Assembly: GCA_029258795.1 (NCBI GenBank)
Contig: JAPDKB010000007.1
Coordinates: 119,070 to 183,069 of the forward strand
DNA length: 64,000 bases
Direction: 5' to 3'
From: an archaeon
GTDB lineage: Archaea; EX4484-52; WAPT01
Part shown: positions 1 to 64,000 of the stretch, one piece after another
Layout: each line of letters begins with the position of its first letter
How positions within the stretch are numbered: the stretch's first letter is position 1
The notes under the pieces: generated by a model
What the model was told of the DNA's origin: nothing
What the model saw: only the letters and a program-made list of their open reading frames with translations
Database searches by the model: none
Translations under genes and position numbers: made by a program

Positions 1-138
1 AAAACGCGACAGAAGCGCTGAATGAGGTTTAATAATGATTCGATAGATTTAATAAGGTTTTGGTTTTTGAAAATGCTTGGTTTTAGAATTTGAAGTTTAC
101 AGCACATATTAATTTTTGCGGTTGCCGTTAAAATCTAA

Positions 139-519
139 GTGGTGTGGATGTCTGCATCATCCCAGAAAACAAGAAGGCCCTCCCGCAAGCCAAAATGGCA
201 GAAAGAAATAGCAAGGGAGAGAATTGAAATTCTCTTCAAGCTTGCGGATGAGGAGTTCCGCAATGGCAGAAAGGATCTTGCCAACAGGTATGTGAAGCTT
301 GCAAGAAAAATAGCGATGAAATACAATGTGAGGATTCCACGGTATCTGAAAAGAAGGTTCTGCAAAAAGTGTCATGCTTACCTGAAGCCGGGTGTGAACG
401 CAAGGGTGCGCGTGAGATCCAAGCAGAAGTACGTGCTCATAACCTGCCTTGAATGCGGACATAAGATGAGATTTCCCTATGTCAGGGAGAAAAAAACAAA
501 AAAGCGGGAAGAGGTATAA
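139..519 (+). CDS. rnp4: RNase P protein component 4 (Rpp21/Rpr2 family)
   Basis: Protein subunit of archaeal RNase P, which with the catalytic RNA removes 5' leaders from pre-tRNA. The 126-aa product has the family layout: a basic helical N-terminal half (about residues 15-60, ERIEILFKLADEEF) and a C-terminal zinc ribbon with CxxC pairs, FCKKCHAYL near residue 74 and CLECGH near residue 103. It ends in a basic tail. The ORF opens with GTG at 139, and an ATG lies at 148 (MSASSQK). A TATA-like TATTAATTTT near 107-116 puts transcription initiation at about 139, so either a leaderless GTG or the ATG is possible. It is followed two bases later by a small basic ORF, suggesting cotranscription. Confidence 0.93.
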   Translation: MVWMSASSQKTRRPSRKPKWQKEIARERIEILFKLADEEFRNGRKDLANRYVKLARKIAMKYNVRIPRYLKRRFCKKCHAYLKPGVNARVRVRSKQKYVLITCLECGHKMRFPYVREKKTKKREEV

Positions 520-521
520 AC

Positions 522-644
522 ATGCAGAAGTCATTTTCCAGTTTGCGAAGAAAGTACTTGAAGCTTAAGGCAAGAGCTCTTAGAGATGAGGATAGGAGGT
601 TCAAAGAATTTGTGAAGCGGATAGTGAATAAATATAATGGCTAA
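522..644 (+). CDS. Small basic 40-aa protein, unknown
   Basis: This ORF is too short for the track. It begins with ATG two bases after the rnp4 stop and reads a 40-residue product rich in Lys and Arg (MQKSFSSLRRKY...) ending at TAA 642-644. Its last eight bases overlap the ATG of the nucleotidyltransferase gene (ATGGCTAA arrangement). That is typical of translational coupling in a real operon and argues that it is not a chance ORF. No domain is recognisable. Charge and length would allow an RNA-binding role beside Rnp4 or a partner of the nucleotidyltransferase, but neither is shown. Confidence 0.5.
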   Translation: MQKSFSSLRRKYLKLKARALRDEDRRFKEFVKRIVNKYNG

Positions 645-930
645 ATATAATGGCAAAGTTGTTGTAATTCTCTTCGGCTCGCGGGCCAGAAAAGCTGACT
701 ACGATGTTTTCGTGGTGGTTGAAAAGATAAGGGACTACTGGAAGGAGCTCGAAAGTATGTATCATCTCAAGCCGAGATTTCTTGAGGTGGATGTTGTGCT
801 TGCGGAAGAAAAGGATGTGATCAACTATTATCACGATGATGTTCTCACGCGAGAAGCGCTGAAAGGCAAGTGGCTGCACGACGGTCTTAAGCTGAAGGAA
901 AAGCTCTCCCGAGTTCTAAAAACCAGTTGA
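637..930 (+). CDS. Minimal nucleotidyltransferase (MNT-like) domain protein
   Basis: A 97-aa protein with the start of a polymerase-beta-type nucleotidyltransferase fold: strand VVVILFGSRARKADYDVFVVV, holding the GS motif near residue 14 and a DxD-like ADYDVF metal-binding segment near residue 21. A third acidic residue may lie in EVDVVLAEEKD near residue 50. Minimal nucleotidyltransferases of this size are usually antitoxins for HEPN toxins, but no HEPN gene is adjacent. The linker between GS and DxD is shorter than in the MNT at 21470-22015, so activity is uncertain. It overlaps the upstream 40-aa ORF by eight bases and is probably the last gene of the rnp4 transcript. Confidence 0.6.
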   Translation: MAKYNGKVVVILFGSRARKADYDVFVVVEKIRDYWKELESMYHLKPRFLEVDVVLAEEKDVINYYHDDVLTREALKGKWLHDGLKLKEKLSRVLKTS

Positions 931-1066
931 AGGGAGCGCTCATTTACCCCGGAACAGATCATCTGCAGATCAGCGCTCAGCCTCTGACGGTAAAATCATC
1001 GCGCCCCAGAAAAAGTTTGTGGTGGGAATTTTAAAACCGTTTCAGTAAAAATCGAACAGCTGGGAG

Positions 1067-1864
1067 TTACAAATACTCGTGAATTAACATGGTATCTTTA
1101 CCGTTTATACCTCTTCCAAACTCAACAACCCAGCCGAATCCGTTTCCGTTGCCGTTATTTCTTTTGAGCGCACTTCCGTTTTGCATCACGCGTGAATAGT
1201 TGCCCTGCAACAGCTTTTTGGTGTGGTAATGTCCGAAATCGACAAGGTTTGGTGGATCGAATCCCTTCTTTACGGCTTTGGAAATGTAATGATCCGCATA
1301 CTTTGTGATGCACTCCCCGTTGTTTCCCTTCGGGTGAATCAGGTCAAGAGTATAACGATTATTGAGTTTGACCCTAACAAAACCCGCGCCCATCACCTCT
1401 ATATCAGTCCTGTCGTCAAGCAATTCCCTGAAAATTTCCGCCGCACCCTTATATGATATCTTTCCATCATCTCTATCTATGAGAAAAGATGCAGCATGAA
1501 TATCATGATTGCCAAGCACCACATAATATTTGTTATTTTCCACCTCCGGTAAGCTCTTTTTCAACCCTTCTATCTGCTCGTAAACTATCTTTTCACCAAT
1601 ATCCTTTGGAAGTTTGAGATTATAGGCGCTTTCCACCACATCCCCGACTATAAAATGCGTTCTCACACCATAGTTAATTGCATCCATGAAATACTTTTGA
1701 ATTAACGGTTCATCGCAATCCGCATGCCCGCAATGGAAGTCGGAGGTTAAAGAAAAAATCGTTCGATCATTAAACTCAATCTCTTTCGGCGACTTGAGGT
1801 GGGAACGAATCATTTTCCAGTAAGCATTGATCCATTTTATGGTGCCGTTCTTTTTGGATCCCAT
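1067..1864 (-). CDS. Calcineurin-like metallophosphoesterase
   Basis: Predicted dimetal phosphoesterase. The motif series is intact: SDFHCGHAD (residues about 43-51, corresponding to DxH), GDVVES near residue 74, GNHDIHA near residue 118, an H in DLIHPKGN near residue 174 and GHYHTK near residue 212. The substrate cannot be told from the sequence; nucleic acid, nucleotide and phosphoprotein substrates all occur in this superfamily. The ORF can be extended to a TTG at 1870, but ATG at 1864 is preferred. A TATA-like TTTAAATAG lies near 1930-1938 on this strand. The gene ends about 140 bp from the rnp4 operon, tail to tail, and is next to an IS remnant. Confidence 0.8.
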   Translation of the reverse strand: MGSKKNGTIKWINAYWKMIRSHLKSPKEIEFNDRTIFSLTSDFHCGHADCDEPLIQKYFMDAINYGVRTHFIVGDVVESAYNLKLPKDIGEKIVYEQIEGLKKSLPEVENNKYYVVLGNHDIHAASFLIDRDDGKISYKGAAEIFRELLDDRTDIEVMGAGFVRVKLNNRYTLDLIHPKGNNGECITKYADHYISKAVKKGFDPPNLVDFGHYHTKKLLQGNYSRVMQNGSALKRNNGNGNGFGWVVEFGRGINGKDTMLIHEYL

Positions 1865-1957
1865 CCTCAATCCCTACCAACATGTCGAGATATCAATGCT
1901 TCACAATTGAGAGTTCCATTCATTAACTATTTAAATGTTTTGCACGTCTCGATTGGA

Positions 1958-1970
1958 CATATCAACTTAA
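1958..1970 (+). repeat. IS left terminal inverted repeat
   Basis: CATATCAACTTAA. It matches the reverse complement of the right end at 12 of 13 positions. It overlaps the transposase stop codon (TCA at 1962-1964 on this strand). Confidence 0.75.
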
Positions 1971-2590
1971 CTCCCCCTTAGCCCACACAACCATATTATA
2001 CAAGCCGACAAAACTTTCGACAAAACACTCAACACACCCACCAACATCTCTGGCATTCCTTCTAAAACAATTATAAAACCTCCTTGTCCTATGCTTCAGA
2101 ACAAAAACCATGACTCAACAAAACTTCTCTTTCCAAATCTTTCATGCTTATATCTCAATCCAAATCTCTCCAGAGCCCGTATATACCATGGAGCTTTATC
2201 CACCAAAATCAACTCCGGCTTACCAGTACATTTGCTCAAAACTTTCTTAACAAAAACAAAAGCGTCCAGAGAGCTTCTCCCTTTGCTTACATGCAGAGCT
2301 ATTACCTCCTTTCTTTCCAGATCTCTTGCAATCCATACATAAAAGCCATCAAGTTTTGTCTCATCATTGCTATCGTTTTTCTTTTTACTGGCTTTATTTC
2401 CCTGAGAAATTCTTTCGTTTTTCTGAATAACTTTCTCACGTTCTCATGGCTCATATCTGTTTCATCTCCTGCTTTTCTGTATGATAATCCCGAGAAATAA
2501 AGCAATACTGGCTTTATCTTGTTTTTCTTTCAGCTTTTTGTTTCTTTTAAATATCCTTGAGAACATTTCATCTATATGGGGGCTCAGCAT
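1962..2590 (-). pseudogene. Frameshifted DDE transposase (IS6-like)
   Basis: Reading across frames on the minus strand gives one continuous transposase. It starts with ATG at 2588-2590 (MLSPHIDEMF), then KPVLLYFSGLSYRKAG and a helix-turn-helix (MSHENVRKLFRKT). A DETKLDGFYVWIARDLERKE segment carries the first catalytic Asp, HVSKGRSSLDAF follows, LVDKAPWYIRALERFG carries the second Asp, and KRSFVES carries the catalytic Glu. The tail (LKHRTRRFYN to WAKGELS) stops in the terminal repeat. At least three frame changes are needed, near 2510-2525, near 2370 and near 2125. The track ORF 2302-2505 is only one fragment. The architecture matches small archaeal IS6-like/ISH transposases. Confidence 0.8.
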
Positions 2591-2645
2591 GGTATATCAC
2601 ATCCTTTAATGTGTGTTTTGCAAAATCAAGATATGCTGAGCCCCC
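2578..2645 (-). promoter_or_regulatory. 13-bp inverted repeat enclosing the transposase start codon
   Basis: GGGGGCTCAGCAT (2578-2590) and ATGCTGAGCCCCC (2633-2645) are perfect inverted copies separated by 42 nt. On the transposase strand the second arm is the start codon and first codons of the transposase and the first arm is in its leader. A transcript from upstream would fold the start codon into a GC-rich stem. Confidence 0.65.
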
Positions 2646-2683
2646 TTATTTCGATTTTTATGCTAGAGTGGAGAAATTGGTTC

Positions 2684-2696
2684 TTAAGTTGACATG
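2684..2696 (-). repeat. IS right terminal inverted repeat
   Basis: TTAAGTTGACATG on the plus strand, the inverse of the left end with one mismatch. It lies about 95 bp upstream of the transposase start. Confidence 0.7.
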
Positions 2697-2758
2697 CTCA
2701 CTCAAATTTTCTTATGCTTTTGTTTCAGATTTTACCTTTCAAATTCATATTCATAGAA

Positions 2759-3790
2759 TTAAGAAAAATCAGGACAAAGCCATAGATAAACTCCATCGTT
2801 GTTCGGATTGGAGCAAAGTCTTACATACCTCCACTTATAGGTTGCACGGATATAAGGAGGGCCGGATGGAGAAGAGGCACACCACACTTGACCTGTGTGT
2901 GGATTCACATGTATGTAACAAAATTCACATCCTTTCCCCCAATATAAACCACATGCAGCCGGATATTGCGACATATAACAGGGAGACCAACAAAATAGGT
3001 CGCCTATAGCCGCTACTCCTTTATCAACGTAATGTTTGGGACATTGAGGAGGCGGCTCAGGGGGAGTGCTGCCATCGGACCCACCACAACAATCTCCTCT
3101 AATAGCTAAACAATTGGAATTATTTCCGCAGAACTGGGCATCCACATCTGCAAAATAACCACTAGTATCGACTATCCTATAGAACCTCCTATTTCCCATA
3201 AAAATTACACCCACATCCCTCTCTACATCTTGGGTATCATTATAGCTGAGAGGGGAGAAAACCACACCTCCTAAATCAGGGTACTTCTCTCCCCTCCAAA
3301 ACATCATGTACCACTCAAACTCATGAACAGAACACCAGTGATAACCTTTCGGCTCATCTGGTTTTAAGGATATTGAGGGTATAACCATTCCGCTTGGCAA
3401 AACTATTTCCTTTGGCGCTTTTCCGGAGAAGTTATACTTGTGTTTGCTTAGTATCGGCATCGGCATAAGTTTTGCTCCTGTAATTTGCTGCAGGGTCTGT
3501 AAGTTTACAGCATCCCCCGGATCAGAAGGAGCAGCCAGCCCAGTTATTTTATTTCCCTGAAGATCAAGCTCCTTGTTTATCTTTAACTGATCTGCCTCAA
3601 AACTTAACCATTCTGAGAGCTGATGGTACTGATTGTTTATCAAGACATAGATATCAGTGATGAGATGAAAAGCAGGGCTTTGCTGAACAACTTCATCCAA
3701 AGTTAAAGCTTTAACAGACAAATTTAGAGTTAGCATACAGAATAATAAGATGATGACCATCCAAACATGTGAGGTTTTCATACCTAGCAT
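2759..3790 (-). CDS. Secreted Cys-rich protein with fibre-like N-terminal module
   Basis: A 343-aa protein with an N-terminal signal or anchor (VIILLFCMLTLNLSVKA, about residues 12-28). Next comes a module (TLDEVVQQSPAFHLITDIYVLINNQY) that also opens the secreted protein at 35529-36872. Residues about 75-100 (LDLQGNKITGLAAPSDPGDA) are of the kind found in phage tail-fibre and collagen-tail proteins. The C-terminal half holds many cysteines and a Pro-rich linker (GSTPPEPPPQCPK), suggesting a disulphide-stabilised extracellular domain of unknown fold. A TATA-like TTTAAATA lies about 20-25 nt before the first ATG; ATG at 3781 (MKTSHVW) is an alternative start. The gene sits between an IS and an IS scar. 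Function is unknown; surface attachment is an inference. Confidence 0.7.
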   Translation of the reverse strand: MLGMKTSHVWMVIILLFCMLTLNLSVKALTLDEVVQQSPAFHLITDIYVLINNQYHQLSEWLSFEADQLKINKELDLQGNKITGLAAPSDPGDAVNLQTLQQITGAKLMPMPILSKHKYNFSGKAPKEIVLPSGMVIPSISLKPDEPKGYHWCSVHEFEWYMMFWRGEKYPDLGGVVFSPLSYNDTQDVERDVGVIFMGNRRFYRIVDTSGYFADVDAQFCGNNSNCLAIRGDCCGGSDGSTPPEPPPQCPKHYVDKGVAAIGDLFCWSPCYMSQYPAACGLYWGKGCEFCYIHVNPHTGQVWCASSPSGPPYIRATYKWRYVRLCSNPNNDGVYLWLCPDFS

Positions 3791-3839
3791 TTTGTAAATC
3801 TATATTATTTAAATTTATTTTTTTGATTTTGGGTGTGGG

Positions 3840-3852
3840 AATGTCAACTTAA
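3840..3852 (+). repeat. Solitary copy of the IS left end
   Basis: AATGTCAACTTAA has the same core and orientation as the left end at 1958-1970. The similarity continues into the following CTCGCCCCTCGCCCAC (compare CTCCCCCTTAGCCCAC). Confidence 0.6.
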
Positions 3853-3870
3853 CTCGCCCCTCGCCCACGA
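3844..3870 (-). pseudogene. C-terminal scar of a second transposase
   Basis: On the minus strand the bases inside the solitary IS end encode SWARGELS followed by TGA. The intact-end copy at 1962 encodes VWAKGELS followed by TGA. Reading further upstream shows no more transposase similarity, so only the terminal codons of a second element remain. Confidence 0.5.
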
Positions 3871-3928
3871 CTTCTTCGGAAACCTTTGGTTTTCTCGACC
3901 CTTACATTCGTTCTGGGAGTTTAACAGG

Positions 3929-3996
3929 CATTAAACGGCTCGGCTCTTGCAGAGCCTCGACCCAAACTTTGCCTATCGGCAAAGCTTCGTTTAATG
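3929..3996 (+). other. Nested hairpins with three-way-junction layout
   Basis: The outer arms CATTAAACG (3929-3937) and CGTTTAATG (3988-3996) are perfectly complementary. Inside are two hairpins: GGCTCT/AGAGCC (3942-3956, 3-nt loop) and CTTTGCC/GGCAAAG (3967-3984, 4-nt loop). A further small hairpin AAACC-TTT-GGTTT sits at 3880-3892. The structure ends before the infB TATA box (near 4033), so it is not the infB leader. It may be a separate small RNA or a DNA element tied to the neighbouring IS scar. Confidence 0.45.
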
Positions 3997-4060
3997 TCAA
4001 ATGTTAACAGAACCCACGCTTCCGAGCCCTTTTTAAAGCTATCCCGCATAATACAAATCC

Positions 4061-5830
4061 ATGCCCATAAGACAGCCAATAATCAGCGTGCTTGCTCACG
4101 TTGATCACGGAAAGACGACGCTGCTGGATTACATCAGAGGTACTGCCGTAACTGCAAAGGAAGCCGGAGGTATAACCCAGCACATAGGAGCGAGCGAGGT
4201 GCCGGCCGAGATCATAAAGCAGAAGTGCATGCCATTCCTCAAGAAGTGGAACATCGAGATAAGGATTCCCGGCCTGCTCTTCATAGACACTCCGGGACAT
4301 GAGGCCTTTACGCTTCTGAGGAAGAGAGGAGGTGCTTTAGCAGATATAGCGATTTTGCTTGTGGATGTGACTGAAGGTGTCAAGCCACAAACCGTCGAGT
4401 CCATCCAGATTCTGAAGCAGTATAAGACACCGTTTGTTGTGGCGGCCAACAAGATAGACAAGATTCCGGGATGGGTGGTGCACAGGGATGCCTGCTTTCT
4501 GGATTCTTTGGCGCATCAGCCGGAAAGGGTTAAGGCCATGCTTGAAACCAAGATTTACGAGCTGATCGGGCAGTTAGCTGAACACGGAGTTTATGCGGAG
4601 CGCTTTGATAGAATAGACGATTTCACAAAAACGGTGGCTCTCATTCCCATCTCGGCAAAAACGGGCGAGGGCATTCCGGAACTCCTCGCGATAATAACGG
4701 GCTTGGTGCAGAAATATCTGGAGAAAAAGCTGGAAATAGATCCGGAGGGTACGGGCAAGGGCGTCATACTCGAGATAAAGGAGGTTACCGGCCTCGGGAA
4801 GGTGGCAGATGTCATTCTTTACGATGGAATGATAAGGAAGGATGACATCCTTGTGATAGGTGGGCTGGAGGGCACGATAGTAACAAGGGTTAAGGGTCTT
4901 TTCAAGCCAGCTCCGCTGAAGGAGATGAGAGTTGAAAAAAGATTTGTCCAGATCAAAGAAGCTTCTGCCGCCTGTGGAGTTAGAGTTGTCGCTCCTGAAA
5001 TAGAAAAAGCTGTGGCTGGCGCGCCCATTTTTGCTGTGAGAAGGGAGGAAGAAGTTGAGAGAGCGAAGCAGGAAGTCAGAATGGAGATAGAGAGCCTGGA
5101 TATCAAGGAAGAGGGAGAGGGTGTGGTGATAAAAGCCGACACGCTGGGTAGCTTGGAGGCGCTGGCAAAAATGTTGAAGGAAAAGGACGTTCCGATCAGG
5201 AAGTTTGGAATAGGGACGGTTAGCAAGAAGGACCTCGTGTGGCTGGAGGAGATGAAGGAAGAGTACAGGGTTGTTTTCGCTTTCAACGTGAGGGTGAGTG
5301 AGGAAGCGGAAGAGTATGCGAAGCAGGCCAAGATAAAGGTGATAGAAGGACGTGTCATTTACAAGCTAATTGAGGCCTATGAATCATATCTGGAAGAGCT
5401 GAAGGAAAGGAAGAAAGCTGAGGTGCTTGCGCGCGTTAAAATGCCGGCCAAGATAAGATTCCTGCCGGACTTCGTTTTCAGGCAGAGCAAGCCAGCGATA
5501 ATAGGTGTGGAGGTGCTTGCTGGTACGCTCCAGCAGAAGGTCGATCTGATGGATGAGGAAGGCAAGATCGTCGGAACTGTTCACGCGATCCAGAAGATGG
5601 GGGAGAATGTGGGTAAAGCGGACATCGGAGAGAGGGTGGCTATTTCCGTTGATGGTGGTGTGGTGGATAGGAATTTGAAGAGAGGAGCCATATATTATAC
5701 TGCGCTCTCCAACGAGGATTACAGGCTGCTGAAGGAGAATGAGGAGCTGCTTGCCGACCATCACAGGGTAGCGCTGGAAGAGATCGCGGAGATAATGAGG
5801 AAGAAGGATAAGTTCTGGGATGTGTTTTGA
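4061..5830 (+). CDS. infB: Translation initiation factor aIF5B
   Basis: GTPase that promotes subunit joining and initiator tRNA placement. The 589-aa product has the G-domain first: AHVDHGKTT (12-20), the switch region with GGITQHIGA, DTPGH (76-80) and NKID (130-133). Domains II, III and IV follow with no inserted intein. The length matches archaeal aIF5B, which lacks the long eukaryotic N-terminal extension. A TATA box (TTTTTAAAG) centred near 4033 is 28 nt upstream of the ATG, so the message is probably leaderless. It converges on the S16 protease gene with a 40-bp gap. Confidence 0.97.
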   Translation: MPIRQPIISVLAHVDHGKTTLLDYIRGTAVTAKEAGGITQHIGASEVPAEIIKQKCMPFLKKWNIEIRIPGLLFIDTPGHEAFTLLRKRGGALADIAILLVDVTEGVKPQTVESIQILKQYKTPFVVAANKIDKIPGWVVHRDACFLDSLAHQPERVKAMLETKIYELIGQLAEHGVYAERFDRIDDFTKTVALIPISAKTGEGIPELLAIITGLVQKYLEKKLEIDPEGTGKGVILEIKEVTGLGKVADVILYDGMIRKDDILVIGGLEGTIVTRVKGLFKPAPLKEMRVEKRFVQIKEASAACGVRVVAPEIEKAVAGAPIFAVRREEEVERAKQEVRMEIESLDIKEEGEGVVIKADTLGSLEALAKMLKEKDVPIRKFGIGTVSKKDLVWLEEMKEEYRVVFAFNVRVSEEAEEYAKQAKIKVIEGRVIYKLIEAYESYLEELKERKKAEVLARVKMPAKIRFLPDFVFRQSKPAIIGVEVLAGTLQQKVDLMDEEGKIVGTVHAIQKMGENVGKADIGERVAISVDGGVVDRNLKRGAIYYTALSNEDYRLLKENEELLADHHRVALEEIAEIMRKKDKFWDVF

Positions 5831-5870
5831 GCTGAGCCATCAAAATAATGGAAAAGAAAGGAAAGGGTCT

Positions 5871-6689
5871 TTATTCTTCCACGAAGTACTTGAGCGCTTC
5901 AGCCACGCTGCTCACTTCCACCACCTGAATTCCAAGTTCTTCCTGCAGGTTCACCTTCTTCGGTATGAGCTCCGTCTCGCAGTAGGTAACGAAGCCAAAC
6001 TTCTCGCAGTGTCTCTTCGGCTCGTACTGTACCTGATAGCTCTGTCCGAGCGGCACGAGGAAAATCTTCATTCCGTGCTCCGCTGCCGCCTTGCCTTTCT
6101 CGAGCACTCCTCCAACCGGCCCTATGGTGCCGTCCGAGTTTATCGTGCCGGTGATTGTGACATCATTTCTCAGGGTTTTGTTCTCCAGCACCGCTATCGT
6201 GGCTATGGTTAAGGCTGCTCCTGCCGACGTGCCCTCAATCACCGTAGCATTAGCTTCTATTGTGTAAATGAGGTCAACGTTATCCAAGCTTGTGTTGAGG
6301 TAACGCTCCGCAACCCTTCTTGCCATCCTCACGCTGTGCTGCGTGTCAGTCCAGAAAAGCAGGTTGTCGATGTTCACCAAGCTTCTTCCGCTTCCTGGAC
6401 GTGCTTCCACAATCAGCTTTGCCAGCACTCCATTTCCGTTGCTGTCCACAGCCGGGATGTAAAGTTCAACTCTTCTCGTTTCCTTGAGTGGCGCGACAGC
6501 ACTCTTCTCTTGCTGCATCTCAGCGGGAGCGTGGTGTCCTATCGTCACAGTACCCGTCTGCCTGTTCACCGATATCTCTATGCTCGATGCCTTCAGCAGG
6601 TAGAAGAACATCACGCTCTGTGCCAGCACTGCCAGCACTACAATTACAAGCAAAACTTTGGTGAGAACATCGGAATTTTTCGCCTTCAT
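5871..6689 (-). CDS. Membrane-anchored S16 (Lon-type) serine protease
   Basis: A 272-aa protein with one N-terminal transmembrane anchor (VLLVIVVLAVLAQSVMFFYLL, about residues 12-32) and a C-terminal Lon-type proteolytic domain. The catalytic Ser-Lys dyad is visible: the Ser in GTSAGAAL near residue 155 and the Lys in LEKGKAAAEHG near residue 199. INSDGTIGPVGG is the conserved strand between them. There is no AAA+ module, so this is the stand-alone archaeal S16 type (COG1750-like), probably facing outside the membrane. The substrate is unknown. It has its own promoter region beside the reverse gyrase end and is likely monocistronic. Confidence 0.85.
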   Translation of the reverse strand: MKAKNSDVLTKVLLVIVVLAVLAQSVMFFYLLKASSIEISVNRQTGTVTIGHHAPAEMQQEKSAVAPLKETRRVELYIPAVDSNGNGVLAKLIVEARPGSGRSLVNIDNLLFWTDTQHSVRMARRVAERYLNTSLDNVDLIYTIEANATVIEGTSAGAALTIATIAVLENKTLRNDVTITGTINSDGTIGPVGGVLEKGKAAAEHGMKIFLVPLGQSYQVQYEPKRHCEKFGFVTYCETELIPKKVNLQEELGIQVVEVSSVAEALKYFVEE

Positions 6690-6762
6690 GATTAACCTTT
6701 AATTCAGGAGTTAGATTTAAGTGGGTTGCGATGTTGTCAAAATAGATAAATCCTCATGGTTA

Positions 6763-9700
6763 TTATCGACTGTGAACTCCAACAACCCTCCGAATCTCCT
6801 CGTAAAACTCCCGCAGCGCGTCCATGTAGTCCTTCCTTCCCATTTCTATTTCGTCCATCACGCTCTCCACTATCCTCGTTCTCTCCTCCGAGACAAAATC
6901 CCCGTAGTTCTCTCGCAAGAACCTCTCAACTATCATGCCACGCTTGGTCGGGATCAGCCGGAAGTTCTTCTCGAAGATGTAATGCCTGATAAACAGCTTG
7001 TTGAGCAGGGTTGAGTAGGTGGACGGTCTGCCGATTCTTCTTTCCTTCATGAGGGAAATCACATCAGCCTGAGTGTAAAGCTCAGCCTTGTTCTTCCATA
7101 CAAAGGTGAGTAGAGCTTTTTGCACCCCCACTTCCATTTCCCTCTCCAGCTGCACCGCGTAAGGGTAAAGCTCGTAAGCCCTTCCGGAAGCGCTAACCAC
7201 ACGTTCCACCCCCTTCTCAAGCCCCAGTTCCTCAACCCTCACCCTGTACTTAACCTTCTCCACCTGATATCTGGCGCACTGGCTCGCCATAAACCTCCTG
7301 AAGATGAGGTCATAAACGCGCAAGTGCTTCTTGGTTATCGGCTCTGATGTCTGGATGACCCCCTGATAGATGAGGTCGCGGATGGTCCTCGCGTCAAACG
7401 GACGTGTGGGCCTGATACACTCGTGAGCTCCCTCTCCCTCCTTGCTCACATCCCATGTTCTTCCCGCAAAATCATCCTTCAGGTAGAGCTTTGCAACCTG
7501 CAGTCCCTTATCCGACACGCGGGTGCTGTCAGTCCTGTGGTAGGTTATGAGACCGTTCTCGAACAGCTGCTGAAGAATCTGCATTGCTTCTCTCGCTCCG
7601 ATTTTCAGGAAGCGGTTGATGTCCTTGAGCACGGCATCCGTGGAATAGGGCGGCAGAGGTGTTTTCTCCTCTTTGGCACGCGTGATTTCCTCAATCACGA
7701 CTGTGCACGGCATTGACTTCCCTTCAAGTTTAAGCTTCACCTCTTCCTCCGTGCCCAGAGGTAGCCAGCCATCCTTCAGCTTCAGCAGGAAGTAACGCAC
7801 CTTCTTCCTGTGCTCATGGTAACGCTCCACAATCCAGCTGAGTACGGGCGTCTGTGCCCTTCCGGCTGAGAGGTTCCTGTCCTTGAAGTGCTTCTGCAGA
7901 ATGGAAGAAAGCTCGAAACCTATCCACCTGTCCTCCACACGCCTGACTATCTGTGCCTTGACCCTGTTTTCATCAATGGCGCGAAGCTCCTCAAGTGCTT
8001 TCAGCACAGCGTTGCGTGTGACCTCATGGAATTCGGCTCTTTTAACCTCAGCCCCGATACCTCCAAAATTCGCCACATCCCACGCTATCTTCTCTCCCTC
8101 GGTATCGGGGTCGGTGGCAACTATTATCATCCCTGCCATTTCCGCCATCTCTGCTATGTTCATTATTCTGGCTCTGGAATCGTCATCAGCTTCTCTCCCG
8201 CATCTCGGACATTTCTGGCCGGAGACCCACTGCACCATGTCCTGTCTGCACTTCTTTATCGAGCCGTAAACCGGGATGAAAGTGCCGTCCTTCACGATCA
8301 CGCCATGATAATATTCATCCTCCACGAGATCAACCACATGGCCAAGAGAGGCTGTAATGATCAGCACGAAGTTGCCAGTGGTGACTTCATAAAACGGGTG
8401 GTTGTTCCTTATGATGGTTGCGGGCTTACCGAAGAATCTGGCTATCTGCTTTGCCTTGGTGGGGCTCTCCACAACGAAGACAGCAGGCCTTATGACATCA
8501 AAATCAACGCCTTCAGCATAACGCTTGTAGCGCTCCCTGCTCTCGTCCAGCTCCTTCTTTATTCTTTCAAATTCCAAGCTCTCGAGATTTTCAACGACCC
8601 GCAGCTCAACATCATAGTAAGAAGCTCTGGTGGTGAACGCACGAAGCATCTCCTCTCCATCGAAAATGATGCTCAAACCCTTCGTTATCCCTCCGGCAAA
8701 CAGCCTTGATGTCCTTCCACTTGCCTGAATGTAGGTTGCGACATCCGGAATGATTATGTGATCCTCCTTCACCACCACGTCATCGGAGCATGCGGAGAAG
8801 TCCTTCCTTTCGAAGATGTCCTTCAGGATGGCTCTCGCCTCTTCCCGCTTGCTCTCATCCGCAAGGATGTATGGGATGAGCTGACCGAGCTGCTCGTTGT
8901 TCCTGAAGATGGCCGCAAGCATGAGAATCATGCGCGGTGATGCTTCCTCCACATCCTTCAGCCCGATTTTGAAATGAGGCGCGGAGTAAAAAAGCGCGTA
9001 CCTGACATGGTAAGGGTAATCCAGCCCTCTGACCAGCAGGCCATAAGGAGAGGCTACCCCAACAAGCAGCTGCAGCTCTCCATCAAGAAAAGCTTTCAAC
9101 CTCTCCTCAGCCTCCTTCTTGCTCACCTCGGCCGTCACATAAGAACACTTAACGCCGCTTTTCTCAAGAAATTCCGCGACTTTTTTTGCATCCTCTTCCG
9201 TCTTTGTGAAGATGAGCCCTCCCCTCCCGAGTATCCGCGCAGCCCTCAACATCAGCTGAAGCTTCTCCTCGCCACCTGCAGCAACAACACCGTAATCCTC
9301 CACGTTCCTCATGGTCTGCCTGCTCACTCCGACTGAAAATCCGAGAAGCCTCGCAAAAAGCATGGCTTTCTTGCCGGGTTTGGCTGTTGCTGTCGAGACC
9401 ATTATCTGGCCGTACTGCTTGGAGGGAGAGGGCTCACCTCTCCTTATTTCCTCCTCGCTGAAGCCGAGCAGGTGAAGCAACCTTTCCACATTCCTTGAAG
9501 CTTTCAGAATGGCATCCACGTCATCCACGAAGATGAAATCGAAGCGCAGATGCTTCATATCCTCGAAGTGCTTGGGCAGGAAAGCGCTGCTCGTTAAAAG
9601 CACGTCGAAATCCCCGGCCTTGAGCTTTTCCATGAACTCCTCCTTCTCCGCTTTTTTCATTCCGGAAAGGTATGCCATAATGTTTACTTTCCCGTCCACC

Positions 9701-10089
9701 ATCTCCACAAGCTTCTCATAGCTCTGCTTCAGAAGCAGCGTTGTTGGCACGATGATATAAACCTTCTTTTTCTTTTTTTCAGCCAGATAAGCGGCATAAC
9801 TTATTCCAAAAAGCGTTTTGCCTATGCCTGTGGGAGCAACAGCGGCAAAGCTCATCCCGGCCTTCAGCTTTTTCGCCCAGTATCGCTGTATGGCCTTCAG
9901 CTTTTTGCCGGTTCTCTCTTTAAAATACCTCTCAAATTCCTTAAAACCCCTAACCTGAAGCGCTTTGACAAGCTTTTCCTTTCTTACGGAACACTTTCCT
10001 GCTGCAAGCTCCTGAGTGGTGATCATCCCTCCACACACCGGGCAGAGGCCTTTGTAAGCTGCATGAATTATCGTATTTTCCTTTTGCAT
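6763..10089 (-). CDS. rgy: Reverse gyrase
   Basis: Introduces positive supercoils by joining an SF2 helicase module to a type IA topoisomerase; known essentially from thermophiles. Visible in order are an N-terminal zinc finger (CPVCGG then a later C), Walker A APTGIGKTLF, Walker B FVDDVDAIL and helicase motif VI region ASGRTSRLF. These are followed by topoisomerase Toprim VVESPTKAKQIA and DPDTEGE, an internal zinc motif CPRCGRE, and the active-site Tyr in ITYHRTDSTR. The length of about 1108 aa is normal and the gene is unsplit. The ORF extends to TTG 10107, but a TATA box (TTTATATT near 10114-10123) is about 29 nt from ATG 10089, favouring a leaderless start there. Confidence 0.97.
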   Translation of the reverse strand: MQKENTIIHAAYKGLCPVCGGMITTQELAAGKCSVRKEKLVKALQVRGFKEFERYFKERTGKKLKAIQRYWAKKLKAGMSFAAVAPTGIGKTLFGISYAAYLAEKKKKKVYIIVPTTLLLKQSYEKLVEMVDGKVNIMAYLSGMKKAEKEEFMEKLKAGDFDVLLTSSAFLPKHFEDMKHLRFDFIFVDDVDAILKASRNVERLLHLLGFSEEEIRRGEPSPSKQYGQIMVSTATAKPGKKAMLFARLLGFSVGVSRQTMRNVEDYGVVAAGGEEKLQLMLRAARILGRGGLIFTKTEEDAKKVAEFLEKSGVKCSYVTAEVSKKEAEERLKAFLDGELQLLVGVASPYGLLVRGLDYPYHVRYALFYSAPHFKIGLKDVEEASPRMILMLAAIFRNNEQLGQLIPYILADESKREEARAILKDIFERKDFSACSDDVVVKEDHIIIPDVATYIQASGRTSRLFAGGITKGLSIIFDGEEMLRAFTTRASYYDVELRVVENLESLEFERIKKELDESRERYKRYAEGVDFDVIRPAVFVVESPTKAKQIARFFGKPATIIRNNHPFYEVTTGNFVLIITASLGHVVDLVEDEYYHGVIVKDGTFIPVYGSIKKCRQDMVQWVSGQKCPRCGREADDDSRARIMNIAEMAEMAGMIIVATDPDTEGEKIAWDVANFGGIGAEVKRAEFHEVTRNAVLKALEELRAIDENRVKAQIVRRVEDRWIGFELSSILQKHFKDRNLSAGRAQTPVLSWIVERYHEHRKKVRYFLLKLKDGWLPLGTEEEVKLKLEGKSMPCTVVIEEITRAKEEKTPLPPYSTDAVLKDINRFLKIGAREAMQILQQLFENGLITYHRTDSTRVSDKGLQVAKLYLKDDFAGRTWDVSKEGEGAHECIRPTRPFDARTIRDLIYQGVIQTSEPITKKHLRVYDLIFRRFMASQCARYQVEKVKYRVRVEELGLEKGVERVVSASGRAYELYPYAVQLEREMEVGVQKALLTFVWKNKAELYTQADVISLMKERRIGRPSTYSTLLNKLFIRHYIFEKNFRLIPTKRGMIVERFLRENYGDFVSEERTRIVESVMDEIEMGRKDYMDALREFYEEIRRVVGVHSR

Positions 10090-10242
10090 GAAGTATGTTT
10101 TTGGCAAGCGAAAAATATAAATGTGAAATAAGTGTTACTGAAACCCAGTGCTCAAAAGCTGGAAATGTTGTGGTATCGAGATATCAACAAACCGCAAAGT
10201 ATATATACCCCTTTGGAATCTTATATCATTCACCTTTCATTG

Positions 10243-10686
10243 ATGAAAATAATTGAGAGGGTAAGGATGAGTATGGAGAAAGAAAAAAGAGTTATGCTTT
10301 TCCTCATACTTCTGAACAGTCAGACGAATGAGAAATCCCTCAGAATAAAGCTTGAGGGCGCTGGTCTGAGATGTAAGAAGGAAAACGCAAAGCTCAGAGT
10401 TGTTGTGATAAGGGACGAGCTGGATGATAATGTTCGACTTAACGAATTCGTGGTGGAAAAATTAGTAAGGTGGATAAGCTGGATGTACAGGATCGATGTG
10501 GAGCTCAAGTTCATCTCCTCCCCTGTACCGTTGCTTGCTGCAGCGAGAGAGGTCAATGGAGAGAAGTTTCGTGCTGTGTTCTGCTCTTTCGGAAAAAGCA
10601 AATTGTCCGCTCTCCTGCCAAGGGGTCTCAGAGCAGACCTTCCAGAACTTCTGAAAGAAAGGGACGCACATATAATACCGATGTAA
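10243..10686 (+). CDS. Unknown 147-aa protein
   Basis: No family recognised. The protein alternates predicted strands and helices (VMLFLILLNSQTNEKSLRIKLEG, LRVVVIRDELDD, LVRWISWMYRIDVELKFIS) and ends DAHIIPM. It has no signal peptide or clear membrane span. The track ORF starts at 10132, but a strong TATA box GTATATATAC near 10198-10207 would exclude that. ATG 10243 (MKIIERVRMS) or ATG 10267 (MSMEKEKR, after GAGAGGGTAAGG) are the likely starts. It is divergent from reverse gyrase and convergent with the membrane gene at 10704. Codon use looks like the neighbours. Confidence 0.55.
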   Translation: MKIIERVRMSMEKEKRVMLFLILLNSQTNEKSLRIKLEGAGLRCKKENAKLRVVVIRDELDDNVRLNEFVVEKLVRWISWMYRIDVELKFISSPVPLLAAAREVNGEKFRAVFCSFGKSKLSALLPRGLRADLPELLKERDAHIIPM

Positions 10687-10703
10687 TGCTACCATCCTTA
10701 CCC

Positions 10704-11453
10704 TCATGCAAGAAGAGCTATCAGTTTCTCTCCGAACCGCGAGATCAAGAATAAGTTGAAAGGAATGGAGGTTGCCATAAAGGTTATGGAGTGTATGCTG
10801 AAATGCCTTAAATAACCGAAGATTATCACGTTGTGGAATGTGTAAAGTAGGGTTGTTACGACTCCTACCTGCCATAGGGAGGCATGCGTGTGCAAAACCC
10901 ACACCGCGATACTACTCCACAAATAACCGAGCACAGGCACAACCACATTCTCCACACCTTCCGTCTGTCGCAGAAACGATCCAATTATGGATGAGGTGCC
11001 GCCCACCACAAACCCCACTAACGGATGGATGACATAACCAACCACTGTGGTGACAAAAAGGCAAAGATCAAGCCCCACCACAAAAGGAATCGGTTCCTGA
11101 ATCAGCTTGGATACGGATGCAAGAAATATCAATGCGAGCAGGAACGCCGCAATCCTGAATTCCTTCACGCTTATGAGAAGGACCGATATCACGCCTACAA
11201 CTGTCAACCGCCACAGCACTTTTTTCTTTTTCTCATCAATTTTTCCAGATATCAAGGAACGAATGTCCAATGTCAAATCCACTTTTTTCATTCCTTCAGC
11301 ATTCCTGACTAGGTGAGATGAAGAAGTTTCCTTTGCATCTTGCTCTTCTTTATCCTTGATTTTCTGCAGCTCCTTGTCATTAATCCCATTTTTTCGTGCT
11401 TCATTCCTTTTTTCAAGATTTGCGATTTTTTTGATGACTTTCAAGAACATCAT
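10704..11453 (-). CDS. Polytopic membrane protein, paralogue of 59438-59980
   Basis: A 249-aa protein with a charged, coiled-coil-like N-terminal third (EKRNEARKNGINDKELQKIKDKEEQD) followed by about six hydrophobic segments from residue 85 on. The membrane part shares layout and motifs (IFLAxxS, PxPxxVGxDL, a mid-domain Gly-rich turn, a late TFHN/THIL segment) with the protein at 59438-59980. The family is not one I can name. Its ATG overlaps the cutA stop as ATGA, so the two are cotranslated. A transport or biogenesis role is only an inference from topology. Confidence 0.65.
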   Translation of the reverse strand: MMFLKVIKKIANLEKRNEARKNGINDKELQKIKDKEEQDAKETSSSHLVRNAEGMKKVDLTLDIRSLISGKIDEKKKKVLWRLTVVGVISVLLISVKEFRIAAFLLALIFLASVSKLIQEPIPFVVGLDLCLFVTTVVGYVIHPLVGFVVGGTSSIIGSFLRQTEGVENVVVPVLGYLWSSIAVWVLHTHASLWQVGVVTTLLYTFHNVIIFGYLRHFSIHSITFMATSIPFNLFLISRFGEKLIALLA

Positions 11454-11812
11454 CGATCCCCGCTCTCACCAAGCACAGAATTCATCCATTCTAAATAGTG
11501 CACACTTCCATCTATTATCGGTAGCACGAGAAATTCGGCAATCTCGTAATTATGATTTGCAAGCACCTCCTTTCTTACTTCATCCACCTTTTCTTTTTTC
11601 GTTTTTATCAGCAAAAGGAATTCACGTGCTTTCTCCACCTTTCCCTCCCACCAGAAGTAGCTGGTGGCCAGCGGGAGTATTGTTATGCATGCAGCAAGCT
11701 TTTTGGATAGGAGAGCGTCCTTTATTCTCAATGCTACATCTTCATTATCCGTTGTGGTCATGCAAAGTAAATAGTCGGTGTAATGCTTCAGGAAGTGGTA
11801 CTCCTCCTCCAT
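11450..11812 (-). CDS. cutA: CutA1 divalent-ion tolerance protein
   Basis: Small trimeric ferredoxin-like-fold protein linked to copper and other divalent-ion tolerance. Diagnostic features are TTTDNEDVALRIKDALLSKKLAACI, the SYFWWEGKVEKARE strand with paired Trp, LLLIKTKKEKVDEV and HNYEIAEFLVLPI. The track ORF begins at 11842, but a TATA-like TTTAAAAATTTT near 11850-11861 would place transcription past that codon. ATG 11812 (MEEEYHFLKH) gives about 120 aa, closer to the family size. The stop overlaps the next gene's start by four bases. Confidence 0.93.
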   Translation of the reverse strand: MEEEYHFLKHYTDYLLCMTTTDNEDVALRIKDALLSKKLAACITILPLATSYFWWEGKVEKAREFLLLIKTKKEKVDEVRKEVLANHNYEIAEFLVLPIIDGSVHYLEWMNSVLGESGDR

Positions 11813-12022
11813 AATCTCCCACCACCGATAGGAAATCACCATGATTTTAAAATTTTTAAAGATTAGCCCCGAATGCTCGGGTGTGAAACGTCAAACCCTT
11901 AGTTATTTAAAAGTTTGCATTGAAAAGTTTAGTGAACCACCCAAATTTTTGTGTATTTTCAAATATATTTGGATTTGAGTTAAAAAAAGAATATAAAAAA
12001 TGTTTAGGAGGTGGAATGAAGT

Positions 12023-12226
12023 ATGGCGGAACTTTCAATAGCGGCAATGGAAAGGATACTGAAAAAAGCTGGAGCGGAGCGTGTTTCAAAGAGAGCGGCG
12101 GAATATCTCGCTGAAATACTGGAGGACATAGCGATGGACATCGCAAGACAGTCCATAGCGCTTGCGCACCACGCCGGAAGGAAGACAGTGAGGGTTGAGG
12201 ACATAAAGCTGGCAACTCAGGGTTAA
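12023..12226 (+). CDS. Archaeal histone (HMf type)
   Basis: A single 67-aa histone fold: [22 protein letters not shown], then [28 protein letters not shown], then VRVEDIKLA. The conserved AxRVS, the GRKTV loop and the DIKLA end are all present, with no tail or domain doubling. It dimerises and wraps DNA. A strong Shine-Dalgarno AGGAGGTGG precedes the ATG by about eight bases, with AT-rich TATA candidates near 11961-11970. It is probably monocistronic and highly expressed. Confidence 0.97.
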
Positions 12227-12276
12227 ATTCATAGAGAGATTTTGTTTCCCTTTCTTCTCTTTTTATTTGTTTCGAT

Positions 12277-12576
12277 TTACATGCCACGGGATAATATCAA
12301 GCTGTACAGGCCTTTCAAAAGGGCGAGCATCCCTGCGGTGTGAACGAAAGAATTCTCATAGGAAACGAAAGAGATCATGAAGGCTATGGCTGTAGCCATG
12401 TCTATTGCGCCCATCCAGTCCAGATAGTTGTTGTGAGACAAGCTGGAAAGGAGGGAGAAGAGTGCCTTGAGAAAGATGAAAAGCGTTAACACCACTCTCA
12501 ATGGCAGCCATTCTATTTTGAAAATAAGCACAAGTCCTGCAAGCACATCCAGCGAGCTGAGAAATGTGAGTATCAT
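12277..12576 (-). CDS. Small membrane protein, unknown
   Basis: A 99-aa protein almost entirely made of four hydrophobic segments (MILTFLSSLDVLAGLVLIF, VVLTLFIFLKALFSLL, WMGAIDMATAIAFMISFV, TAGMLALLKGLYSLIL). It has short polar loops and an NNYLDW loop in the middle. No cofactor or transport motif is visible. A TATA-like TTTAAAAATTC is 26 nt upstream of the ATG, giving a leaderless transcript. It is divergent from the 452-aa unknown gene. Confidence 0.6.
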   Translation of the reverse strand: MILTFLSSLDVLAGLVLIFKIEWLPLRVVLTLFIFLKALFSLLSSLSHNNYLDWMGAIDMATAIAFMISFVSYENSFVHTAGMLALLKGLYSLILSRGM

Positions 12577-12654
12577 GGTGTAGCGTGAGGAAAAAGAATT
12601 TTTAAAGATGGCGGAGAAAAATTTAAAATAGTAATCATTTTATAGTGGTTGCAC

Positions 12655-14013
12655 ATGAGGAGATGTGATGAGATAAAGAGGTTGATGGAGAAGGAATACG
12701 AAACTGCTTTAGCTAATGTAATATCGAGAGTCGGGAGAAGAAAGGGTGAAACTGGAAGTGTTGAAAGTTATGAACTTGCCAGCGCGATTTCTAACGAGCT
12801 TGAAAAGAGATTGCCTGTTATTGAAAGGAAGATTCTGAAGAAGGTCCAGAAGGAAATTGAGCCCGGTTTGAGAGGGGTGATAGAGAGTGGTGCTTATCTC
12901 AATCTTGTGGAAGGTGATGACCCTCACACCGTCCTGAATTTCCTCAACCAGATTTATGATGCCATCAAAAACTATCTTGATGTTGATTTCAAAAACCAGA
13001 TGAGGCGTGTGATTTTAGAGCTGGAAGATGTTGTGGAAAACAGTGAGAGATCGCTCAAAGACCTTTTCTTGGCTCAGGAGCTGGGTGGGGGCAAAGTCGT
13101 TGATGCTATCTATAATTTTTTGGAAAATCAGAGCAAGATTTCGGAGGAATTTGCGGAAAAGAGGTACGATCTTCTTAAGGACATTAGCTCCATGACAGGC
13201 GAAATTCAATTCCTCAAACCGGAAATGCCTCAATTTTATCACGACTCTGAGAATATCTGCCGGAAAATCGAGGAGGTTAGAGATGGAGTTCTCTACATTC
13301 CGGAAGAAGGGAAATACACTTATGCAAGTTACACAGCCGAAGATGTCAGGCGACTTCACGCATTACCACTTTTCTGGCTCCTCGAAAAGAGTGTGGAGAG
13401 AAATCATGGCGAGTTGAGGGAGGAGAAAAAAGGAAAATTCGTAACTGACCCTAAAATTGTCAGGAGTCATGGCAGTGAGGTTTTCCATACCTTTAACTTC
13501 AAGGATCCTGTGATGGTTTATGCTGTGGTTGTTAAGACATCCTATCCTGAATTGCATTCCTACCCGCGAACCATAAGAAATGAAATTGTTGGTACGCTCA
13601 TGGTGAGAGATAGTATTCTAGCTGAGAAAATAAGTGATGATGTTTACCGCGGGCTGAAAGAGCAGGGAATTGAGGATGAGGAAATGGTTCATTATGTGCA
13701 TAGATTTCCAGAAAAGATTGTGGGAGAAGAGAAGAGGGATGAGGTTCTGGAGAGAGCGGGAGTGGTTGATTTGGTCATAAGGAGGCTTTATGCTGACGGC
13801 ATAGATATCAATTCTTCCAGGAAAAAGAAGGGCAGAGCAAAGGGTATGGAGATTCTTGGGGCAGCTGAATATTACGTGTTAGCTTCTCATCTCAACATGC
13901 CTTACCTTGATGCTGCAGAGATAGCTTTTGGTGATAAGTCGAAGTTCATATTATACGTGGTTGAGAATACGAAGTACAGAAGAAGGGGCGAGGGCGAGCT
14001 CGTGGAGTGCTGA
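12655..14013 (+). CDS. Unknown 452-aa protein, helical N-terminal half
   Basis: Family not recognised. Residues about 1-210 are charged and strongly helical (EIKRLMEKEYETALANVISRVGRR, IERKILKKVQKEIEPG), probably coiled coil. A C-terminal globular part has EVFHTFNFKDPVMVYAVVVKTS, SYPRTIRNEIVGTLMVRD and a GMEILGAAEYYVLASHLNMPYLDAAEIAF segment. No signal peptide or membrane span is seen. The track ORF starts with TTG 12649; ATG 12655 is chosen because a TATA-like AAATTTAAAATAG is about 30 nt upstream. The gene is isolated, and codon use is somewhat richer in AT-ending codons than the housekeeping neighbours. Confidence 0.6.
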   Translation: MRRCDEIKRLMEKEYETALANVISRVGRRKGETGSVESYELASAISNELEKRLPVIERKILKKVQKEIEPGLRGVIESGAYLNLVEGDDPHTVLNFLNQIYDAIKNYLDVDFKNQMRRVILELEDVVENSERSLKDLFLAQELGGGKVVDAIYNFLENQSKISEEFAEKRYDLLKDISSMTGEIQFLKPEMPQFYHDSENICRKIEEVRDGVLYIPEEGKYTYASYTAEDVRRLHALPLFWLLEKSVERNHGELREEKKGKFVTDPKIVRSHGSEVFHTFNFKDPVMVYAVVVKTSYPELHSYPRTIRNEIVGTLMVRDSILAEKISDDVYRGLKEQGIEDEEMVHYVHRFPEKIVGEEKRDEVLERAGVVDLVIRRLYADGIDINSSRKKKGRAKGMEILGAAEYYVLASHLNMPYLDAAEIAFGDKSKFILYVVENTKYRRRGEGELVEC

Positions 14014-14115
14014 GAATGTCTTTCCTTACATTGTTTTTCTGATTTATTTACTCCAGCATATAAAAATATATAAAGAACTTGATACTCATGAAAAAGCAGG
14101 CACGAGCACCGTCCG

Positions 14116-14138
14116 GGAGAGCGAATTAGATGCTCTCC
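14116..14138 (+). other. Hairpin followed by pyrimidine run
   Basis: GGAGAGC (14116-14122) pairs with GCTCTCC (14132-14138) across a 9-nt loop, then TTCTTTCTACTTCTT follows. It lies between a TATA-like ATATAAAAATATATAAAG (about 14058-14076) and the bud32 start. It could therefore be a terminator for the upstream gene or a structured bud32 leader. Confidence 0.4.
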
Positions 14139-14193
14139 TTCTTTCTACTTCTTATCGATGCAAATTTAACCTTGAGGTTGTAAAAGATACGCG

Positions 14194-14829
14194 ATGCGAA
14201 TGGAGCTGATCTCCAAGGGAGCTGAAGCGGACATACTTTTGAAGGAAAGTAGAGGAAGAAAGGTTGTAATCAAGAAAAGGGTGCCCAAAAGGTACAGAGT
14301 CAGGAAGCTTGATGTGATGCTCAGGAAGAGCAGGAACAGACACGAAATAAAGCTGATGGAAAAAGCCATGCAGGCTGGCGTTACCGTGCCAAAGATTGTG
14401 GGGAAGAGTACGTTCTTCTTCGAGATGGAGTATGTGGAGGGGAAAAAGCTGAAGGACGTGCTGAATGAAAATAACTGCGAGAGATATGCAAAAGAGCTTG
14501 GCAGAATGGTCGCGGGGCTCCACAATGCAGGCATAATTCATGGAGATATAACCACCAGCAATGTTATTGTTGAGGAGAAAAGCAAAGAGCTCGTTCTGAT
14601 CGATTTCGGACTGGGCTTTTTTTCCACAAGCGCTGAAGACATGGCCACCGATATTCACGTGCTTGAGGAAACGACTTATGCTACACATCCCGATCTTGCT
14701 GCAAGGTTCATGAGCGCTTTCTTCGAGAATTATTTTGAGGTGCTGGAGAGCAGGAAAAAAGAAGAGGTCAAAAAGAGACTTGAGATGATAAGAAAGCGAG
14801 GCAGGTATGTTAGAAAGCGAGCAGAGTAA
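14194..14829 (+). CDS. bud32: Kae1-associated atypical kinase Bud32 (KEOPS)
   Basis: Small RIO-like kinase/ATPase of the KEOPS complex, which makes t6A37 in tRNA. It shows the short N-lobe with ISKGAEADI, the Lys in KVVIKKRVPKRYR, MEYVEGKKLKDVL, catalytic IIHGDITTSNVIV near residue 114 and metal-binding LIDFGLGFFS near residue 135. The basic tail KKRLEMIRKRGRYVRKRAE is typical. Here it is a free-standing 211-aa protein and not fused to Kae1 as in many archaea. A promoter near 14058-14076 would give a leader of about 100 nt. Confidence 0.95.
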   Translation: MRMELISKGAEADILLKESRGRKVVIKKRVPKRYRVRKLDVMLRKSRNRHEIKLMEKAMQAGVTVPKIVGKSTFFFEMEYVEGKKLKDVLNENNCERYAKELGRMVAGLHNAGIIHGDITTSNVIVEEKSKELVLIDFGLGFFSTSAEDMATDIHVLEETTYATHPDLAARFMSAFFENYFEVLESRKKEEVKKRLEMIRKRGRYVRKRAE

Positions 14830-14883
14830 TCATGCAAGAGTCATCACAAAAGTTTATATGGAGGTAAGAGCGTAGATTTAACC

Positions 14884-17532
14884 ATGAACTTTCATTCTAA
14901 GGACTGGCAGGAGGTCGTTAAAGAGTTGGGATCTGATGCCAAGAAAGGGTTGAATGAGAGAGAGGTAAAGAGACGGCTGGAGAAGTACGGCAAGAACAAG
15001 ATAGAGATGGAGAGAAAGATAAGCCCTCTAAAAATCTTTCTGGAGCAGTTCACAAGCCCTCTCGTGCTGATTTTGATAGCTGCGGCCATAATATCTTATT
15101 TTGCTGGTGGTTCTGAAAACCACACCGAGGTTTTTCTCATTCTCTTCATCGTGATTGCGAACGGCATTTTTGGCTTTGTTCAGGACTACAAAGCTGAAAG
15201 AAGCATGGAAGCTCTCAGGAAGATGATGGTCACAAAGGCGAGAGTGTTGAGAGATGGTGCTGTCAGGGAGATTGATGCAAGCGAGCTTGTGCCGGGAGAT
15301 ATGATCCTACTGGAGGAAGGAGACAAGGTACCTGCCGATGCGCGCATAATAGAGTGTAAGAATTTGCTTGTGAATGAAGCTGTTCTGACGGGAGAGAGTG
15401 TGGCTGTGGAGAAAACGCCAGAAAAGGTTGGTGAGGATGTCCCCCTTGCTGAGAGAAGAAACATGCTTTATGCAAACACCTTTGTGGAGAGGGGGAAGGC
15501 AAAAGCTATTGTTATTGCTACAGGCCTCAACACGGAGTTTGGCAAGATAGCGAGGGAGGTGGCTGAAGCTGAAAAACCACCCACACCTTTTGAGGAGGAG
15601 CTATCATCTCTCGGTAAAAAAATTTCAGTAATGGTCATCGTGCTCATAGCCATCATATTTATAACTCAACTCATCTTTGCACATCTGAGCTTTCTTGAAA
15701 CCCTGATGGTGGCGGTTAGCCTTGCAGTTGCTGCCATTCCAGAAGGCCTGCCCGCTGTGGTTACCATAGCTCTCGCACTCGGTACAAAAAAGATGCTTAA
15801 ACACAACGCTCTGGCAAGGCGGCTTTCTGTAGTGGAATCGCTGGGCTCAGTCAATGTGATATGTACAGATAAGACGGGCACGCTCACCGAAAACAAGATG
15901 ACTGCTCGCGTCATCTATGCAGGAGGTGAGCTTTACGAGGTTACGGGTACAGGCTACGATGTGGATGGCGCAATTCTTAAAGATGGTGCAAGAGTTAGCG
16001 TGAAAAGCGTCAAACCCCTCAAGATGGCACTGCTTTGTGGAGCTCTGTGTAATGATTCCGTTGTGCGGGTGAAAGAAGATGGAGGTGTTGAAACGAGCGG
16101 TGATGCCACCGAAATAGCTCTCAAGATTCTTGCGATGAAAGGTAGCGTGTCCTTTGACTATCCCCGCCTTGATGAGGTGCCATTTTCATCCGAGCGCAAA
16201 ATGATGTCCACCCTGAACAGAGTGGGGGATCGCGTTTATCTTTTCGTGAAAGGTGCTCCCGAAATTGTGGTGAAGAAATGTAACAGGATAATGAAGAACG
16301 GGAAGGTTCTGCCCATAAATGATAAGGAAAGGGAAGAAGTGCTGAAGAAAAACAACGATATGGCCTCAAAGGGGCTGAGGGTGCTGGCTTTAGCTTACAA
16401 GGAAGTAGCGTCTGATAACACTTCCATCAGTGAGGAGGATGAGAACGAGCTTGTACTCATTGGACTCGTTGGAATAATGGACCCACCGCGCAAGGAGGTT
16501 CCGAAAGCTGTTGAAGTGGCTAAAAAAGCGGGCATACGGGTTGTGATGATAACCGGCGATAATATTCTGACGGCAAGGGCTGTGGCAAGAGAAGTTGGAA
16601 TAGAGGGCAATGCAATAGAGTGCTGGAAGCTGGACGAGATGAACGATGAGGAGTTTAGAGATACTGTGCTGGAATGCAACATTTTTGCCAGGGCTTCTCC
16701 TTCCCATAAGGTGAAGATACTGAAGGTCCTTCAGGAGGAAGGGTATGTTGTGGGTATGACTGGAGATGGTGTGAATGATGCTCCCGCCGTGAAAAATGCG
16801 GATGTTGGTATAAGTATGGGCATGCGTGGCACGGATGTTACAAAGTCCGCTTCCGACATGGTTCTGCTTGATGACAACTTTGCCACGATAGTTGCTGCCG
16901 TGCGCGAGGGCAGAACCATCTTCACCAACATAAGGAAGTTCGTGAATTATTTGCTCTCTGCAAACTTAGCGGAGGTTCTGGCAGTGTTCATTCTCTCTCT
17001 AAAGGGCTTTGTGGCGTTAACGCCAGTGCAGCTTCTCTGGATAAACCTGCTTACGGATGGATTTCCAGCTCTGGCACTGGGGGCTGATCCTGCTCCACCG
17101 GACATCATGAAAAGAAAGCCGAAGAAGAAGGGAGAAGGAGTCATAACCAAACCGGTTATGGCGAGCATACTCACAACGGGTGTGCTGCTTAGCATTATGC
17201 TTGTAATCCTGTTTTTGTATGGGTTAAAGAAGAGTTTGATTTACGCGCAGACCATGATATTTACTGGCTTTGTCTTTTATGAATTCGTGCGAATAGGAGT
17301 AATAAGAAATCATGACAGGCTTTCCTTCATGTCCAATAAGTGGCTTGTGCTCGCGCTTTTGTCCGCGGTAGCTCTGCAGCTCCTCATAATCTTCACACCA
17401 CTTTGCTCTTACTTTGGGGCTGTTGAAATCAGCATGAAAGATATGCTGGTGATTATCATAGGGGGTGTGGTTCTTTACATAGCCAACATACTGACCGATA
17501 GAGTTGTCTGGAAGAAAATGAGCTCAGAATGA
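14884..17532 (+). CDS. P2-type cation-transporting ATPase (Ca2+-ATPase-like)
   Basis: An 882-aa P-type ATPase with the N-terminal cation-ATPase domain, actuator [10 protein letters not shown], the [12 protein letters not shown] membrane motif, phosphorylation site [11 protein letters not shown] near residue 332, KGAPE nucleotide site and [11 protein letters not shown] hinge. M6 reads [20 protein letters not shown], with the N/T-D pattern of P2A (SERCA/PMR1) pumps, so Ca2+ or Mn2+ export is most likely; the ion is an inference. Ten membrane spans fit the hydrophobic pattern. A TATA box (GTTTATATGG near 14855) is 29 nt before the ATG. There is no linked regulator. Confidence 0.93.
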
Positions 17533-17555
17533 AAGAAAAAGGTTTAAAGATGGTG

Positions 17556-18014
17556 CTAGCTCTGCACCAGAATCTTTGCCTTCTCTGGGTCGTACTTCCA
17601 GTCAGCGGGCAACTTGCCCTTCCTGACGTAATATTTGCCTAAACGCCTTATTTTTGATTCGAGAAGCATCAAAGCGTGTTTTGATCTCGTATCCTTCTTG
17701 TTCTTCTCGAGGTGCTTTCTCAAGTTCACAGCTCTTCTCAGCAGGTTGAGTAGGTCCTCCGGAATTTCGGAAGCAAGACCCCTTTCCTCCAGAATCTTGG
17801 TCATCTTCTTTCCAACAACATCCTTCACGCTGGTTATGCCGTACTGATCTCTTAAAATAAGACCTATCTGGGCTGAGCTATAGCCCTGCTTTCTCAGCTT
17901 TTCAACTAAAGCTATCACTTCCTCCGGCTTGTAATCGATCCATGGCGGCTTTCCCTTGCGCGGAGGTCTGTGGCTTCCGGATCTTCCCCTCTTCCTTGCG
18001 TAGATTCTTGCCAT
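17556..18014 (-). CDS. rps15: 30S ribosomal protein uS15
   Basis: A 152-aa archaeal/eukaryotic-length S15: basic N-terminal extension [18 protein letters not shown], then the S13/S15N domain ([26 protein letters not shown]) and the S15 helical core ([32 protein letters not shown]). It binds the 16S rRNA central domain. The ATG has a modest GGTG before it. It converges on the P-type ATPase gene with about 23 bp between stops. Confidence 0.97.
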
Positions 18015-18083
18015 CTCGCACCACTCTATACTTTAGTCACGATGCTTTATTTACAGCAGTAAGTTTTTTAAGGTTTATTGCGG

Positions 18084-18674
18084 TTACCGCCCTGTTTGTT
18101 TTTCCAGCTTCCTGTAAGCTTTCCTCAGCGCTTCCCTTATCCTGTTCCTGTTTTTCCTGAAGCTTCCATCAAGCATGGCAGCGGCTCTCTTTATGCTTCC
18201 CGCCTGAAGATAAAGCTCGAGCAGCTTCCTTTCTTCATCTTTTAGTTTGAGCTTCTCCAGAGCTTCCTTAGCAAGTTCTTTAAGGTCGCGCTCTCCATAA
18301 TATACTGCCTCGGGTCTTTTAGCCTGCTGAAATGGAAAAAGGGTGAACCTGATCACGTAAACCTCCTCCGGCTTTGAGCCGTAACATGAAAGGAGCTCTT
18401 CCTTCAGCTCCTCCAAGCTTTCAAACCCATCCCGCTTTGCATCCTCATCGCTTAGCTCTTCAAACCATTTCTTCTCCACACTTTCGATGATTGCTTCTCC
18501 TATCATCTCTCCTCCGCAGTGCACCACAACTACCTCTCCCTTCTTCAGGTTGCAATCCTTTCTTATCGTGGCTTTCTTCCTGCCAGAAAGCAAATCTTCC
18601 TTATATTTACCCTTGAATTCCAGATGTTTCATGTCATTCACCTTAATGCTCATAATTTTTAGGTTTTCCCACAT
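18084..18674 (-). CDS. ASCH-domain protein with C-terminal helix-turn-helix
   Basis: The N-terminal ASCH domain (about residues 12-100) contains the fingerprint MKHLEFKGKYKEDLLSGRKKATIR, GEVVVVHCGGEMIGEAIIESVEKK and an EEVYVIRFTLF end strand. After a linker, a C-terminal DNA-binding-like segment (LKLKDEERKLLELYLQAGSIKRAAAMLDGSFRKNRNRIREALRKAYRKL) resembles a sigma-4/HTH fold. ASCH domains bind RNA or modified nucleosides, so an RNA-linked regulator is plausible but inferred. Start choice is uncertain among ATGs at 18680, 18674 and 18653; a TATA-like TTATTTAAATTC near 18698 favours 18674 as leaderless. Confidence 0.75.
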   Translation of the reverse strand: MWENLKIMSIKVNDMKHLEFKGKYKEDLLSGRKKATIRKDCNLKKGEVVVVHCGGEMIGEAIIESVEKKWFEELSDEDAKRDGFESLEELKEELLSCYGSKPEEVYVIRFTLFPFQQAKRPEAVYYGERDLKELAKEALEKLKLKDEERKLLELYLQAGSIKRAAAMLDGSFRKNRNRIREALRKAYRKLEKQTGR

Positions 18675-18762
18675 CACCATTCATTTCTGAATTTAAATAA
18701 ATTCAACATCTAAAAGTGGTAATTTTATGGAATATATATTTAAATTAAGCACCTAAAAAGTA

Positions 18763-19431
18763 ATGTTCATGGATGAAAAAACAGCATATAGATTATTGGA
18801 AGAATATGTAGATGAAGGTGTTGTAGAGATAGATGAACGCGGTATAATTACTTGGGTAAACCGAAAAGCAGCAGAATCGATGAAATATGAAAGAGAGGAG
18901 ATGGTCGGGAAACACTATCTTGAGTTCGTTCACTCAGATTACAGGGATGACGCCGGAAGAATTTATGAGGAAGTTTTAAAATGGGGAAGTTATGAGTTTC
19001 CAGCATTAACTGTTGTTTTTCCGCTGGTTAAAAGGAATGGGGAAATGTTGTATGGAGAGGTTCGATTTTCGAATGTTATTGATGAAAAAGGTTCAAGATA
19101 TTCCGTTCTATTTATTAGAGATAGGACGGAGGAGTACGAATTGTTAATGGAACTTGAGGAACTCAATAAAGAATATGGAATAATTGTGGATTTATTACGA
19201 AATTTTCTAGCAATACCTCTTGCGTACGCAGATATATTGAAGTATGAAAATCTGGCTCCGAAAGATAAAGATAAAATAGTTGGAAGATTACTTGAGGTGC
19301 TGTCTGAAAGAATGCCTCGTATTTCCGAAACCCTTCAAGAATTGGATGATACCTGGTTAAGGGTGCTAGCCACAATAAAGAATTTAAAAAGGAAATACCT
19401 TCCCGCTGATGGCAGAGAATTTAAATCATAA
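18763..19431 (+). CDS. PAS-domain sensor protein without kinase domain
   Basis: Residues about 10-125 form a PAS domain: YVDEGVVEIDERGIITWVNRKAAESMKYEREEMVGKHYLEFVHSDYRDD, then the beta sheet YEFPALTVVFPLVKRNGEMLYGEVRFSNVID and YSVLFIRDRTE. The remaining roughly 95 residues are helical, like a dimerisation helix pair (MELEELNKEYGIIVDLLRNFL), but no H-box or ATPase domain follows. It may be a signal-sensing partner of another protein. A TATA box (AATATATATTTAAATTAAG near 18730-18748) precedes the ATG, giving a leaderless start. It is divergent from the ASCH gene. Confidence 0.8.
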   Translation: MFMDEKTAYRLLEEYVDEGVVEIDERGIITWVNRKAAESMKYEREEMVGKHYLEFVHSDYRDDAGRIYEEVLKWGSYEFPALTVVFPLVKRNGEMLYGEVRFSNVIDEKGSRYSVLFIRDRTEEYELLMELEELNKEYGIIVDLLRNFLAIPLAYADILKYENLAPKDKDKIVGRLLEVLSERMPRISETLQELDDTWLRVLATIKNLKRKYLPADGREFKS

Positions 19432-19448
19432 ATAAAAAAGAACTCCAC

Positions 19449-21014
19449 ATGACAAGTTTGGCACGTGCCTGCGCTACAGAAATAGCGGAGAAGATCAGAA
19501 ATGGTGAGATAAGGACAAAGGAAGAGCTGGAGGATGTAAAGCGCGTTCTGAGCAAGAAGTGGAATCTCGCTGCACTGATCCGCAACTCCGATATTCTGAA
19601 GGTGCTGTCTCCAGAGGAACGGGAGAAGTTCAAACACCTATTGCTTAAAAGACCCGTGAGAAGCGCTTCCGGAGTGGTGGTTGTGGCCGTGATGACGCCT
19701 CCCACAAAATGTCCGGGCACGTGCATTTACTGTCCTCAGGGTAAGGATGCTCCAAAGAGCTACACCGGCTTTGAGCCTGCAACCATGAGAGCGAAGCAGC
19801 TCGGCTATGATGGTTACGAGCAAGTGAAATATAGATTGAAGCAGCTTGAATCTATAGGACATGCGGTGCAGAAGGTCGAGCTGATCCTGATGGGTGGTAC
19901 TTTTCCAGCTTTACCTGCTGAAGAGCAGAGAATCTTTGTTAAGAGGTGTTTCGATGCGCTCAACGGCGTTGAAGCAAGCTCGCTTGAGGAAGCGCACAAA
20001 ATGAATGAGGGGGCAAGGCATAGATGCGTTGCTCTAACCATAGAAACCAGGCCGGATTATTGCAAGCAGGAGCACATAAACCTCATGCTTGAGCTGGGCA
20101 CAACGAGAGTTGAGCTTGGTGTGCAGACGCTTGACGAAAGAGTGCTGGAACTCGTGAAGAGGGGCCACACCATCAGAGATGTTGTGGAGGCAACGCAACT
20201 GCTCAAGGATTCCGGTCTGAAAGTTTGCTATCACATGATGCCGGGATTGTTCCAGAGCAAGGAGGAAGATGTTGCCATGTTCAAAAAACTCTTCACTGAT
20301 GAGCGATTCATGCCTGACATGCTGAAGATCTACCCCGTGCTTGTAATAGAGGGCACCACACTTTACGATATGTGGAAACGTGGTGAGTTCAAACCGCTAA
20401 GCAGTGAGGGGGCTGCCGAGCTCATAGCCGAGGTGAAGAGATTTGTGCCAGAATGGTGCCGCATTATGAGGGTGCAGCGTGACATTCCAGCCAATCTCAT
20501 AGTGGATGGGGTCAAAGCAAGCAACCTGAGGGAGCTTGCGCTTGAGAAAGCAGAAAGGATGGGTGTTAAGTGCAGGTGCATAAGATGCAGGGAAGCCGGG
20601 CACAGGTACTACAAGCACGACGTGCTTCCTGAAAAGCCAGAAGTTGTGGTGAGGGAGTACAGAGCCTCAAAGGGCAGGGAGTTCTTCATAAGCTACGAAG
20701 ACTTGAGCAATGATGTCCTGCTCGGGTTCTGCAGGCTGAGGTTTCCTTACAGGCCCTTTAGAGAGGAGCTGAAGGAAAACACGGCCATAGTGAGGGAGCT
20801 GAAGGTGTTTGGAGCCGCGCTACCTCTTTCAGTAAGAAGCGGATTCAGCTTTCAGCACAGAGGTATAGGGAGGATGCTGATGGAAAAGGCCGAGGAAATT
20901 GCGAGAGGAGATGGATATGAGAAACTTGCGGTCATCTCGGCCATTGGCACGAGAGAGTACTACAGAAAGCTCGGATATGAAAGGAGGGGAGCGTATATGG
21001 TTAAAGAGCTGTAA
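19449..21014 (+). CDS. elp3: Elp3 tRNA wobble-uridine synthase
   Basis: Radical SAM plus GNAT enzyme that uses acetyl-CoA to install the carboxymethyl precursor on wobble U34 of tRNA. The 521-aa product shows the Elp3 iron-sulphur motif CPGTCIYCPQG near residue 90, MGGTFPALP, TRPDYC, VELGVQTLDE and the zinc-site C-R-C-I-R-C-R-E segment. The acetyltransferase domain (FQHRGIGRMLMEKAEEIAR, YYRKLGYERRGAYMVKEL) is at the end. Length is normal. Archaeal Elp3 acts without the other Elongator subunits. A Trm9-like methyltransferase at 59948 may act after it. Confidence 0.96.
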   Translation: MTSLARACATEIAEKIRNGEIRTKEELEDVKRVLSKKWNLAALIRNSDILKVLSPEEREKFKHLLLKRPVRSASGVVVVAVMTPPTKCPGTCIYCPQGKDAPKSYTGFEPATMRAKQLGYDGYEQVKYRLKQLESIGHAVQKVELILMGGTFPALPAEEQRIFVKRCFDALNGVEASSLEEAHKMNEGARHRCVALTIETRPDYCKQEHINLMLELGTTRVELGVQTLDERVLELVKRGHTIRDVVEATQLLKDSGLKVCYHMMPGLFQSKEEDVAMFKKLFTDERFMPDMLKIYPVLVIEGTTLYDMWKRGEFKPLSSEGAAELIAEVKRFVPEWCRIMRVQRDIPANLIVDGVKASNLRELALEKAERMGVKCRCIRCREAGHRYYKHDVLPEKPEVVVREYRASKGREFFISYEDLSNDVLLGFCRLRFPYRPFREELKENTAIVRELKVFGAALPLSVRSGFSFQHRGIGRMLMEKAEEIARGDGYEKLAVISAIGTREYYRKLGYERRGAYMVKEL

Positions 21015-21044
21015 GGAGAAAATTAGATGGTGTGCTGGCTTCTT

Positions 21045-21473
21045 TCAGCTTCTGTGTTTAAGGTGCTTCTTTACCATCTCCAGAAACTCCTCTGCATCTC
21101 TGATTGCTTCCAGCGCATCCACTTTTGAGCAGATATCTCCTCTGTACTGGATCGCGTGTCTTGAAATTCTGTAGGAATCAAGCACGTTCAAGAAATTGCG
21201 GATTTCCTCATTTTCTTTAAGTTTTTCTTTCAGAAATTCGATCATGGCCAGGTGGCTTCTTTCCTTTACACCAAAAGAAAAGAGCAAGGCCCGTGCAGAG
21301 TGGAACATGCTGTTGTAGGCCAGAATGAACGCGACATCAAAGTATCCAATCTCCACGTTTCCCTTTGCCCTTTCCAGAAATCTCTCCGCGAGCTCCAAGC
21401 TCCCTTTGATCTCCTCCTCGCCCACCTTTCCTTTCTGGAGCAAACCCTCCCGAAAATAATCATCGACACTCAT
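21045..21473 (-). CDS. HEPN-domain protein, toxin partner of MNT
   Basis: A 142-aa all-helical HEPN protein (MSVDDYFREGLLQKG; LELAERFLERAKGNVEIGYFDVAFILAYNSMFHSARALLFSFG). The late SYRISRHAIQYRG helix occupies the place of the R-x(4-6)-H ribonuclease motif but has shorter spacing, so catalytic activity is uncertain. The track ORF is longer (to 21554), but ATG 21473 overlaps the stop of the upstream MNT gene as ATGA and gives the normal HEPN length. It pairs with the MNT gene as a type II-like or type VII toxin-antitoxin module. Confidence 0.83.
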   Translation of the reverse strand: MSVDDYFREGLLQKGKVGEEEIKGSLELAERFLERAKGNVEIGYFDVAFILAYNSMFHSARALLFSFGVKERSHLAMIEFLKEKLKENEEIRNFLNVLDSYRISRHAIQYRGDICSKVDALEAIRDAEEFLEMVKKHLKHRS

Positions 21474-22015
21474 AGCTCCGCACCAAAAAGCAAGATGCTG
21501 TTGCCTGTAACGGATTGAACAAAAGCATCTTTTCTCCTTTTCAGGTTTCTCCACTCACCTACAGTGAAAACCTGAATTTTGACTTCTTTCCCAGTCACAT
21601 TTTCAAGTTCTTTTAATCTATCAAGTTTAAGCTGTTTTCTTTGAGAAACCACCAATAGATCTATATCGGAACTTTTATCATAAGTTCCGGACGCATGACT
21701 ACCGTAGAGCAGCACGCTTATCACGCTGTTTTCTTTCGCAAACTTTAGAATGAATGGATAAATAACATCGACAATGTAAAAGACTTTCAGCTGTCTAGTT
21801 AACGCGTTATCGGCCAGAGAGTAAAGGAGCAGGTTCGCTTTTCTCCTCTCCTCCAGCACTCCTGCCTCCTTGTAAAACTTTAGGTAGTAATTTGCGGTTT
21901 GCGGACTCACTCCTATTTTCTTTGCCAATCCCTGTACGTGAATCTCCCCGCCTTCTCTAAGAAAGAACTCCAGAACTTTCCATCCCCTGAATTTTCTCCA
22001 TTCCTCGACTATCAT
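21470..22015 (-). CDS. HTH-MNT nucleotidyltransferase antitoxin
   Basis: A 181-aa protein with an N-terminal winged helix (FFLREGGEIHVQGLAKKIGVSPQTANYYLKFYKEAGVLEERRKANLLLYSL, residues about 17-67) and a C-terminal nucleotidyltransferase domain. The active-site motif is LLYGSHASGTYDKSSDIDLLVVS (GS then DxD). In characterised HEPN/MNT pairs the MNT protein AMPylates and silences the HEPN toxin; the fused HTH suggests it also represses its own promoter. Translation is coupled to the HEPN gene by a four-base overlap. A palindromic operator lies directly upstream. Confidence 0.85.
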   Translation of the reverse strand: MIVEEWRKFRGWKVLEFFLREGGEIHVQGLAKKIGVSPQTANYYLKFYKEAGVLEERRKANLLLYSLADNALTRQLKVFYIVDVIYPFILKFAKENSVISVLLYGSHASGTYDKSSDIDLLVVSQRKQLKLDRLKELENVTGKEVKIQVFTVGEWRNLKRRKDAFVQSVTGNSILLFGAEL

Positions 22016-22024
22016 GTTAATAAA

Positions 22025-22040
22025 TCATACGATTGTATGA
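22025..22040 (-). promoter_or_regulatory. Palindromic operator of the HEPN/MNT operon
   Basis: TCATAC-GATT-GTATGA is a perfect 6-bp inverted repeat located between the minus-strand TATA box (TTTATATATCA, about 22040-22051) and the MNT start codon at 22015. A repressor bound here would cover the transcription start site. The HTH domain of the first gene product is the natural candidate. Confidence 0.6.
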
Positions 22041-22185
22041 TATATAAAATTTTCGTTTGATTAATCAAATTGTTCTCCTTCAACTCACATCATTTGAGGG
22101 CTGCGATTTCCAAAAACTTTTTAAATTCACACGCGGAAATTACCGACTGGTTAAACATCATGTGAGTACTTTTCGGTGGTGTTGT

Positions 22186-22890
22186 GTGCCCTACAGGGAC
22201 AGGGTCGAGAAAAGCTTGAAGGAACTGCTGAAGAAGGGTTTATGGCAGGGTAGATTTGTAAAGAAGAACGAGACCGGCTTCAATAAATATGATGATCAGA
22301 AGGGCCGGCAGATTAAGGGTAAAGATTCAGATGGAGCTTATACTGTCGTTAAGAGTACTGCAGGTTATTACTCTTTCGGAAAAGACGGAAGCTGGGATAG
22401 GTTGTGGGCGGTAATGAGAGTGAAGGAGTACGGTAGTGATGGACACTCTACAATCTCTTACATCCCTCATCTTGCTGCTGAAGCTCTGATGAAGAAAGCT
22501 CATGATGAGTTTGCCCCGTGGGTTGGGGTTAAGATCGGGCTGACCGAGCTTGGTTACGTTCCCAAGGAGGTCTATTTGGATGGGAGGAGCGTTAACATCG
22601 AGCACCTTTTGATGAAAGATGGGGGTATGGCAGATGATGTGGAAAGTGTGGATGATATCTACAGCAGGATTGCCGCAGGGCTATCCAAGGTTTGTGAAGA
22701 AAGAGATATGAGAGTTAGTGAGGAATTCATGACTTACTTCTTTCTGCACCTCAAAAAGTATCTTCAGGAGTACATCATCTCAAGAATTGATGCAGATGCC
22801 ACGCTCACTCCAGCGGAGCGAGAAAAGTTGAAAAAGGAAGCTGAAGAGATCATATGGTTCGTTGAAAAGAGAGTGGATAAAGTCTCGTAG
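22186..22890 (+). CDS. Unknown 234-aa protein
   Basis: Family not recognised. Residues about 25-75 are polar and Gly/Lys-rich (KYDDQKGRQIKGKDSDGAYTVVKSTAGYYSF); then RLWAVMRVKEYGSDGHSTISYIPHLAAEALMKKA, a mixed region with LGYVPKEVYLDGRSVNIEHLLM, and a helical C-terminus (FMTYFFLHLKKYLQEYIIS, PAEREKLKKEAEEIIWFVEKR). The track ORF begins at TTG 22057. GTG 22186 is chosen because GGTGGTG lies five bases upstream and a TTTTTAAATT box near 22112-22121 allows a leader of about 40 nt. GTG 22162 is an alternative. No signal peptide. The gene lies between the HEPN/MNT module and valS. Confidence 0.45.
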   Translation: MPYRDRVEKSLKELLKKGLWQGRFVKKNETGFNKYDDQKGRQIKGKDSDGAYTVVKSTAGYYSFGKDGSWDRLWAVMRVKEYGSDGHSTISYIPHLAAEALMKKAHDEFAPWVGVKIGLTELGYVPKEVYLDGRSVNIEHLLMKDGGMADDVESVDDIYSRIAAGLSKVCEERDMRVSEEFMTYFFLHLKKYLQEYIISRIDADATLTPAEREKLKKEAEEIIWFVEKRVDKVS

Positions 22891-23006
22891 TCAATTCCGG
22901 AGTTCTGATTGCTTACCCTGCAAAGAACATATAAATTTTTTCCGCAACACACGTTAATGTGTCCTGCTGGCTAAGAAGGCATGCTGGTGTAACGTGGTGA
23001 AAGAAA

Positions 23007-25463
23007 ATGGTTGAGATGCCGAAGAGGTATGATCCTCACGAAGCGGAGAAAAAATGGATGGAGTACTGGGAAAAGGAAGGCATCTTCAGGTTTGACCCAA
23101 AGGTAAAGGAGAGAGATAAGATCTTTGCGATAGATACACCACCGCCGACCGTTTCCGGCAGCATCCACATGGGTCATGCTTTCGGGTTTTCTCAGGCGGA
23201 CTTTATCGCGAGATACAAGAAGATGCGAGGCTACAATTTGTTCTATCCGTTTGGCTATGATGATAATGGGCTTGCCACAGAGCTCTTCGTGAGGAAGGTT
23301 AAGGGCATCCTTCCGAGAGATATGAGCAGGGAAGAGTACGTAAAGATGGTGCTTGAAGTTACGGAGGAAGCGGAGAAGGAGTTCGAGAAGCTGTTCAGAA
23401 GGATGGCGATGGCATTTGACTGGACTCTGGTTTACAGAACCATCTCGCCTGAGGTAACAAGGATGAGTCAGCTGAGCTTCATAGAGCTTTACGAAATGGG
23501 CAGAGCGTACAGAAAGGAAGACGTGACCATCTGGTGCCCCTCCTGCGAGACGGCCATAGCTCAGGTTGAGATGGAGGATAAGAAAGAGAGGGCAAAGCTC
23601 TACTACATTCAGTTCGATGTGGAGGGTGGTGAGAAGATAACGATAGCCACAACAAGACCTGAGCTCATGCCCGCCTGTGTAGCTATCTACGTCCATCCTG
23701 AGGATGAAAGGTACAAACATCTGGTTGGTAAGGAAGCCAAGCTACCGATCTTTGGAAGGGAAGTGCCGATCATGGCAAATGAGGATGTGGACATGGAGTA
23801 CGGCACGGGAGTTGTTTACCACTGCACATTCGGAGATTATGCTGATATAGAGTGGGCCAGAGCGTTTAACACCGACATAATCATAGTCATAGATGAGCAG
23901 GGCAGGATGAATGAAAAAGCGGGCAAGTATGCTGGCCTCACGATCAGGGAAGCGAGGGAAAAGATAATCGAGGATCTGAAAGCAGAAGGGCGGGTGGTGA
24001 AGGAGGAAGATGTTGAGCATGTTGTTAACGTGCATGAAAGGTGCGGCACGCCCATAGAATTCCGCGTTACAAAGCAGTGGTTCATAAAGTATCTGGACTT
24101 AAAGGACAAGTGGCTTGAGCTGGGAAGGGAGCTGAAGTGGTATCCTGAGCATATGCGCACGAGGTATGAGAACTGGGTTAAAGGTTTGAAGTGGGACTGG
24201 TGCATCTCCAGGCAGCGTAAATTCGGTGTGCCTTTCCCTGTCTGGTACTGCAAGAAGTGTGGAGAAATAATTGTGGCAAAGAGGGAGCAGCTTCCTGTTG
24301 ATCCCTTCAGGGACAAGCCGCTGGAGCCGTGTCCCAAGTGCGGGAGCACCGAGTTCGAGCCGGAGCGGGATGTGATGGACACGTGGGCAACATCATCCAT
24401 CACCCCCCTCATAAACGCTAAATGGGAGGGTGATGGTAAAGGCGAGCTGATGGATGCCATCTATCCCATGGATCTCAGACCTCAGGGGCACGACATCATT
24501 TCCTTCTGGCTGTTCAACACCATCGTGAAATGCTACCTGCACACGGGCAAGCTGCCGTGGAAGGTTACCATGATAAACGGTCATGCTTTAGATCCGCACG
24601 GAAGGAAGATGAGCAAGAGCAAGGGCAACGTCATAGACCCGCGGGACATAATGGACAGGTACTGTGCTGATGCTCTGCGTTACTGGGCTGCCGGAACAAA
24701 GCTTGGAGATGATCTGCCATTCCAGGAGAAGGATGTGCAGACCGGCATGCAGCTGATAAACAAGCTGTGGAACGCTTCGCGCTTCGTGCTGAAGCAGCTG
24801 GAAGGATACGAGCCGGAAAAGCTGGAAAGTGTGGTAAGGGCTGAGGATGCATGGCTACTTGCAAAACTTCATGATGTGATAACTCAAGTTACGGATCTGT
24901 TCGAGAACTATGAATACGCAAAAGCGAGAAAGCTTGTGGAGCAGTTCTTCTGGCATGATTTCTGCGACAACTATCTGGAGATGGTGAAGCAGAGGCTGTA
25001 CAACAGGGATGAGTACGATGAAGCCACCATCAGGAGCGCGCAGTACTGCCTGTACCACGGTTTGCTTGCCGTGCTCAAGATGCTTGCTCCGATCATGCCC
25101 TACATAACTGAAGAGATTTACTCCTATTACTTCAGGGAGAGGGAGGGTATGAAGAGCATCCATGCTTCAAGCTGGCCTGAAGCTGAGGACTGGTGGAAGG
25201 ATGAAAAGGCCGCAACTAGGGGAGATGTGATCGTGGAGCTTCTCTCAGCCATAAGGCAGTTCAAGAACCAGAACCGCATGCCTTTGAACGCTGAGATCTC
25301 GCGCCTGATAATTCCCGCTGAGCTAAAGGACGTGTGCGAAGAATTTGAAGCATGCATAAAGGAGACCGCAAAAGTTAAAGGAATAGAGTACGGTGATGTG
25401 GAGGAGGGCTCAGCCACCTTCACAGCCGGTGAGAAAACCTACAGCATAGTTATCGAGGTTTAG
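23007..25463 (+). CDS. valS: Valyl-tRNA synthetase
   Basis: Class I synthetase charging tRNA-Val. The 818-aa product shows the HIGH equivalent HMGHAFGF near residue 52, the editing domain with TIATTRPELMPACVA, zinc ribbons CPSCETAIAQVE and CKKCGEIIVA...CPKCGS, a DVMDTWATSS segment, KMSKSKGNVIDP near residue 535 and the anticodon-binding helices. It lacks the bacterial C-terminal tRNA-binding coiled coil, as usual in archaea. Two starts (23007 and 23016) are possible; GTGGTG precedes the first. A TATA box ACATATAAATTT (near 22928-22939) leaves a leader of about 50 nt preceded by a small ACACA/TGTGT inverted repeat at 22947-22962. Confidence 0.97.
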   Translation: MVEMPKRYDPHEAEKKWMEYWEKEGIFRFDPKVKERDKIFAIDTPPPTVSGSIHMGHAFGFSQADFIARYKKMRGYNLFYPFGYDDNGLATELFVRKVKGILPRDMSREEYVKMVLEVTEEAEKEFEKLFRRMAMAFDWTLVYRTISPEVTRMSQLSFIELYEMGRAYRKEDVTIWCPSCETAIAQVEMEDKKERAKLYYIQFDVEGGEKITIATTRPELMPACVAIYVHPEDERYKHLVGKEAKLPIFGREVPIMANEDVDMEYGTGVVYHCTFGDYADIEWARAFNTDIIIVIDEQGRMNEKAGKYAGLTIREAREKIIEDLKAEGRVVKEEDVEHVVNVHERCGTPIEFRVTKQWFIKYLDLKDKWLELGRELKWYPEHMRTRYENWVKGLKWDWCISRQRKFGVPFPVWYCKKCGEIIVAKREQLPVDPFRDKPLEPCPKCGSTEFEPERDVMDTWATSSITPLINAKWEGDGKGELMDAIYPMDLRPQGHDIISFWLFNTIVKCYLHTGKLPWKVTMINGHALDPHGRKMSKSKGNVIDPRDIMDRYCADALRYWAAGTKLGDDLPFQEKDVQTGMQLINKLWNASRFVLKQLEGYEPEKLESVVRAEDAWLLAKLHDVITQVTDLFENYEYAKARKLVEQFFWHDFCDNYLEMVKQRLYNRDEYDEATIRSAQYCLYHGLLAVLKMLAPIMPYITEEIYSYYFREREGMKSIHASSWPEAEDWWKDEKAATRGDVIVELLSAIRQFKNQNRMPLNAEISRLIIPAELKDVCEEFEACIKETAKVKGIEYGDVEEGSATFTAGEKTYSIVIEV

Positions 25464-25503
25464 ATGAGCTGACTTCTCGGAGGTGGTAGTATTTAGCGAG
25501 GTT

Positions 25504-26703
25504 ATGAGCAGAAAGGAGCTGAAGAAACTGCTGGACGAGCTCAGCAAGATAAGGGGGAGAGGCACGCAACTCGTTTCCGTCTACATTCCTGCTGGCTACA
25601 ACATAAACGAAATAGCGAACATGATAAGCTCGGAGATAAGCACCGCCGAAAACATCAAATCCAAGACCACAAGAAAGAACGTCATCGCTGCTCTTGAAAA
25701 AATCGCGCAACGTCTCAAATACTACCAGAAGACTCCAGAGACGGGGCTTGTCATTTTTTGCGGGAACGTTGCGGAGAGAGAAGGCGAGACTGATCTGAGG
25801 ATCTGGGAGATAGTGCCTCCTGAGCCGTTGAAAGTGCGAATTTACAGGTGTGACCAGACGTTTGTCATTGACCCTCTCAAGCACATGGTGAGGGAAAAGG
25901 AGGTTTATGGTCTCGTGACGGTTGATAAAAGTGAAGCGGCTGTTGGTTTCCTGAGGGGGAGCCACATACAGGTTTACAAAAAGCTTGACTCCCTCGTGCC
26001 GCCAAAAACGAAAGCAGGCGGGCAATCAGCGCAGCGTTTTGAGCGTGTCAGGGAAGGACTGCTGCTCTCCTTTCTGAAGGAGGTTGCGGAGGTTGCTGCT
26101 TCCGCTTTCAGAAACGAGGAGGATCTGAAAGGAATACTCGTTGGCGGGCCGGGCCCGATCAAGGAAAAGTTCGTGAATGAGATACTTCCGCAGGATCTTA
26201 AGGATAAGGTGATAGCGATAAAGGATACCAGCTATTCTGGCACGGAAGCGCTGGAGGAGCTGGTGGAAAGGGCTGAAGACGAGCTTAAGGATGCGAAGGT
26301 CTCCAAGGAGAAAGCTGTGCTGAAAAGGTTCTTCCTGCAGCTTGCGAAGGATACCGGGCTAGCTGTATACGGCCTGCAGGAAACGATGAACGCGCTGCAG
26401 CTTGGAGCGCTGGAAGTGCTGATAGTGAGTGAAGATGCTCCTTATCGGGCTGTGAAGATAAGATGTCCTTCGTGTGGGTTCGAGGAGGAGAAGATAGTAA
26501 GGAAGGATGAAAAGCTTCCAGAGATGTGCGAGAAGTGCGGCACAACGCTTGAAATTGAGGAGATCATGCTGGAGGACTATTTTGAAAAGCTGGCCAGAGA
26601 ATGGAGCACGGAAGTGGTGGTTGTTTCCTCATCAACTCAGGAGGGTGCGCAATTTCTGAGCTTGGGCGGAGTTGGAGGCATCCTGAGGTACAGGTTGGAG
26701 TGA
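25504..26703 (+). CDS. prf1: Peptide chain release factor aRF1
   Basis: Decodes all three stop codons and triggers peptide release. Residue runs show the N-domain NIKS loop (AENIKSKTTRKNV), the M-domain GGQ tripeptide in AGGQSAQRFERVREG, and the C-domain with a zinc-like CPSCGFEEEK...MCEKCGT insertion near residue 325. The track ORF starts at GTG 25483, but that codon overlaps the Shine-Dalgarno-like GGAGGTGG; ATG 25504 (MSRKELKKLLDEL) is more likely. Only about 40 bp separates it from valS, so cotranscription is likely. Confidence 0.95.
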   Translation: MSRKELKKLLDELSKIRGRGTQLVSVYIPAGYNINEIANMISSEISTAENIKSKTTRKNVIAALEKIAQRLKYYQKTPETGLVIFCGNVAEREGETDLRIWEIVPPEPLKVRIYRCDQTFVIDPLKHMVREKEVYGLVTVDKSEAAVGFLRGSHIQVYKKLDSLVPPKTKAGGQSAQRFERVREGLLLSFLKEVAEVAASAFRNEEDLKGILVGGPGPIKEKFVNEILPQDLKDKVIAIKDTSYSGTEALEELVERAEDELKDAKVSKEKAVLKRFFLQLAKDTGLAVYGLQETMNALQLGALEVLIVSEDAPYRAVKIRCPSCGFEEEKIVRKDEKLPEMCEKCGTTLEIEEIMLEDYFEKLAREWSTEVVVVSSSTQEGAQFLSLGGVGGILRYRLE

Positions 26704-26767
26704 TCAGGTAGGGTTGATTCTGCCAACAGGAAAAAATTTAAATATTCCAAAAAATATCCTACCAAAC

Positions 26768-27991
26768 ATGGAGTATTATCCAAGAATAGTAGAGCAAAAA
26801 CTGGAGAAGTGGCTGGGTAGAAGGGAAATCATAATTTTAAAAGGGCCCAGACAGGCCGGGAAAACGACACTGCTTTTGCATTTAAAAGAAAGATTGGGCG
26901 GTAATTATTTCACTCTGGAGGATCCCGAGGTGCTGAGATCATTTGAGGAACATCCTAAAGAATTCGTGAGGAGGTTCAAAGGCAACATCTTTCTGGATGA
27001 AGTTCAGTATGCGAGAAATGCTGGAAGGATTTTGAAATTGATTTATGATCTGTTCCCGGACATCAAGCTTTTTGTGAGTGGTTCTGGCTCGTTCGATATC
27101 AAAGTTCCTGTAATGAAATACTTGGTGGGGAGGGCGATCACCTTTGAGCTATTCCCGCTCACCTTTGAAGAATTCGTACTGTGGAAAGCGCGAGACCTTC
27201 ATGACTTTCATAAAGAATTTAGAGCAGCGCTGATGAGATTCATGGACGGAGAGGAGTATGATGTCGAGCCCGCGTTTGATGATGAGTTTCAAAAACTTTT
27301 GGAGGAGTACATAATTTACGGTGGGTATCCCGCGGTGGTTAAGGAGGAAGATGCGGAAATCAAGGTACAGCTGCTCAAATCCTTAATGCAAGCGTATCTT
27401 GAAAAAGACGTATTTTTCTTTTTCGATATTCGACACCTTGAAAAGTTCAGAGATGTCATGAATTTTTTATCCTTCAACACCGGAAACCTGCTCGAGCCCA
27501 ATACTGTGGCAAGCTCGCTTTCTCTGGATATAAGGACGTTATGGCACTACATCACCGTCCTTGAGAACACGTACATAATCAAGCTTGTGAGGCCGTTTTT
27601 CAGGAATGTCTCCACAGAGCTCCGAAAAAGAAGAAAGGTATATTTCCACGACACCGGCTTGAGGAACGCGATACTGTCGAACTTCACCCCTCTTCAGACG
27701 AGAACAGATAAGGGCAAACTACTTGAGAACCACATATTCATACAGCTACGAGAGATGGGTGAGTTGAGGTACTGGAGAACGAAAGGTAAAGCGGAGGTGG
27801 ATTTCGTTTTGATGAGAAACGGTAAAATCGTACCGATTGAAGTCAAATCATTCGGTAAGGTTAAGAGGGGTTTCCTCAGCTTCTTGAAGACCTACAGACC
27901 GGAGAGAGCAATCGTATTTTCAGAAAGGGAGTACGGAACGAAAAAAGTGGATAAAACGGAGGTGCTGTTCATACCACACTGGATGATCTGA
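26768..27991 (+). CDS. AAA ATPase with C-terminal DUF4143 domain
   Basis: A 407-aa protein: an ATPase module with Walker A KGPRQAGKTTLL near residue 25 and Walker B IFLDEVQYARNAG near residue 75. This is followed by a sensor region (LFVSGSGSFD) and the DUF4143 domain with its nuclease-like end FIQLREMGELRYWRTKGKAEVDFVLMRNGKIVPIEVKSFGK (D...E-x-K pattern of PD-(D/E)xK folds). This family is widespread and mobile in archaea, with no settled function. A TATA box AAAATTTAAATATT near 26735-26746 is about 28 nt before ATG 26768, so the upstream TTG start in the track is rejected. It stands alone after prf1. Confidence 0.85.
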   Translation: MEYYPRIVEQKLEKWLGRREIIILKGPRQAGKTTLLLHLKERLGGNYFTLEDPEVLRSFEEHPKEFVRRFKGNIFLDEVQYARNAGRILKLIYDLFPDIKLFVSGSGSFDIKVPVMKYLVGRAITFELFPLTFEEFVLWKARDLHDFHKEFRAALMRFMDGEEYDVEPAFDDEFQKLLEEYIIYGGYPAVVKEEDAEIKVQLLKSLMQAYLEKDVFFFFDIRHLEKFRDVMNFLSFNTGNLLEPNTVASSLSLDIRTLWHYITVLENTYIIKLVRPFFRNVSTELRKRRKVYFHDTGLRNAILSNFTPLQTRTDKGKLLENHIFIQLREMGELRYWRTKGKAEVDFVLMRNGKIVPIEVKSFGKVKRGFLSFLKTYRPERAIVFSEREYGTKKVDKTEVLFIPHWMI

Positions 27992-27996
27992 TAAAG

Positions 27997-28515
27997 TCAC
28001 TTCTTTTCCGCACCCTTCGTTTTCTTCCTTGCGGTACGAGTACTACGCCCTGTGCTGAACGGCTCCTTGCCGAGGTCTATGACATAATCGGCAGCGTGCT
28101 GCAGAGCTTTTGAAAACGCTGGTTCCCTCCCGATTATTATCACTTCCTTCCCATGTTCTTTTGCTTTGTGCACCAGCGGCAGGAAGTCGGCATCTCTGGT
28201 TGCTATTGCCACAATATCTATATCCTTTCTGTGCACCGCTTCCATGCACTCAACCGCCATGTAAACATCGACATCCGCGGTTTCATCCTTCATCTTGCTC
28301 ATGCCGATGACCGGCTCGAATCCTTCATTGGCTACAGCTTCTATCAACTTTTCCGGAGCATATTGGTTTAGAAAGGCCTTCGCTATCACCACCTTTCCGT
28401 ACTTCTCCAGCTCGTTCTTAAGTTTCTGCAAATTCACCTTGAACTCCTTGCGGAGAATGTTCGGCCCATCGATAAAGACGGCTATGCGTTTTCTCCTTCT
28501 GAATAACGGACTCAT
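27997..28515 (-). CDS. NYN-domain (PIN-like) protein
   Basis: A PIN-fold nuclease-like protein of the NYN/LabA group (TIGR00288-like). Conserved acidic positions are visible: AVFIDGPNILRKEF near residue 12, ETADVDVYMAVECMEA near residue 83 and AIATRDADFLPLVHKAKEHGKEVIIIG near residue 107. The C-terminus is basic (RSTRTARKKTKGAEKK), suggesting nucleic-acid contact. ATG 28515 (MSPLFRRRK) follows GGGTGA; the track start at 28524 is an alternative. It lies 26-35 bp downstream of the M28 peptidase gene on the same strand and may share its transcript, although a TATA-like stretch near 28545-28556 could serve it alone. Confidence 0.85.
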   Translation of the reverse strand: MSPLFRRRKRIAVFIDGPNILRKEFKVNLQKLKNELEKYGKVVIAKAFLNQYAPEKLIEAVANEGFEPVIGMSKMKDETADVDVYMAVECMEAVHRKDIDIVAIATRDADFLPLVHKAKEHGKEVIIIGREPAFSKALQHAADYVIDLGKEPFSTGRSTRTARKKTKGAEKK

Positions 28516-28549
28516 AAAATTCACCCGGAGAATGGTAAGGATGGAATCT

Positions 28550-29485
28550 TTATATTAGTATGGTGCTCACCGCTCGCATGCACTCTTCAAGATTCGTTAC
28601 CGCTTTCGGCGTGTCAGCTCGCGAGTGATACACCTCCATCACCTGCCTGAAAGAGCCGAAGATTCCGGTGGCTTTGTTGAGGAAAGAATTGTCTCTCAGC
28701 CATAGCGCATCCCTGATCATCTCTCTGTCTCTTGTTATTTCCACTCCGCCCCTCCCGATGCAATCCACAACCACGATGCTTTTTGCTTGTTCCATCACAT
28801 CTCTGAACTCCCTCTCAAGAGCTCTGTAGCCGTAGCACCAGTAAATCTTTTCATGGCTCACCTCCTCTGACCCGGCAAGCAGGATCAAGCTGTCCTTCAG
28901 ATTTGCGTGCTTGGCCATGTGGATCAGTAATGCTGCTGCCAGTCCGTTATCAATGGCACCACCCCACCATGAATCGTAGTGTGCCACGATGATCTTCTCC
29001 GGATTTTCCGTGTTGCCCACCATGATGTTCTCCTGCCTGTACGCTTTCCAGCTGAGCTTTATGCTGCCCTCCACATCTTTTGCTTTCAGGATGGTGTGCG
29101 CATCCCTCCATCTTATGGCAAGGGCTGGAGCGCTGTAAAAGGTGAATTTGGATACATCCCTGCAGTACGGGTTGTAGTTGAAGTTCGGTTTTCTGTAGTT
29201 GGTGGAGTAGCTGTGCTTGAGAGCGTTCACCACCCGTTTTTCCCTTATCCTGCCCGAAACCAAGCTTGAGGGAAGGCAGGGCAGCTGTTTTCCATCAACC
29301 CACAGCTCATAGCGAGTGAAAACCGGATACCTGACTCTGTACCGCTGCACCTCAAAGCCCACATTTTGTTTCCTCAGCTTCTCCTTTATGAGCTCCGCCG
29401 CTTTTTGCTCGTTCTCCCAGAGGCGAGGAGCAAGCTTGCAAAGCTCCTCCAGAGTTCTCATCACCTCAGCTTTTTCAATCCTCAT
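28550..29485 (-). CDS. M28-family metallopeptidase
   Basis: A 311-aa protein with the M28 aminopeptidase ligand set: IIVAHYDSWWGGAIDNGLAAALL (His and bridging Asp) near residue 168, LLAGSEEVSHE (catalytic and ligand Glu), IVVVDCIGRGG (Asp) and the final VYHSRADTP (His) near residue 287. All five metal ligands look present, so a dizinc aminopeptidase or carboxypeptidase activity is expected. There is no signal peptide, hence cytoplasmic. Its first 11 bases overlap the end of the upstream unknown gene, so the two are translationally coupled. Confidence 0.88.
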   Translation of the reverse strand: MRIEKAEVMRTLEELCKLAPRLWENEQKAAELIKEKLRKQNVGFEVQRYRVRYPVFTRYELWVDGKQLPCLPSSLVSGRIREKRVVNALKHSYSTNYRKPNFNYNPYCRDVSKFTFYSAPALAIRWRDAHTILKAKDVEGSIKLSWKAYRQENIMVGNTENPEKIIVAHYDSWWGGAIDNGLAAALLIHMAKHANLKDSLILLAGSEEVSHEKIYWCYGYRALEREFRDVMEQAKSIVVVDCIGRGGVEITRDREMIRDALWLRDNSFLNKATGIFGSFRQVMEVYHSRADTPKAVTNLEECMRAVSTILI

Positions 29486-30719
29486 TTCTTCTCACCCCCT
29501 CAACCATCCTGCCAGAGAGCTCTCCTGCCATCTTGCTGGCTAAAGTGCTGAGGTCTGTGCTGATCTCGTGCCGTGCCTCTGACCTGTCCGTGCCGTTCAT
29601 TGCCGGCAGATAGACCTGCAGCGCCACCTCAGCTGCATCGCACCCGAGCTTTTTGATGTAGTGCGTTCCTGCTGCAGCGTGCAGGAGGCGCGGGTCAATG
29701 CTGCCATCATATATGGAAAAGTCCGCTATTGGTAGTTTTGGTATTGAAAGCTCGCGCTCCATCACTTTCTGGAGTTTTAACGCTGGATCCGGCTGGAATT
29801 TTCCATCAGGAAGGCCGTTCCTCACAAGGTAAATGGCTTGCGGATTGTAAGACAGCATGCTCAGTATCAGGTAGTTGTAGGACTCGTGTGCTGTGATGTG
29901 CGGGCTCATTTCCTTCAGCTCAGCTGCGCTGATGCTCTCTCCTTTTCTTCTGGCTGGAGATGCCGTTCTTTCCTCAGCGTCGATGATGTAGAGTTCCGCT
30001 CTTCCATCATCTTTTGGAATCCACACTCCCTTGACGTATGGCTTCTTTCCGTCCTCCACATCATCGAGGAGATGTGCTGCTATGCTCCTGTAAACTGGAG
30101 CGATACATCCTTTATGTAGCTTGCTGGATGAGATTTTCCGATGGAGGGAAGGTAGGGTGTCGTTTTGTCCGAGCTCAAGCTCGAAATATTCTTCCAGCAT
30201 CTCTTTCTTTCCTTTGTTCAGATTCAAGCGGTGCGATTCCAGCGTGTGCATGTCCTTCATTGGAGCGACGGTCACCTTGCTCAGCTCTGCCATGCTGCCA
30301 TTCTTGCTCTCATTCACCATCAGCACCTCGGCATAACATCTCTTCTCAAGATTTTTGCTGTGCATGACGTCAACGGGCAAGGATGGCGCGCTGGTAGTAT
30401 AGCTGGAAGTGATGCCTCCCTTTCCCAAATATTTTCCGATCGCATCAGCCAAGTTCAGCAGCACCTCATGCTCCAGCTTGCGCGTTGGCAGCTGTCTGCC
30501 GAAGAGCAACGTGATGTCGGCGCTGCTATCAACCACACCATGTCTGTACAGCTCATCCTGAATATCGCTGAAAGTCAACGATGTGTTGCAGCACTTGTTT
30601 AGCCATGAATCCACCACCCTTTTAATTTCATAACTGCTGAACTTTTTCTTCTGCACGGCTTTTTCCATCTCTTTGAGGTTTGTGATGTACCTCACTGCAC
30701 TTTCACCTCCCAATTCCAT
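29475..30719 (-). CDS. Unknown 414-aa protein coupled to M28 peptidase
   Basis: Family not recognised. The product is soluble, with no signal or membrane span. Segments include EIKRVVDSWLNKCCN, LEHEVLLNLADAIGKYLG, AELYIIDAEERTASPARRKGES and LPIADFSIYDGSIDPRLLHAAAGTHYIKKLG. The track ORF reaches a TTG at 30791. ATG 30719 follows AAAAAGGAGGTG directly, and a second GGGAGGTGA inside could serve a GTG 24 nt further in, so the start is uncertain. The stop overlaps the M28 gene by 11 bases. That suggests partners of one process, possibly a peptidase and its substrate or regulator, but this is inference. Confidence 0.6.
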   Translation of the reverse strand: MELGGESAVRYITNLKEMEKAVQKKKFSSYEIKRVVDSWLNKCCNTSLTFSDIQDELYRHGVVDSSADITLLFGRQLPTRKLEHEVLLNLADAIGKYLGKGGITSSYTTSAPSLPVDVMHSKNLEKRCYAEVLMVNESKNGSMAELSKVTVAPMKDMHTLESHRLNLNKGKKEMLEEYFELELGQNDTLPSLHRKISSSKLHKGCIAPVYRSIAAHLLDDVEDGKKPYVKGVWIPKDDGRAELYIIDAEERTASPARRKGESISAAELKEMSPHITAHESYNYLILSMLSYNPQAIYLVRNGLPDGKFQPDPALKLQKVMERELSIPKLPIADFSIYDGSIDPRLLHAAAGTHYIKKLGCDAAEVALQVYLPAMNGTDRSEARHEISTDLSTLASKMAGELSGRMVEGVRRNED

Positions 30720-30875
30720 CACCTCCTTTTTTTGGTTTTGTGGAGAAGGATGAGCGAGGAGTTTTTGCAAGAAATTGTCAATATCATGCAAGAACTAATA
30801 TCGATAGATGTGAGTAAGGGCATCAAGTGCTCGGCAGAATCCACCTTCGCTTCACTTCCGCAACACTCCACCCGA

Positions 30876-30939
30876 GGCGAGGGGCTTTGGGGCGGAAAAG
30901 GAAAAACATCATGCAGGGATTATTTCCCCGCCCCTCGCC
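30876..30939 (+). other. GC-rich inverted repeat in noncoding stretch
   Basis: GGCGAGGGGC (30876-30885) and GCCCCTCGCC (30930-30939) are perfect 10-bp inverses. GGGGCGG (30889-30895) can alternatively pair with CCGCCCC (30928-30934). A smaller AAAGAGC/GCTCTTT hairpin follows at 30996-31018. The 560-nt stretch 30720-31279 has no credible gene; the 399-nt track ORF across it lacks a promoter and recognisable sequence. Confidence 0.5.
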
Positions 30940-31035
30940 CCGGAAGCTTTAGCATAAAACCAAAAGCCAAAGCCATAGAAAAAGTCGAATCGATAAAAGA
31001 GCTCCAGCTTTGCTCTTTCAAGCTTCTCGCAAGCA

Positions 31036-31116
31036 GGAGATGCCGCAGTAATACTAGCAATGCTACCATCTCTTTTTGTACGGCACATGTTTGTGCTCAA
31101 CTGGTGCGGCATCTCC
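31036..31116 (+). ncRNA. Candidate structured RNA, three-way junction
   Basis: The outer arms GGAGATGCCGCA (31036-31047) and TGCGGCATCTCC (31105-31116) pair perfectly over 12 bp. Two hairpins lie inside: TAGC-AAT-GCTA (31055-31065) and GCACA-TGTT-TGTGC (31083-31096). The first arm can instead pair with an internal CATCTC (near 31067-31072) that is followed by TTTTTG, a terminator-like alternative. No tRNA, SRP or RNase P signature was seen. The strand is uncertain because the fold is symmetrical in DNA. Confidence 0.45.
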
Positions 31117-31279
31117 CATCACGCGGGTAAGCTATGGTGACAGGGTGAATTGATGTTGCGAGAAGTATATAAATGTTTCGCTGGTGCCAATGCGATATAC
31201 TCCCTGCGAGATTTGGACCCGGAGTTTATTTGAAACTGTCCGAAACCCTTATAAAAATGTATCGCGTGTCTTTCTTCTC

Positions 31280-32041
31280 ATGATAGATGTGCACTGTCAT
31301 CTCGAGCAGAAGGATTACGATAACGATCTGGATGATGTGATAAGAAGGGCAAAAGAAGCTGGTTTGAAAGCCATCATAACGTGTTGCGCAAATCCAGCTG
31401 ATCTCGACAAGAGTGTGGAGATTGTGGAAAGGTATAGAGGTTTCGTGTTTCTCAGCGCTTCCCTCCACCCGATTCACGTGCCGGACTACAGCGATGAGGA
31501 AGCGGAAGCATTCATGAAAAAGCTTGAAAGCCTGAAGGACATACTTGTTGGGATTGGTGAAACGGGACTTGATTATTTCTGGGTGAAGGATGAGAAAGAG
31601 AGAGAAAGGCAGAAAGAAGTGTTCCGGATGCACATAGAGCTTGCAAGAAAGCTGAAGCTCCCGCTTGTTGTGCACAGCAGGGAAAGCCATGATGATGTCG
31701 TGTCCATTCTGGACGAGTACAACTATAATAGAGTGCTGTGGCATTTCTTCGGAGTGAAGGACAGGGTGGAGTGGCTGGTTGAGCACAACTACAGGGCTTC
31801 TTTCAACACCCTGCTGTTCAGGAGCAAGACACACAAGAAGATCGTGAAACGCTTGCCGATCGAGCTCATTTTGCTTGAGACGGATGCGCCATGGCTCGGG
31901 TTTGGAAAGAGGAACGAGCCGTCAGCCATAGTTAGAGTGGCTGAGAGAATAGCCGAAGTGAGGAAAATGAATTTTGAGGAAGTATGGGAGACGTGCGGGA
32001 GGAATGCTGCGGAGTTTTTCGGGTTGAAAATCAAGATTTGA
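31280..32041 (+). CDS. tatD: TatD-family metal-dependent hydrolase
   Basis: Amidohydrolase-fold DNase/hydrolase of the TatD group. The start MIDVHCHLEQKDYD carries the HxH metal site, then VGIGETGLDYFW (Glu), PLVVHSRESHDD (His), RVLWHFFG (His) and LETDAPWLGF (Asp) complete the set. The 253-aa length is normal. The track ORF has 32 extra N-terminal residues, but a TATA box TTATAAAAA near 31249-31257 is about 28 nt before ATG 31280, which also begins the conserved domain. A second TATA-like GTATATAAATG near 31164-31174 lies further upstream. Confidence 0.92.
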   Translation: MIDVHCHLEQKDYDNDLDDVIRRAKEAGLKAIITCCANPADLDKSVEIVERYRGFVFLSASLHPIHVPDYSDEEAEAFMKKLESLKDILVGIGETGLDYFWVKDEKERERQKEVFRMHIELARKLKLPLVVHSRESHDDVVSILDEYNYNRVLWHFFGVKDRVEWLVEHNYRASFNTLLFRSKTHKKIVKRLPIELILLETDAPWLGFGKRNEPSAIVRVAERIAEVRKMNFEEVWETCGRNAAEFFGLKIKI

Positions 32042-32071
32042 GATGGCTGGCTTGTGAGGAAACTTTTTCTG

Positions 32072-32902
32072 TCAACCTGCCAGCAGCCATCCCGCGACTA
32101 TGGATAGCACAGCTGCCGTGCCCTTCATGGGAGTGATCCTCTCTCCGCAAACGGCAACAGCAAGAAAAGCGCTGACAACAAATCCCAAGCTGATGATCGG
32201 GAAGACTATGGCGGCTTCCACGTGCTCAAGAGCGAGCATTGCCGAGAGGAAGGCGATGAAGTGCACAGCTCCCGTCACCACACCATACTTCATTTCTTTT
32301 CCGGATTGTCCCGTGTTCTTTCCAGAGCTTTTCGAAAGTGCAAAAGAACCGGTGGCGTTTGTTAAAAATGCCAAGCTCACAAAGAGAAGCACATTTCCTG
32401 ACATGGCTCCGAGCTTGGCCGCGAAGCTGGAAATTGCGGTGAGAAACGCTGCCACAAAAGCGAGCAAAACTGAACGGGTTATCATGCTACCATGATTGTT
32501 CTCGGCCGAGATGATCATCACAACCAGAAATGAAAGCATCACACCCAAAAGCTGACCATAACTCAAGCTTTCGTTGAGCAACAGCAAACCCATAATGGCC
32601 GTCAGCGTGTAATGTGTCCTTATGATCGGCTGGGTAAAAATGAGCCCCTTCTCCCCAAACAGTTTGAGTTTGATGAAGTCAGCCACAAGCTTGGTTAGAG
32701 CTGAGAATACAGCAAGTAACGCGACAGCTCTCTGGAACGTAATCTCGTGAGTTGAAAGCAGGAGAGTTAGGCCAAGCAGCGCAGCTGTCAGGTAGGAGAA
32801 GAATAGATATCTTGCCCTGTTCACTCCTGCTCTGGATGCCATGAGATAGATAAAGTTGTGAAGTCCGAAGAACAGCATGGATAGGAATGCGACATAGATC
32901 AT
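32072..32902 (-). CDS. DMT/EamA-type membrane transporter
   Basis: About 277 aa with ten hydrophobic segments in two five-helix halves, the EamA pattern. The first half ends THYTLTAIMGLLLLNESLSYGQLLGVMLSFLVVMII and the second FPIISLGFVVSAFLAVAVCGERITPMKGTAAVLSIVAGWLLAG; the paired NES / GER motifs near helix ends are typical. The substrate cannot be predicted. The track start (33019) lies past the divergent gene's start codon and is impossible for a normal promoter. ATG 32902 (MIYVAFLSML) is about 25 nt from the shared TATA box. Confidence 0.85.
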   Translation of the reverse strand: MIYVAFLSMLFFGLHNFIYLMASRAGVNRARYLFFSYLTAALLGLTLLLSTHEITFQRAVALLAVFSALTKLVADFIKLKLFGEKGLIFTQPIIRTHYTLTAIMGLLLLNESLSYGQLLGVMLSFLVVMIISAENNHGSMITRSVLLAFVAAFLTAISSFAAKLGAMSGNVLLFVSLAFLTNATGSFALSKSSGKNTGQSGKEMKYGVVTGAVHFIAFLSAMLALEHVEAAIVFPIISLGFVVSAFLAVAVCGERITPMKGTAAVLSIVAGWLLAG

Positions 32903-32920
32903 AGTTCCCATTTCGCGCAA

Positions 32921-32933
32921 CTCATTATATAAA
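32921..32933. promoter_or_regulatory. Single TATA box shared by two divergent genes
   Basis: CATTATATAAATG is near-symmetric, reading CATTTATATAATG on the other strand. It sits about 29 nt before ATG 32956 on plus and about 25 nt before ATG 32902 on minus. No second TATA candidate fits in the 53-bp space. Confidence 0.6.
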
Positions 32934-32955
32934 TGTTCCGTGCCATCCAACATAC

Positions 32956-33498
32956 ATGGGGTTAGATGAGCTTGTTGACATTGTTGATGAAAACGATAAC
33001 GTGATTGGTAAAGCCACAAGAAGGGAAGTGCATGAAAGGGGGCTGTGGCACAGGGGTGTGCACCTCCTTCTCTACAGAAGTGATGGCAGGATGGTCTTGC
33101 AGAGGAGAAGCTTGAAAAAGAAGCATGCTCCGGGCAAGCTTGATTGTGCCGTCTCAGAGCACGTGCTCGCGGGTGAGAGCTACGATGTGGCTGTCGTGAG
33201 AGGGATTGAAGAGGAGCTTGGCATAGACGCGAGCAAGCTCAGCCTGAAGCCACTGTTCAAGCACGGGCTTGACTATGGCGATAACGATTTCATGATCGCG
33301 GTGGTTTATCAGGGAGTGTGGGACCACAATTTTAACCTCCATCCCGATGAGGTGGAGGAAGTCGTGGTTATGAGTGTAGATGAAGTGAAGGAACTTCTTC
33401 TGAACAATCCATCCGAGTTCTCACGATGGACGGAACAAATCTTAAGGCACGTGTTTGGCATGGCATCGGAGCTGGAGGTGCTGGAAAGCTACCGTTGA
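32956..33498 (+). CDS. Nudix hydrolase, IPP-isomerase-like/YfcD-like
   Basis: A 180-aa Nudix protein: ELVDIVDENDNVIGKATRREVHERGLWHRGVHLLLYRSDGRMVLQRRS, then the Nudix box EHVLAGESYDVAVVRGIEEELGI near residue 72. The N-terminal hairpin and H-R-G-V-H are shared with type 1 IPP isomerases and YfcD. However, the isomerase Cys (in the CCSHP-type motif) is replaced, here LDCAVSEHVL. A pyrophosphohydrolase is therefore more likely. Because the window encodes IPP synthesis but shows no other isomerase, a DMAPP-forming role deserves a test. Leaderless start from the shared TATA box. Confidence 0.82.
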   Translation: MGLDELVDIVDENDNVIGKATRREVHERGLWHRGVHLLLYRSDGRMVLQRRSLKKKHAPGKLDCAVSEHVLAGESYDVAVVRGIEEELGIDASKLSLKPLFKHGLDYGDNDFMIAVVYQGVWDHNFNLHPDEVEEVVVMSVDEVKELLLNNPSEFSRWTEQILRHVFGMASELEVLESYR

Positions 33499-33503
33499 AA
33501 TGC

Positions 33504-34037
33504 TCATGAGCGGATTATCCTGTAATTCAGATCAGCAATACTGTTGAGTTCTTTCTCCAGTTCCTTGAGCTCTTCATGTATCTTGCTGTAGTTTTTGTTC
33601 TCGGGCAATATCAAGGTGTATGATTCAAGCTGAACTCCCCCTCCCCTGAATTTCAGGTTTAGAAGTTTGTAATCCACCTCGCCAGAATTCCGCTCAGCAA
33701 AATTGGAGAGAATCAATAGTGGCTTGTCCTTAACCACGCATTCGAGAAATGTTCTTTTCGCCCAGTAATCTCCTTCAACTCCGTATTTCCAGCTCTCAAT
33801 AACGCCGTACTCCTGCTTTTCCCGAATTCTCTCGTCCAGTTTATCCCGGTTGAAGGAGCATGGCAGATAAACTCTGGCTCGGTGTGCACCACCTTCCTCT
33901 TCTTCAGCCCTTATCGTTATTCCATTCACCGTTCCATGCCTTGTATCTGGAAAAAACCCATCCCTAAAAATTTCGGTCCAGCAACCTTCATGAGACAATG
34001 TGAAATTCACAACCATCATACCATTTTCATCACTCAC
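33504..34037 (-). CDS. Unknown 177-aa protein
   Basis: Not confidently recognised. The N-terminal strand MVVNFTLSHEGCWTEIFRDGFFP recalls the sensor domain of archaeal bacterio-opsin-activator-like regulators, which often begin with a HEGCW-type motif. No helix-turn-helix follows here. The middle is beta-rich (NGITIRAEEEEGGAHRARVYLP, FLECVVKDKPLLILSNF) and the end is a helical ELKELEKELNSIADLN. The start is GTG 34037, preceded by GGGTGATG four bases upstream; ATG 34019 is possible. It is divergent from pan and ends six bases from the convergent Nudix gene. Confidence 0.55.
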   Translation of the reverse strand: MSDENGMMVVNFTLSHEGCWTEIFRDGFFPDTRHGTVNGITIRAEEEEGGAHRARVYLPCSFNRDKLDERIREKQEYGVIESWKYGVEGDYWAKRTFLECVVKDKPLLILSNFAERNSGEVDYKLLNLKFRGGGVQLESYTLILPENKNYSKIHEELKELEKELNSIADLNYRIIRS

Positions 34038-34169
34038 ATGACATCACCCTGAAGAAAAATAAATGATGGAATATTTTTATTTGGATGCGATTTCTCTCAA
34101 CAATCGCATGCACAAACATATATAAAAGTCCCGCATAATAAACTATTTTACAACGGGGTGCTGTGAGCC

Positions 34170-35327
34170 ATGAGCATAAACAACACCGACCCTTACGAAT
34201 ATGAGGAATCAAGCTCCAACGTCAGAATAAGGTCTTTAACGCTGGAAGAGGAGAACGAGCTGTTGCGTGACTCATTGCGAGAGTTGCAGGCAGAGCTGGA
34301 AAAGTTCAGAAAGCCACCGCTCGTTGTTTCAACCGTGGTGGACATCATAGCTCCGGATAAGGTTGTTGTACGCCTCAACAGCGGGGACTTCTGCGTAAAC
34401 GTGGCAAGAGATTTGGTTGGTAAGCTCGAGCCGGATGACCGCGTGCTTCTCGAGCAGCGCTCACTTACCGTGCTTGAGAAGGTTGGCAAATCCAAATACT
34501 TTGACGTTACGAAGTTCGTGATAGTGGAGAAGCCGAAGGTAAGCTGGAATGATATAGGCGGGCTGGAGGAGCAGATAAGAGAGCTGAGAGAGGTTATAGA
34601 GCTTCCCCTCACCAAGCCAGAGGTGTTCAAGAAGGTAGGTATCACTCCACCGAAAGGAGTTTTGCTTTATGGTCCGCCGGGCACGGGTAAAACCCTGCTT
34701 GCTAAAGCTGTAGCTGCCAACAGCAACGCCACATTCATAGAGGTGGTTGGCTCCGAGCTGGTGCAGAAGTTTATAGGGGAAGGGGCAAAGTTCGTCAAGT
34801 CCATATTCCAGCTTGCGAGGGAGAAGGCGCCATCCATAGTTTTCATAGATGAGCTTGATTCAATAGCAGCGAAGCGAATAGAAGTTGGCACATCTGGCGA
34901 GAGGGAAGTGCAGAGAACTTTCATGCAGCTCCTTGCCGAGATAGATGGCTTCAAGCCGTTGGGCAATGTGAAGGTGATAGGCGCAACCAACAGGCTGGAC
35001 ATTCTTGATCCCGCAATCCTCAGGCCGGGCAGGCTGGACAGGTTGATTCACGTGCCCAAGCCGGATTTCAACGGAAGAATCGAGATTTTCAGGATACACA
35101 CGAGAAAGATGAATCTGGCTGCTGACGTTTCGTTTGAAAAACTTGCTCAGCTGACAGACGGAATGACCGGAGCGGACATAAAAGCAATAAGTACGGAAGC
35201 CGGTTATTTTGCAATAAGGGATGGGAGAACGAAAGTCACCATGGAGGATTTTGAGAACGCGATAGAAAAGGTTAAGAAGAAGCTGAAAAAGGACAGAAGG
35301 CAGGAGCACACCTGGATGTACAGCTGA
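34170..35327 (+). CDS. pan: Proteasome-activating nucleotidase PAN
   Basis: AAA+ ATPase ring that unfolds proteins and feeds the 20S proteasome. The 385-aa product has an N-terminal coiled coil (LTLEEENELLRDSLRELQAELEKF, residues about 23-46) and an OB domain (VVDIIAPDKVVVRLNSG). The AAA module carries Walker A YGPPGTGKTLLA, Walker B IVFIDELDSIA, and the second region of homology ATNRLDILDPAILRPGRLDR. It ends WMYS, whose last three residues form the HbYX motif that docks into the proteasome alpha ring. TATA CATATATAAAAG near 34113-34124; a leader with GGGGTG precedes the ATG. Confidence 0.97.
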   Translation: MSINNTDPYEYEESSSNVRIRSLTLEEENELLRDSLRELQAELEKFRKPPLVVSTVVDIIAPDKVVVRLNSGDFCVNVARDLVGKLEPDDRVLLEQRSLTVLEKVGKSKYFDVTKFVIVEKPKVSWNDIGGLEEQIRELREVIELPLTKPEVFKKVGITPPKGVLLYGPPGTGKTLLAKAVAANSNATFIEVVGSELVQKFIGEGAKFVKSIFQLAREKAPSIVFIDELDSIAAKRIEVGTSGEREVQRTFMQLLAEIDGFKPLGNVKVIGATNRLDILDPAILRPGRLDRLIHVPKPDFNGRIEIFRIHTRKMNLAADVSFEKLAQLTDGMTGADIKAISTEAGYFAIRDGRTKVTMEDFENAIEKVKKKLKKDRRQEHTWMYS

Positions 35328-35528
35328 AGAGTTTTTTTACCCTGTTTCTCTTTCCCCGATGTATTTGAAATCTCTATTGATAAACTGTACCTTTGACATT
35401 TGCCGTGGGTGGGCAATGACGAGTCAAGACGGGGATGTAATGAACTTATATAGTATAAGGGGATTCCTGCCACTCTCGATAACAAGAAAGTGAATTTAAT
35501 CTTTCATTAATTGCTATTCGATAATCCT

Positions 35529-36872
35529 TTATCCCCAAGCCAAAACTTCATAAATTTGCATCTCGCAACTGTATCCACTTCCTGCAACAAATCTCACGTA
35601 TCGAAAAGTTCTGCTGCCGAAATTGTACTTGCCAACTTCATACTTACAATTATTACTTCCTAGAGTGGCTAATCTATACCAGTGTGAACCATCTGAACTT
35701 ATCTCCACGTGCCCATAACACCACTTGCTAGTACTACATACTCCTGATTTTACGGCAAATTTTACATCCAGTTGCGCGGTAATCACGCTTCCAGCATCAA
35801 CCTTCAATACTTCTCCACTTCGATCTGGATCGTAATAATAACCGTAACCAACACTCCAGCAAGTGGATAAGGAAGCATCAACAACCCTTTTTGGTTGGTT
35901 TACATGTCCTGTACACCCCATATCTGCACTGAAGCCACCCCACCAACTGGTTTTGGCTGTAACTTGTGCGTTATAAAGAAGATTATTTGATAATGGGTAT
36001 GACTCCGCACATCCCGGAAGATTAACATATACTTTACCCGTGTCTAAATCGGTGGCATAGCATATTTTGGGAAAACTTTGAAGTACATCATCACCTACTC
36101 CTCCACTCGGCCAGCTTGATCTGCAGTCGCCATTTATGCATACTTGTCCGTTGAGCAATATTTTCCCGCCATCTTTTGGGGTGATGTCTATGTCCATTGT
36201 TCTGGACCTTAACGTTATGTATCCCGTATGACTTTGAGGAACTATCCCAAAATCGTAATCAGGTGTGGCTGTGGATCCAACATAAATATGGAATCCAGCA
36301 TGATCAGCATTTCCGAGGTTTAGAAATCCTCCATTAATTGTTAAACTTCCGCTCATCGTATCTCCACCTGCGTTCACAAATCTCGAATCGCAAGCTGAAC
36401 AGCTAGAGATCCCACCTGAGCCTGCGTTATCCACTCCACAAATCCATTTATCTCCGCTCCATTTGAGCACCTGCCCATCAGAACATGATGTTATCCCCGT
36501 TCCTCCTTTGGATGGTTGGAGCACCCCCTGTAGGGAGTTCAAGTTGTGAGTATGAGTGGCAGAAGCGAAAGCACTGGCATCCTTTCCATCCAGCTTGTCA
36601 GCATTCAATGCATAATCGGCCTGAGATGCCTCCGCAACCTTACCTTCTATCAAACTTGCGTTTATTTTTCCGCTTGTGGTTGCTAAAGGTACATATTCTC
36701 CAGATATTTGAGTATAGATATCTTTCAGAAGGTGATAAGCAGGGCTTCTTTGCATAACTTCGTGCTGGGTTAATGCTTTCACATAAGGTGCAGAAATGAC
36801 TCCAATAAGGAGTAGAAGGAGGCCCGCTATAACAAGAGCATGTTTCTTTTCGATGTTTATAACAATCTGCAT
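35529..36872 (-). CDS. Secreted fibre-like protein with C-terminal discoidin-like domain
   Basis: A 447-aa protein with a signal or anchor (ALVIAGLLLLLIGVISAPYVKA, residues about 11-33). The shared N-terminal module TQHEVMQRSPAYHLLKDIYTQISGEY matches the protein at 2759-3790. Then come tail-fibre-type segments: KVAEASQADYALNADKLDGKDASAF, ATHTHNLNSLQGVLQPSKGGTGIT and DGQVLKWSGDKWICG. After a linker, the C-terminal 150 residues (QPKRVVDASLSTCWS, then GEVLKVDAGSVITAQLDVKFAV and TFRYVRFVAG) look like an F5/8-type carbohydrate-binding fold. This is surface-exposed adhesion machinery by inference. It is separated from pan by about 200 bp of noncoding DNA with an AT-rich CTTATATAGTATAAG palindrome. 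Confidence 0.72.
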   Translation of the reverse strand: MQIVINIEKKHALVIAGLLLLLIGVISAPYVKALTQHEVMQRSPAYHLLKDIYTQISGEYVPLATTSGKINASLIEGKVAEASQADYALNADKLDGKDASAFASATHTHNLNSLQGVLQPSKGGTGITSCSDGQVLKWSGDKWICGVDNAGSGGISSCSACDSRFVNAGGDTMSGSLTINGGFLNLGNADHAGFHIYVGSTATPDYDFGIVPQSHTGYITLRSRTMDIDITPKDGGKILLNGQVCINGDCRSSWPSGGVGDDVLQSFPKICYATDLDTGKVYVNLPGCAESYPLSNNLLYNAQVTAKTSWWGGFSADMGCTGHVNQPKRVVDASLSTCWSVGYGYYYDPDRSGEVLKVDAGSVITAQLDVKFAVKSGVCSTSKWCYGHVEISSDGSHWYRLATLGSNNCKYEVGKYNFGSRTFRYVRFVAGSGYSCEMQIYEVLAWG

Positions 36873-36905
36873 ATAAGAGCTTGTGCATTTAAGAGAATAT
36901 AAAGG

Positions 36906-38693
36906 TTATCCTACAACCTTCTTCCTGATACTCTCCAAATACTCCGCATGCGGAGCCAGCTCCTTCATCCTTTCATTTCTGAGCAGTTCCAGCTGAGCCT
37001 CACGCATTCTTTTCAGCTCGGCTCTCATATCTTTAACTCTTTCCTCGCCCAGCCGTATTATCGTGCTCGCCACCCTGTCTACGGTTATCAGCTTGGGTAC
37101 GAGCACCAGATCAACACCCGTTTCGTAATAGTATAAGGCCTCTTCAACATCTTCCGCAAAGCACACTACCCCGACCCGCGGATTAACTCTTTTGGTCGTC
37201 ACACTGAGAAATGTGTTCGCCTCTCTGTCCGAAATGGTGGATATAATAAGCTTCGCTTTCTTCACGTTTGCGCTTTCAAGCACCTCGGGATGCATGAGGT
37301 CTCCGTAAATAGCGGGCACGTTTTCCTTCATGAAGCGCTCAACTATTTCGGGATCAAAATCCACAATTATGAACGGCAGGTTTCGTGTCATCAGCTTTTC
37401 CGCGATAAGCCTGCCTGTGAACTTACCACCGCAGATGATTATGTGGTTCGATAACTTCTCCCTTTTCACCTCCTCCTCGCTCTCGTGAATCATTCTTTTC
37501 ATGCGGAAAGCTCTATCGTAGAGCACAAGGTACCTTTCGAAGATGTTGAAAAGTCTGCCGGCGTGATTTATAGCATATGGGGTGAGGCACATCGTAACGA
37601 GAGTGGAGAATATCATCGCCCCAGCAACCCTGCTCTCCAGAATACCGGCTGTGCTTGCTATGCCTACAAGCACAAGCGTGAATTCCGACATCTGCGCCAG
37701 ATATGCTGCCGGCAGAAAAGCCACTCTCCTCTCATAGCCTCTCATGCTAAGAAGCGTGTAGATTGTTGCGGGCTTAACGAGCAGTGTCATGAGCAAGAGC
37801 CCCACCACAAGATCAAGCGATCCCACCACATCCTTCAAATTGAGCTTCGTGCCGAGGGAGATGAAGAACAGCATGACAAAAAAGTCCCGCAGGGATGAGG
37901 CTCTGCTTATTATCTCCGTGCTGTAAGGAATGACCGCGATAGCTATGCCAGCAAGAAAAGCTCCTATGGCCAGAGGCAAACCAAGCCTGTAAGTCAGATA
38001 AGTCATAATGAAAAGCGTGGAAAGCGATGCCAAAAAGAGAATCTCCGCATCCTTCGACAGATGCTTGACAACTCGGGTAAAGATCATGTTGTTGAGGAGT
38101 GTTGCAAGAATGATCAGCATGGCTGAGTACAGCACAGATTTTCCAATCACACTCGCGACCGTGTTGTAGTTCTGCTGGGAGAGGAAAGCAAGTATGCCAA
38201 CAGCAAAAATGTCCTGCAAGAGCAGGATACCGACACTCAACCTTCCGGGCAGGCTGAGCAGCTGGTTTCTGGCCGATAGATTGCTTACAACCATCATCGT
38301 GCTGCTAAAAGCTAATCCAGCTCCGACACAAAAAGCGGATATGGCATCCAGATGAAGGGTGACCGCAAGGAAATACCCAGCAAAGAAGGACACCAGAATC
38401 TGAAGCACACCAGCAAAAAGTATGCTCCTTCCGACCTTCATCAGCTTTGAGATATCTATCTCCATGCCGGCGATGAAAAGCAAAAAGATAATTCCAAGCT
38501 CGGAGAAAGCGGCAAGTAAGCTCTGATCTCTTAAAATGTTCAGCACTTCCGGTCCGAGCACGTATCCTGCAAGCACGTACCCCAGAAGGGAGGGCTGGCG
38601 CATGGCCCTTACAATCAGCATGAAGAGTGTGGCTGCAAGGATCGAAACTCCAACCTCGTAAAGAGAATAGTAGTCGAAGAGCTGCATTCCCAT
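36906..38693 (-). CDS. Kef-type CPA2 cation/proton antiporter with TrkA-N domain
   Basis: A 595-aa protein with about 12-13 membrane spans of the Na+/H+ exchanger fold (PSLLGYVLAGYVLGPEVL, LGIIFLLFIAGMEID, GAGLAFSSTMMVVSNL, LPLAIGAFLAGIAIA). A cytoplasmic RCK/TrkA-N domain follows, with the Rossmann start HIIICGGKFTGRLIAEKL near residue 415 and the acidic strand-end IIVDFDPE. Likely K+ or Na+ exchange gated by nucleotide; the ion is not deducible. There is no TrkA-C domain; the C-terminus is a charged helix (RAELKRMREAQLELLRNERMKE). It is next to tmk, divergent. Confidence 0.92.
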   Translation of the reverse strand: MGMQLFDYYSLYEVGVSILAATLFMLIVRAMRQPSLLGYVLAGYVLGPEVLNILRDQSLLAAFSELGIIFLLFIAGMEIDISKLMKVGRSILFAGVLQILVSFFAGYFLAVTLHLDAISAFCVGAGLAFSSTMMVVSNLSARNQLLSLPGRLSVGILLLQDIFAVGILAFLSQQNYNTVASVIGKSVLYSAMLIILATLLNNMIFTRVVKHLSKDAEILFLASLSTLFIMTYLTYRLGLPLAIGAFLAGIAIAVIPYSTEIISRASSLRDFFVMLFFISLGTKLNLKDVVGSLDLVVGLLLMTLLVKPATIYTLLSMRGYERRVAFLPAAYLAQMSEFTLVLVGIASTAGILESRVAGAMIFSTLVTMCLTPYAINHAGRLFNIFERYLVLYDRAFRMKRMIHESEEEVKREKLSNHIIICGGKFTGRLIAEKLMTRNLPFIIVDFDPEIVERFMKENVPAIYGDLMHPEVLESANVKKAKLIISTISDREANTFLSVTTKRVNPRVGVVCFAEDVEEALYYYETGVDLVLVPKLITVDRVASTIIRLGEERVKDMRAELKRMREAQLELLRNERMKELAPHAEYLESIRKKVVG

Positions 38694-38753
38694 TAAGAAG
38701 CATGAGGCTCAACTTCCATATATTTTTTATTGTTGATTCTCGCTATAAACTTC

Positions 38754-39362
38754 ATGCTGGAAATTGAGGATAAGAAAGCGCTTTACGTCGTGCTTGAAGG
38801 TATGGATGCAAGCGGAAAAAGCACACAGGCAAAAATGCTTGCTGACTTTCTGTCCTCTCAGGGCTTCCGCGTGCTTCTTTTCGCTGAACCAACCGATAGC
38901 GTGGTGGGCCGCTTTCTGAAAGAAAAGATGCTGAAATCCGGGAAGTATTCTCCGGAAACGGTAGCCCTGTGCTTTGCTGCCGATCGGCTGATATTCAGGG
39001 ATGAAAAGTTACTGGAAACGCTGAAAACTCACGACGTTGTTATAAGCGACAGAAATTACTACTCATCCCTCGTTTATCAGAGCGTGATGGGGCTGGATTA
39101 CCACTGGGTTAAGGAGATAAATAGATTTGCTGTCAAGCCAGACATTGCCTTCATCATAGACATAAGCGTTGATGAATACATGAGGAGAAAGGGAAACACC
39201 AAAATCATCTTTGAAAACGAGGAGTTTCAGAGAGAGGTCAGGGAGATGTACCTGAAGCTGCCGGAGCTTCTGATAAACGACAATATTGTGGTGCTGGACG
39301 GCAACAAAAGCGTGGAGGAGCTGCATGAGGAGATAAAGAAGAAGGTTGTGGCGATGCTTTGA
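38754..39362 (+). CDS. tmk: Thymidylate kinase
   Basis: Phosphorylates dTMP to dTDP. The product (about 202 aa) has the P-loop LEGMDASGKSTQAKML near residue 17, the DRY-like catalytic region ISDRNYYSSLVYQSVMG and FIIDISVDEYMRRKGN followed by an acidic lid (IIFENEEFQREV). ATG 38754 (MLEIEDKKALYVV) is preferred over the track TTG 38730; a TATA-like CATATATTTTTT is about 30 nt upstream. It overlaps by three bases the long track frame of the next gene, but that gene probably starts about 100 bp later. Confidence 0.94.
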   Translation: MLEIEDKKALYVVLEGMDASGKSTQAKMLADFLSSQGFRVLLFAEPTDSVVGRFLKEKMLKSGKYSPETVALCFAADRLIFRDEKLLETLKTHDVVISDRNYYSSLVYQSVMGLDYHWVKEINRFAVKPDIAFIIDISVDEYMRRKGNTKIIFENEEFQREVREMYLKLPELLINDNIVVLDGNKSVEELHEEIKKKVVAML

Positions 39363-39463
39363 AAAGCGGAGTAGAAAAAGTCGTGTTTTGCAATCATTAC
39401 AATTTAGAATCATTCCGGAGTGCAAAACTTTTATATACGATTTTAGTTATGAAAATAGGTAAC

Positions 39464-40339
39464 ATGAAGAACGGATTTGTGCTGTTCATTTTCGTGCTTT
39501 TGCTGATTTCTTTTAGTTCACATCCGGTTTTATGTGACTTGGGTCCAAAGCCTTCTGTGAATTTTTATGTAACTCTGAATGGAGAGGATATTCCCGACAC
39601 GATATTTTATGCAAAGATACTGAGCTGTCAGATATACAAAGAGATAATAATTGGTGGGAGAAAAATCGTACAAGCCAGTGACACCACACCGAAAGACTTA
39701 ATCCCACAACTAAACGTCAGTATATACGATCCTGAGAAAAACTGCTCCTGGAAACCGTCCGGATTGGCATGGGGTGGTAAGTGTCGAAATGGAAAGTGTC
39801 ATTTCAACTATATGATTCCTTCGAGGTTCAGACTTGCAGTATATCTGCCAAGCGAGGATAAGGTGTACATTTCCGATGAAATCAAGAGAAGAAACTTCAG
39901 AAGTACATTCAAAGCCGATTTGCTTCCTAACGGCAGTATAACTGTAAAGGAGATCACTCCATTTTTTCAGCGTGATTCAGTCAAGGAAGCGATGATGTTT
40001 CTCTTTGCGTTAGTTATAACATTGGTGCTGGAACTATTCATTGCTTTGTTGTATGTCGTATATACTAGAACTACTAGAAAGATTTTGGGATCTGTATTTA
40101 TCGCTAATATAATTTCACTTCCTGTAGTCTGGTTGATCATCACTTCATCTGAAAAAGGTTTATTTATAATAATAGGAGAAGTCTTTGCGGTTGTCTTTGA
40201 AAGTTTCTTTATTTATTTTTTGAATAAAGAGATACTCACATTAAGGAAAGCGTTTTTATTGAGCATGTTGATGAATCTAACAAGCTTTATTGTAGGGAAT
40301 TCCATCCTTATGCATACGATCTTCATATTCTATTCCTAG
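39464..40339 (+). CDS. Signal-peptide membrane protein, unknown
   Basis: A 291-aa protein: signal sequence FVLFIFVLLLISFSSHPVLCD, an extracytoplasmic beta-rich domain of about 150 residues with paired cysteines (KNCSW, KCRNGKCHF), then four hydrophobic segments (MMFLFALVITLVLELFIALLY, VFIANIISLPVVWLII, LFIIIGEVFAVVFESFFIYFL, AFLLSMLMNLTSFIVGNSIL). The domain order resembles membrane proteins with a PGPKP-like start after the signal (DLGPKPSVNF here), but I cannot name the family. TATA CTTTTATATAC (39428-39438) lies about 30 nt upstream of the likely ATG 39464; ATG 39449 is an alternative. Base composition is more AT-rich than that of the neighbours. Confidence 0.65.
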   Translation: MKNGFVLFIFVLLLISFSSHPVLCDLGPKPSVNFYVTLNGEDIPDTIFYAKILSCQIYKEIIIGGRKIVQASDTTPKDLIPQLNVSIYDPEKNCSWKPSGLAWGGKCRNGKCHFNYMIPSRFRLAVYLPSEDKVYISDEIKRRNFRSTFKADLLPNGSITVKEITPFFQRDSVKEAMMFLFALVITLVLELFIALLYVVYTRTTRKILGSVFIANIISLPVVWLIITSSEKGLFIIIGEVFAVVFESFFIYFLNKEILTLRKAFLLSMLMNLTSFIVGNSILMHTIFIFYS

Positions 40340-40421
40340 ACTTGCTCTCCAACGTTTTATGATCGAATTCGTTATCTCCACCCAGCAAACAATTAAAACT
40401 TTCGTCCCTTTTTTTCTCTCC

Positions 40422-41375
40422 ATGAACGAGAAAGGGCTTGCCGAGAAACTAGAGCTCTTCAAGAAAACGCTCAGAAGACAGCATTACGGTATCGTGGGGA
40501 ATCATTCAGCAGTGAAGGTCTGCGAGTGGACGAAAAAGAGCATAAAGAACGAAGGAGTGTGTTACAAGGAGAAGTTCTACTACAGGCATTACGGAATACA
40601 GAGCCACACATGCCTGCAGATGAGTCCCGCTGCCTTTTTCTGCCCGAATCGCTGTATTTACTGCTGGCGCGCCATAGAGCAGACGGTAAGCCAGGATATG
40701 AAGGATTTTCCTTATCTTGATGAACCTTCCACCATAATCGATGGTTGTATAGAAGCACACAGGAAACTGCTTTCCGGCCTGAAGGGGTATGAGGGCACGG
40801 ACATGAAGAAATGGGAGGAAGCGCAGAATCCGAAAAATGCTGCCATCAGTTTGATAGGCGAGCCCACAGCATATCCCCTCATATCCGAGCTGATAAAGGA
40901 ATTTCGCAGGCGCGGATTCACAACCTTCCTCGTTACCAACGGCCAGTTTCCGGAACGGCTGGAAGGGCTGGAAGAGAAGCCCACGCAGCTCTACCTCTCG
41001 CTCGATGCTCCAAATCCAGAGATTTACAAGAAGGTGGATTGCCCGACCTTTCCGGATTTCTGGGAGCGATTGATGAGAACTGTGGAGTTTCTGTCGGGTT
41101 ATGAGGGTAGGAAGTGTGTGAGGCTGACCATGATAAAAGGATACAACACCTCAAACTGGGAGGAGTATGCAAAGCTGATAGAAAAAATAAATCCGCACTT
41201 TGTGGAAGTCAAAGCGTACATGTACCTCGGCTTCTCGCGCTACCGGCTGAAGGAGGAGAACATGCCGTACCACCACGATATAATAGAGTACGCGTCAAAG
41301 CTCAACGAATACCTGAACTACAGGTGGGCCGGAGAGGATGAGAGGAGCAGGGTTGTGTTGTTGAGCAGGGTGTGA
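40422..41375 (+). CDS. taw1: tRNA 4-demethylwyosine synthase Taw1
   Basis: Radical SAM enzyme of archaeal wyosine synthesis at G37 of tRNA-Phe. The product is about 317 aa. The cluster motif is in FCPNRCIYCWRAIE near residue 76; TYW1 family features include SLIGEPTAYPLISELIKEFRRRG, LYLSLDAPNPEIYKKVDCP and FVEVKAYMYLGFSRYRL. ATG 40422 is favoured because CAATTAAAACT is about 28 nt upstream and the track's 21-residue extension is atypical. The last 34 coding bases before the final codons are repeated after the AbiE genes, so the current 3' end appears to have been supplied by an inserted element. Confidence 0.94.
   Translation: MNEKGLAEKLELFKKTLRRQHYGIVGNHSAVKVCEWTKKSIKNEGVCYKEKFYYRHYGIQSHTCLQMSPAAFFCPNRCIYCWRAIEQTVSQDMKDFPYLDEPSTIIDGCIEAHRKLLSGLKGYEGTDMKKWEEAQNPKNAAISLIGEPTAYPLISELIKEFRRRGFTTFLVTNGQFPERLEGLEEKPTQLYLSLDAPNPEIYKKVDCPTFPDFWERLMRTVEFLSGYEGRKCVRLTMIKGYNTSNWEEYAKLIEKINPHFVEVKAYMYLGFSRYRLKEENMPYHHDIIEYASKLNEYLNYRWAGEDERSRVVLLSRV
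41323..41356 (+). repeat. 34-bp direct repeat, copy 1 (inside taw1)
   Basis: GGTGGGCCGGAGAGGATGAG... matches 42983-43016 at 33 of 34 positions (A at 41341 versus G at 43001). It encodes WAGEDERSRVV of Taw1. Candidate recombination core bounding the AbiE module. Confidence 0.85.
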
Positions 41376-41396
41376 AGTTAGAGTTTAGCTTCAATT

Positions 41397-41435
41397 TATG
41401 TAACAAACATTAGTTTTTTTAAAACTTGTTACATA
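41397..41435 (+). promoter_or_regulatory. Operator-promoter of the AbiE module
   Basis: TATGTAACAA (41397-41406) and TTGTTACATA (41426-41435) are perfect 10-bp inverses that flank a TATA-like TTTTTTTAAAAC, 11 bases before the abiEi ATG. AbiEi-type antitoxins are known to autorepress by binding inverted repeats at their promoter, and this site fits that scheme. Confidence 0.7.
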
Positions 41436-41445
41436 AATAACAAGC

Positions 41446-42075
41446 ATGAAAAAATTCACGAAATACGTACTCTCCGTATTTGGAGGAAGGGTTGTTACAA
41501 GGGAAGAAATGGAAAAGGCATGCAAAAGATTCGGAGAAGATGCACGCAGGGCTATAAACTTCATGATATCCTACGGTTATCTGATAAGAATTCTCCGCGG
41601 ACTCTACTACGTCAGAACCATTGAGGAATTCAGCACGCGGAAAAGCATCGACACACTGAAACTAATCTCAATGGGAATGAAAAAGCTTGGAGTGAACTGG
41701 TACTTCGGATTGAACACGGCCTTGAGGTTGAACGGAGCCACGCACGAGTTCTTCCCCGTGATCCACGTGCTGAGCGATTCTATCTACAGACCCAAGATCG
41801 TGAAGATTAACGGAGAGGATGTTAAGTTCATAAAGCTGAAGAAAGAGCTCTTCGGTTTCGGGGTTGTTGAGAAGGATGGAGTGAGGTATTCGGATATGGA
41901 AAAGACCTTGCTTGATATGGTTTATCTTTCGAGATACCGATCAGTACCTGAGGAGAGGATAATTGCACTCCTGAAAGAGTACAGAAAAGAAGTGAAAAGG
42001 AAAAAGCTCGCGGAGTACCTTCGCCTCTATCCGAAGAGCGTGAGGAGAGTAGTTGAAAATGCCGGACTTGTCTGA
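41446..42075 (+). CDS. abiEi: AbiEi-like antitoxin
   Basis: A 209-aa protein with an N-terminal winged helix (FGGRVVTREEMEKACKRFGEDARRAINFMISYGYLIRILRGLYYVR, residues about 13-57) and the AbiEi C-terminal region (WYFGLNTALRLNGATHEF, then GVRYSDMEKTLLDMVYLSRYR). In type IV AbiE systems this protein represses the operon and counteracts the nucleotidyltransferase toxin. Its end overlaps the abiEii start by 17 bases, so translation is coupled. A palindromic operator lies immediately upstream. The module is bounded by copies of the taw1 3' end. Confidence 0.85.
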   Translation: MKKFTKYVLSVFGGRVVTREEMEKACKRFGEDARRAINFMISYGYLIRILRGLYYVRTIEEFSTRKSIDTLKLISMGMKKLGVNWYFGLNTALRLNGATHEFFPVIHVLSDSIYRPKIVKINGEDVKFIKLKKELFGFGVVEKDGVRYSDMEKTLLDMVYLSRYRSVPEERIIALLKEYRKEVKRKKLAEYLRLYPKSVRRVVENAGLV

Positions 42076-42970
42076 GTTCGTTGCCTTCGTGGCGGAGAAA
42101 TCGGGGATTCGAAAACCTTCGCTGATTGAGAGGGACGTGATTATACACGGAATACTTAAAGAACTCAATTCAGCATTCGGCGATGCGTATCTCTTCAAGG
42201 GCGGAAGCTGTCTGGTGAAGTGCTACTTTGGCTATTACCGCTTCAGCGTTGATCTTGACTTCACGTGGAGGAGACAGGAGACATGGAAGAATCTGGGAAA
42301 GAAGGATCTGAGAAGGAAGCTTGTGGAGCAGGCTGAAAGATTCGGCTCGATTCTTGAAGGAATCGCACATGGCATGGAACTTGACTTCAGATGTGATTTG
42401 AAGAACAGAAATTATACGGAGTTCGGGAGCGGGAGCAGAATGGCTACTTTCAAACTCTGGAGGGGGAGCGAGATGGTCAAGATTCAGGTTAATTTTGTTG
42501 AGAAACTTCTCTTCCCTCCCGAGAATGCTGTTGCGAAAACTCTTCTCACAGGCAGAGAGATCGGCGATGAGGATAAAGCTTACTTCCGTGAATTTCTGGA
42601 ATTCTACCAGCCTGTGAAAGTTTCTGCTTACAGTATTGAGGAGATTCTGTGTGAGAAGATGCGTGCAATTCTAACGAGGCAGGCGATGAAGCTGAGAGAT
42701 ATATATGACGTGTTCATGATCTGGAAAGCCGGAGTGAGGATTGAGGAGCTGAAGGATGCGATTCTGGAAAAAATAAGGTTCGCGATGAGATTCAAAAAGT
42801 ACAGGGATGCTCTTAAAGCCAGCATGGAGACTCTCAACCTTGAAAGCATTCTCGAAGACCCTGCTGAGATGGAAATGTTTGTGGTGAAACCAACGGAAGA
42901 ATTCTATTCCTTTGCAGGTGAGCTGGAGAGCTTCCTGAAAGAGGTTGCGCGTGAAGTTTCAACAAAGTGA
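42059..42970 (+). CDS. abiEii: AbiEii-like nucleotidyltransferase toxin
   Basis: A 303-aa nucleotidyltransferase of the AbiEii/DUF1814 type. Motif I is LFKGGSCLVKCYFGYYRFSVDLDFTW (the GGS then DxD pattern) near residue 45. Downstream are KIQVNFVEKL and the helical core YSIEEILCEKMRAILTRQAMKLRDIYDVFMIW, a family hallmark. Characterised members transfer nucleotides to tRNA or other targets and halt growth, often during phage infection. ATG 42059 is preferred over the track start at 42053. It is the last gene before the displaced taw1 tail. Confidence 0.88.
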   Translation: MPDLSEFVAFVAEKSGIRKPSLIERDVIIHGILKELNSAFGDAYLFKGGSCLVKCYFGYYRFSVDLDFTWRRQETWKNLGKKDLRRKLVEQAERFGSILEGIAHGMELDFRCDLKNRNYTEFGSGSRMATFKLWRGSEMVKIQVNFVEKLLFPPENAVAKTLLTGREIGDEDKAYFREFLEFYQPVKVSAYSIEEILCEKMRAILTRQAMKLRDIYDVFMIWKAGVRIEELKDAILEKIRFAMRFKKYRDALKASMETLNLESILEDPAEMEMFVVKPTEEFYSFAGELESFLKEVAREVSTK

Positions 42971-42981
42971 AGTGAAAAATC

Positions 42982-43035
42982 CGGTGGGCCGGAGAGGATG
43001 GGAGGAGCAGGGTTGTTCTCCTCTCAAGAATTTAA
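42982..43035 (+). pseudogene. Displaced 3' end of taw1
   Basis: Reads [17 protein letters not shown] then TAA. The intact taw1 ends [17 protein letters not shown] then TGA. The first 34 bases are nearly identical, but the final codons use different synonyms (GTT CTC CTC TCA AGA against GTG TTG TTG AGC AGG). This is the pattern of an original gene end left behind after an element replaced it. It overlaps the convergent trm56 stop region. Confidence 0.8.
42983..43016 (+). repeat. 34-bp direct repeat, copy 2 (after abiEii)
   Basis: Second copy of the taw1 3'-end core, 33/34 identical to 41323-41356. It marks the right boundary of the inserted AbiE segment. Confidence 0.85.
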
Positions 43036-43554
43036 TTTAACAACCTTCTTTCCTTTTTTCTGCGGCACCACTTTGATCTTCGCGCCCTCGAAATCTTCCT
43101 TCAGTTTTCTGTCCATGAGCTCATACAGAAAGATGGCCAGAGCTCCCACTTCGCTGTGTGGCTGGTTGCCGATTGCAAGGTTGTAATCCGCCATTCCATA
43201 AATCCCGGCAGGAACTTTCTCGCTTCCTACTATAACGCAGATGTCCCTGCTCTTAAACTTTCCCCTTATCTCCTTCATCCTTTCTTGGAACGGCACTCCA
43301 TACATAGTAAGGTGAACCTTAATCCCATCAAACTTCTCAAGCCACTTTTTCCAGTTCCTCTCATAGCTTATGAAGAAGGGCCCGCCCCACCTTTCAACAA
43401 CATCCTCAACGCTTTTTTCCATCTTCTCGTCTTTCTCGCCAGAATAAACCACACCACTCGCCCCTAAAGCCCTTGCAACAAGAGCAACATGCGTGCTTAT
43501 CCTTTTATCCCTCTCCTTTCTATGTCCCAGCCTTAAAACAAAAACCCGTGCCAT
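43024..43554 (-). CDS. trm56: tRNA (cytidine-56-2'-O)-methyltransferase Trm56
   Basis: SPOUT-class archaeal enzyme methylating C56 in the tRNA T-loop. Family marks are the start [39 protein letters not shown] near residue 82, [42 protein letters not shown] (the SPOUT knot) and a basic tail. Length 176 aa is normal. It lies six bases downstream of the IPK gene on the same strand and probably rides on the mevalonate transcript. Its end overlaps the displaced taw1 tail in the opposite direction. Confidence 0.95.
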
Positions 43555-43560
43555 AATCCA

Positions 43561-44391
43561 TCAGCTTCTTATGACCGTGCCCAGCCCTACCTCTCCAAGC
43601 AGCGCGCGCCTCACATACCCTTCCCTGTTGCCGTTTATTATCTCGGCAACGATCCCTTCCAGCTCCATGAGTTCTTCGATCTTCCTGACCATGCCTCCAG
43701 TGACATCAAAATAGGAGGAGCCACCAAGCACTTCAAGCACCTGTTTTAGGTTGTCGCGTGTTATCTCCTTTATGAGCTTTGCGTCCTTGCTCTTCTTCGG
43801 GTCTTTATCGTAGATACCATCAACATCACTTACATGCACCAGCCTGTCTGGCTCGAGATGTTTTGCCAGATGCCTCATTATCTCATCTCCAGATAGTATG
43901 CCCCCTCCAAGTTTTTTATCGTAAGCTGGCACGCCGTAAAGCACGGGAACAAGCCCCACGTGAAGCATACCCTCTATCGCTTTAACATCCATGTGCACGA
44001 GCTTCTCGTTTTCCAGCACGGCTGAAGCAGAGGCCTGCACGGGCACGGCAGGAACATGATAGTTCTGGAGCTCGGCACACACCTTAGCATTAAGCTCGTT
44101 CTGTAAGCGCTGAATCTCTGCAAATCCGAGCAACCTTCTTTCATACTCGTTCTCCTTCAGGATTTTATAAAGAGTGGCAAGCACATGACCGTAGCTTCCA
44201 GCACCATGAATCAGAATGAGTGCAAGGTCCTTCCTTTCACTCCATGCCTCACCTATCTCCTTGGCAAGTCTTTTCAGATTATCTTTGTTCAGAGTGGGCA
44301 TCCACCTGTTCTTGTAGGTTATGATCGAGCCTCCAAGCTTCATGATGATGAACTCGTTAACCTCATGACCGTTAAGCCTGTGAAACCTCAT
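43561..44391 (-). CDS. ipk: Isopentenyl phosphate kinase
   Basis: Converts isopentenyl phosphate to IPP, the last step of the archaeal mevalonate route. Amino-acid-kinase fold: FIIMKLGGSIITYKNRW near residue 16, LALILIHGAGSYGHVLA carrying the substrate-binding His of IPKs, GVPAYDKKLGGGILSGDEIMRHLAKHL, LVHVSDVDGIYDKDP and the final SSYFDVTGGMVRKIEELMEL. About 276 aa. The ATG at 44391 shares one base with the ubiX stop (TGATG), with AGGTGGTG upstream. The next gene is trm56. Confidence 0.95.
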   Translation of the reverse strand: MRFHRLNGHEVNEFIIMKLGGSIITYKNRWMPTLNKDNLKRLAKEIGEAWSERKDLALILIHGAGSYGHVLATLYKILKENEYERRLLGFAEIQRLQNELNAKVCAELQNYHVPAVPVQASASAVLENEKLVHMDVKAIEGMLHVGLVPVLYGVPAYDKKLGGGILSGDEIMRHLAKHLEPDRLVHVSDVDGIYDKDPKKSKDAKLIKEITRDNLKQVLEVLGGSSYFDVTGGMVRKIEELMELEGIVAEIINGNREGYVRRALLGEVGLGTVIRS

Positions 44392-44969
44392 CAGCACCAC
44401 CTCTCGTATTCATAATCAACTCCAAGCAGATCCATCACCTTTCCAACCAAATTTCTGATCATGACCCCAACATCTACCCTCCCATCTCTCTTTCCGTAAA
44501 AGCTCATCACCAGCGGCAGGATTATAGCACCTTCCTCGGCAAGCATGAGCATGTTGCGGAGATGTGCAGCTCTTAGCGGCGTTTCCCTCACGCACAATAC
44601 CAGCTTCCTTTTTTCCTTCAGCGTGACGCTTGCTGCCCTTGCAAGCAGGTTAACCTCAAGCCCCGTCGCTATGGATGCAAGCGTCTTCATGCTGCACGGA
44701 ACAACAACCATCCCGTCATGCTTGAATGTGCCCGACGCCACTGGGGCTTGCAACTCCTGCTCATCATAAACCCTGCATGCAAGCGATTTCAGCTCTTTGG
44801 CAAAGTTTTTTTCATCCATGCCAAGCTCGTGCTGAGCAACCCGGAAAGCTCCGCCTGTCGGAATGGCATGCACTTCCACACTGCATTTCTTCAGAGCTTT
44901 CAGCAGTTCAAGCGCTACGGGCAATCCTGAAGCACCGCTTATCCCGACAACGATCCTTTTCTCAGTCAT
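44391..44969 (-). CDS. ubiX: UbiX flavin prenyltransferase
   Basis: Makes prenylated FMN, the cofactor of UbiD decarboxylases, from FMN and a dimethylallyl donor. The FMN-binding start IVVGISGASGLPVALELLKAL, VVVPCSMKTLASIATGLEVNLLARAASVTLKEKRKLVLCVRETPL and the LAEEGAIILPLVMSFY segment are diagnostic. Length is 192 aa. It lies in the same operon as the UbiD-type enzyme, so cofactor supply and use are coordinated. It overlaps the MazG-like gene upstream by four bases and the IPK start by one. Confidence 0.96.
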   Translation of the reverse strand: MTEKRIVVGISGASGLPVALELLKALKKCSVEVHAIPTGGAFRVAQHELGMDEKNFAKELKSLACRVYDEQELQAPVASGTFKHDGMVVVPCSMKTLASIATGLEVNLLARAASVTLKEKRKLVLCVRETPLRAAHLRNMLMLAEEGAIILPLVMSFYGKRDGRVDVGVMIRNLVGKVMDLLGVDYEYERWC

Positions 44970-45229
44970 ACTTCAGACCCTTGTGTTGTAAGGTATTTCC
45001 TCTCAAATTCTCTGTACATCGCATCTATGCTATCTTTCCTCTCTATTCCGAGCATCTCTAGCACATTCACCAAGCTCTCACGAACATCACTAACTCCTGC
45101 GTCCAAACCAGCATGCCCGACACCGCTCTTCCTCCCCTTCACCAATCGATACAACTCCCTAACCTCTTCTACCACATACTTGCTAACCTTAACTCCATTC
45201 CATCCGTACTGGTGGTGCACTATGCACAT
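44966..45229 (-). CDS. MazG-like small protein in the mevalonate operon
   Basis: An 87-aa helical protein resembling a single MazG nucleotide-pyrophosphohydrolase domain: QYGWNGVKVSKYVVEEVRELYRLVKGR (an ExxE-like helix), then SDVRESLVNVLEMLGIERKDSIDAMYREFERKY (the E/D helix and typical LGI-xxx-DAM end). One acidic helix appears weaker than in active MazG enzymes. The track start at 45259 is rejected in favour of ATG 45229, which follows GGGAGGTG by six bases. It sits between the dehydratase small subunit and ubiX, overlapping ubiX by four bases. A link to the pathway is suggested by position only. Confidence 0.6.
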   Translation of the reverse strand: MCIVHHQYGWNGVKVSKYVVEEVRELYRLVKGRKSGVGHAGLDAGVSDVRESLVNVLEMLGIERKDSIDAMYREFERKYLTTQGSEV

Positions 45230-45268
45230 TTCCCCCACCTCCCGAAACAACATCAGCATGCGCTACAA

Positions 45269-45685
45269 CTATTCAATCACTTCCACTATGCCTTTCGTGG
45301 CATCAACTCTCACACGCTTAGCATCCTTCAGCTCCTCAATCTTTATGCCGTCCACACAGGGAATGTCAGCGAGTATGCAACCCGTGGCCACTATTGTTTC
45401 AGTTTCCTCGTTTATTATTGCAAGGGGTGCAACCCCATTCTTTTTTAGCCCGTAAATGACGTAAGAGCCAACAGTGCTCCCCTTTCCGTGAGGAAAAACC
45501 AGTATTTTGTTTGCCATGCTCTTTCCATACAACTCATGATCCTTCTCCACCACAGTACCGCTGTTCAAATCCACGCTTCCAAAAAAGCTTATGGGCATGC
45601 TTGTGTAAAGAACCTCGCCTTCCGCCTTACCCTCCATAACGGGATTGCCCTTGAGAACCTTTTTGGCTGTTTTTTCATCAGTCAT
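45269..45685 (-). CDS. Phosphomevalonate dehydratase small subunit (aconitase X swivel)
   Basis: Swivel-domain subunit of the aconitase-X type phosphomevalonate 5-phosphate dehydratase, which makes trans-anhydromevalonate 5-phosphate. Features: VLKGNPVMEGKAEGEVLYTSMPISFFGSVDLNSGTVV near residue 9, the active-site loop VFPHGKGSTVGSYVIYGLKKNGVAPLAII and ATGCILADIPCVDGI. The 138-aa size fits a separate small subunit. It is nine bases downstream of the large subunit, so the two are coexpressed. Confidence 0.94.
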   Translation of the reverse strand: MTDEKTAKKVLKGNPVMEGKAEGEVLYTSMPISFFGSVDLNSGTVVEKDHELYGKSMANKILVFPHGKGSTVGSYVIYGLKKNGVAPLAIINEETETIVATGCILADIPCVDGIKIEELKDAKRVRVDATKGIVEVIE

Positions 45686-45694
45686 ATATCCACC

Positions 45695-46894
45695 TCATTC
45701 AGCAAACTTATCGATGATTCTGGAAATATCATCGAAAAGCACCATCTGTTTGTTCGTGTTTGGCAAATAGAATGCTGCCTTGCCCGAATTAACGGCCACC
45801 TTCTTTATACCAAGCACGTCCAGGGGGGCAACAACAGGGCATGTATCCTCTATGAGCTTTGCTCCTGCTTTTTCCAGCTCTTCACTAATGCCCGCTCGTT
45901 TTGCAATGCTCTTTACGGCCTGGGAAGTGAATATCCACATCGGCACTTTCAGCTTCTTTCCTTTGAGAAGCTCACAAATCTCCCTGATCTCGTTGATGGA
46001 TGCATGAGGACATCCTACGGCTATCAGCTCCACATCCTCAAGCTCAGACGACATGGCTTCGTATGCTTCCTTCAACTCTTTTTCACCCACGTCAATCGTC
46101 TCCTCCACATTTTCAACATCCACACATCCTTTTCTCGCTTCAGGCGTTATCCCCTCAACATGAAAGAGCGCAACAGCCCCGTAAGCGGCAAGAGAAGCCC
46201 CCAAACTTTTGAGCTCGTCTATGCCTGCATGCTTTATGCCAGTGAAATATGGTACGCCCTTACCTTTGGCTTTACCCACCACACAGCCCAGCGCCCCATA
46301 ATCCGAAATGCTTTTCAGTTCAGCATCCACCCTCACCACGAAATTCGGGTTTCTGTTTTCATCCAGATGGAAGCCATAATAAGGAGTCCTGCCTGTGATG
46401 GCTGCTGCAAGGGCTGACGGTCCTCCCTCTCTGTTGGTTCTCGCCCCAACAACGGAATTGGAAAATGCGACTGCAGAACTCTCGCTCCATGCTATGTGCT
46501 CACGAAATCTCGGAAGCATTCCCGCCAGATATGGTGTGCAGGTGCTCGCCACAATAACGCCCATCTTCCTGAAAGCTTCAATAACCCTCTTCTGTTTTTC
46601 AGCAAAATCGGAAGGTATACCTATCTCTTCCCATCCTTCCATAGGCATGCCCGCGGGATTCATGAAGGATGTAACTTTAACTTTCGCGCCCTCGTTTGCA
46701 AATCCTTCAAGAAACTCAAGGCCGGGATCTCCTATGTTTTTGTAGGACACGCCTGCTATCTGCACAGATCTTACCTCAACCATCCTCTCTGCTCCGAACT
46801 TCTCCCCCAGTTTCACGAGCAGCTTCATGCATCTTGCAACCACATTCCCATATTCTCCTTCAAGCATTCTCTCCTCTTCCTTGGTCAGATACAT
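45695..46894 (-). CDS. Phosphomevalonate dehydratase large subunit (aconitase X catalytic)
   Basis: Catalytic subunit (399 aa) of the archaeal dehydratase acting on mevalonate 5-phosphate. It shows the aconitase-X start MYLTKEEERMLEGEYG, the cluster-binding region with IVASTCTPYLAG (Cys), SVVGARTNREGGPSALAAAITGRTPYYG, AVGCPHASINEIREICELL (Cys) and KLIEDTCPVVAPLDVLGIKKVAVNSGKAAFYLP (Cys). Three well-placed cysteines suit a [4Fe-4S] cluster. GGTGGG precedes the ATG. It is followed by the small subunit at nine bases. Confidence 0.95.
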   Translation of the reverse strand: MYLTKEEERMLEGEYGNVVARCMKLLVKLGEKFGAERMVEVRSVQIAGVSYKNIGDPGLEFLEGFANEGAKVKVTSFMNPAGMPMEGWEEIGIPSDFAEKQKRVIEAFRKMGVIVASTCTPYLAGMLPRFREHIAWSESSAVAFSNSVVGARTNREGGPSALAAAITGRTPYYGFHLDENRNPNFVVRVDAELKSISDYGALGCVVGKAKGKGVPYFTGIKHAGIDELKSLGASLAAYGAVALFHVEGITPEARKGCVDVENVEETIDVGEKELKEAYEAMSSELEDVELIAVGCPHASINEIREICELLKGKKLKVPMWIFTSQAVKSIAKRAGISEELEKAGAKLIEDTCPVVAPLDVLGIKKVAVNSGKAAFYLPNTNKQMVLFDDISRIIDKFAE

Positions 46895-46910
46895 GACAAC
46901 CCACCACTCT

Positions 46911-47288
46911 TTATTTGTGCTCTCCCGCTTCTATCGCTTTAACCGTAGCAAGCAAAAGCTTGTCAGCGTTCTCAACCATGAGTTTGATTTCCTCTTCAGT
47001 CGCATCCTCAAGATGGATTCCACCCACACACAACACAGGGGTGTTGAAGTGCTTTGCAAGCTCCTCAGCGAACTTTCTCACCACAACGTCATCCTTGTGT
47101 CCGGGCATGGTGTAAACGCACGAGGGAGTAGCTCTTATTTTACCATCGCCCTTATCGTAAGGTACGGCTATGCACACGCTCCCTATGTGCGGCTTATCTC
47201 CACCACCCACCAGCAGGATTAGGTCATCACCTACCGCACATATCTCCGCCCATACCTGATGTCTTCCCTCTCCCACACTTATTCTCAC
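46911..47288 (-). CDS. LpdD-like protein, possible prenyl-FMN chaperone
   Basis: A 125-aa alpha/beta protein resembling LpdD, the small protein co-encoded with bacterial UbiD-type gallate decarboxylases. Segments are LILLVGGGDKPHIGSVCIAVPY, SCVYTMPGHKDDVVVRKFAEELAKHFNTPVLCVGGIHLEDATEEEIKLMVENADKLL. The GHKDD and GIHxxxATxEEI motifs are the strongest marks. The start is GTG 47288, with GAGGTGAG five bases upstream. It lies directly between the UbiD-type decarboxylase and the dehydratase, so a role in cofactor loading or maturation of that decarboxylase is likely but inferred. Confidence 0.75.
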   Translation of the reverse strand: MRISVGEGRHQVWAEICAVGDDLILLVGGGDKPHIGSVCIAVPYDKGDGKIRATPSCVYTMPGHKDDVVVRKFAEELAKHFNTPVLCVGGIHLEDATEEEIKLMVENADKLLLATVKAIEAGEHK

Positions 47289-47315
47289 TTTGTCTCACCT
47301 CTTTCATGATTTTTA

Positions 47316-48602
47316 TCATGCTTTATCCTTGGATGTGACCTTCCTGAAGTTCTTCTCCTTACCCACGGGCATTGTGGCATCGATTATCCATTTGGTCGTT
47401 GTTTTCTTTTCATGGTTCTGGGAAGGGTCTAGGGAAGAGCCCTTACATTCGGGGATTATCACAACATCTTTATCTGCCTGCACCCTCGTCGCTATCGCCC
47501 ACTCAACCTCTCGCTCATTCGTTATGTCTATGTCGTCATCAACAACCACAACCCTCTTTAGGGATGGGTGTGCTGCCAGCGCTGCAAGCCCGACATTCTT
47601 GCCCTCTCCCTCAACCTTCTTTGTTATGGACACAACTGCATGAAGCCAGCAACCACCACCTTCCGTGAGCACCACGTTTTTAACTCGGGGCAGCGTGTTG
47701 GACACAATCTTAAATATGCGCGGCTCTTGCGGAATGCCCATCAGATAGCGGTGCTCCACTCCACCCGGCAGTATCGTGCGGTAGATGAAGTCATTTCTGT
47801 AGTACAGCTTCTCTATCTCCACCACCGGCTGCTTCCTTACTATATCCCAGGTGCCGGTGAGGTCAACAAACGGGCCTTCATCTGCAAGCTCGCTCTTTCG
47901 GACCACACCAACCATCACGATCTCTGCATGAGATGGTACGTGCAGCCCATCGAGATCAACGCAGCTCAACTTTCCATCGAGCAGCGAGTTGGCAAACTCC
48001 ATCTCGTTGAAGCCGAAGACAAATGATGTAGCGGCAGCCACCTCAACTGCAGGATGCACTCCCATAAAAATTGCAATTCTGACATCACTCTTTGCTCTTT
48101 CAAGGATGGTGGAGAAGTGCCTTCCCGGTATAATACGCATAACGAATCTGTTTTTACCAAGGTATTTCATGCGATGAAAGGAGTAGTTGAGCTTTCCAGT
48201 TTCCTCATCTCTAGCCACCACAATGCTGGAAGAGGTGTAGTGGGAGCCATCCCCCTCATAAAACTTGAGCAGAGGGATGTGCTTTATTATGTCTGGATTG
48301 TCCATCTCGTTCTCCATGAAGGGTGCTTTTTCCACCATTTTGTAGGGCTCGGGAGAATCCATACATTGCGTCATCCTTGCAATGATCTCGTTCCTGTTTT
48401 TGGCTCCTATGGCTTTGGCTATCACATCTCTGGAATTGAGGAGAGATGCAAGCACTGTGTTGTTGTAGTTCTTTGGTGAGGTGAAAAGCACCGCTTTTCC
48501 CTCTCGCTCCCCTTTCTCAATAAACGGAGTCATCTCAAGCTCAGCAGATAAGTTGTCTTTAACCTCAACAATCTCTATTTCTTTCAGAAACTCTCGTAGC
48601 AT
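47316..48602 (-). CDS. UbiD-family anhydromevalonate phosphate decarboxylase
   Basis: Prenyl-FMN-dependent decarboxylase. In this setting it should convert trans-anhydromevalonate 5-phosphate to isopentenyl phosphate. The 428-aa sequence has the UbiD landmarks: YYTSSSIVVARDEETGKLNYSFHRMKYLGKNRFVMRI, an E-x-P-like LSCVDLDGLHVPSHAEIVMVG segment, GPFVDLTGTW, and the late KRVVVVDDDIDITNEREVEWAIATRVQADKDVVIIPECKGSSLDPS. It is shorter than bacterial UbiD, as archaeal AMPD enzymes are. GGAG precedes the ATG. The operon partners UbiX, dehydratase and IPK support the assignment over an aromatic-acid decarboxylase. Confidence 0.93.
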   Translation of the reverse strand: MLREFLKEIEIVEVKDNLSAELEMTPFIEKGEREGKAVLFTSPKNYNNTVLASLLNSRDVIAKAIGAKNRNEIIARMTQCMDSPEPYKMVEKAPFMENEMDNPDIIKHIPLLKFYEGDGSHYTSSSIVVARDEETGKLNYSFHRMKYLGKNRFVMRIIPGRHFSTILERAKSDVRIAIFMGVHPAVEVAAATSFVFGFNEMEFANSLLDGKLSCVDLDGLHVPSHAEIVMVGVVRKSELADEGPFVDLTGTWDIVRKQPVVEIEKLYYRNDFIYRTILPGGVEHRYLMGIPQEPRIFKIVSNTLPRVKNVVLTEGGGCWLHAVVSITKKVEGEGKNVGLAALAAHPSLKRVVVVDDDIDITNEREVEWAIATRVQADKDVVIIPECKGSSLDPSQNHEKKTTTKWIIDATMPVGKEKNFRKVTSKDKA

Positions 48603-48678
48603 CCTATCACGCTCCTTTTTCGGAAGTTTTTAATTGAAAGTTTTAAAGTGTATGGTCTTTGCGCATTCCCTCATCGTT

Positions 48679-49749
48679 TTACGTCGAATCGGGAAGGGTG
48701 GTGACACCTTCCACACCCATATCAACAACATAAACGCGGGCTGCACATTTTAACAGGGTGTCTCTCACCGCTTCAACAGTATAATCGTCTGCAAGCGCAA
48801 TCATTATGCCTCCTCCTCCCCCGCCGGACGGCTTTGCACCGAGCGCTCCAGCAGACAGCGCTGCATTCATTAGCAACTTCAGTTTCTCCGTAACAATCGG
48901 CACGAAGTTTTCAAACACCCTGTATTTTTTATTCAGAGCCATGCTAATTTCATCCAGCTTCTCGAGCAGCTGAGCGTTTCTGTTCATCAGCTCTCCTAAA
49001 GCTACAGCGTCCGCGTTTTTCAGGGCTGAAACTCCCTCCTTCACCACACTTTCAATCTCATCAAACACCTCCTCGTATGGCTCTTCCTCCATCTCCCTCA
49101 GCTTCTTGATCTCTCCAACCGTGGTTGAAGTTCTTGCCCTTATCCCCGTATCTCCTATCACAAGGTGAAATACCACATCCCCTTCCACACGTTCCATATC
49201 TATCGGGAGCTCTCCAGAAGAGGAGTTGGGTTTTTTCCTCACAATATGTGTCCCGCCAAAGACGCTTGAAGCAAACTCAGCTCCGCTTGCCGCTCCACCA
49301 TGAATCTTTTCCTGGAACGGGAGCAGTATTTCGAGATATCTTTCCTTCGAGATACCCCATCCGTACAGTTCGTTGAGCGCATGAAAGAAAGAAGATAGGA
49401 AAGCTGTTGAGCTGCTCAGGCCGCCGGTTGTGTGAGGAATATCGCTTCTCACGTCTATTCGCACACCATCATCCATACCGTAATGCTCATAACACTCCTC
49501 AAGCAACTCCTTGGCAGGCTGGAGCTCTTCCCCACATATGGAAAATTCAAGCCCATAATCAGTGATTCTTCCGGCAAGATTACCATAACCTGCTGATCCC
49601 ACAACCACGCTGGTGCTCATGCTTTTCTGAGCGGTGGTGTATGTTCTCATGCTCACAGCGGTTACTATGGCGGGTCTGTGGTAAACCACAGCATGCTCCC
49701 CCATGAAAAAAACGTTGCCCGGAGCGGAAGCAACGACCTTATCAGGCAT
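48679..49749 (-). CDS. mvk: Mevalonate kinase
   Basis: GHMP kinase phosphorylating mevalonate at the 5 position. The start VVASAPGNVFFMGEHAVVYHRPAIVTAV, the phosphate loop HTTGGLSSSTAFLSSFFHALNEL near residue 111 and AGALGAKPSGGGGGGIMIAL near residue 300 are the three GHMP motifs. The length of 356 aa is normal for archaea. It is the first gene of the minus-strand mevalonate operon, 76 bp before the decarboxylase. A TATA-like CAATATACTTTATTC near 49784-49798 provides a promoter. Confidence 0.95.
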   Translation of the reverse strand: MPDKVVASAPGNVFFMGEHAVVYHRPAIVTAVSMRTYTTAQKSMSTSVVVGSAGYGNLAGRITDYGLEFSICGEELQPAKELLEECYEHYGMDDGVRIDVRSDIPHTTGGLSSSTAFLSSFFHALNELYGWGISKERYLEILLPFQEKIHGGAASGAEFASSVFGGTHIVRKKPNSSSGELPIDMERVEGDVVFHLVIGDTGIRARTSTTVGEIKKLREMEEEPYEEVFDEIESVVKEGVSALKNADAVALGELMNRNAQLLEKLDEISMALNKKYRVFENFVPIVTEKLKLLMNAALSAGALGAKPSGGGGGGIMIALADDYTVEAVRDTLLKCAARVYVVDMGVEGVTTLPDST

Positions 49750-50066
49750 GCAATCAACACCTTTCGATTCGTCATTCGATGAATAAAGTATATTGAGCTT
49801 GCAAAAAATTTAAATACTCCTTATTATTAATACTTATTGTCGTAAAAGTAATTCGTCAATTGACTGAATAGGTGGTGGGATGAAGGTAAAGATGGCTGAA
49901 GTGAACTTTTGGGGCATCAAGATTGTGAGAGTAAAGCACAGAAAAAATACCAATCATATATGAATTTTTAGCTACGTTGCTGAATTTTGGTTTTGTTTTT
50001 CGGTGTTGAATTCCGAGGGGTTGGGTTGAAATCTATTTAAATGTTTGAGGAGAGCAGGTAAGGAAT
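49750..50066. promoter_or_regulatory. Divergent control region of the mevalonate operons
   Basis: A 317-bp region between mvk (minus) and HMG-CoA reductase (plus). It holds TATA-like AAAATTTAAATACTCC near 49804-49819, a GTCAATTGAC palindrome near 49855-49864, a possible 27-aa ORF, and the reductase TATA box TCTATTTAAATG near 50032-50043, 29 nt before its ATG. No repeated operator motif stands out. Confidence 0.5.
49880..49963 (+). CDS. Possible 27-aa small protein
   Basis: ATG 49880 follows AGGTGGTGGG closely and an AT-rich TATA candidate lies about 65 nt upstream, giving a leader with a strong Shine-Dalgarno. The reading frame gives MKVKMAEVNFWGIKIV..., basic at the end, and stops at TGA 49961-49963. 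It has no recognisable domain. The good initiation signals are the only argument. It may be a real microprotein or a chance ORF. Confidence 0.35.
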   Translation: MKVKMAEVNFWGIKIVRVKHRKNTNHI

Positions 50067-51398
50067 ATGAGTGAGGGAAGCAATAAAACAGAAGGAGAAG
50101 CGAGCAAGAAAAGCTCGAGGGTGAGCGGGTTCTACAAGCTGAGCGTTGAGGAAAGGAGAAAGTTCGTGAAGGAGTTTGCCGGGCTTACGGATGATGAGGT
50201 AAAGCTTCTTGAAGGCAACGCTCTGCCCATTGAGCTTGCGGACAAGATGGTTGAGAACGTCATAGGTAAGATGGAGGTGCCTCTTGGTGTTGCGGTCAAC
50301 TTCCTGATAAACGGAAAGGATTATCTTGTGCCGATGGCCATAGAGGAGCCGAGCGTGATAGCTGCAGCTTCTTACATGGCCAAGATTGCAAGAGAGAACG
50401 GCGGGGTTAAAGCTGAAGCCACCGATCCGATCATGATAGGGCAAATACATCTTGCCCACGTGCCTGATTTGGAAAAGGCTAGGGAAGCCATCCTTGCCAG
50501 AAAGCAGGAGCTTCTGAAGGTGGCGGAAGCGCAGGACCCCACTCTCGTGAAGTATGGAGGAGGGCCCGTGGATATAGAGGTTAGAGTTACGGAGCATGAA
50601 GATGGTGATAAGTTTCTTGTGGTGCACTTGCTTGTGAATTGTGCCGATGCCATGGGGGCCAATCTCGTGAACACCATGGTGGAAGCCATTGCGCCAGTTC
50701 TGGAGGAGATAACCGGAGGAAAGGCTATCCTGAAGATCATAAGCAATCTTGCAGCTTACAGAATTGCAAGGGCTGAGGTGAAGATAAGGCCGGAGACGAT
50801 TGGCGGAGAGGAGGTTGTGGAAAGGATAGTGCTCGCAAGCAAGATGGCTGAGGCAGATGTTTTCAGGGCTGTGACGCACAACAAGGGCATAATGAACGGA
50901 ATAACGGCCATAGCACTTGCTACAGGTAATGACACAAGAGCGATGGAAGCGGGAGCCCATGGCTATGCCGCTAAAGACGGCAGATACAAACCGCTTGCCA
51001 TCTGGAGGAAGGATGAAGATGGCAATTTAGTGGGGAGGATAGAGATCCCGATTCAGGCAGGCATAGTGGGTGGTGCAACTCGCGTGCATCCCATGGCCAA
51101 GCTCAACCTGAAGATTCTTGGTGTTAAGAGTGCGAGAGAGCTTGCGGAGGTCATGGCTGCTGTGGGCCTGCTTCAGAATCTCGCTGCCATAAGGGCCATA
51201 GCAACTGAAGGCATACAGCGCGGCCACATGGAGCTGCATGCCAGAAACCTAGCCATAATGGCTGGAGCTGACGCTAGCAAAGCTGATGAGATAGCTGAAA
51301 GGGCTGTGGAGGAGGCCAGAAAGGAGGGGAGGAAGATAACGATGGATTTGGTCAGGGAGGTCATGAAAGAGATGGGGCTGGAGGTTCGGGAGAGTTGA
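50067..51398 (+). CDS. mvaA: HMG-CoA reductase, class II
   Basis: Reduces HMG-CoA to mevalonate. The 443-aa protein follows the class II pattern: [66 protein letters not shown] (catalytic Glu), [27 protein letters not shown] (catalytic Lys and Asp) and [14 protein letters not shown] (catalytic His). Most archaea carry class I; class II is typical of bacteria and of Archaeoglobus and Thermoplasma relatives. The N-terminus has a short Ser/Lys-rich extension ([16 protein letters not shown]). Leaderless start from TATA near 50038. It leads the plus operon. Confidence 0.95.
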
Positions 51399-51426
51399 GA
51401 TGCTCTGCTCGGGGTGTGGCTGTGCT

Positions 51427-52479
51427 ATGAAGCTGGACGGTAAGGTCGGCATAGTTGGCTACGGATGTTATGTTCCGATGTACAGAATAAAGGTGGAGGA
51501 AATTGCAAGTGTGTGGGGGGAGGATGCTTCACGCATAAAGAACGGATTGCTTGTTGAAGAGAAAGCTATAGCAGGAGATGATGAGGATACTGCCACTATA
51601 GCTGTGGAAGCCGCAAGGAATGCGATTAAGCGAGCCAGCATAGCTCCGGAGCAGATAGGGGCCATTTATGTGGGGAGCGAAAGCCACCCGTATGTCGTGA
51701 AGCCCACCGCCACGATAGTTGGGGAAGCTCTCGGCGTTGGTAATGATTACACTGCCGCCGATCTTGAGTTTGCCTGCAAGGCCGGGACGGCAGGCATTCA
51801 GATGTGCCTCGGGCTTGTGAAAGCCGGCATGATAGATTACGGCTTAGCGATCGGGGCTGACACCGCTCAGGGTGCTCCCGGAGATGCGCTTGAATACACC
51901 GCTGCAAGCGGTGGAGCTGCTTTCGTCATAGGCAGGAAGGATGTGCTTGCAAAGGTTCTTGCAACAGCTTCATTTTCCTCAGACACTCCTGACTTCTGGA
52001 GGAGGCCGTTTCAGCACTATCCGAGGCACGCAGCAAGATTTACCGGAGCGCCCGCTTATTTCAGGCATGTTGGTGGAGCTGTCAACTTTCTGCTCGAGGA
52101 AATGGGAATGAAAGCAAACGAGTTCGATCATGTTGTGTTCCACATGCCGAACGGCAAGTTCCCGCTTAGAATGGCGAAGATGCTCGGCATAGAAAAGGAT
52201 AAGCTTGAGAATGGATTCGTGGTGAGCAAGGTTGGTAACACATACTCGGGAAGCAGCTTGCTTGGATTGTGTGCCACGCTGGACAAGGCAAAGCCGGGAG
52301 AGCTGATCCTGCTCGCATCTTTCGGAAGCGGTGCTGGAAGCGATGCTTTCGCGATAGAAGTGACGGAGCTCATAGAGGAAAAGAGGGAACTGGCACCTAC
52401 CTTTGAATACTATCTGAACAGGAAGGTTTACGTGAGCTATGCGAGATATGCTAAAATGAGGGGCAAGCTGAAGGAATAG
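51427..52479 (+). CDS. Archaeal HMG-CoA synthase
   Basis: Condenses acetoacetyl-CoA with acetyl-CoA. Thiolase-fold protein: [22 protein letters not shown], the catalytic Glu region [17 protein letters not shown], the acetyl-accepting Cys in [19 protein letters not shown] near residue 107, [22 protein letters not shown] with the His, and [19 protein letters not shown]. The track start at 51400 adds nine residues; ATG 51427 ([11 protein letters not shown]) matches the family. In archaea it forms a channelling complex with thiolase and the DUF35 protein, and all three genes follow each other here. Confidence 0.95.
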
Positions 52480-52502
52480 AAAGTTAGTGATGGTCGGTTG
52501 TT

Positions 52503-53666
52503 ATGGCAAAAAAGGTCTGCGTTGTTGGTGTTGGCCTGACAAAGTTCGGAGAACACTGGGACAGGGGCTTCAGAGAGCTTGCCATAGAAGCTGGAGTGAA
52601 AGCCATAGAGGATGCTGGCATAAGCGGTAAGGACATAGATGCCATGTACATAGGTAACATGTCCGGCGGCAGGTTCATAGGGCAGGAGCACATAGCTTCA
52701 CTCATTGCTGGAGAGTTAGGACTTAACATTCCATCAACAAGGGTGGAGGCAGCATGCGCTTCCGGTGGCCTCGCGGTTAGGCAGGCTTACCTAGCTGTGC
52801 TTTCCGGAAAGCATGATATCGTGCTGGTCGGTGGAGTAGAAAAGATGACCGATCTGAGCACGGCTGATGTCACCACAACTCTTGCCGGAGCAGCCGATCA
52901 GGAGTGGGAAGGGTATTATGGAGCAACGTTTCCCGGTCTTTACGCCCTGATGGCCAGAAGACACATGTACGAATATGGCACCACAAGAGAGCAGCTTGCT
53001 CTCGTGGCTGTTAAGAATCATGAGAATGCAACGAAGAATCCCATAGCGCAGTATCCGTTCAGGATAACGGTTGAGGATGTGATCAACTCCACTCCGGTTG
53101 CTGAGCCGCTCAACCTTCTGGATTGCTCTCCAATAACTGATGGTGCAGCTGCGGTGATTGTTTGTAGCGAAGAGGTTGCCAAGAAACTTACGGATAAGCT
53201 GGTGTATATAGCTGGGAGCGGGCATGCCACCGATACTCTTGCGCTGCATGACAGGGAAAGCTTGACAGAGATAAAGGCAACGAGGCTTGCTGCAAAGATG
53301 GCTTATGAGGAAGCAGGCATAAGGCCAAGAGATGTGGATGTTGCCGAGGTGCACGATTGCTTCACCATAGCTGAGATAATGGCCATAGAGGATCTGGGAT
53401 TTGTGGAGAAGGGAAAGGGCGGGAAGTTCGTTGAAGATGGTGAAACTAAGCTTGATGGTTCGATTCCGGTTAACACTTCCGGAGGGTTGAAAGCATGCGG
53501 GCATCCCGTTGGTGCAACGGGAGTCAAGCAGATATCTGAGATCGTGCTGCAGCTGAGGGGTGAAGCCGGGGAGAGGCAGGTGAAGGATGCGAGGATAGGG
53601 CTTGCGCACAACGTTGGAGGGAGCGGAGCAACTGCTGTGGTGCATATTTTGGAGAGAGGATGGTGA
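52503..53666 (+). CDS. Acetyl-CoA C-acetyltransferase (thiolase)
   Basis: Makes acetoacetyl-CoA. The 387-aa thiolase shows [29 protein letters not shown], the nucleophilic Cys in [22 protein letters not shown] near residue 84, [21 protein letters not shown] and [29 protein letters not shown] with the C-G-H-P motif. This is the archaeal SCP2-like type that binds HMG-CoA synthase through the DUF35 protein. It starts 23 bases after the synthase gene; the ATG follows GGTCGGTTGTT. Confidence 0.95.
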
Positions 53667-53684
53667 AGTTAAGGGTGAGTTGAG

Positions 53685-54086
53685 ATGCCTCACAGATCGA
53701 GCGTGCCTCTTGCATGGCGAAGGTTTGAAGCCAGATACAGACTGGTGGGTAACAGGTGTGCAAACTGCGGGACTGTTTATTTCCCTCCCAAAGCCATATG
53801 CCCCAAGTGCAGGAGGAAGGGCAAACTGGAGAAGTGTCAGCTTAAAGGCGAGGGCAAGGTATATTCCTACACCATAATTCACGCTGCTCCATCTGGCTTT
53901 GAAAAACGCGTGCCTTACTGTATAGCCATAATCGAGCTGGATGAAGGGCCGCGCGTTATGGGAGAGGTTGTGGGTGATCTTGCTCTGCTTGACATTGGCG
54001 CGAGGGTAAGAGCTGTGTTCCGCAAGATTTACGAGGATGGAGAAGATGGTATAATCCACTATGGATTGAAGTGGGAGCTTGTTTAG
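53685..54086 (+). CDS. DUF35 zinc-ribbon/OB-fold acyl-CoA-binding partner
   Basis: A 133-aa scaffold protein. An N-terminal helix (RSSVPLAWRRFEARYRLVG) leads to the rubredoxin-like zinc site NRCANCGTVYFPPKAICPKCRRKG and an OB-fold (GEGKVYSYTIIHAAPSGFEKRVPYCIAIIELDEGPRVMGEVVG). In methanogens this family bridges thiolase and HMG-CoA synthase and holds the CoA pantetheine so that acetoacetyl-CoA is passed directly. Four Cys are intact. It follows the thiolase by 18 bases. Confidence 0.95.
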   Translation: MPHRSSVPLAWRRFEARYRLVGNRCANCGTVYFPPKAICPKCRRKGKLEKCQLKGEGKVYSYTIIHAAPSGFEKRVPYCIAIIELDEGPRVMGEVVGDLALLDIGARVRAVFRKIYEDGEDGIIHYGLKWELV

Positions 54087-54096
54087 GGTTGTTTCA

Positions 54097-54588
54097 ATGA
54101 ACCTTGAGAATGAATTGAGAGACCTCCTCTGGAGCCAGCTGGGAGTTGATTCCGTCAATCTGTATTTTATGGTTCTTGCACACAGGGAAAACACAGATAT
54201 TCTGGAAGTAAGGTTCAGTGTGAACAAAGAGGAATTCCATTTTCTACAGGAAAAGCTGAGAGAAATGAGTGAGGAATGTCAGCTATCCCTGCTGAAATAC
54301 GACAGTCTTGGTGTGCTGAATGATGAGGGAAACGAGTATCTCTGTGTTGCTGCCTTCGGTTTTCCTCCGGAGAGTGGTTTTTGGCATGAGCTTGTGAAAA
54401 AAATAGGGAAAAAATACGAGCTAGAATCATTCGCTGTCCACCATCCTATGGACTATTCATCGATTAAAAACAAGATTGACGGGGCAGGAACTTTGCTGGA
54501 GCATGTGGAAAAGGAGCCAGAAAAGGTTTACAGAGCCATGATTAAAGCAGCATTCTACGATTTAAGATCATTTTATGAAGAAGAATAA
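54097..54588 (+). CDS. Unknown 163-aa protein after the mevalonate operon
   Basis: Family not recognised. It reads MNLENELRDLLWSQLGVDSVNLYFMVLAHRENTDILEVRFSVNKEEFHFLQEKLREM, then a strand-rich middle (EYLCVAAFGFPPESGFWHEL) and a helical end (EKVYRAMIKAAFYDLRSFYEEE). It is soluble with no cysteine motif. ATG 54097 comes only ten bases after the DUF35 stop, so it is probably the last gene of the plus operon; the track start at 54079 would overlap DUF35. A functional tie to isoprenoid synthesis is not shown. Confidence 0.6.
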   Translation: MNLENELRDLLWSQLGVDSVNLYFMVLAHRENTDILEVRFSVNKEEFHFLQEKLREMSEECQLSLLKYDSLGVLNDEGNEYLCVAAFGFPPESGFWHELVKKIGKKYELESFAVHHPMDYSSIKNKIDGAGTLLEHVEKEPEKVYRAMIKAAFYDLRSFYEEE

Positions 54589-54603
54589 AGAAGTGGGCGG
54601 GTA

Positions 54604-55845
54604 TCACCCCTCAAGCGGGCAGTACTCGAATCTGCTCGTGAGCTTGTTGAGCTTCTTCTTCAGGCCGTTCCAGATCCTTGAAGCTCCGCTCTTTATGCTG
54701 TCCTTGTACTTCACCAGCTTCTCCTCAGCCCACAGTCCGGCCATACCGCCAAGTACTGCTCCTGCAGCTGTTGGAGCCGCGTGTGGGTAATAGGTAGCTT
54801 TTCCTGTTATCAGATTGTTTATCGCTGTCATAAAGGTATCGGGATCTTCAAGAGCCCTCAGGACGGTAGCAGTAATAGCAGCATAAGCAGCAGCCTTAGC
54901 AATCTTGTCCTTGTTGTCCTTCACGAAACGATATATATCATTGGCAAGATTCTCACTGTACTTCACATGCTTGAAAGCACCATCGTCCATGCCCCAGCTC
55001 TCAAGCATTCTCTTTCTCTGCACGCCGAATTTTTTGAGCTCTTTTCCGTAGTTCTGTTTGAGGTAGTCGTAACCCTTCGCATGGGCAACAACATCGAAGG
55101 CTGCTTCGAGCACAAACGGATCTATCTCATCCGCTCCTGACCTGTACATCTTTATTATTTCCTCCGCTTTCTTGGAATCCCATCTTCCGGCGAGCTTTTT
55201 AATGCCCCTGTTCTCGAAGTTGTTCTTGAGCGCACCCCTGTAAAATGCATAATATTTTGCGCCCTTCACAAGGTCATCTTCATATCTAGGGTCTTTTACA
55301 TGCTCATCTTCATCTTCGTAACTCCCGTGAATTATTTCTCTTGGATGGATTGCTTGGTCATAGTTCCATTCCTTGACCCCTCTGGTTACATAAGGTTCTC
55401 CATCATGAGGAACTCCTTCATCTCTTTCATTTTTTTCTTCACTTACGTCCCCAGCTTCACCAACTGTATCAATGCCGTACTTGCTGAAATCAACAACAAT
55501 ATCATCAACATAATTATCATTATCACGTTCTATTGCATCAATCCCTGCTTCACGAAGGCTAAGCTTCGCAATATAATTCCTAATCACGTCTTTCTCATGG
55601 AGTTTAACAACGTAATTCAACACCTTCTTTTTTGCGTCATCGCTTATTCGCATGCTTTTAAGTTCTTTTTCAAGAGCGCCAAGATCTTCATATCCTTTTT
55701 CCAGAAAATCCCGAATGTATTTTTCAACTTTCTTAAATGTCGCGACACCAGCACCCTCTATTCCATTTATTATTCTTTTTTTCACATCACCAATTAGCGC
55801 ACGATACACCATATCTTTCATATCACCACACATCATAACAGCCAT
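54604..55845 (-). CDS. Unknown 413-aa protein
   Basis: Family not recognised. The N-terminal 130 residues are helical (DVKKRIINGIEGAGVATFKKVEKYIRDFLEKGYEDLGALEKELKSM). An acidic low-complexity stretch follows (NDNYVDDIVVDFSKYG, SEEKNERDEG, YEDEDEHVKDPRYEDDL), then a helical domain, then Ala/Gly-rich hydrophobic helices near the end (KAAAYAAITATVLRALE, HAAPTAAGAVLGGMAGLWAEE) that could insert in or perturb a membrane. The start is uncertain: GTG 55848, ATG 55845 or ATG 55836 after GAGGTGATGG. A palindrome lies between a TATA-like TTTAAATATTTTAAAAG and the start. Confidence 0.55.
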   Translation of the reverse strand: MAVMMCGDMKDMVYRALIGDVKKRIINGIEGAGVATFKKVEKYIRDFLEKGYEDLGALEKELKSMRISDDAKKKVLNYVVKLHEKDVIRNYIAKLSLREAGIDAIERDNDNYVDDIVVDFSKYGIDTVGEAGDVSEEKNERDEGVPHDGEPYVTRGVKEWNYDQAIHPREIIHGSYEDEDEHVKDPRYEDDLVKGAKYYAFYRGALKNNFENRGIKKLAGRWDSKKAEEIIKMYRSGADEIDPFVLEAAFDVVAHAKGYDYLKQNYGKELKKFGVQRKRMLESWGMDDGAFKHVKYSENLANDIYRFVKDNKDKIAKAAAYAAITATVLRALEDPDTFMTAINNLITGKATYYPHAAPTAAGAVLGGMAGLWAEEKLVKYKDSIKSGASRIWNGLKKKLNKLTSRFEYCPLEG

Positions 55846-55866
55846 CACCTCATTTTCAATTTTTTG

Positions 55867-55880
55867 TTACTCTTTAGTAA
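55867..55880 (-). promoter_or_regulatory. Possible operator before the 413-aa unknown gene
   Basis: TTACT-CTTT-AGTAA is an exact 5-bp inverted repeat just downstream of the minus-strand TATA candidate at about 55882-55900, where it would overlap initiation. The repeat is short, so chance is possible. Confidence 0.35.
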
Positions 55881-55954
55881 TAACTTTTAAAATATTTAAA
55901 TCTTTCGGTGAGAACTCCGATCGCGTTTTGATAATATTGAAGAAAAGGTATTCA

Positions 55955-55995
55955 GAAGGCCGGAGAGGACGTACCGCTCTTCCGTCCCCGGCTTC
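55955..55995 (-). terminator. Hairpin downstream of the TauE gene
   Basis: GAAG-G-CCGG-AGA-GGACG pairs with CGTCC-CCGG-CTTC across an 11-nt loop. It lies about 50 nt beyond the minus-strand TauE/SafE stop and is followed on that strand by TACCTTTTCTT. This fits a transcript end, though archaeal termination does not require a hairpin. Confidence 0.45.
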
Positions 55996-56043
55996 CATAG
56001 ATGTTTTGTTTCCGTGTATTGTTTCTTAACACCACTTCACATC

Positions 56044-56871
56044 TCACACAGGCAGACCGAGCCAGGAGAAAACTCCTATCATCTTCAGCCCCATGTAAAC
56101 CATGACCGCAATGAAAATCCATTTAAGCCCGTGAGGGTGTATTTTGTGCGCTAAATGCGCTCCAACCTGTGCCATTGGAATGCTCGTGCCTGCCAGCAAA
56201 ATCCACTGCAAAAGGTTGACATAGCCGATGGAGTAAGGAGGCAGGCCCTGCATGCCAAGCCCGTAAAGCATGTACGCTATCGCTCCTCCCAAGCTGGTAA
56301 AAACCATTACAGCCGTTGAGGTGGCAACAGCTTCATGCATGTGATAGTTCAGAAATATTACCATCAGGGGAACCATAAGCACGCCGCCGCCTATCCCTAT
56401 TAGCCCTGTAACAAAACCGAAAATCATGCCGAGCAAAACATAGGTTAAGGGGTTTGCGTGCGGCTCACCGTGAACTCTTATTGGATGAGCGGTCGCCATT
56501 CTGAGAGCGCCCAACAAAATTGCAGAGCCGAAAATAGTTTTGAGAATGTTTCCCGGCAAGTTGCTCGCAATCCAAGCTCCTGCAAAGGTGAAGGGAATGC
56601 TCGTTAAACCGAGAATTACTCCCTGCTTCCAGAGCACGGCGCTTTTTTTATGATGCCTTAAAGATCCGCTCAGCGCGGTAGGGAACACAACCAGCAGATT
56701 TGTTCCGAAGGCAACTCTTATAGCTATGGTCGGATCTATTCCCATAGCTGTAAGAATCCAGTACTGCACGGGAATCATTATGAAGCAGCCGCCAACCCCA
56801 AGCATTCCCGACACCAGGCCGACGAGAGCTCCTGTCAGCAGTAAAGCCAAGACGTACGTTAATGCTATCAT
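56044..56871 (-). CDS. TauE/SafE-family sulfite/organosulfur exporter-like protein
   Basis: A 275-aa membrane protein with about eight spans in two repeats, each with a Gly-rich signature: LVSGMLGVGGCFIMIPVQYWIL near residue 20 and MIFGFVTGLIGIGGGVLMVPLMVIF near residue 155. The family moves sulfite, sulfoacetate or other anions. Its ATG overlaps the stop of the ArsR-ferredoxin gene by four bases, so its expression is likely controlled by that protein. The true substrate may be an arsenic- or sulphur-related anion, which is inference from context. Confidence 0.88.
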   Translation of the reverse strand: MIALTYVLALLLTGALVGLVSGMLGVGGCFIMIPVQYWILTAMGIDPTIAIRVAFGTNLLVVFPTALSGSLRHHKKSAVLWKQGVILGLTSIPFTFAGAWIASNLPGNILKTIFGSAILLGALRMATAHPIRVHGEPHANPLTYVLLGMIFGFVTGLIGIGGGVLMVPLMVIFLNYHMHEAVATSTAVMVFTSLGGAIAYMLYGLGMQGLPPYSIGYVNLLQWILLAGTSIPMAQVGAHLAHKIHPHGLKWIFIAVMVYMGLKMIGVFSWLGLPV

Positions 56872-57446
56872 CTTTCATCACCTCCTTCCATCGAAAGCAT
56901 AACATTTTCTCTTGCTTTTGCTACAATACCGTATTTTTTCAGGAGCGATTGAACGAATTCTCTCCTGTTTTTCTGCGGGAACGAGATTGCCTCTGCAGGA
57001 CAGTAAACTCCGCAGTTATCACAGCCCACCATGCAGTTGTAGGGATTTCTGACCTCCGATTTGTTCTTCCGGGCGTCGAATTCGAAAACACCTCTTCCAC
57101 ATATTGCAACGCACATACCGCAACCGGTGCACTTCTCTTCATCGATTATCGGATACCATTCCATCTCTTTCCTGTCGATTCCCCACCACTTCGAAAAATC
57201 GGCCTTTGACAAAATTTTCCTAACTTTAGGATCCGCGAGCCTGTAATAAACACTCCGCCCCTCTCTTCTTGATTTAACAATTCCCAGATTCTCGAGCTTT
57301 GCAAGCTGGATCGAAACGGTCGGCTGGCTCCTCTTCGTAAGCGGAACAATCTCGCACACGCACTTTTCTCCGTCGAGAAGAGATTCAACAATCTTTAATC
57401 TGGTTTCATCGCTCAACGCTTTGAAGATTCTCAGCATTTCTTTCAT
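56868..57446 (-). CDS. ArsR-type regulator fused to a 2[4Fe-4S] ferredoxin domain
   Basis: Residues about 1-85 are an ArsR/SmtB winged helix (MLRIFKALSDETRLKIVESLLDGEKCVCEIVPLTKRSQPTVSIQLAKLENLGIVKSRREGRSVYYRL). It has the CVC pair in the position of the ArsR arsenite-binding ELCVCDL motif. A ferredoxin-like domain follows: IIDEEKCTGCGMCVAICGRGVF and YNCMVGCDNCGVYCPAEAISFP, enough for two clusters. A metal- or redox-sensing repressor is implied. A TATA box TTTATATATTTATG (57466-57480) is about 28 nt before ATG 57446, so the longer track start is rejected. It overlaps the exporter gene by ATGA. Confidence 0.88.
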   Translation of the reverse strand: MKEMLRIFKALSDETRLKIVESLLDGEKCVCEIVPLTKRSQPTVSIQLAKLENLGIVKSRREGRSVYYRLADPKVRKILSKADFSKWWGIDRKEMEWYPIIDEEKCTGCGMCVAICGRGVFEFDARKNKSEVRNPYNCMVGCDNCGVYCPAEAISFPQKNRREFVQSLLKKYGIVAKARENVMLSMEGGDER

Positions 57447-57640
57447 GTTGGACGTATTGATGAACATAAATATATAAAGTTTATGGCCCCGTGGAAACCC
57501 CGGAACTACCAGACAGAGAACATCTTGGAGTTCAAATTTTAGCAAAAACAGTTATGGAAGCACCTCGAAAATATGCGAAGCCCTGAGCACGGTGAACCGC
57601 GTATCCGCTGTTATGTGACATGACTTTCAACTTCTCGCTT

Positions 57641-59089
57641 CTAAATTCGTTGTTTTTTAACAAGAATACATCCGGGATCGGAAGCAAGGATATCTCCGGT
57701 GTAAGCATAAGCCCTTGCCCTGCAGCCACCGCAAACATATTTATACCGACATTCTCCGCAGCCGTTTTTGAGAAGTTCCCTGTTTCTCATCTTTTCCATA
57801 ATTTCCGAATTTTTCCACACGTTCTCAAATCCGTCCTCCAGCACGTTCCCGAGTTTGATGGGCATGAACACGCATGGCTGGATATCACCGTTATACTCGA
57901 TGGAACAGTAATTTCTTCCAGCCCCACATCCTCCGATAAAATCAGCGAGTGCCATGGCTCTTCCCTTCAGCTCCACGGCTGCAAAATGTGTTGGAGCTAT
58001 GCTTCCATCTTCACCCTCACTCACTCTTTCCAAGCTTATTCTTGCATAAGCGGGGCATGTGGAAAATACTTCCAGACCATTATCCTCCAGCAGTTTATCG
58101 TACAGGAAATTGAGAAGCTCCTCCCTCTGCTCTGGGGTTATATCCGTCTCTGCTATATCCCTGCCTCTTCTTGTCGGAACAAAATTAAACGCGATGAATC
58201 TGTGCACCCTCAGTTTTTGTGCCAGCTTGATCATTTCGGGTATGTTGTCGTAATTGTATTTTGTAACCGTGGTGGCGATGCCGGTGGTTATGCCCGCTTC
58301 CACACAGTGCCTGATACCCTCAACCGTTCTCTTCCATGCACCTTTAACGCCCCTGAACTCGTCATGAATCTCCGGGTTGGTGTGATCCAAACTTATCTCG
58401 ATGTAACCGACTCCTGCATCCTTCATCTTCTTCGCAAACTCCTTTGTTATCAGGGTTCCGTTTGATGCGACGCTCACATACATGCCCTTCCTGTGAATAT
58501 ACCTTGCGATTTCGAGAAAATCCTCCCTCACAGTAGGCTCTCCTCCGGAAAGGGCCACAGCGAGAACACCCGCCTCATCCAGCTGGTCCACCACTTCCTT
58601 TGCCTGCTCCGTGGTGAGCTCATCAGGAGCTGCCTTACCTGCATTGGCATAGCAGTGCTTGCATTTGAGGTTGCATCTGGTCGTGAAGTCCCAGACAACA
58701 AGAAATGGTGCCACCAGTTTTTGCGGTTTTGTTACGCCGTATTCCGCTATGCTCTTTAGAACAAGGCTCAGCCCTCTCCTCGGAACAGGGTCTTTGAAAT
58801 AATTCACAAAATCTTCTTTTCTGCCGCCGAAAACCCCGGCACCTTTGTCGATCGCTTTGCCGACCACGAAGGCGTTTATTCTTTCTCCGATCCCTCTCGG
58901 ACTTCTTATGCCGCAGTAGATCTCCAGAGCGCTGTCAAGCCGGCCTTTGCTTGTGAAATGTCTGAGCAAACACCGAGAGACGGGATTTTCAAATATTCTT
59001 TTCAGCGAGATGATCGCATCCGAAGTCCTGTTTTTCTCCTTTTCTTTTTTCATTGACCCTTCGCCCGAGATTTTTGTGAATCGATACAT
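57641..59089 (-). CDS. Radical SAM/SPASM-domain protein
   Basis: About 482 aa. An N-terminal helical region of about 125 residues precedes the radical SAM core with WDFTTRCNLKCKHCYANAG (CxxxCxxC), ALSGGEPTVREDF, SVASNGTLIT and IEISLDHTNPEIHDEFRG. The C-terminal SPASM part carries CGAGRNYCSIEYNGDIQPCVFMPIKLGNV and LLKNGCGECRYKYVCGGCRARAYAYTG...PGC for auxiliary clusters. Similar enzymes act in haem (AhbC/AhbD) and peptide modification; the substrate here is unknown. A TATA GTATAAATAAAT near 59110 supports ATG 59089 or a start just inside (59053). It lies about 195 bp upstream of the ArsR gene, same strand. Confidence 0.87.
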   Translation of the reverse strand: MYRFTKISGEGSMKKEKEKNRTSDAIISLKRIFENPVSRCLLRHFTSKGRLDSALEIYCGIRSPRGIGERINAFVVGKAIDKGAGVFGGRKEDFVNYFKDPVPRRGLSLVLKSIAEYGVTKPQKLVAPFLVVWDFTTRCNLKCKHCYANAGKAAPDELTTEQAKEVVDQLDEAGVLAVALSGGEPTVREDFLEIARYIHRKGMYVSVASNGTLITKEFAKKMKDAGVGYIEISLDHTNPEIHDEFRGVKGAWKRTVEGIRHCVEAGITTGIATTVTKYNYDNIPEMIKLAQKLRVHRFIAFNFVPTRRGRDIAETDITPEQREELLNFLYDKLLEDNGLEVFSTCPAYARISLERVSEGEDGSIAPTHFAAVELKGRAMALADFIGGCGAGRNYCSIEYNGDIQPCVFMPIKLGNVLEDGFENVWKNSEIMEKMRNRELLKNGCGECRYKYVCGGCRARAYAYTGDILASDPGCILVKKQRI

Positions 59090-59092
59090 CAA

Positions 59093-59331
59093 TCTGCTAT
59101 TTATTTATACCCATCAATAAAATTTTAAAAATCTTTTAGACCGTGACGCGAAATGACAAATAACTTTCTGTGTTCTAAACTCACAACAATTAATAGGGAG
59201 AATCGATAAAAAACGCGCCATAACCCTTAATCCCTGATGTTTGTGTGGTGCAAGCCCTTAATGCTCACCATCCAGCGGATTCAACGGCGAGTCAAACCTT
59301 TTTAAACCTTCCAAACCAAATCCATTTTTAG
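59093..59331. other. Intergenic, no gene seen
   Basis: AT-rich promoter region of the radical SAM gene on the minus side and, near 59298-59306, a TTTTTAAACC box for the plus-strand transcript. No ORF, tRNA or repeat recognised. Confidence 0.5.
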
Positions 59332-59359
59332 GCCAAGGGATGATTTCATCAGCCTTGGC
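59332..59359 (+). promoter_or_regulatory. Leader hairpin before membrane protein gene
   Basis: GCCAAGG (59332-59338) pairs with CCTTGGC (59353-59359), and the inner ATGA/TCAT extends the stem with a small bulge. It begins about 30 nt after the TTTTTAAA box, so it would form the very 5' end of the transcript leading to the gene at 59438. Confidence 0.4.
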
Positions 59360-59437
59360 TGAAGGATGATGCATGATGGGCGGAATGACCTTGGCTTTTC
59401 AATCTTAATCGCATCTTGTTCTGATGGGGTGAATGGA

Positions 59438-59980
59438 TTGAGCAGGAGAAGACCGAGAAAAAAGCGCGGGAGATTAAACAGCGTTATTGAAAGTTTTGCT
59501 TTGCTTGTGTTGCTCGTTGCTGCCATGGCCTATCTGGAGGAAGTGGTGCTCATCACAACTCTCATTTTTCTGGCGGCAATCTCGCGAGCATATCTGCGAT
59601 TCCTGCCATTGCCCGTGGGCTTTGATCTCGTGCTTCTTGCAGCTTATGTTACCTATCTCAAATTTGGCGCGCTTGCAGGAATGGTGCTTGGGTGTGTGGC
59701 TCTGGGGCTAAGCATAGTGGTGGCTGGCGAGCAAATGGAGCGCAGAATTCCGAGCTTCATTGCGCTCATTCTTGCACTGGCGGTGCTACACGCGATGCAC
59801 TACGAGAGCACGACAGGGATAGCGGGAGCGTTCTTTGCCTTCATTTTCAACTGCTTTGCCATGCCCACCTATCTTTTCCTTGGCGCGAGAAAGGAGAATG
59901 TGCTGGTCTTTGCAGTCACCCACATCCTGCTGAACTACTTCATCTTTTCAGCTTTTCTCCCCTTCTTTCTCAAATTCTAA
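59438..59980 (+). CDS. Polytopic membrane protein, paralogue of 10704-11453
   Basis: About 180 aa: a basic start (SRRRPRKKRGRLNS) and about six membrane segments (FALLVLLVAAMAYLEEVV, LITTLIFLAAISRAYL, PVGFDLVLLAAYVTYL, AGMVLGCVALGLSIVVA, SFIALILALAVLHAM, late VTHILLNYFIFSAFLPFF). The order and motifs (IFLAAIS, LPVGFDL) match the membrane half of the 10704 protein. The start is uncertain: TTG 59438 follows GGGGTGA by five bases, while the track start is ATG 59366. Its end overlaps the convergent methyltransferase gene by 33 bases. Confidence 0.6.
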   Translation: MSRRRPRKKRGRLNSVIESFALLVLLVAAMAYLEEVVLITTLIFLAAISRAYLRFLPLPVGFDLVLLAAYVTYLKFGALAGMVLGCVALGLSIVVAGEQMERRIPSFIALILALAVLHAMHYESTTGIAGAFFAFIFNCFAMPTYLFLGARKENVLVFAVTHILLNYFIFSAFLPFFLKF

Positions 59981-60604
59981 CCAGATGTTGTCGTTGCTCT
60001 CCCAGACTCTGAAGTTTGTGATGCCTGCCTTTTCTGCAAGCTGCTCAAGCTCTTGCCTGTCGAAGATGTGGTAGTAGAGATCGCGCTTCTTCCCCCATGT
60101 AATGACAGCATCCTTAACCTCAGCAGGTAATTTCGCAAGCTTTCTCGCGCTCCTGCTCCAGACGGAAAGCAGGGCTTTGCCTCCCTGCTTCAGCACTCTC
60201 ATGAGCTCGAGAAGCAGCTTGACTCTGCTCTCTTCATCCGGAATGTGGTGAAGCACAGCAATACATATCGCAACATCGAACGTGTGGCTTCTGAATGGCA
60301 TCATGCGTGCGTCAGCAATCAGAAAATTGCAGGCACGCAAAGGTTCTTTAGTTTTTGCAAGTTTTATCAGATTTCTTGCAATATCAAAGCCGATACAGCA
60401 CGATCCAAGCTCTGCCGCTATTTTCATGTGCCTGCCATTCCCGCAGCCCGCATCCAGAAATTTTGTGCCACTTCTGACGTTCTTCCTTATGAAATCCTCC
60501 ACCTCCTGCCAGCACTTCTGCCTTGTTCTGTCGAAATCAGAAGCTATGGTGTCGTAAGCTTCCCTTACGTGAATTCTGAAGATTCTTTCCGCGCTTTTCT
60601 GCAT
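59948..60604 (-). CDS. Trm9-like SAM-dependent methyltransferase
   Basis: A 218-aa class I methyltransferase. The N-terminus YDTIASDFDRTRQKCWQEVEDFIRK is the Trm9/ABH8-type entry motif, followed by FLDAGCGNGRHMKIAAELG (motif I) near residue 48, IGFDIARNLIKLA, IADARMMPFRSHTFDVAICIAVLHHI and LMRVLKQGGKALLSVW. Eukaryotic Trm9 methylates cm5U34 formed after Elp3 action; Elp3 is also encoded in this window. A wobble-uridine role is therefore likely but unproven. A TATA-like TTTTAATTTG lies about 26 nt before the ATG. Confidence 0.82.
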   Translation of the reverse strand: MQKSAERIFRIHVREAYDTIASDFDRTRQKCWQEVEDFIRKNVRSGTKFLDAGCGNGRHMKIAAELGSCCIGFDIARNLIKLAKTKEPLRACNFLIADARMMPFRSHTFDVAICIAVLHHIPDEESRVKLLLELMRVLKQGGKALLSVWSRSARKLAKLPAEVKDAVITWGKKRDLYYHIFDRQELEQLAEKAGITNFRVWESNDNIWLEFEKEGEKS

Positions 60605-60658
60605 GCATTTAAATTTTTGCTCTTCAAATTAAAAGCTTAGCATGTGCAGGGTGAGCTC

Positions 60659-61129
60659 ATGGAAGAGGGGGAATGCGAGCTTTGCGGGAGATTTGGCAAG
60701 CTTGTTGAGATTGAGATCGAGGGAAGCACGCTTCTTGTTTGCGAGAGATGCGCTGCTTTTGGTGAAAAACCGAAGCAAACTGGTTTGAAGTCAGCTCAAA
60801 AACCTGCTGTTTCTGAGCGGGAGATTGTGGAGGAAGTTGTTGAGAACTATGGCGAAAGGATCAGAAAGGCGAGAGAAGCAAAGGGTATGACTCAGGAAGA
60901 GCTGGCTGCAAAATTACAGATAAGGGCCAGCTTGCTTGCGAAGATAGAAAGGGAGGAGATGATGCCGGAGATCCCGCTGGCAAGAAAGCTTGAAAGAGCG
61001 CTGGGAATCAAACTGGTGGAACGTGTTGGTGAAGGTGGTGTGGAAGGTGAAGCTGAAAGTAAGGACAAAAACAGCTACTCCATGACACTCGGAGATCTCA
61101 TAAAACTCAAGAAAATGGACAGGGAATGA
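60659..61129 (+). CDS. mbf1: Multiprotein bridging factor 1 (MBF1) homologue
   Basis: Archaeal MBF1: an N-terminal zinc ribbon (CELCGRFGKLVEIEIEGSTLLVCERCAAFG) and a C-terminal Cro-type HTH (VENYGERIRKAREAKGMTQEELAAKLQIRASLLAKIEREEMMPEIPLARKLERALGIKLVE). In Sulfolobus the homologue binds ribosomes; in eukaryotes it bridges TBP and activators. The track start is GTG 60644; ATG 60659 is preferred since GGGTGA lies just upstream. It is divergent from the Trm9-like gene. Confidence 0.93.
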   Translation: MEEGECELCGRFGKLVEIEIEGSTLLVCERCAAFGEKPKQTGLKSAQKPAVSEREIVEEVVENYGERIRKAREAKGMTQEELAAKLQIRASLLAKIEREEMMPEIPLARKLERALGIKLVERVGEGGVEGEAESKDKNSYSMTLGDLIKLKKMDRE

Positions 61130-61141
61130 AAAATTACATGG

Positions 61142-61435
61142 TCACTCCAGCTCAATTCTTATGCCTCTGTACTTTCTGGCCACGAAGTTGTAGATGAGAG
61201 CAACGATGTAAGCAACAACAAACCCTATGGAGAAGTAAAGCAGAGGTAAAGTAATCACAACCATGCTTCTTCCGAAAAGCTGGGCGGTCTTGCTGACATA
61301 AGGCACAATATAAAGTATTCCTTCAATTCCGGCGAGGAGCATGAGCGATGCAAGGAATGCCAGAATTCCGAGCACTATTCCTGTCACAATTGCAAGGCTG
61401 AAAGCATCTACCTTCTTTATTTCCTTGTACCGCAT
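61142..61435 (-). CDS. Small membrane protein, unknown
   Basis: A 97-aa protein with two strong hydrophobic segments (FSLAIVTGIVLGILAFLASLMLLAGIEGILYIV, about residues 12-44, and SMVVITLPLLYFSIGFVVAYIVALIYNFVA, about 57-86), a charged start (MRYKEIKKVDA) and a basic end. The topology recalls small archaeal proteins with a DUF3566-like layout, but that is a weak impression. It is divergent from the Nudix gene and convergent with mbf1. Confidence 0.6.
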   Translation of the reverse strand: MRYKEIKKVDAFSLAIVTGIVLGILAFLASLMLLAGIEGILYIVPYVSKTAQLFGRSMVVITLPLLYFSIGFVVAYIVALIYNFVARKYRGIRIELE

Positions 61436-61517
61436 CGATTTTAAGTTGTGTGGGAAAGAATAAATATCTTTGTTTTTGGATTAAACTCCGTGAAAGGTAC
61501 AAAACGGTGAAAACTCG

Positions 61518-61991
61518 ATGACCTCCATAAAATTCGGCGTCAAAGGTGTGGTTTTCGATGTGGTGGATGGTAAGGTAGTTTATCTTCTCCTTCATCGCAT
61601 CCTCAACTGGGAGGGGTGGGAGTTTCCGAAAGGCGGGATGGAAGAAGGAGAGGATGTTTTACAAGCTTTAGTGCGGGAGATTGAGGAGGAGACGGGTCTG
61701 GAGGACGTGAAAGTTATCACAGAGCTCCATCCGGTTGAGTGGAAGACCGAGGATGGTAGGATTTACCGTTACAGACAGTTTCTTGTCAGAGCCGACTCTA
61801 GCCAGAGAATCAAACTGCAGGAAGAGCCCGTCAGAGAGCACGATGATTACAGGTGGACAAGTTATGAAAATGCTCAGAAACTGCTCACATGGGAGAACGA
61901 CAGAGAAACTTTAAAGGTTGCACACCAACTTATCATGGAAATGCTTAAGAAGGGTGAGCTTGAAAATGAGCAGAAGAAAGGAGGAAAGTGA
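61518..61991 (+). CDS. Nudix hydrolase, Ap4A-hydrolase-like
   Basis: A 157-aa Nudix protein. FGVKGVVFDVVDGKVVYLLLHRILNWEGWEFPKGGMEEGEDVLQALVREIEEETGLEDVKV contains a complete Nudix box (GX5EX7REXXEEXGX) near residues 40-62. The W-x-F-P-K-G lead-in and later YRQFLVRADS fit dinucleoside polyphosphate (Ap4A) hydrolases. It overlaps the LysRS gene by 26 bases. That is striking because lysyl-tRNA synthetases are known producers of Ap4A; whether class I LysRS makes it here is unknown. Confidence 0.88.
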   Translation: MTSIKFGVKGVVFDVVDGKVVYLLLHRILNWEGWEFPKGGMEEGEDVLQALVREIEEETGLEDVKVITELHPVEWKTEDGRIYRYRQFLVRADSSQRIKLQEEPVREHDDYRWTSYENAQKLLTWENDRETLKVAHQLIMEMLKKGELENEQKKGGK

Positions 61992-63606
61992 AGCTCTTTT
62001 CTGGGCTGACGCGATAGCGAGAGAGATAGTTACGAGAAAAAAGTACAGGTATGTGGATAAGGAGATAGAATTACCCAAAAAGCTGGTGGTGAAGACATCA
62101 GCATCCATTTCGGGAGTGCTGCACATAGGCAGGCTCAGCGATACCGTGAGGGGAGAGGCGGTTGTCCGCGCTTTAAGGGATGCTGGCTACGATGCTGAAT
62201 TGATATGGGTCGCCGAAGACATGGATCCGCTGCGCAAGATTCCGGAAGGTGTGCCGAAAGAGTATGAGGAGTATATAGGCATGCCGGTAAGTGATATTCC
62301 TGATCCTTGGGGGTGTCATGATAGCTACGCGGAGCACCACAAGCTCAACTATTTTGAAACGCTGGACGAGTTTGTTGGGGTGGAGATGCCGAAATATTCC
62401 ATGAGGGAGGAGTACAGAAAGGGTAACTTCAATCCCTTCATAAAGATGCTGATGGAGAAAGTGGAGCTTGTCAAAGAAATTCAAAACAAGTACCGCACCA
62501 ATCCTTTGCCTGCTGGCTGGAGTCCTTGGGTACCCATCTGTGAGAACTGCGGCAAGATAATAACTCCTCGCGTTATAGGAATTGAGGATGGTAAGGTGCA
62601 TTACATTTGTCAGGACTACAGCTTTGAGAAGTACACTGCCAAAGGGTGTGGGTATGAAGGCTATGCTGATCCCATGAGCGGGAACGGAAAGCTGATGTGG
62701 AAGAGCGAGTGGGCAGCTCAGTGGGCAAGATGGAAGGTTGTTGCAGAGGGAGCCGGTAAGGAATATCAGGTGCCATCCAGCGCTTTCTGGGTGAATGCTG
62801 AGATAGTGGAGAGAGTGCTTGACTTTCCCTCTCCTGTGCCCATATTCTACGAGCACATCATGATAGATGGACAGAAGATGTCCGCCTCTCTCGGCAACGT
62901 TATCTATCCGCGGGACTGGCTGGAGGTTGCGAGGCCTGAAGTGTTGCGATACTTCTACTGCAAGAAGCTTATGAAGACCAGAAGCTTCTCGTGGCGTTTG
63001 CTCCCTAACCTGTATGATGAGTTCGACTGGGTTGCGAGAATCTATCACAACATGGAGAAGGTGGATAATGAAAGGGAGGAAAAACACTTGAAAAGGCTTT
63101 ACGAGATGTCGATGGTAAGAGATGTTCTCCCTGTTGTGCCATTATCTTACAGTCACGCAGCTATGATAGCTCAGCTATTCAGAAACGAGAATGATGTTAT
63201 CAGAGCATTGCAGAGAACAGGACATTATGATGAAAGCATGAAAGATCTCATTCTAGAAAGGGTAAAGCACGCAGGAAGGTGGGTGAGGAAGTACGCCCCT
63301 CCCGAATACAGGTTTGAGGTGCAGGAGAGGGTTAAGGATGAAATCAAAGCCATGCTTGAAGGGAAGGAAAGGGATGCGATGGTTGAGCTTGCCGAGCTTC
63401 TGAAGAGCGGAAAAAGCTGGAACGAAGAGGAGCTCAAAAACACGTTTGCCGAGATCATGGAGAAGCACGGGCTTGATGCGAAGAGATTCTTCAGAGCGTT
63501 TTATCTATGCGTGCTCGGAAAGGAAAGAGGGCCGAGGGCCACGACTTTGATCATGAGCTTAACGCCCAAAAAAGTCGCTTCCATTCTTTCGAGCTTGAAG
63601 GAATAA
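61966..63606 (+). CDS. lysS: Lysyl-tRNA synthetase, class I
   Basis: Class I LysRS, the archaeal-type enzyme unrelated to class II LysRS. The 546-aa product has the HIGH equivalent SGVLHIGRLSD near residue 40, WVAEDMDPLRKIPEG, ICENCGKIITPRVIG and the KMSKS equivalent DGQKMSASLGNVIYP near residue 305. The alpha-helix-cage C-terminal domain follows. ATG 61966 (MSRRKEESEALFWAD) comes after AGGGTGAG; the 16 extra track residues are not needed. It is translationally overlapped with the Nudix gene. Confidence 0.96.
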   Translation: MSRRKEESEALFWADAIAREIVTRKKYRYVDKEIELPKKLVVKTSASISGVLHIGRLSDTVRGEAVVRALRDAGYDAELIWVAEDMDPLRKIPEGVPKEYEEYIGMPVSDIPDPWGCHDSYAEHHKLNYFETLDEFVGVEMPKYSMREEYRKGNFNPFIKMLMEKVELVKEIQNKYRTNPLPAGWSPWVPICENCGKIITPRVIGIEDGKVHYICQDYSFEKYTAKGCGYEGYADPMSGNGKLMWKSEWAAQWARWKVVAEGAGKEYQVPSSAFWVNAEIVERVLDFPSPVPIFYEHIMIDGQKMSASLGNVIYPRDWLEVARPEVLRYFYCKKLMKTRSFSWRLLPNLYDEFDWVARIYHNMEKVDNEREEKHLKRLYEMSMVRDVLPVVPLSYSHAAMIAQLFRNENDVIRALQRTGHYDESMKDLILERVKHAGRWVRKYAPPEYRFEVQERVKDEIKAMLEGKERDAMVELAELLKSGKSWNEEELKNTFAEIMEKHGLDAKRFFRAFYLCVLGKERGPRATTLIMSLTPKKVASILSSLKE

Positions 63607-63641
63607 AACATAGTTGTTAAAAATGGGAGATATAGAGTCAA

Positions 63642-64000
63642 TCACTTTTCTTCTTTCTTTGCTTCTTCCTTCTTCCGCTTTTCAACCCTCTTCTTTCCAA
63701 CCTGTTTTATGACGCGCACCATTTTGATTAGCTCTTCCTCTGGTTCTTTCGACTTCTCGACCAGCGTACCCGTAACTATTATGTCTGCTCCTGCCTTCAC
63801 GAGTTTTGTCGCCTCCTTGGGCTTCTTAACTCCTCCACCCACAATGATGGGCACGGACACAACTTTTCTGACCCTTTCAACCATCTTCGGCTCAACTGGC
63901 TCCTCAGCTCCAGAGCCAGCTTCAAGATAAACGAACCTCATACCCAGATACTGGCCTGCGAGAGCATAAGCCGCGGCTATATCCGGCTTTTTGCGCGGGA
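63642..64000 (-). CDS. Geranylgeranylglyceryl phosphate synthase (partial, C-terminal part)
   Basis: The reading frame continues past the window edge; the true start lies beyond 64000. From the edge it reads [35 protein letters not shown], then [38 protein letters not shown]. These are the last TIM-barrel strands of GGGP synthase with the phosphate-binding GGG and GT loops. It joins GGPP to glycerol-1-phosphate, the first committed ether-lipid step. A Lys/Glu-rich tail ([18 protein letters not shown]) extends past the barrel and is longer than usual. Confidence 0.92.

Follow-up and report, generated by a model that had tools for sequence, protein, structure and literature searches.

We identified an archaeal member of the LpdD family, encoded between the UbiD-type decarboxylase and the AcnX-type dehydratase of a mevalonate operon. 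The window, by which we mean the whole 64,000-nucleotide stretch analyzed, carries the gene set of the archaeal modified mevalonate pathway (Table 1). Most archaea depend on this pathway for their membrane lipids; in it, AcnX is the phosphomevalonate dehydratase, UbiD the anhydromevalonate phosphate decarboxylase (AMPD), and UbiX the maker of the prenylated flavin of UbiD. By analogy with characterized LpdD, we consider it probable that the small protein is a prFMNH2-binding chaperone that loads the neighboring AMPD. The recurrence of the UbiD–LpdD pairing in other archaeal phyla suggests a maturation partner that is missing from descriptions of the pathway.

Results

Gene Content of the Operon

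The decarboxylase of the window is a predicted AMPD, an assignment that we propose from its UbiD family, its place in one operon with AcnX, UbiX, and isopentenyl phosphate kinase, and established knowledge of the pathway. The GHMP kinase scored under the NCBIfam equivalog cut-offs. For the 97-residue ORF between the small AcnX subunit and UbiX, we found no Pfam match and, at the corresponding place in two sister loci (L006 and L007), no tblastn match. Rfam gave no match in the window. Elsewhere in the window (41446–42970), an AbiEii-type nucleotidyltransferase toxin gene (PF08843, 2.4e-27) is preceded by a 209-residue ORF lacking a Pfam match, and the two likely form a type IV toxin–antitoxin pair.

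Table 1. Mevalonate-pathway genes and adjoining reading frames, in window coordinates
Feature	Coordinates	Strand	Evidence and remarks
Isopentenyl phosphate kinase	43561..44400	-	NF040647 2.7e-77, over cut-off
UbiX flavin prenyltransferase (makes prFMNH2)	44391..44969	-	TIGR00421 2e-58, over cut-off
97-aa ORF between AcnX small subunit and UbiX	44966..45259	-	4-nt overlap with UbiX start
AcnX small (swivel) subunit	45269..45685	-	PF01989 1.4e-34; NF003046 over cut-off
AcnX large subunit (phosphomevalonate dehydratase type)	45695..46894	-	PF04412 2.4e-157
LpdD-family protein, 125 aa; predicted prFMNH2-binding chaperone	46911..47288	-	GTG start; PF21758 2.5e-31
UbiD-family decarboxylase, 428 aa; proposed AMPD	47316..48602	-	PF01977 1.6e-50, TIGR00148 1e-115; sole UbiD of the genome
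GHMP kinase, mevalonate-kinase-like	48679..49749	-	TIGR00549 147 bits vs. cut-off 163; PF00288, PF08544
HMG-CoA reductase (divergent operon, upper mevalonate pathway)	50067..51398	+	PF00368 8.3e-113
HMG-CoA synthase-like	51400..52479	+	PF01154 1.5e-05, PF08541 5.4e-12
Acetyl-CoA acetyltransferase (thiolase)	52503..53666	+	PF22691 6.2e-57

The Small Protein Is an Archaeal LpdD

The gene lies 27 nt from the UbiD stop and 16 nt from the start of the large AcnX subunit, in the order UbiD–LpdD–AcnX and thus immediately after the UbiD-type gene, as the preliminary description had it. A GAGGTGA stretch stands just 5' of its GTG. We regard the ORF as coding because two sister species carry, in the same slot between UbiD and AcnX, a protein 60 to 62% identical to its product; a chance ORF is ruled out by family, fold, and this conservation.

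The LpdD-type motifs that had been read from the sequence were borne out by profile, fold, and metal-site residues. The Pfam family PF21758 (PAC_bac) matched with an E-value of 2.5e-31 and 108.2 bits against a curated cut-off of 27, aligning residues 7–119 of 125 to positions 2–114 of the 115 in the profile. Pfam names the family "bacterial proteasome assembling chaperone-like," but the solved member matched here is LpdD. NCBIfam held no fitting model for the protein. Against the PDB, a single-sequence phmmer search found LpdD at 1.7e-5, and a 36-row profile of relatives found it at 1.2e-17, with PAC4 reaching just 0.64. The AlphaFold2 monomer was predicted with a pLDDT of 95.5 and a pTM of 0.89; searched with this fold, Foldseek ranked LpdD chains first to sixth in the PDB (8.5e-07 to 6e-06, TM about 0.75–0.83), with yeast Pba3/4 next. 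In a direct test of the PAC4 family (PF16093), the protein scored 15 bits (E 0.025), below the curated cut-off of 31. It is most likely a dimer.

LpdD of Lactobacillus plantarum binds Mn through His35, His61, and Asp63 (PMC10865409), and these residues align with H34, H64, and D66 of the window protein. The triad is kept in all 39 Thermoplasmatota and Theionarchaea rows of the alignment and in the three rows of the window genus, while the two histidines of the site are kept in 61/61 bacterial and 22/23 Thermoproteota rows. Equally constant is a further histidine, H92, in a GIH motif.

LpdD Genes Are Linked to UbiD and UbiX

A whole-genome profile search found a single PF21758 gene and a single UbiD gene in the window genome, adjacent to each other, and the client of LpdD should therefore be the neighboring UbiD. 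Among 19 LpdD-bearing archaeal genomes chosen from the genome collection, UbiD was present in one copy in 15, in two copies in one, and in none of three fragmentary ones. We then looked at loci chosen by the LpdD family alone, with no selection for UbiD. In the Thermoplasmatota and the Theionarchaea phylum, UbiD adjoined LpdD at every one of 35 loci and AcnX did so as well at 21, which supports the proposed link of LpdD to the archaeal decarboxylase. In the Methanomethylicota, the LpdD gene stands beside UbiX and apart from UbiD: UbiX was adjacent at 11 of 12 loci there and at 16 of 20 in the Thermoproteota scan, two sets that share some genomes. Bacterial loci had UbiD or UbiX adjacent in 42 of 62 cases; the preliminary description had stated that LpdD accompanies bacterial prenyl-FMN decarboxylases.

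At some Thermoplasmatota loci (e.g., L126 and L131), a gene read from its sequence as truD-like lies on the opposite strand and splits LpdD from AcnX, with UbiD–LpdD intact. Plasmid searches for the family returned just Desulfobaculum and Enterococcus raffinosus; the Desulfobaculum bizertense plasmid (L005) carries a lone LpdD-family gene that neighbors cytochrome genes, and the 8 kb read there contained no match to UbiD or UbiX.

Co-occurrence across genomes pointed the same way, in two tests that rest on counts read by hand from tables and assume an independence that the genomes do not have: of the 30 LpdD genomes of Thermoplasmatota, 29 belonged to the set of 100 that matched AcnX strongly (Fisher 7e-9), and UbiD was found in 64/66 Asgard genomes with a strong LpdD match vs. 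102/130 of the others (3e-4).

The UbiD–LpdD–AcnX Order Occurs on at Least Two UbiD Lineages

In the UbiD tree, the UbiD of the window genus falls apart from those that accompany LpdD in Thermoplasmatota and Theionarchaea, its exact position being unsure in this quick LG+G4 tree with long branches. A single origin of the gene order together with a shared UbiD was rejected, as the AU test excluded a single clade (p-AU 4e-10). Members of the same taxonomic order that lack LpdD carry yet another UbiD lineage. The UbiD–LpdD–AcnX order is thus found on at least two UbiD lineages and, since these UbiDs do not form one clade, was either assembled on two or more occasions or passed on through an exchange of parts. 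Its repetition, by either history, argues for a working link. The LpdD protein itself is too short for its tree to place the window genus.

LpdD Is Not a Universal Partner

Counted at E ≤ 0.001, PF21758 matches were found in 3 of 34 genomes of the window's own phylum, all three from the window genus, and in 20/250 Thermoproteota, 30/196 Thermoplasmatota, 5/99 genomes of the Theionarchaea phylum, and 73/196 Asgard genomes. From the Halobacteriota, the archaeal survey covered the control M. acetivorans, which had a PF21758 match. Within the own phylum, 14 of 17 UbiD-bearing genomes lacked a PF21758 match, and the short UbiD loci (L188–L197) showed no divergent LpdD beside UbiD. LpdD was likewise absent from about 71 of the 100 Thermoplasmatota with a strong AcnX match, and Asgard LpdDs with an intact site had UbiD or UbiX nearby in just 1 of 33 loci.

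Because many archaea with AcnX and UbiD have no LpdD, the protein is not essential in general, and an LpdD-type protein as universal AMPD partner is ruled out. A review reports that E. coli made lycopene with pathway genes taken from M. mazei and A. pernix (PMC8791446). The preliminary description had suggested that the archaeal decarboxylase needs a maturation partner: a link to the decarboxylase is supported, whereas a general need is not, in view of the own-phylum genomes, the Thermoplasmatota with AcnX and no LpdD, and the lycopene result. From the absences and the lycopene result, archaeal LpdD looks like a lineage-dependent maturation aid rather than an invariant pathway component, a role already proposed for UbiDs generally (PMC10865409).

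A Second Class of Small Proteins Lacks the Metal Site

At six Asgard loci (L232, L233, L235, L236, L238, and L239), overlapping genes are arranged in the order small protein–UbiX–UbiD–AcnX, and the small protein is divergent and without the His/His/Asp site (identified in one of the six by position only). A profile built from these Asgard proteins and one Thermoproteota sequence matched in 146 of 397 Thermoproteota. Among 90 Thermoproteota loci (L255–L344) drawn from the stronger matches and thus no random sample, a PAC4-like gene lay directly upstream of UbiD, on the same strand and abutting or overlapping it, in 45 (e.g., L256:1480-1845); the other 45 copies were near genes that resemble, by reading of the sequence, sua5, nth, helicase, radB, or HD-domain genes. 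UbiD-linked and unlinked copies are intermixed in the tree.

The Thermoproteota proteins tested match Pfam PAC4 and not PF21758, and the Asgard ones match both weakly. The second-class profile reaches human PAC4 at 9e-4, and hhalign connects it to the LpdD profile with a probability of 97.7 (E 1.4e-12). These proteins may be metal-less partners of UbiD or archaeal relatives of proteasome chaperones. Seven Asgard genomes (G588, G632, G648, G661, G703, G721, and G746) have second, weak PF21758 matches on the UbiD contig, at a near-constant distance of about 22–25 kb, which are possibly a PAC4-type proteasome chaperone.

A broader reading, which we put forward tentatively and think somewhat less likely to be right than wrong, is that archaeal AMPD commonly works with a small partner of the LpdD/PAC4 superfamily in two forms. 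One would be LpdD with its metal site, in the window genus, Thermoplasmatota, Theionarchaea, Methanomethylicota, and Asgard; the other, in Thermoproteota and some Asgard, would be the metal-less PAC4-like protein, co-translated with UbiD and loading or stabilizing the cofactor by a different route. If so, archaeal lipid synthesis would have in prFMN delivery a missing and widespread step, and the ancestor of the eukaryotic PAC3/PAC4 proteasome chaperones would be placed near a cofactor chaperone.

Discussion

Proposed Role and Alternatives

With L. plantarum LpdD as our source, we infer for the window protein the binding of prFMNH2, its hand-over, and an effect on decarboxylase activity. UbiX of the same operon would make prFMNH2, which the LpdD dimer would hold via the metal site H34/H64/D66 on a conserved loop face and pass to the UbiD-type decarboxylase encoded next door while that enzyme is in its apo form. 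The decarboxylase could thereby be loaded at low cofactor concentration and mature to its active iminium state. Against such a role, earlier work gave bacterial LpdD little or no part in the activity of its own gallate decarboxylase, and in vitro LpdD activated E. coli UbiD modestly and lowered the activation of AnFdc1 (PMC10865409).

The strict adjacency to UbiD at the 35 loci could also indicate a lasting subunit or stabilizer of the decarboxylase complex that carries no cofactor, its metal site serving the interface, for which VdcD–VdcC provides a precedent (PMC10865409). We think this unlikely: in Methanomethylicota the gene stands beside UbiX and away from UbiD, which suits a cofactor carrier better, and the conserved residues belong to the metal and prFMN site of LpdD. 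Far less likely is a role for LpdD in guarding or maturing another operon partner, such as the oxygen-sensitive [4Fe-4S] AcnX dehydratase, or in channeling substrate between dehydratase and decarboxylase. The position of the gene directly between UbiD and AcnX, in the window genus and at 21 of the 35 loci, would fit such a role; at other loci of that group, however, a truD-like gene or a contig end parts LpdD from AcnX with UbiD still adjacent, and the bacterial and Methanomethylicota homologs accompany UbiX, never AcnX.

We give least credence, indeed hardly any, to a proteasome assembly chaperone of the PAC3/PAC4 type that sits in the operon by accident. Such a reading is suggested by the Pfam name and by the fold shared with yeast Pba3/4, but the PAC4 match stayed under its cut-off, LpdD outscored PAC4 by profile and by fold, and both the recurrent UbiD/UbiX linkage, bacteria included, and the kept His/His/Asp site speak against it. 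A chaperone that loads AMPD with prFMNH2 is the reading that we prefer.

In the literature searched, which did not extend to the original A. pernix paper, we found no paper that connects the archaeal pathway to LpdD or to prFMN. The descriptions found there give AMPD and a prenylated-flavin synthase and no cofactor chaperone, in line with the earlier view of an accessory function outside the described pathway. The family itself is known; as far as this literature shows, its place in the archaeal mevalonate pathway is new. A conserved LpdD partner makes it testable how prFMN is loaded and matured in anaerobes that have an essential UbiD, and as a practical lead, co-expression of LpdD could help E. 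coli and similar hosts to produce more archaeal AMPD.

Comparison with Known Systems

PAC4 and Pba3–Pba4 (PF16093; 2z5b, 5wtq) have their overall fold in common with LpdD, whose dimer resembles Pba3–Pba4 (PMC10865409). They differ from the window protein in that the sequence match is under the cut-off, the protein is nearer LpdD by both profile and fold, and no proteasome link was seen. The PAC4-like proteins, whose genes precede UbiD in Thermoproteota and UbiX–UbiD in some Asgard, are homologous to the LpdD profile and share a tight operon with UbiD, but lack the metal residues, match mostly PAC4 as the best Pfam family, and are unlinked to UbiD in half of the copies inspected. VdcD and PhdC are encoded with UbiD/UbiX and support UbiD activity, as proposed for the window LpdD, and are described as other families, PhdC being a flavin-reductase-like maturase (PMC13040415).

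The L. plantarum LpdD (PDB 8po5, 8p4w, 8pzh, and 8pzo; PMC10865409) resembles the window protein in profile, fold, and metal/prFMN residues at about 20% identity in the structure alignment, and the genes of both are tied to a UbiD/UbiX system. The two differ in client, a gallate decarboxylase in L. plantarum and a predicted isoprenoid-pathway UbiD in the archaeon, and in the place of the gene, which lies beside UbiX in the bacterium and between UbiD and AcnX in the window.
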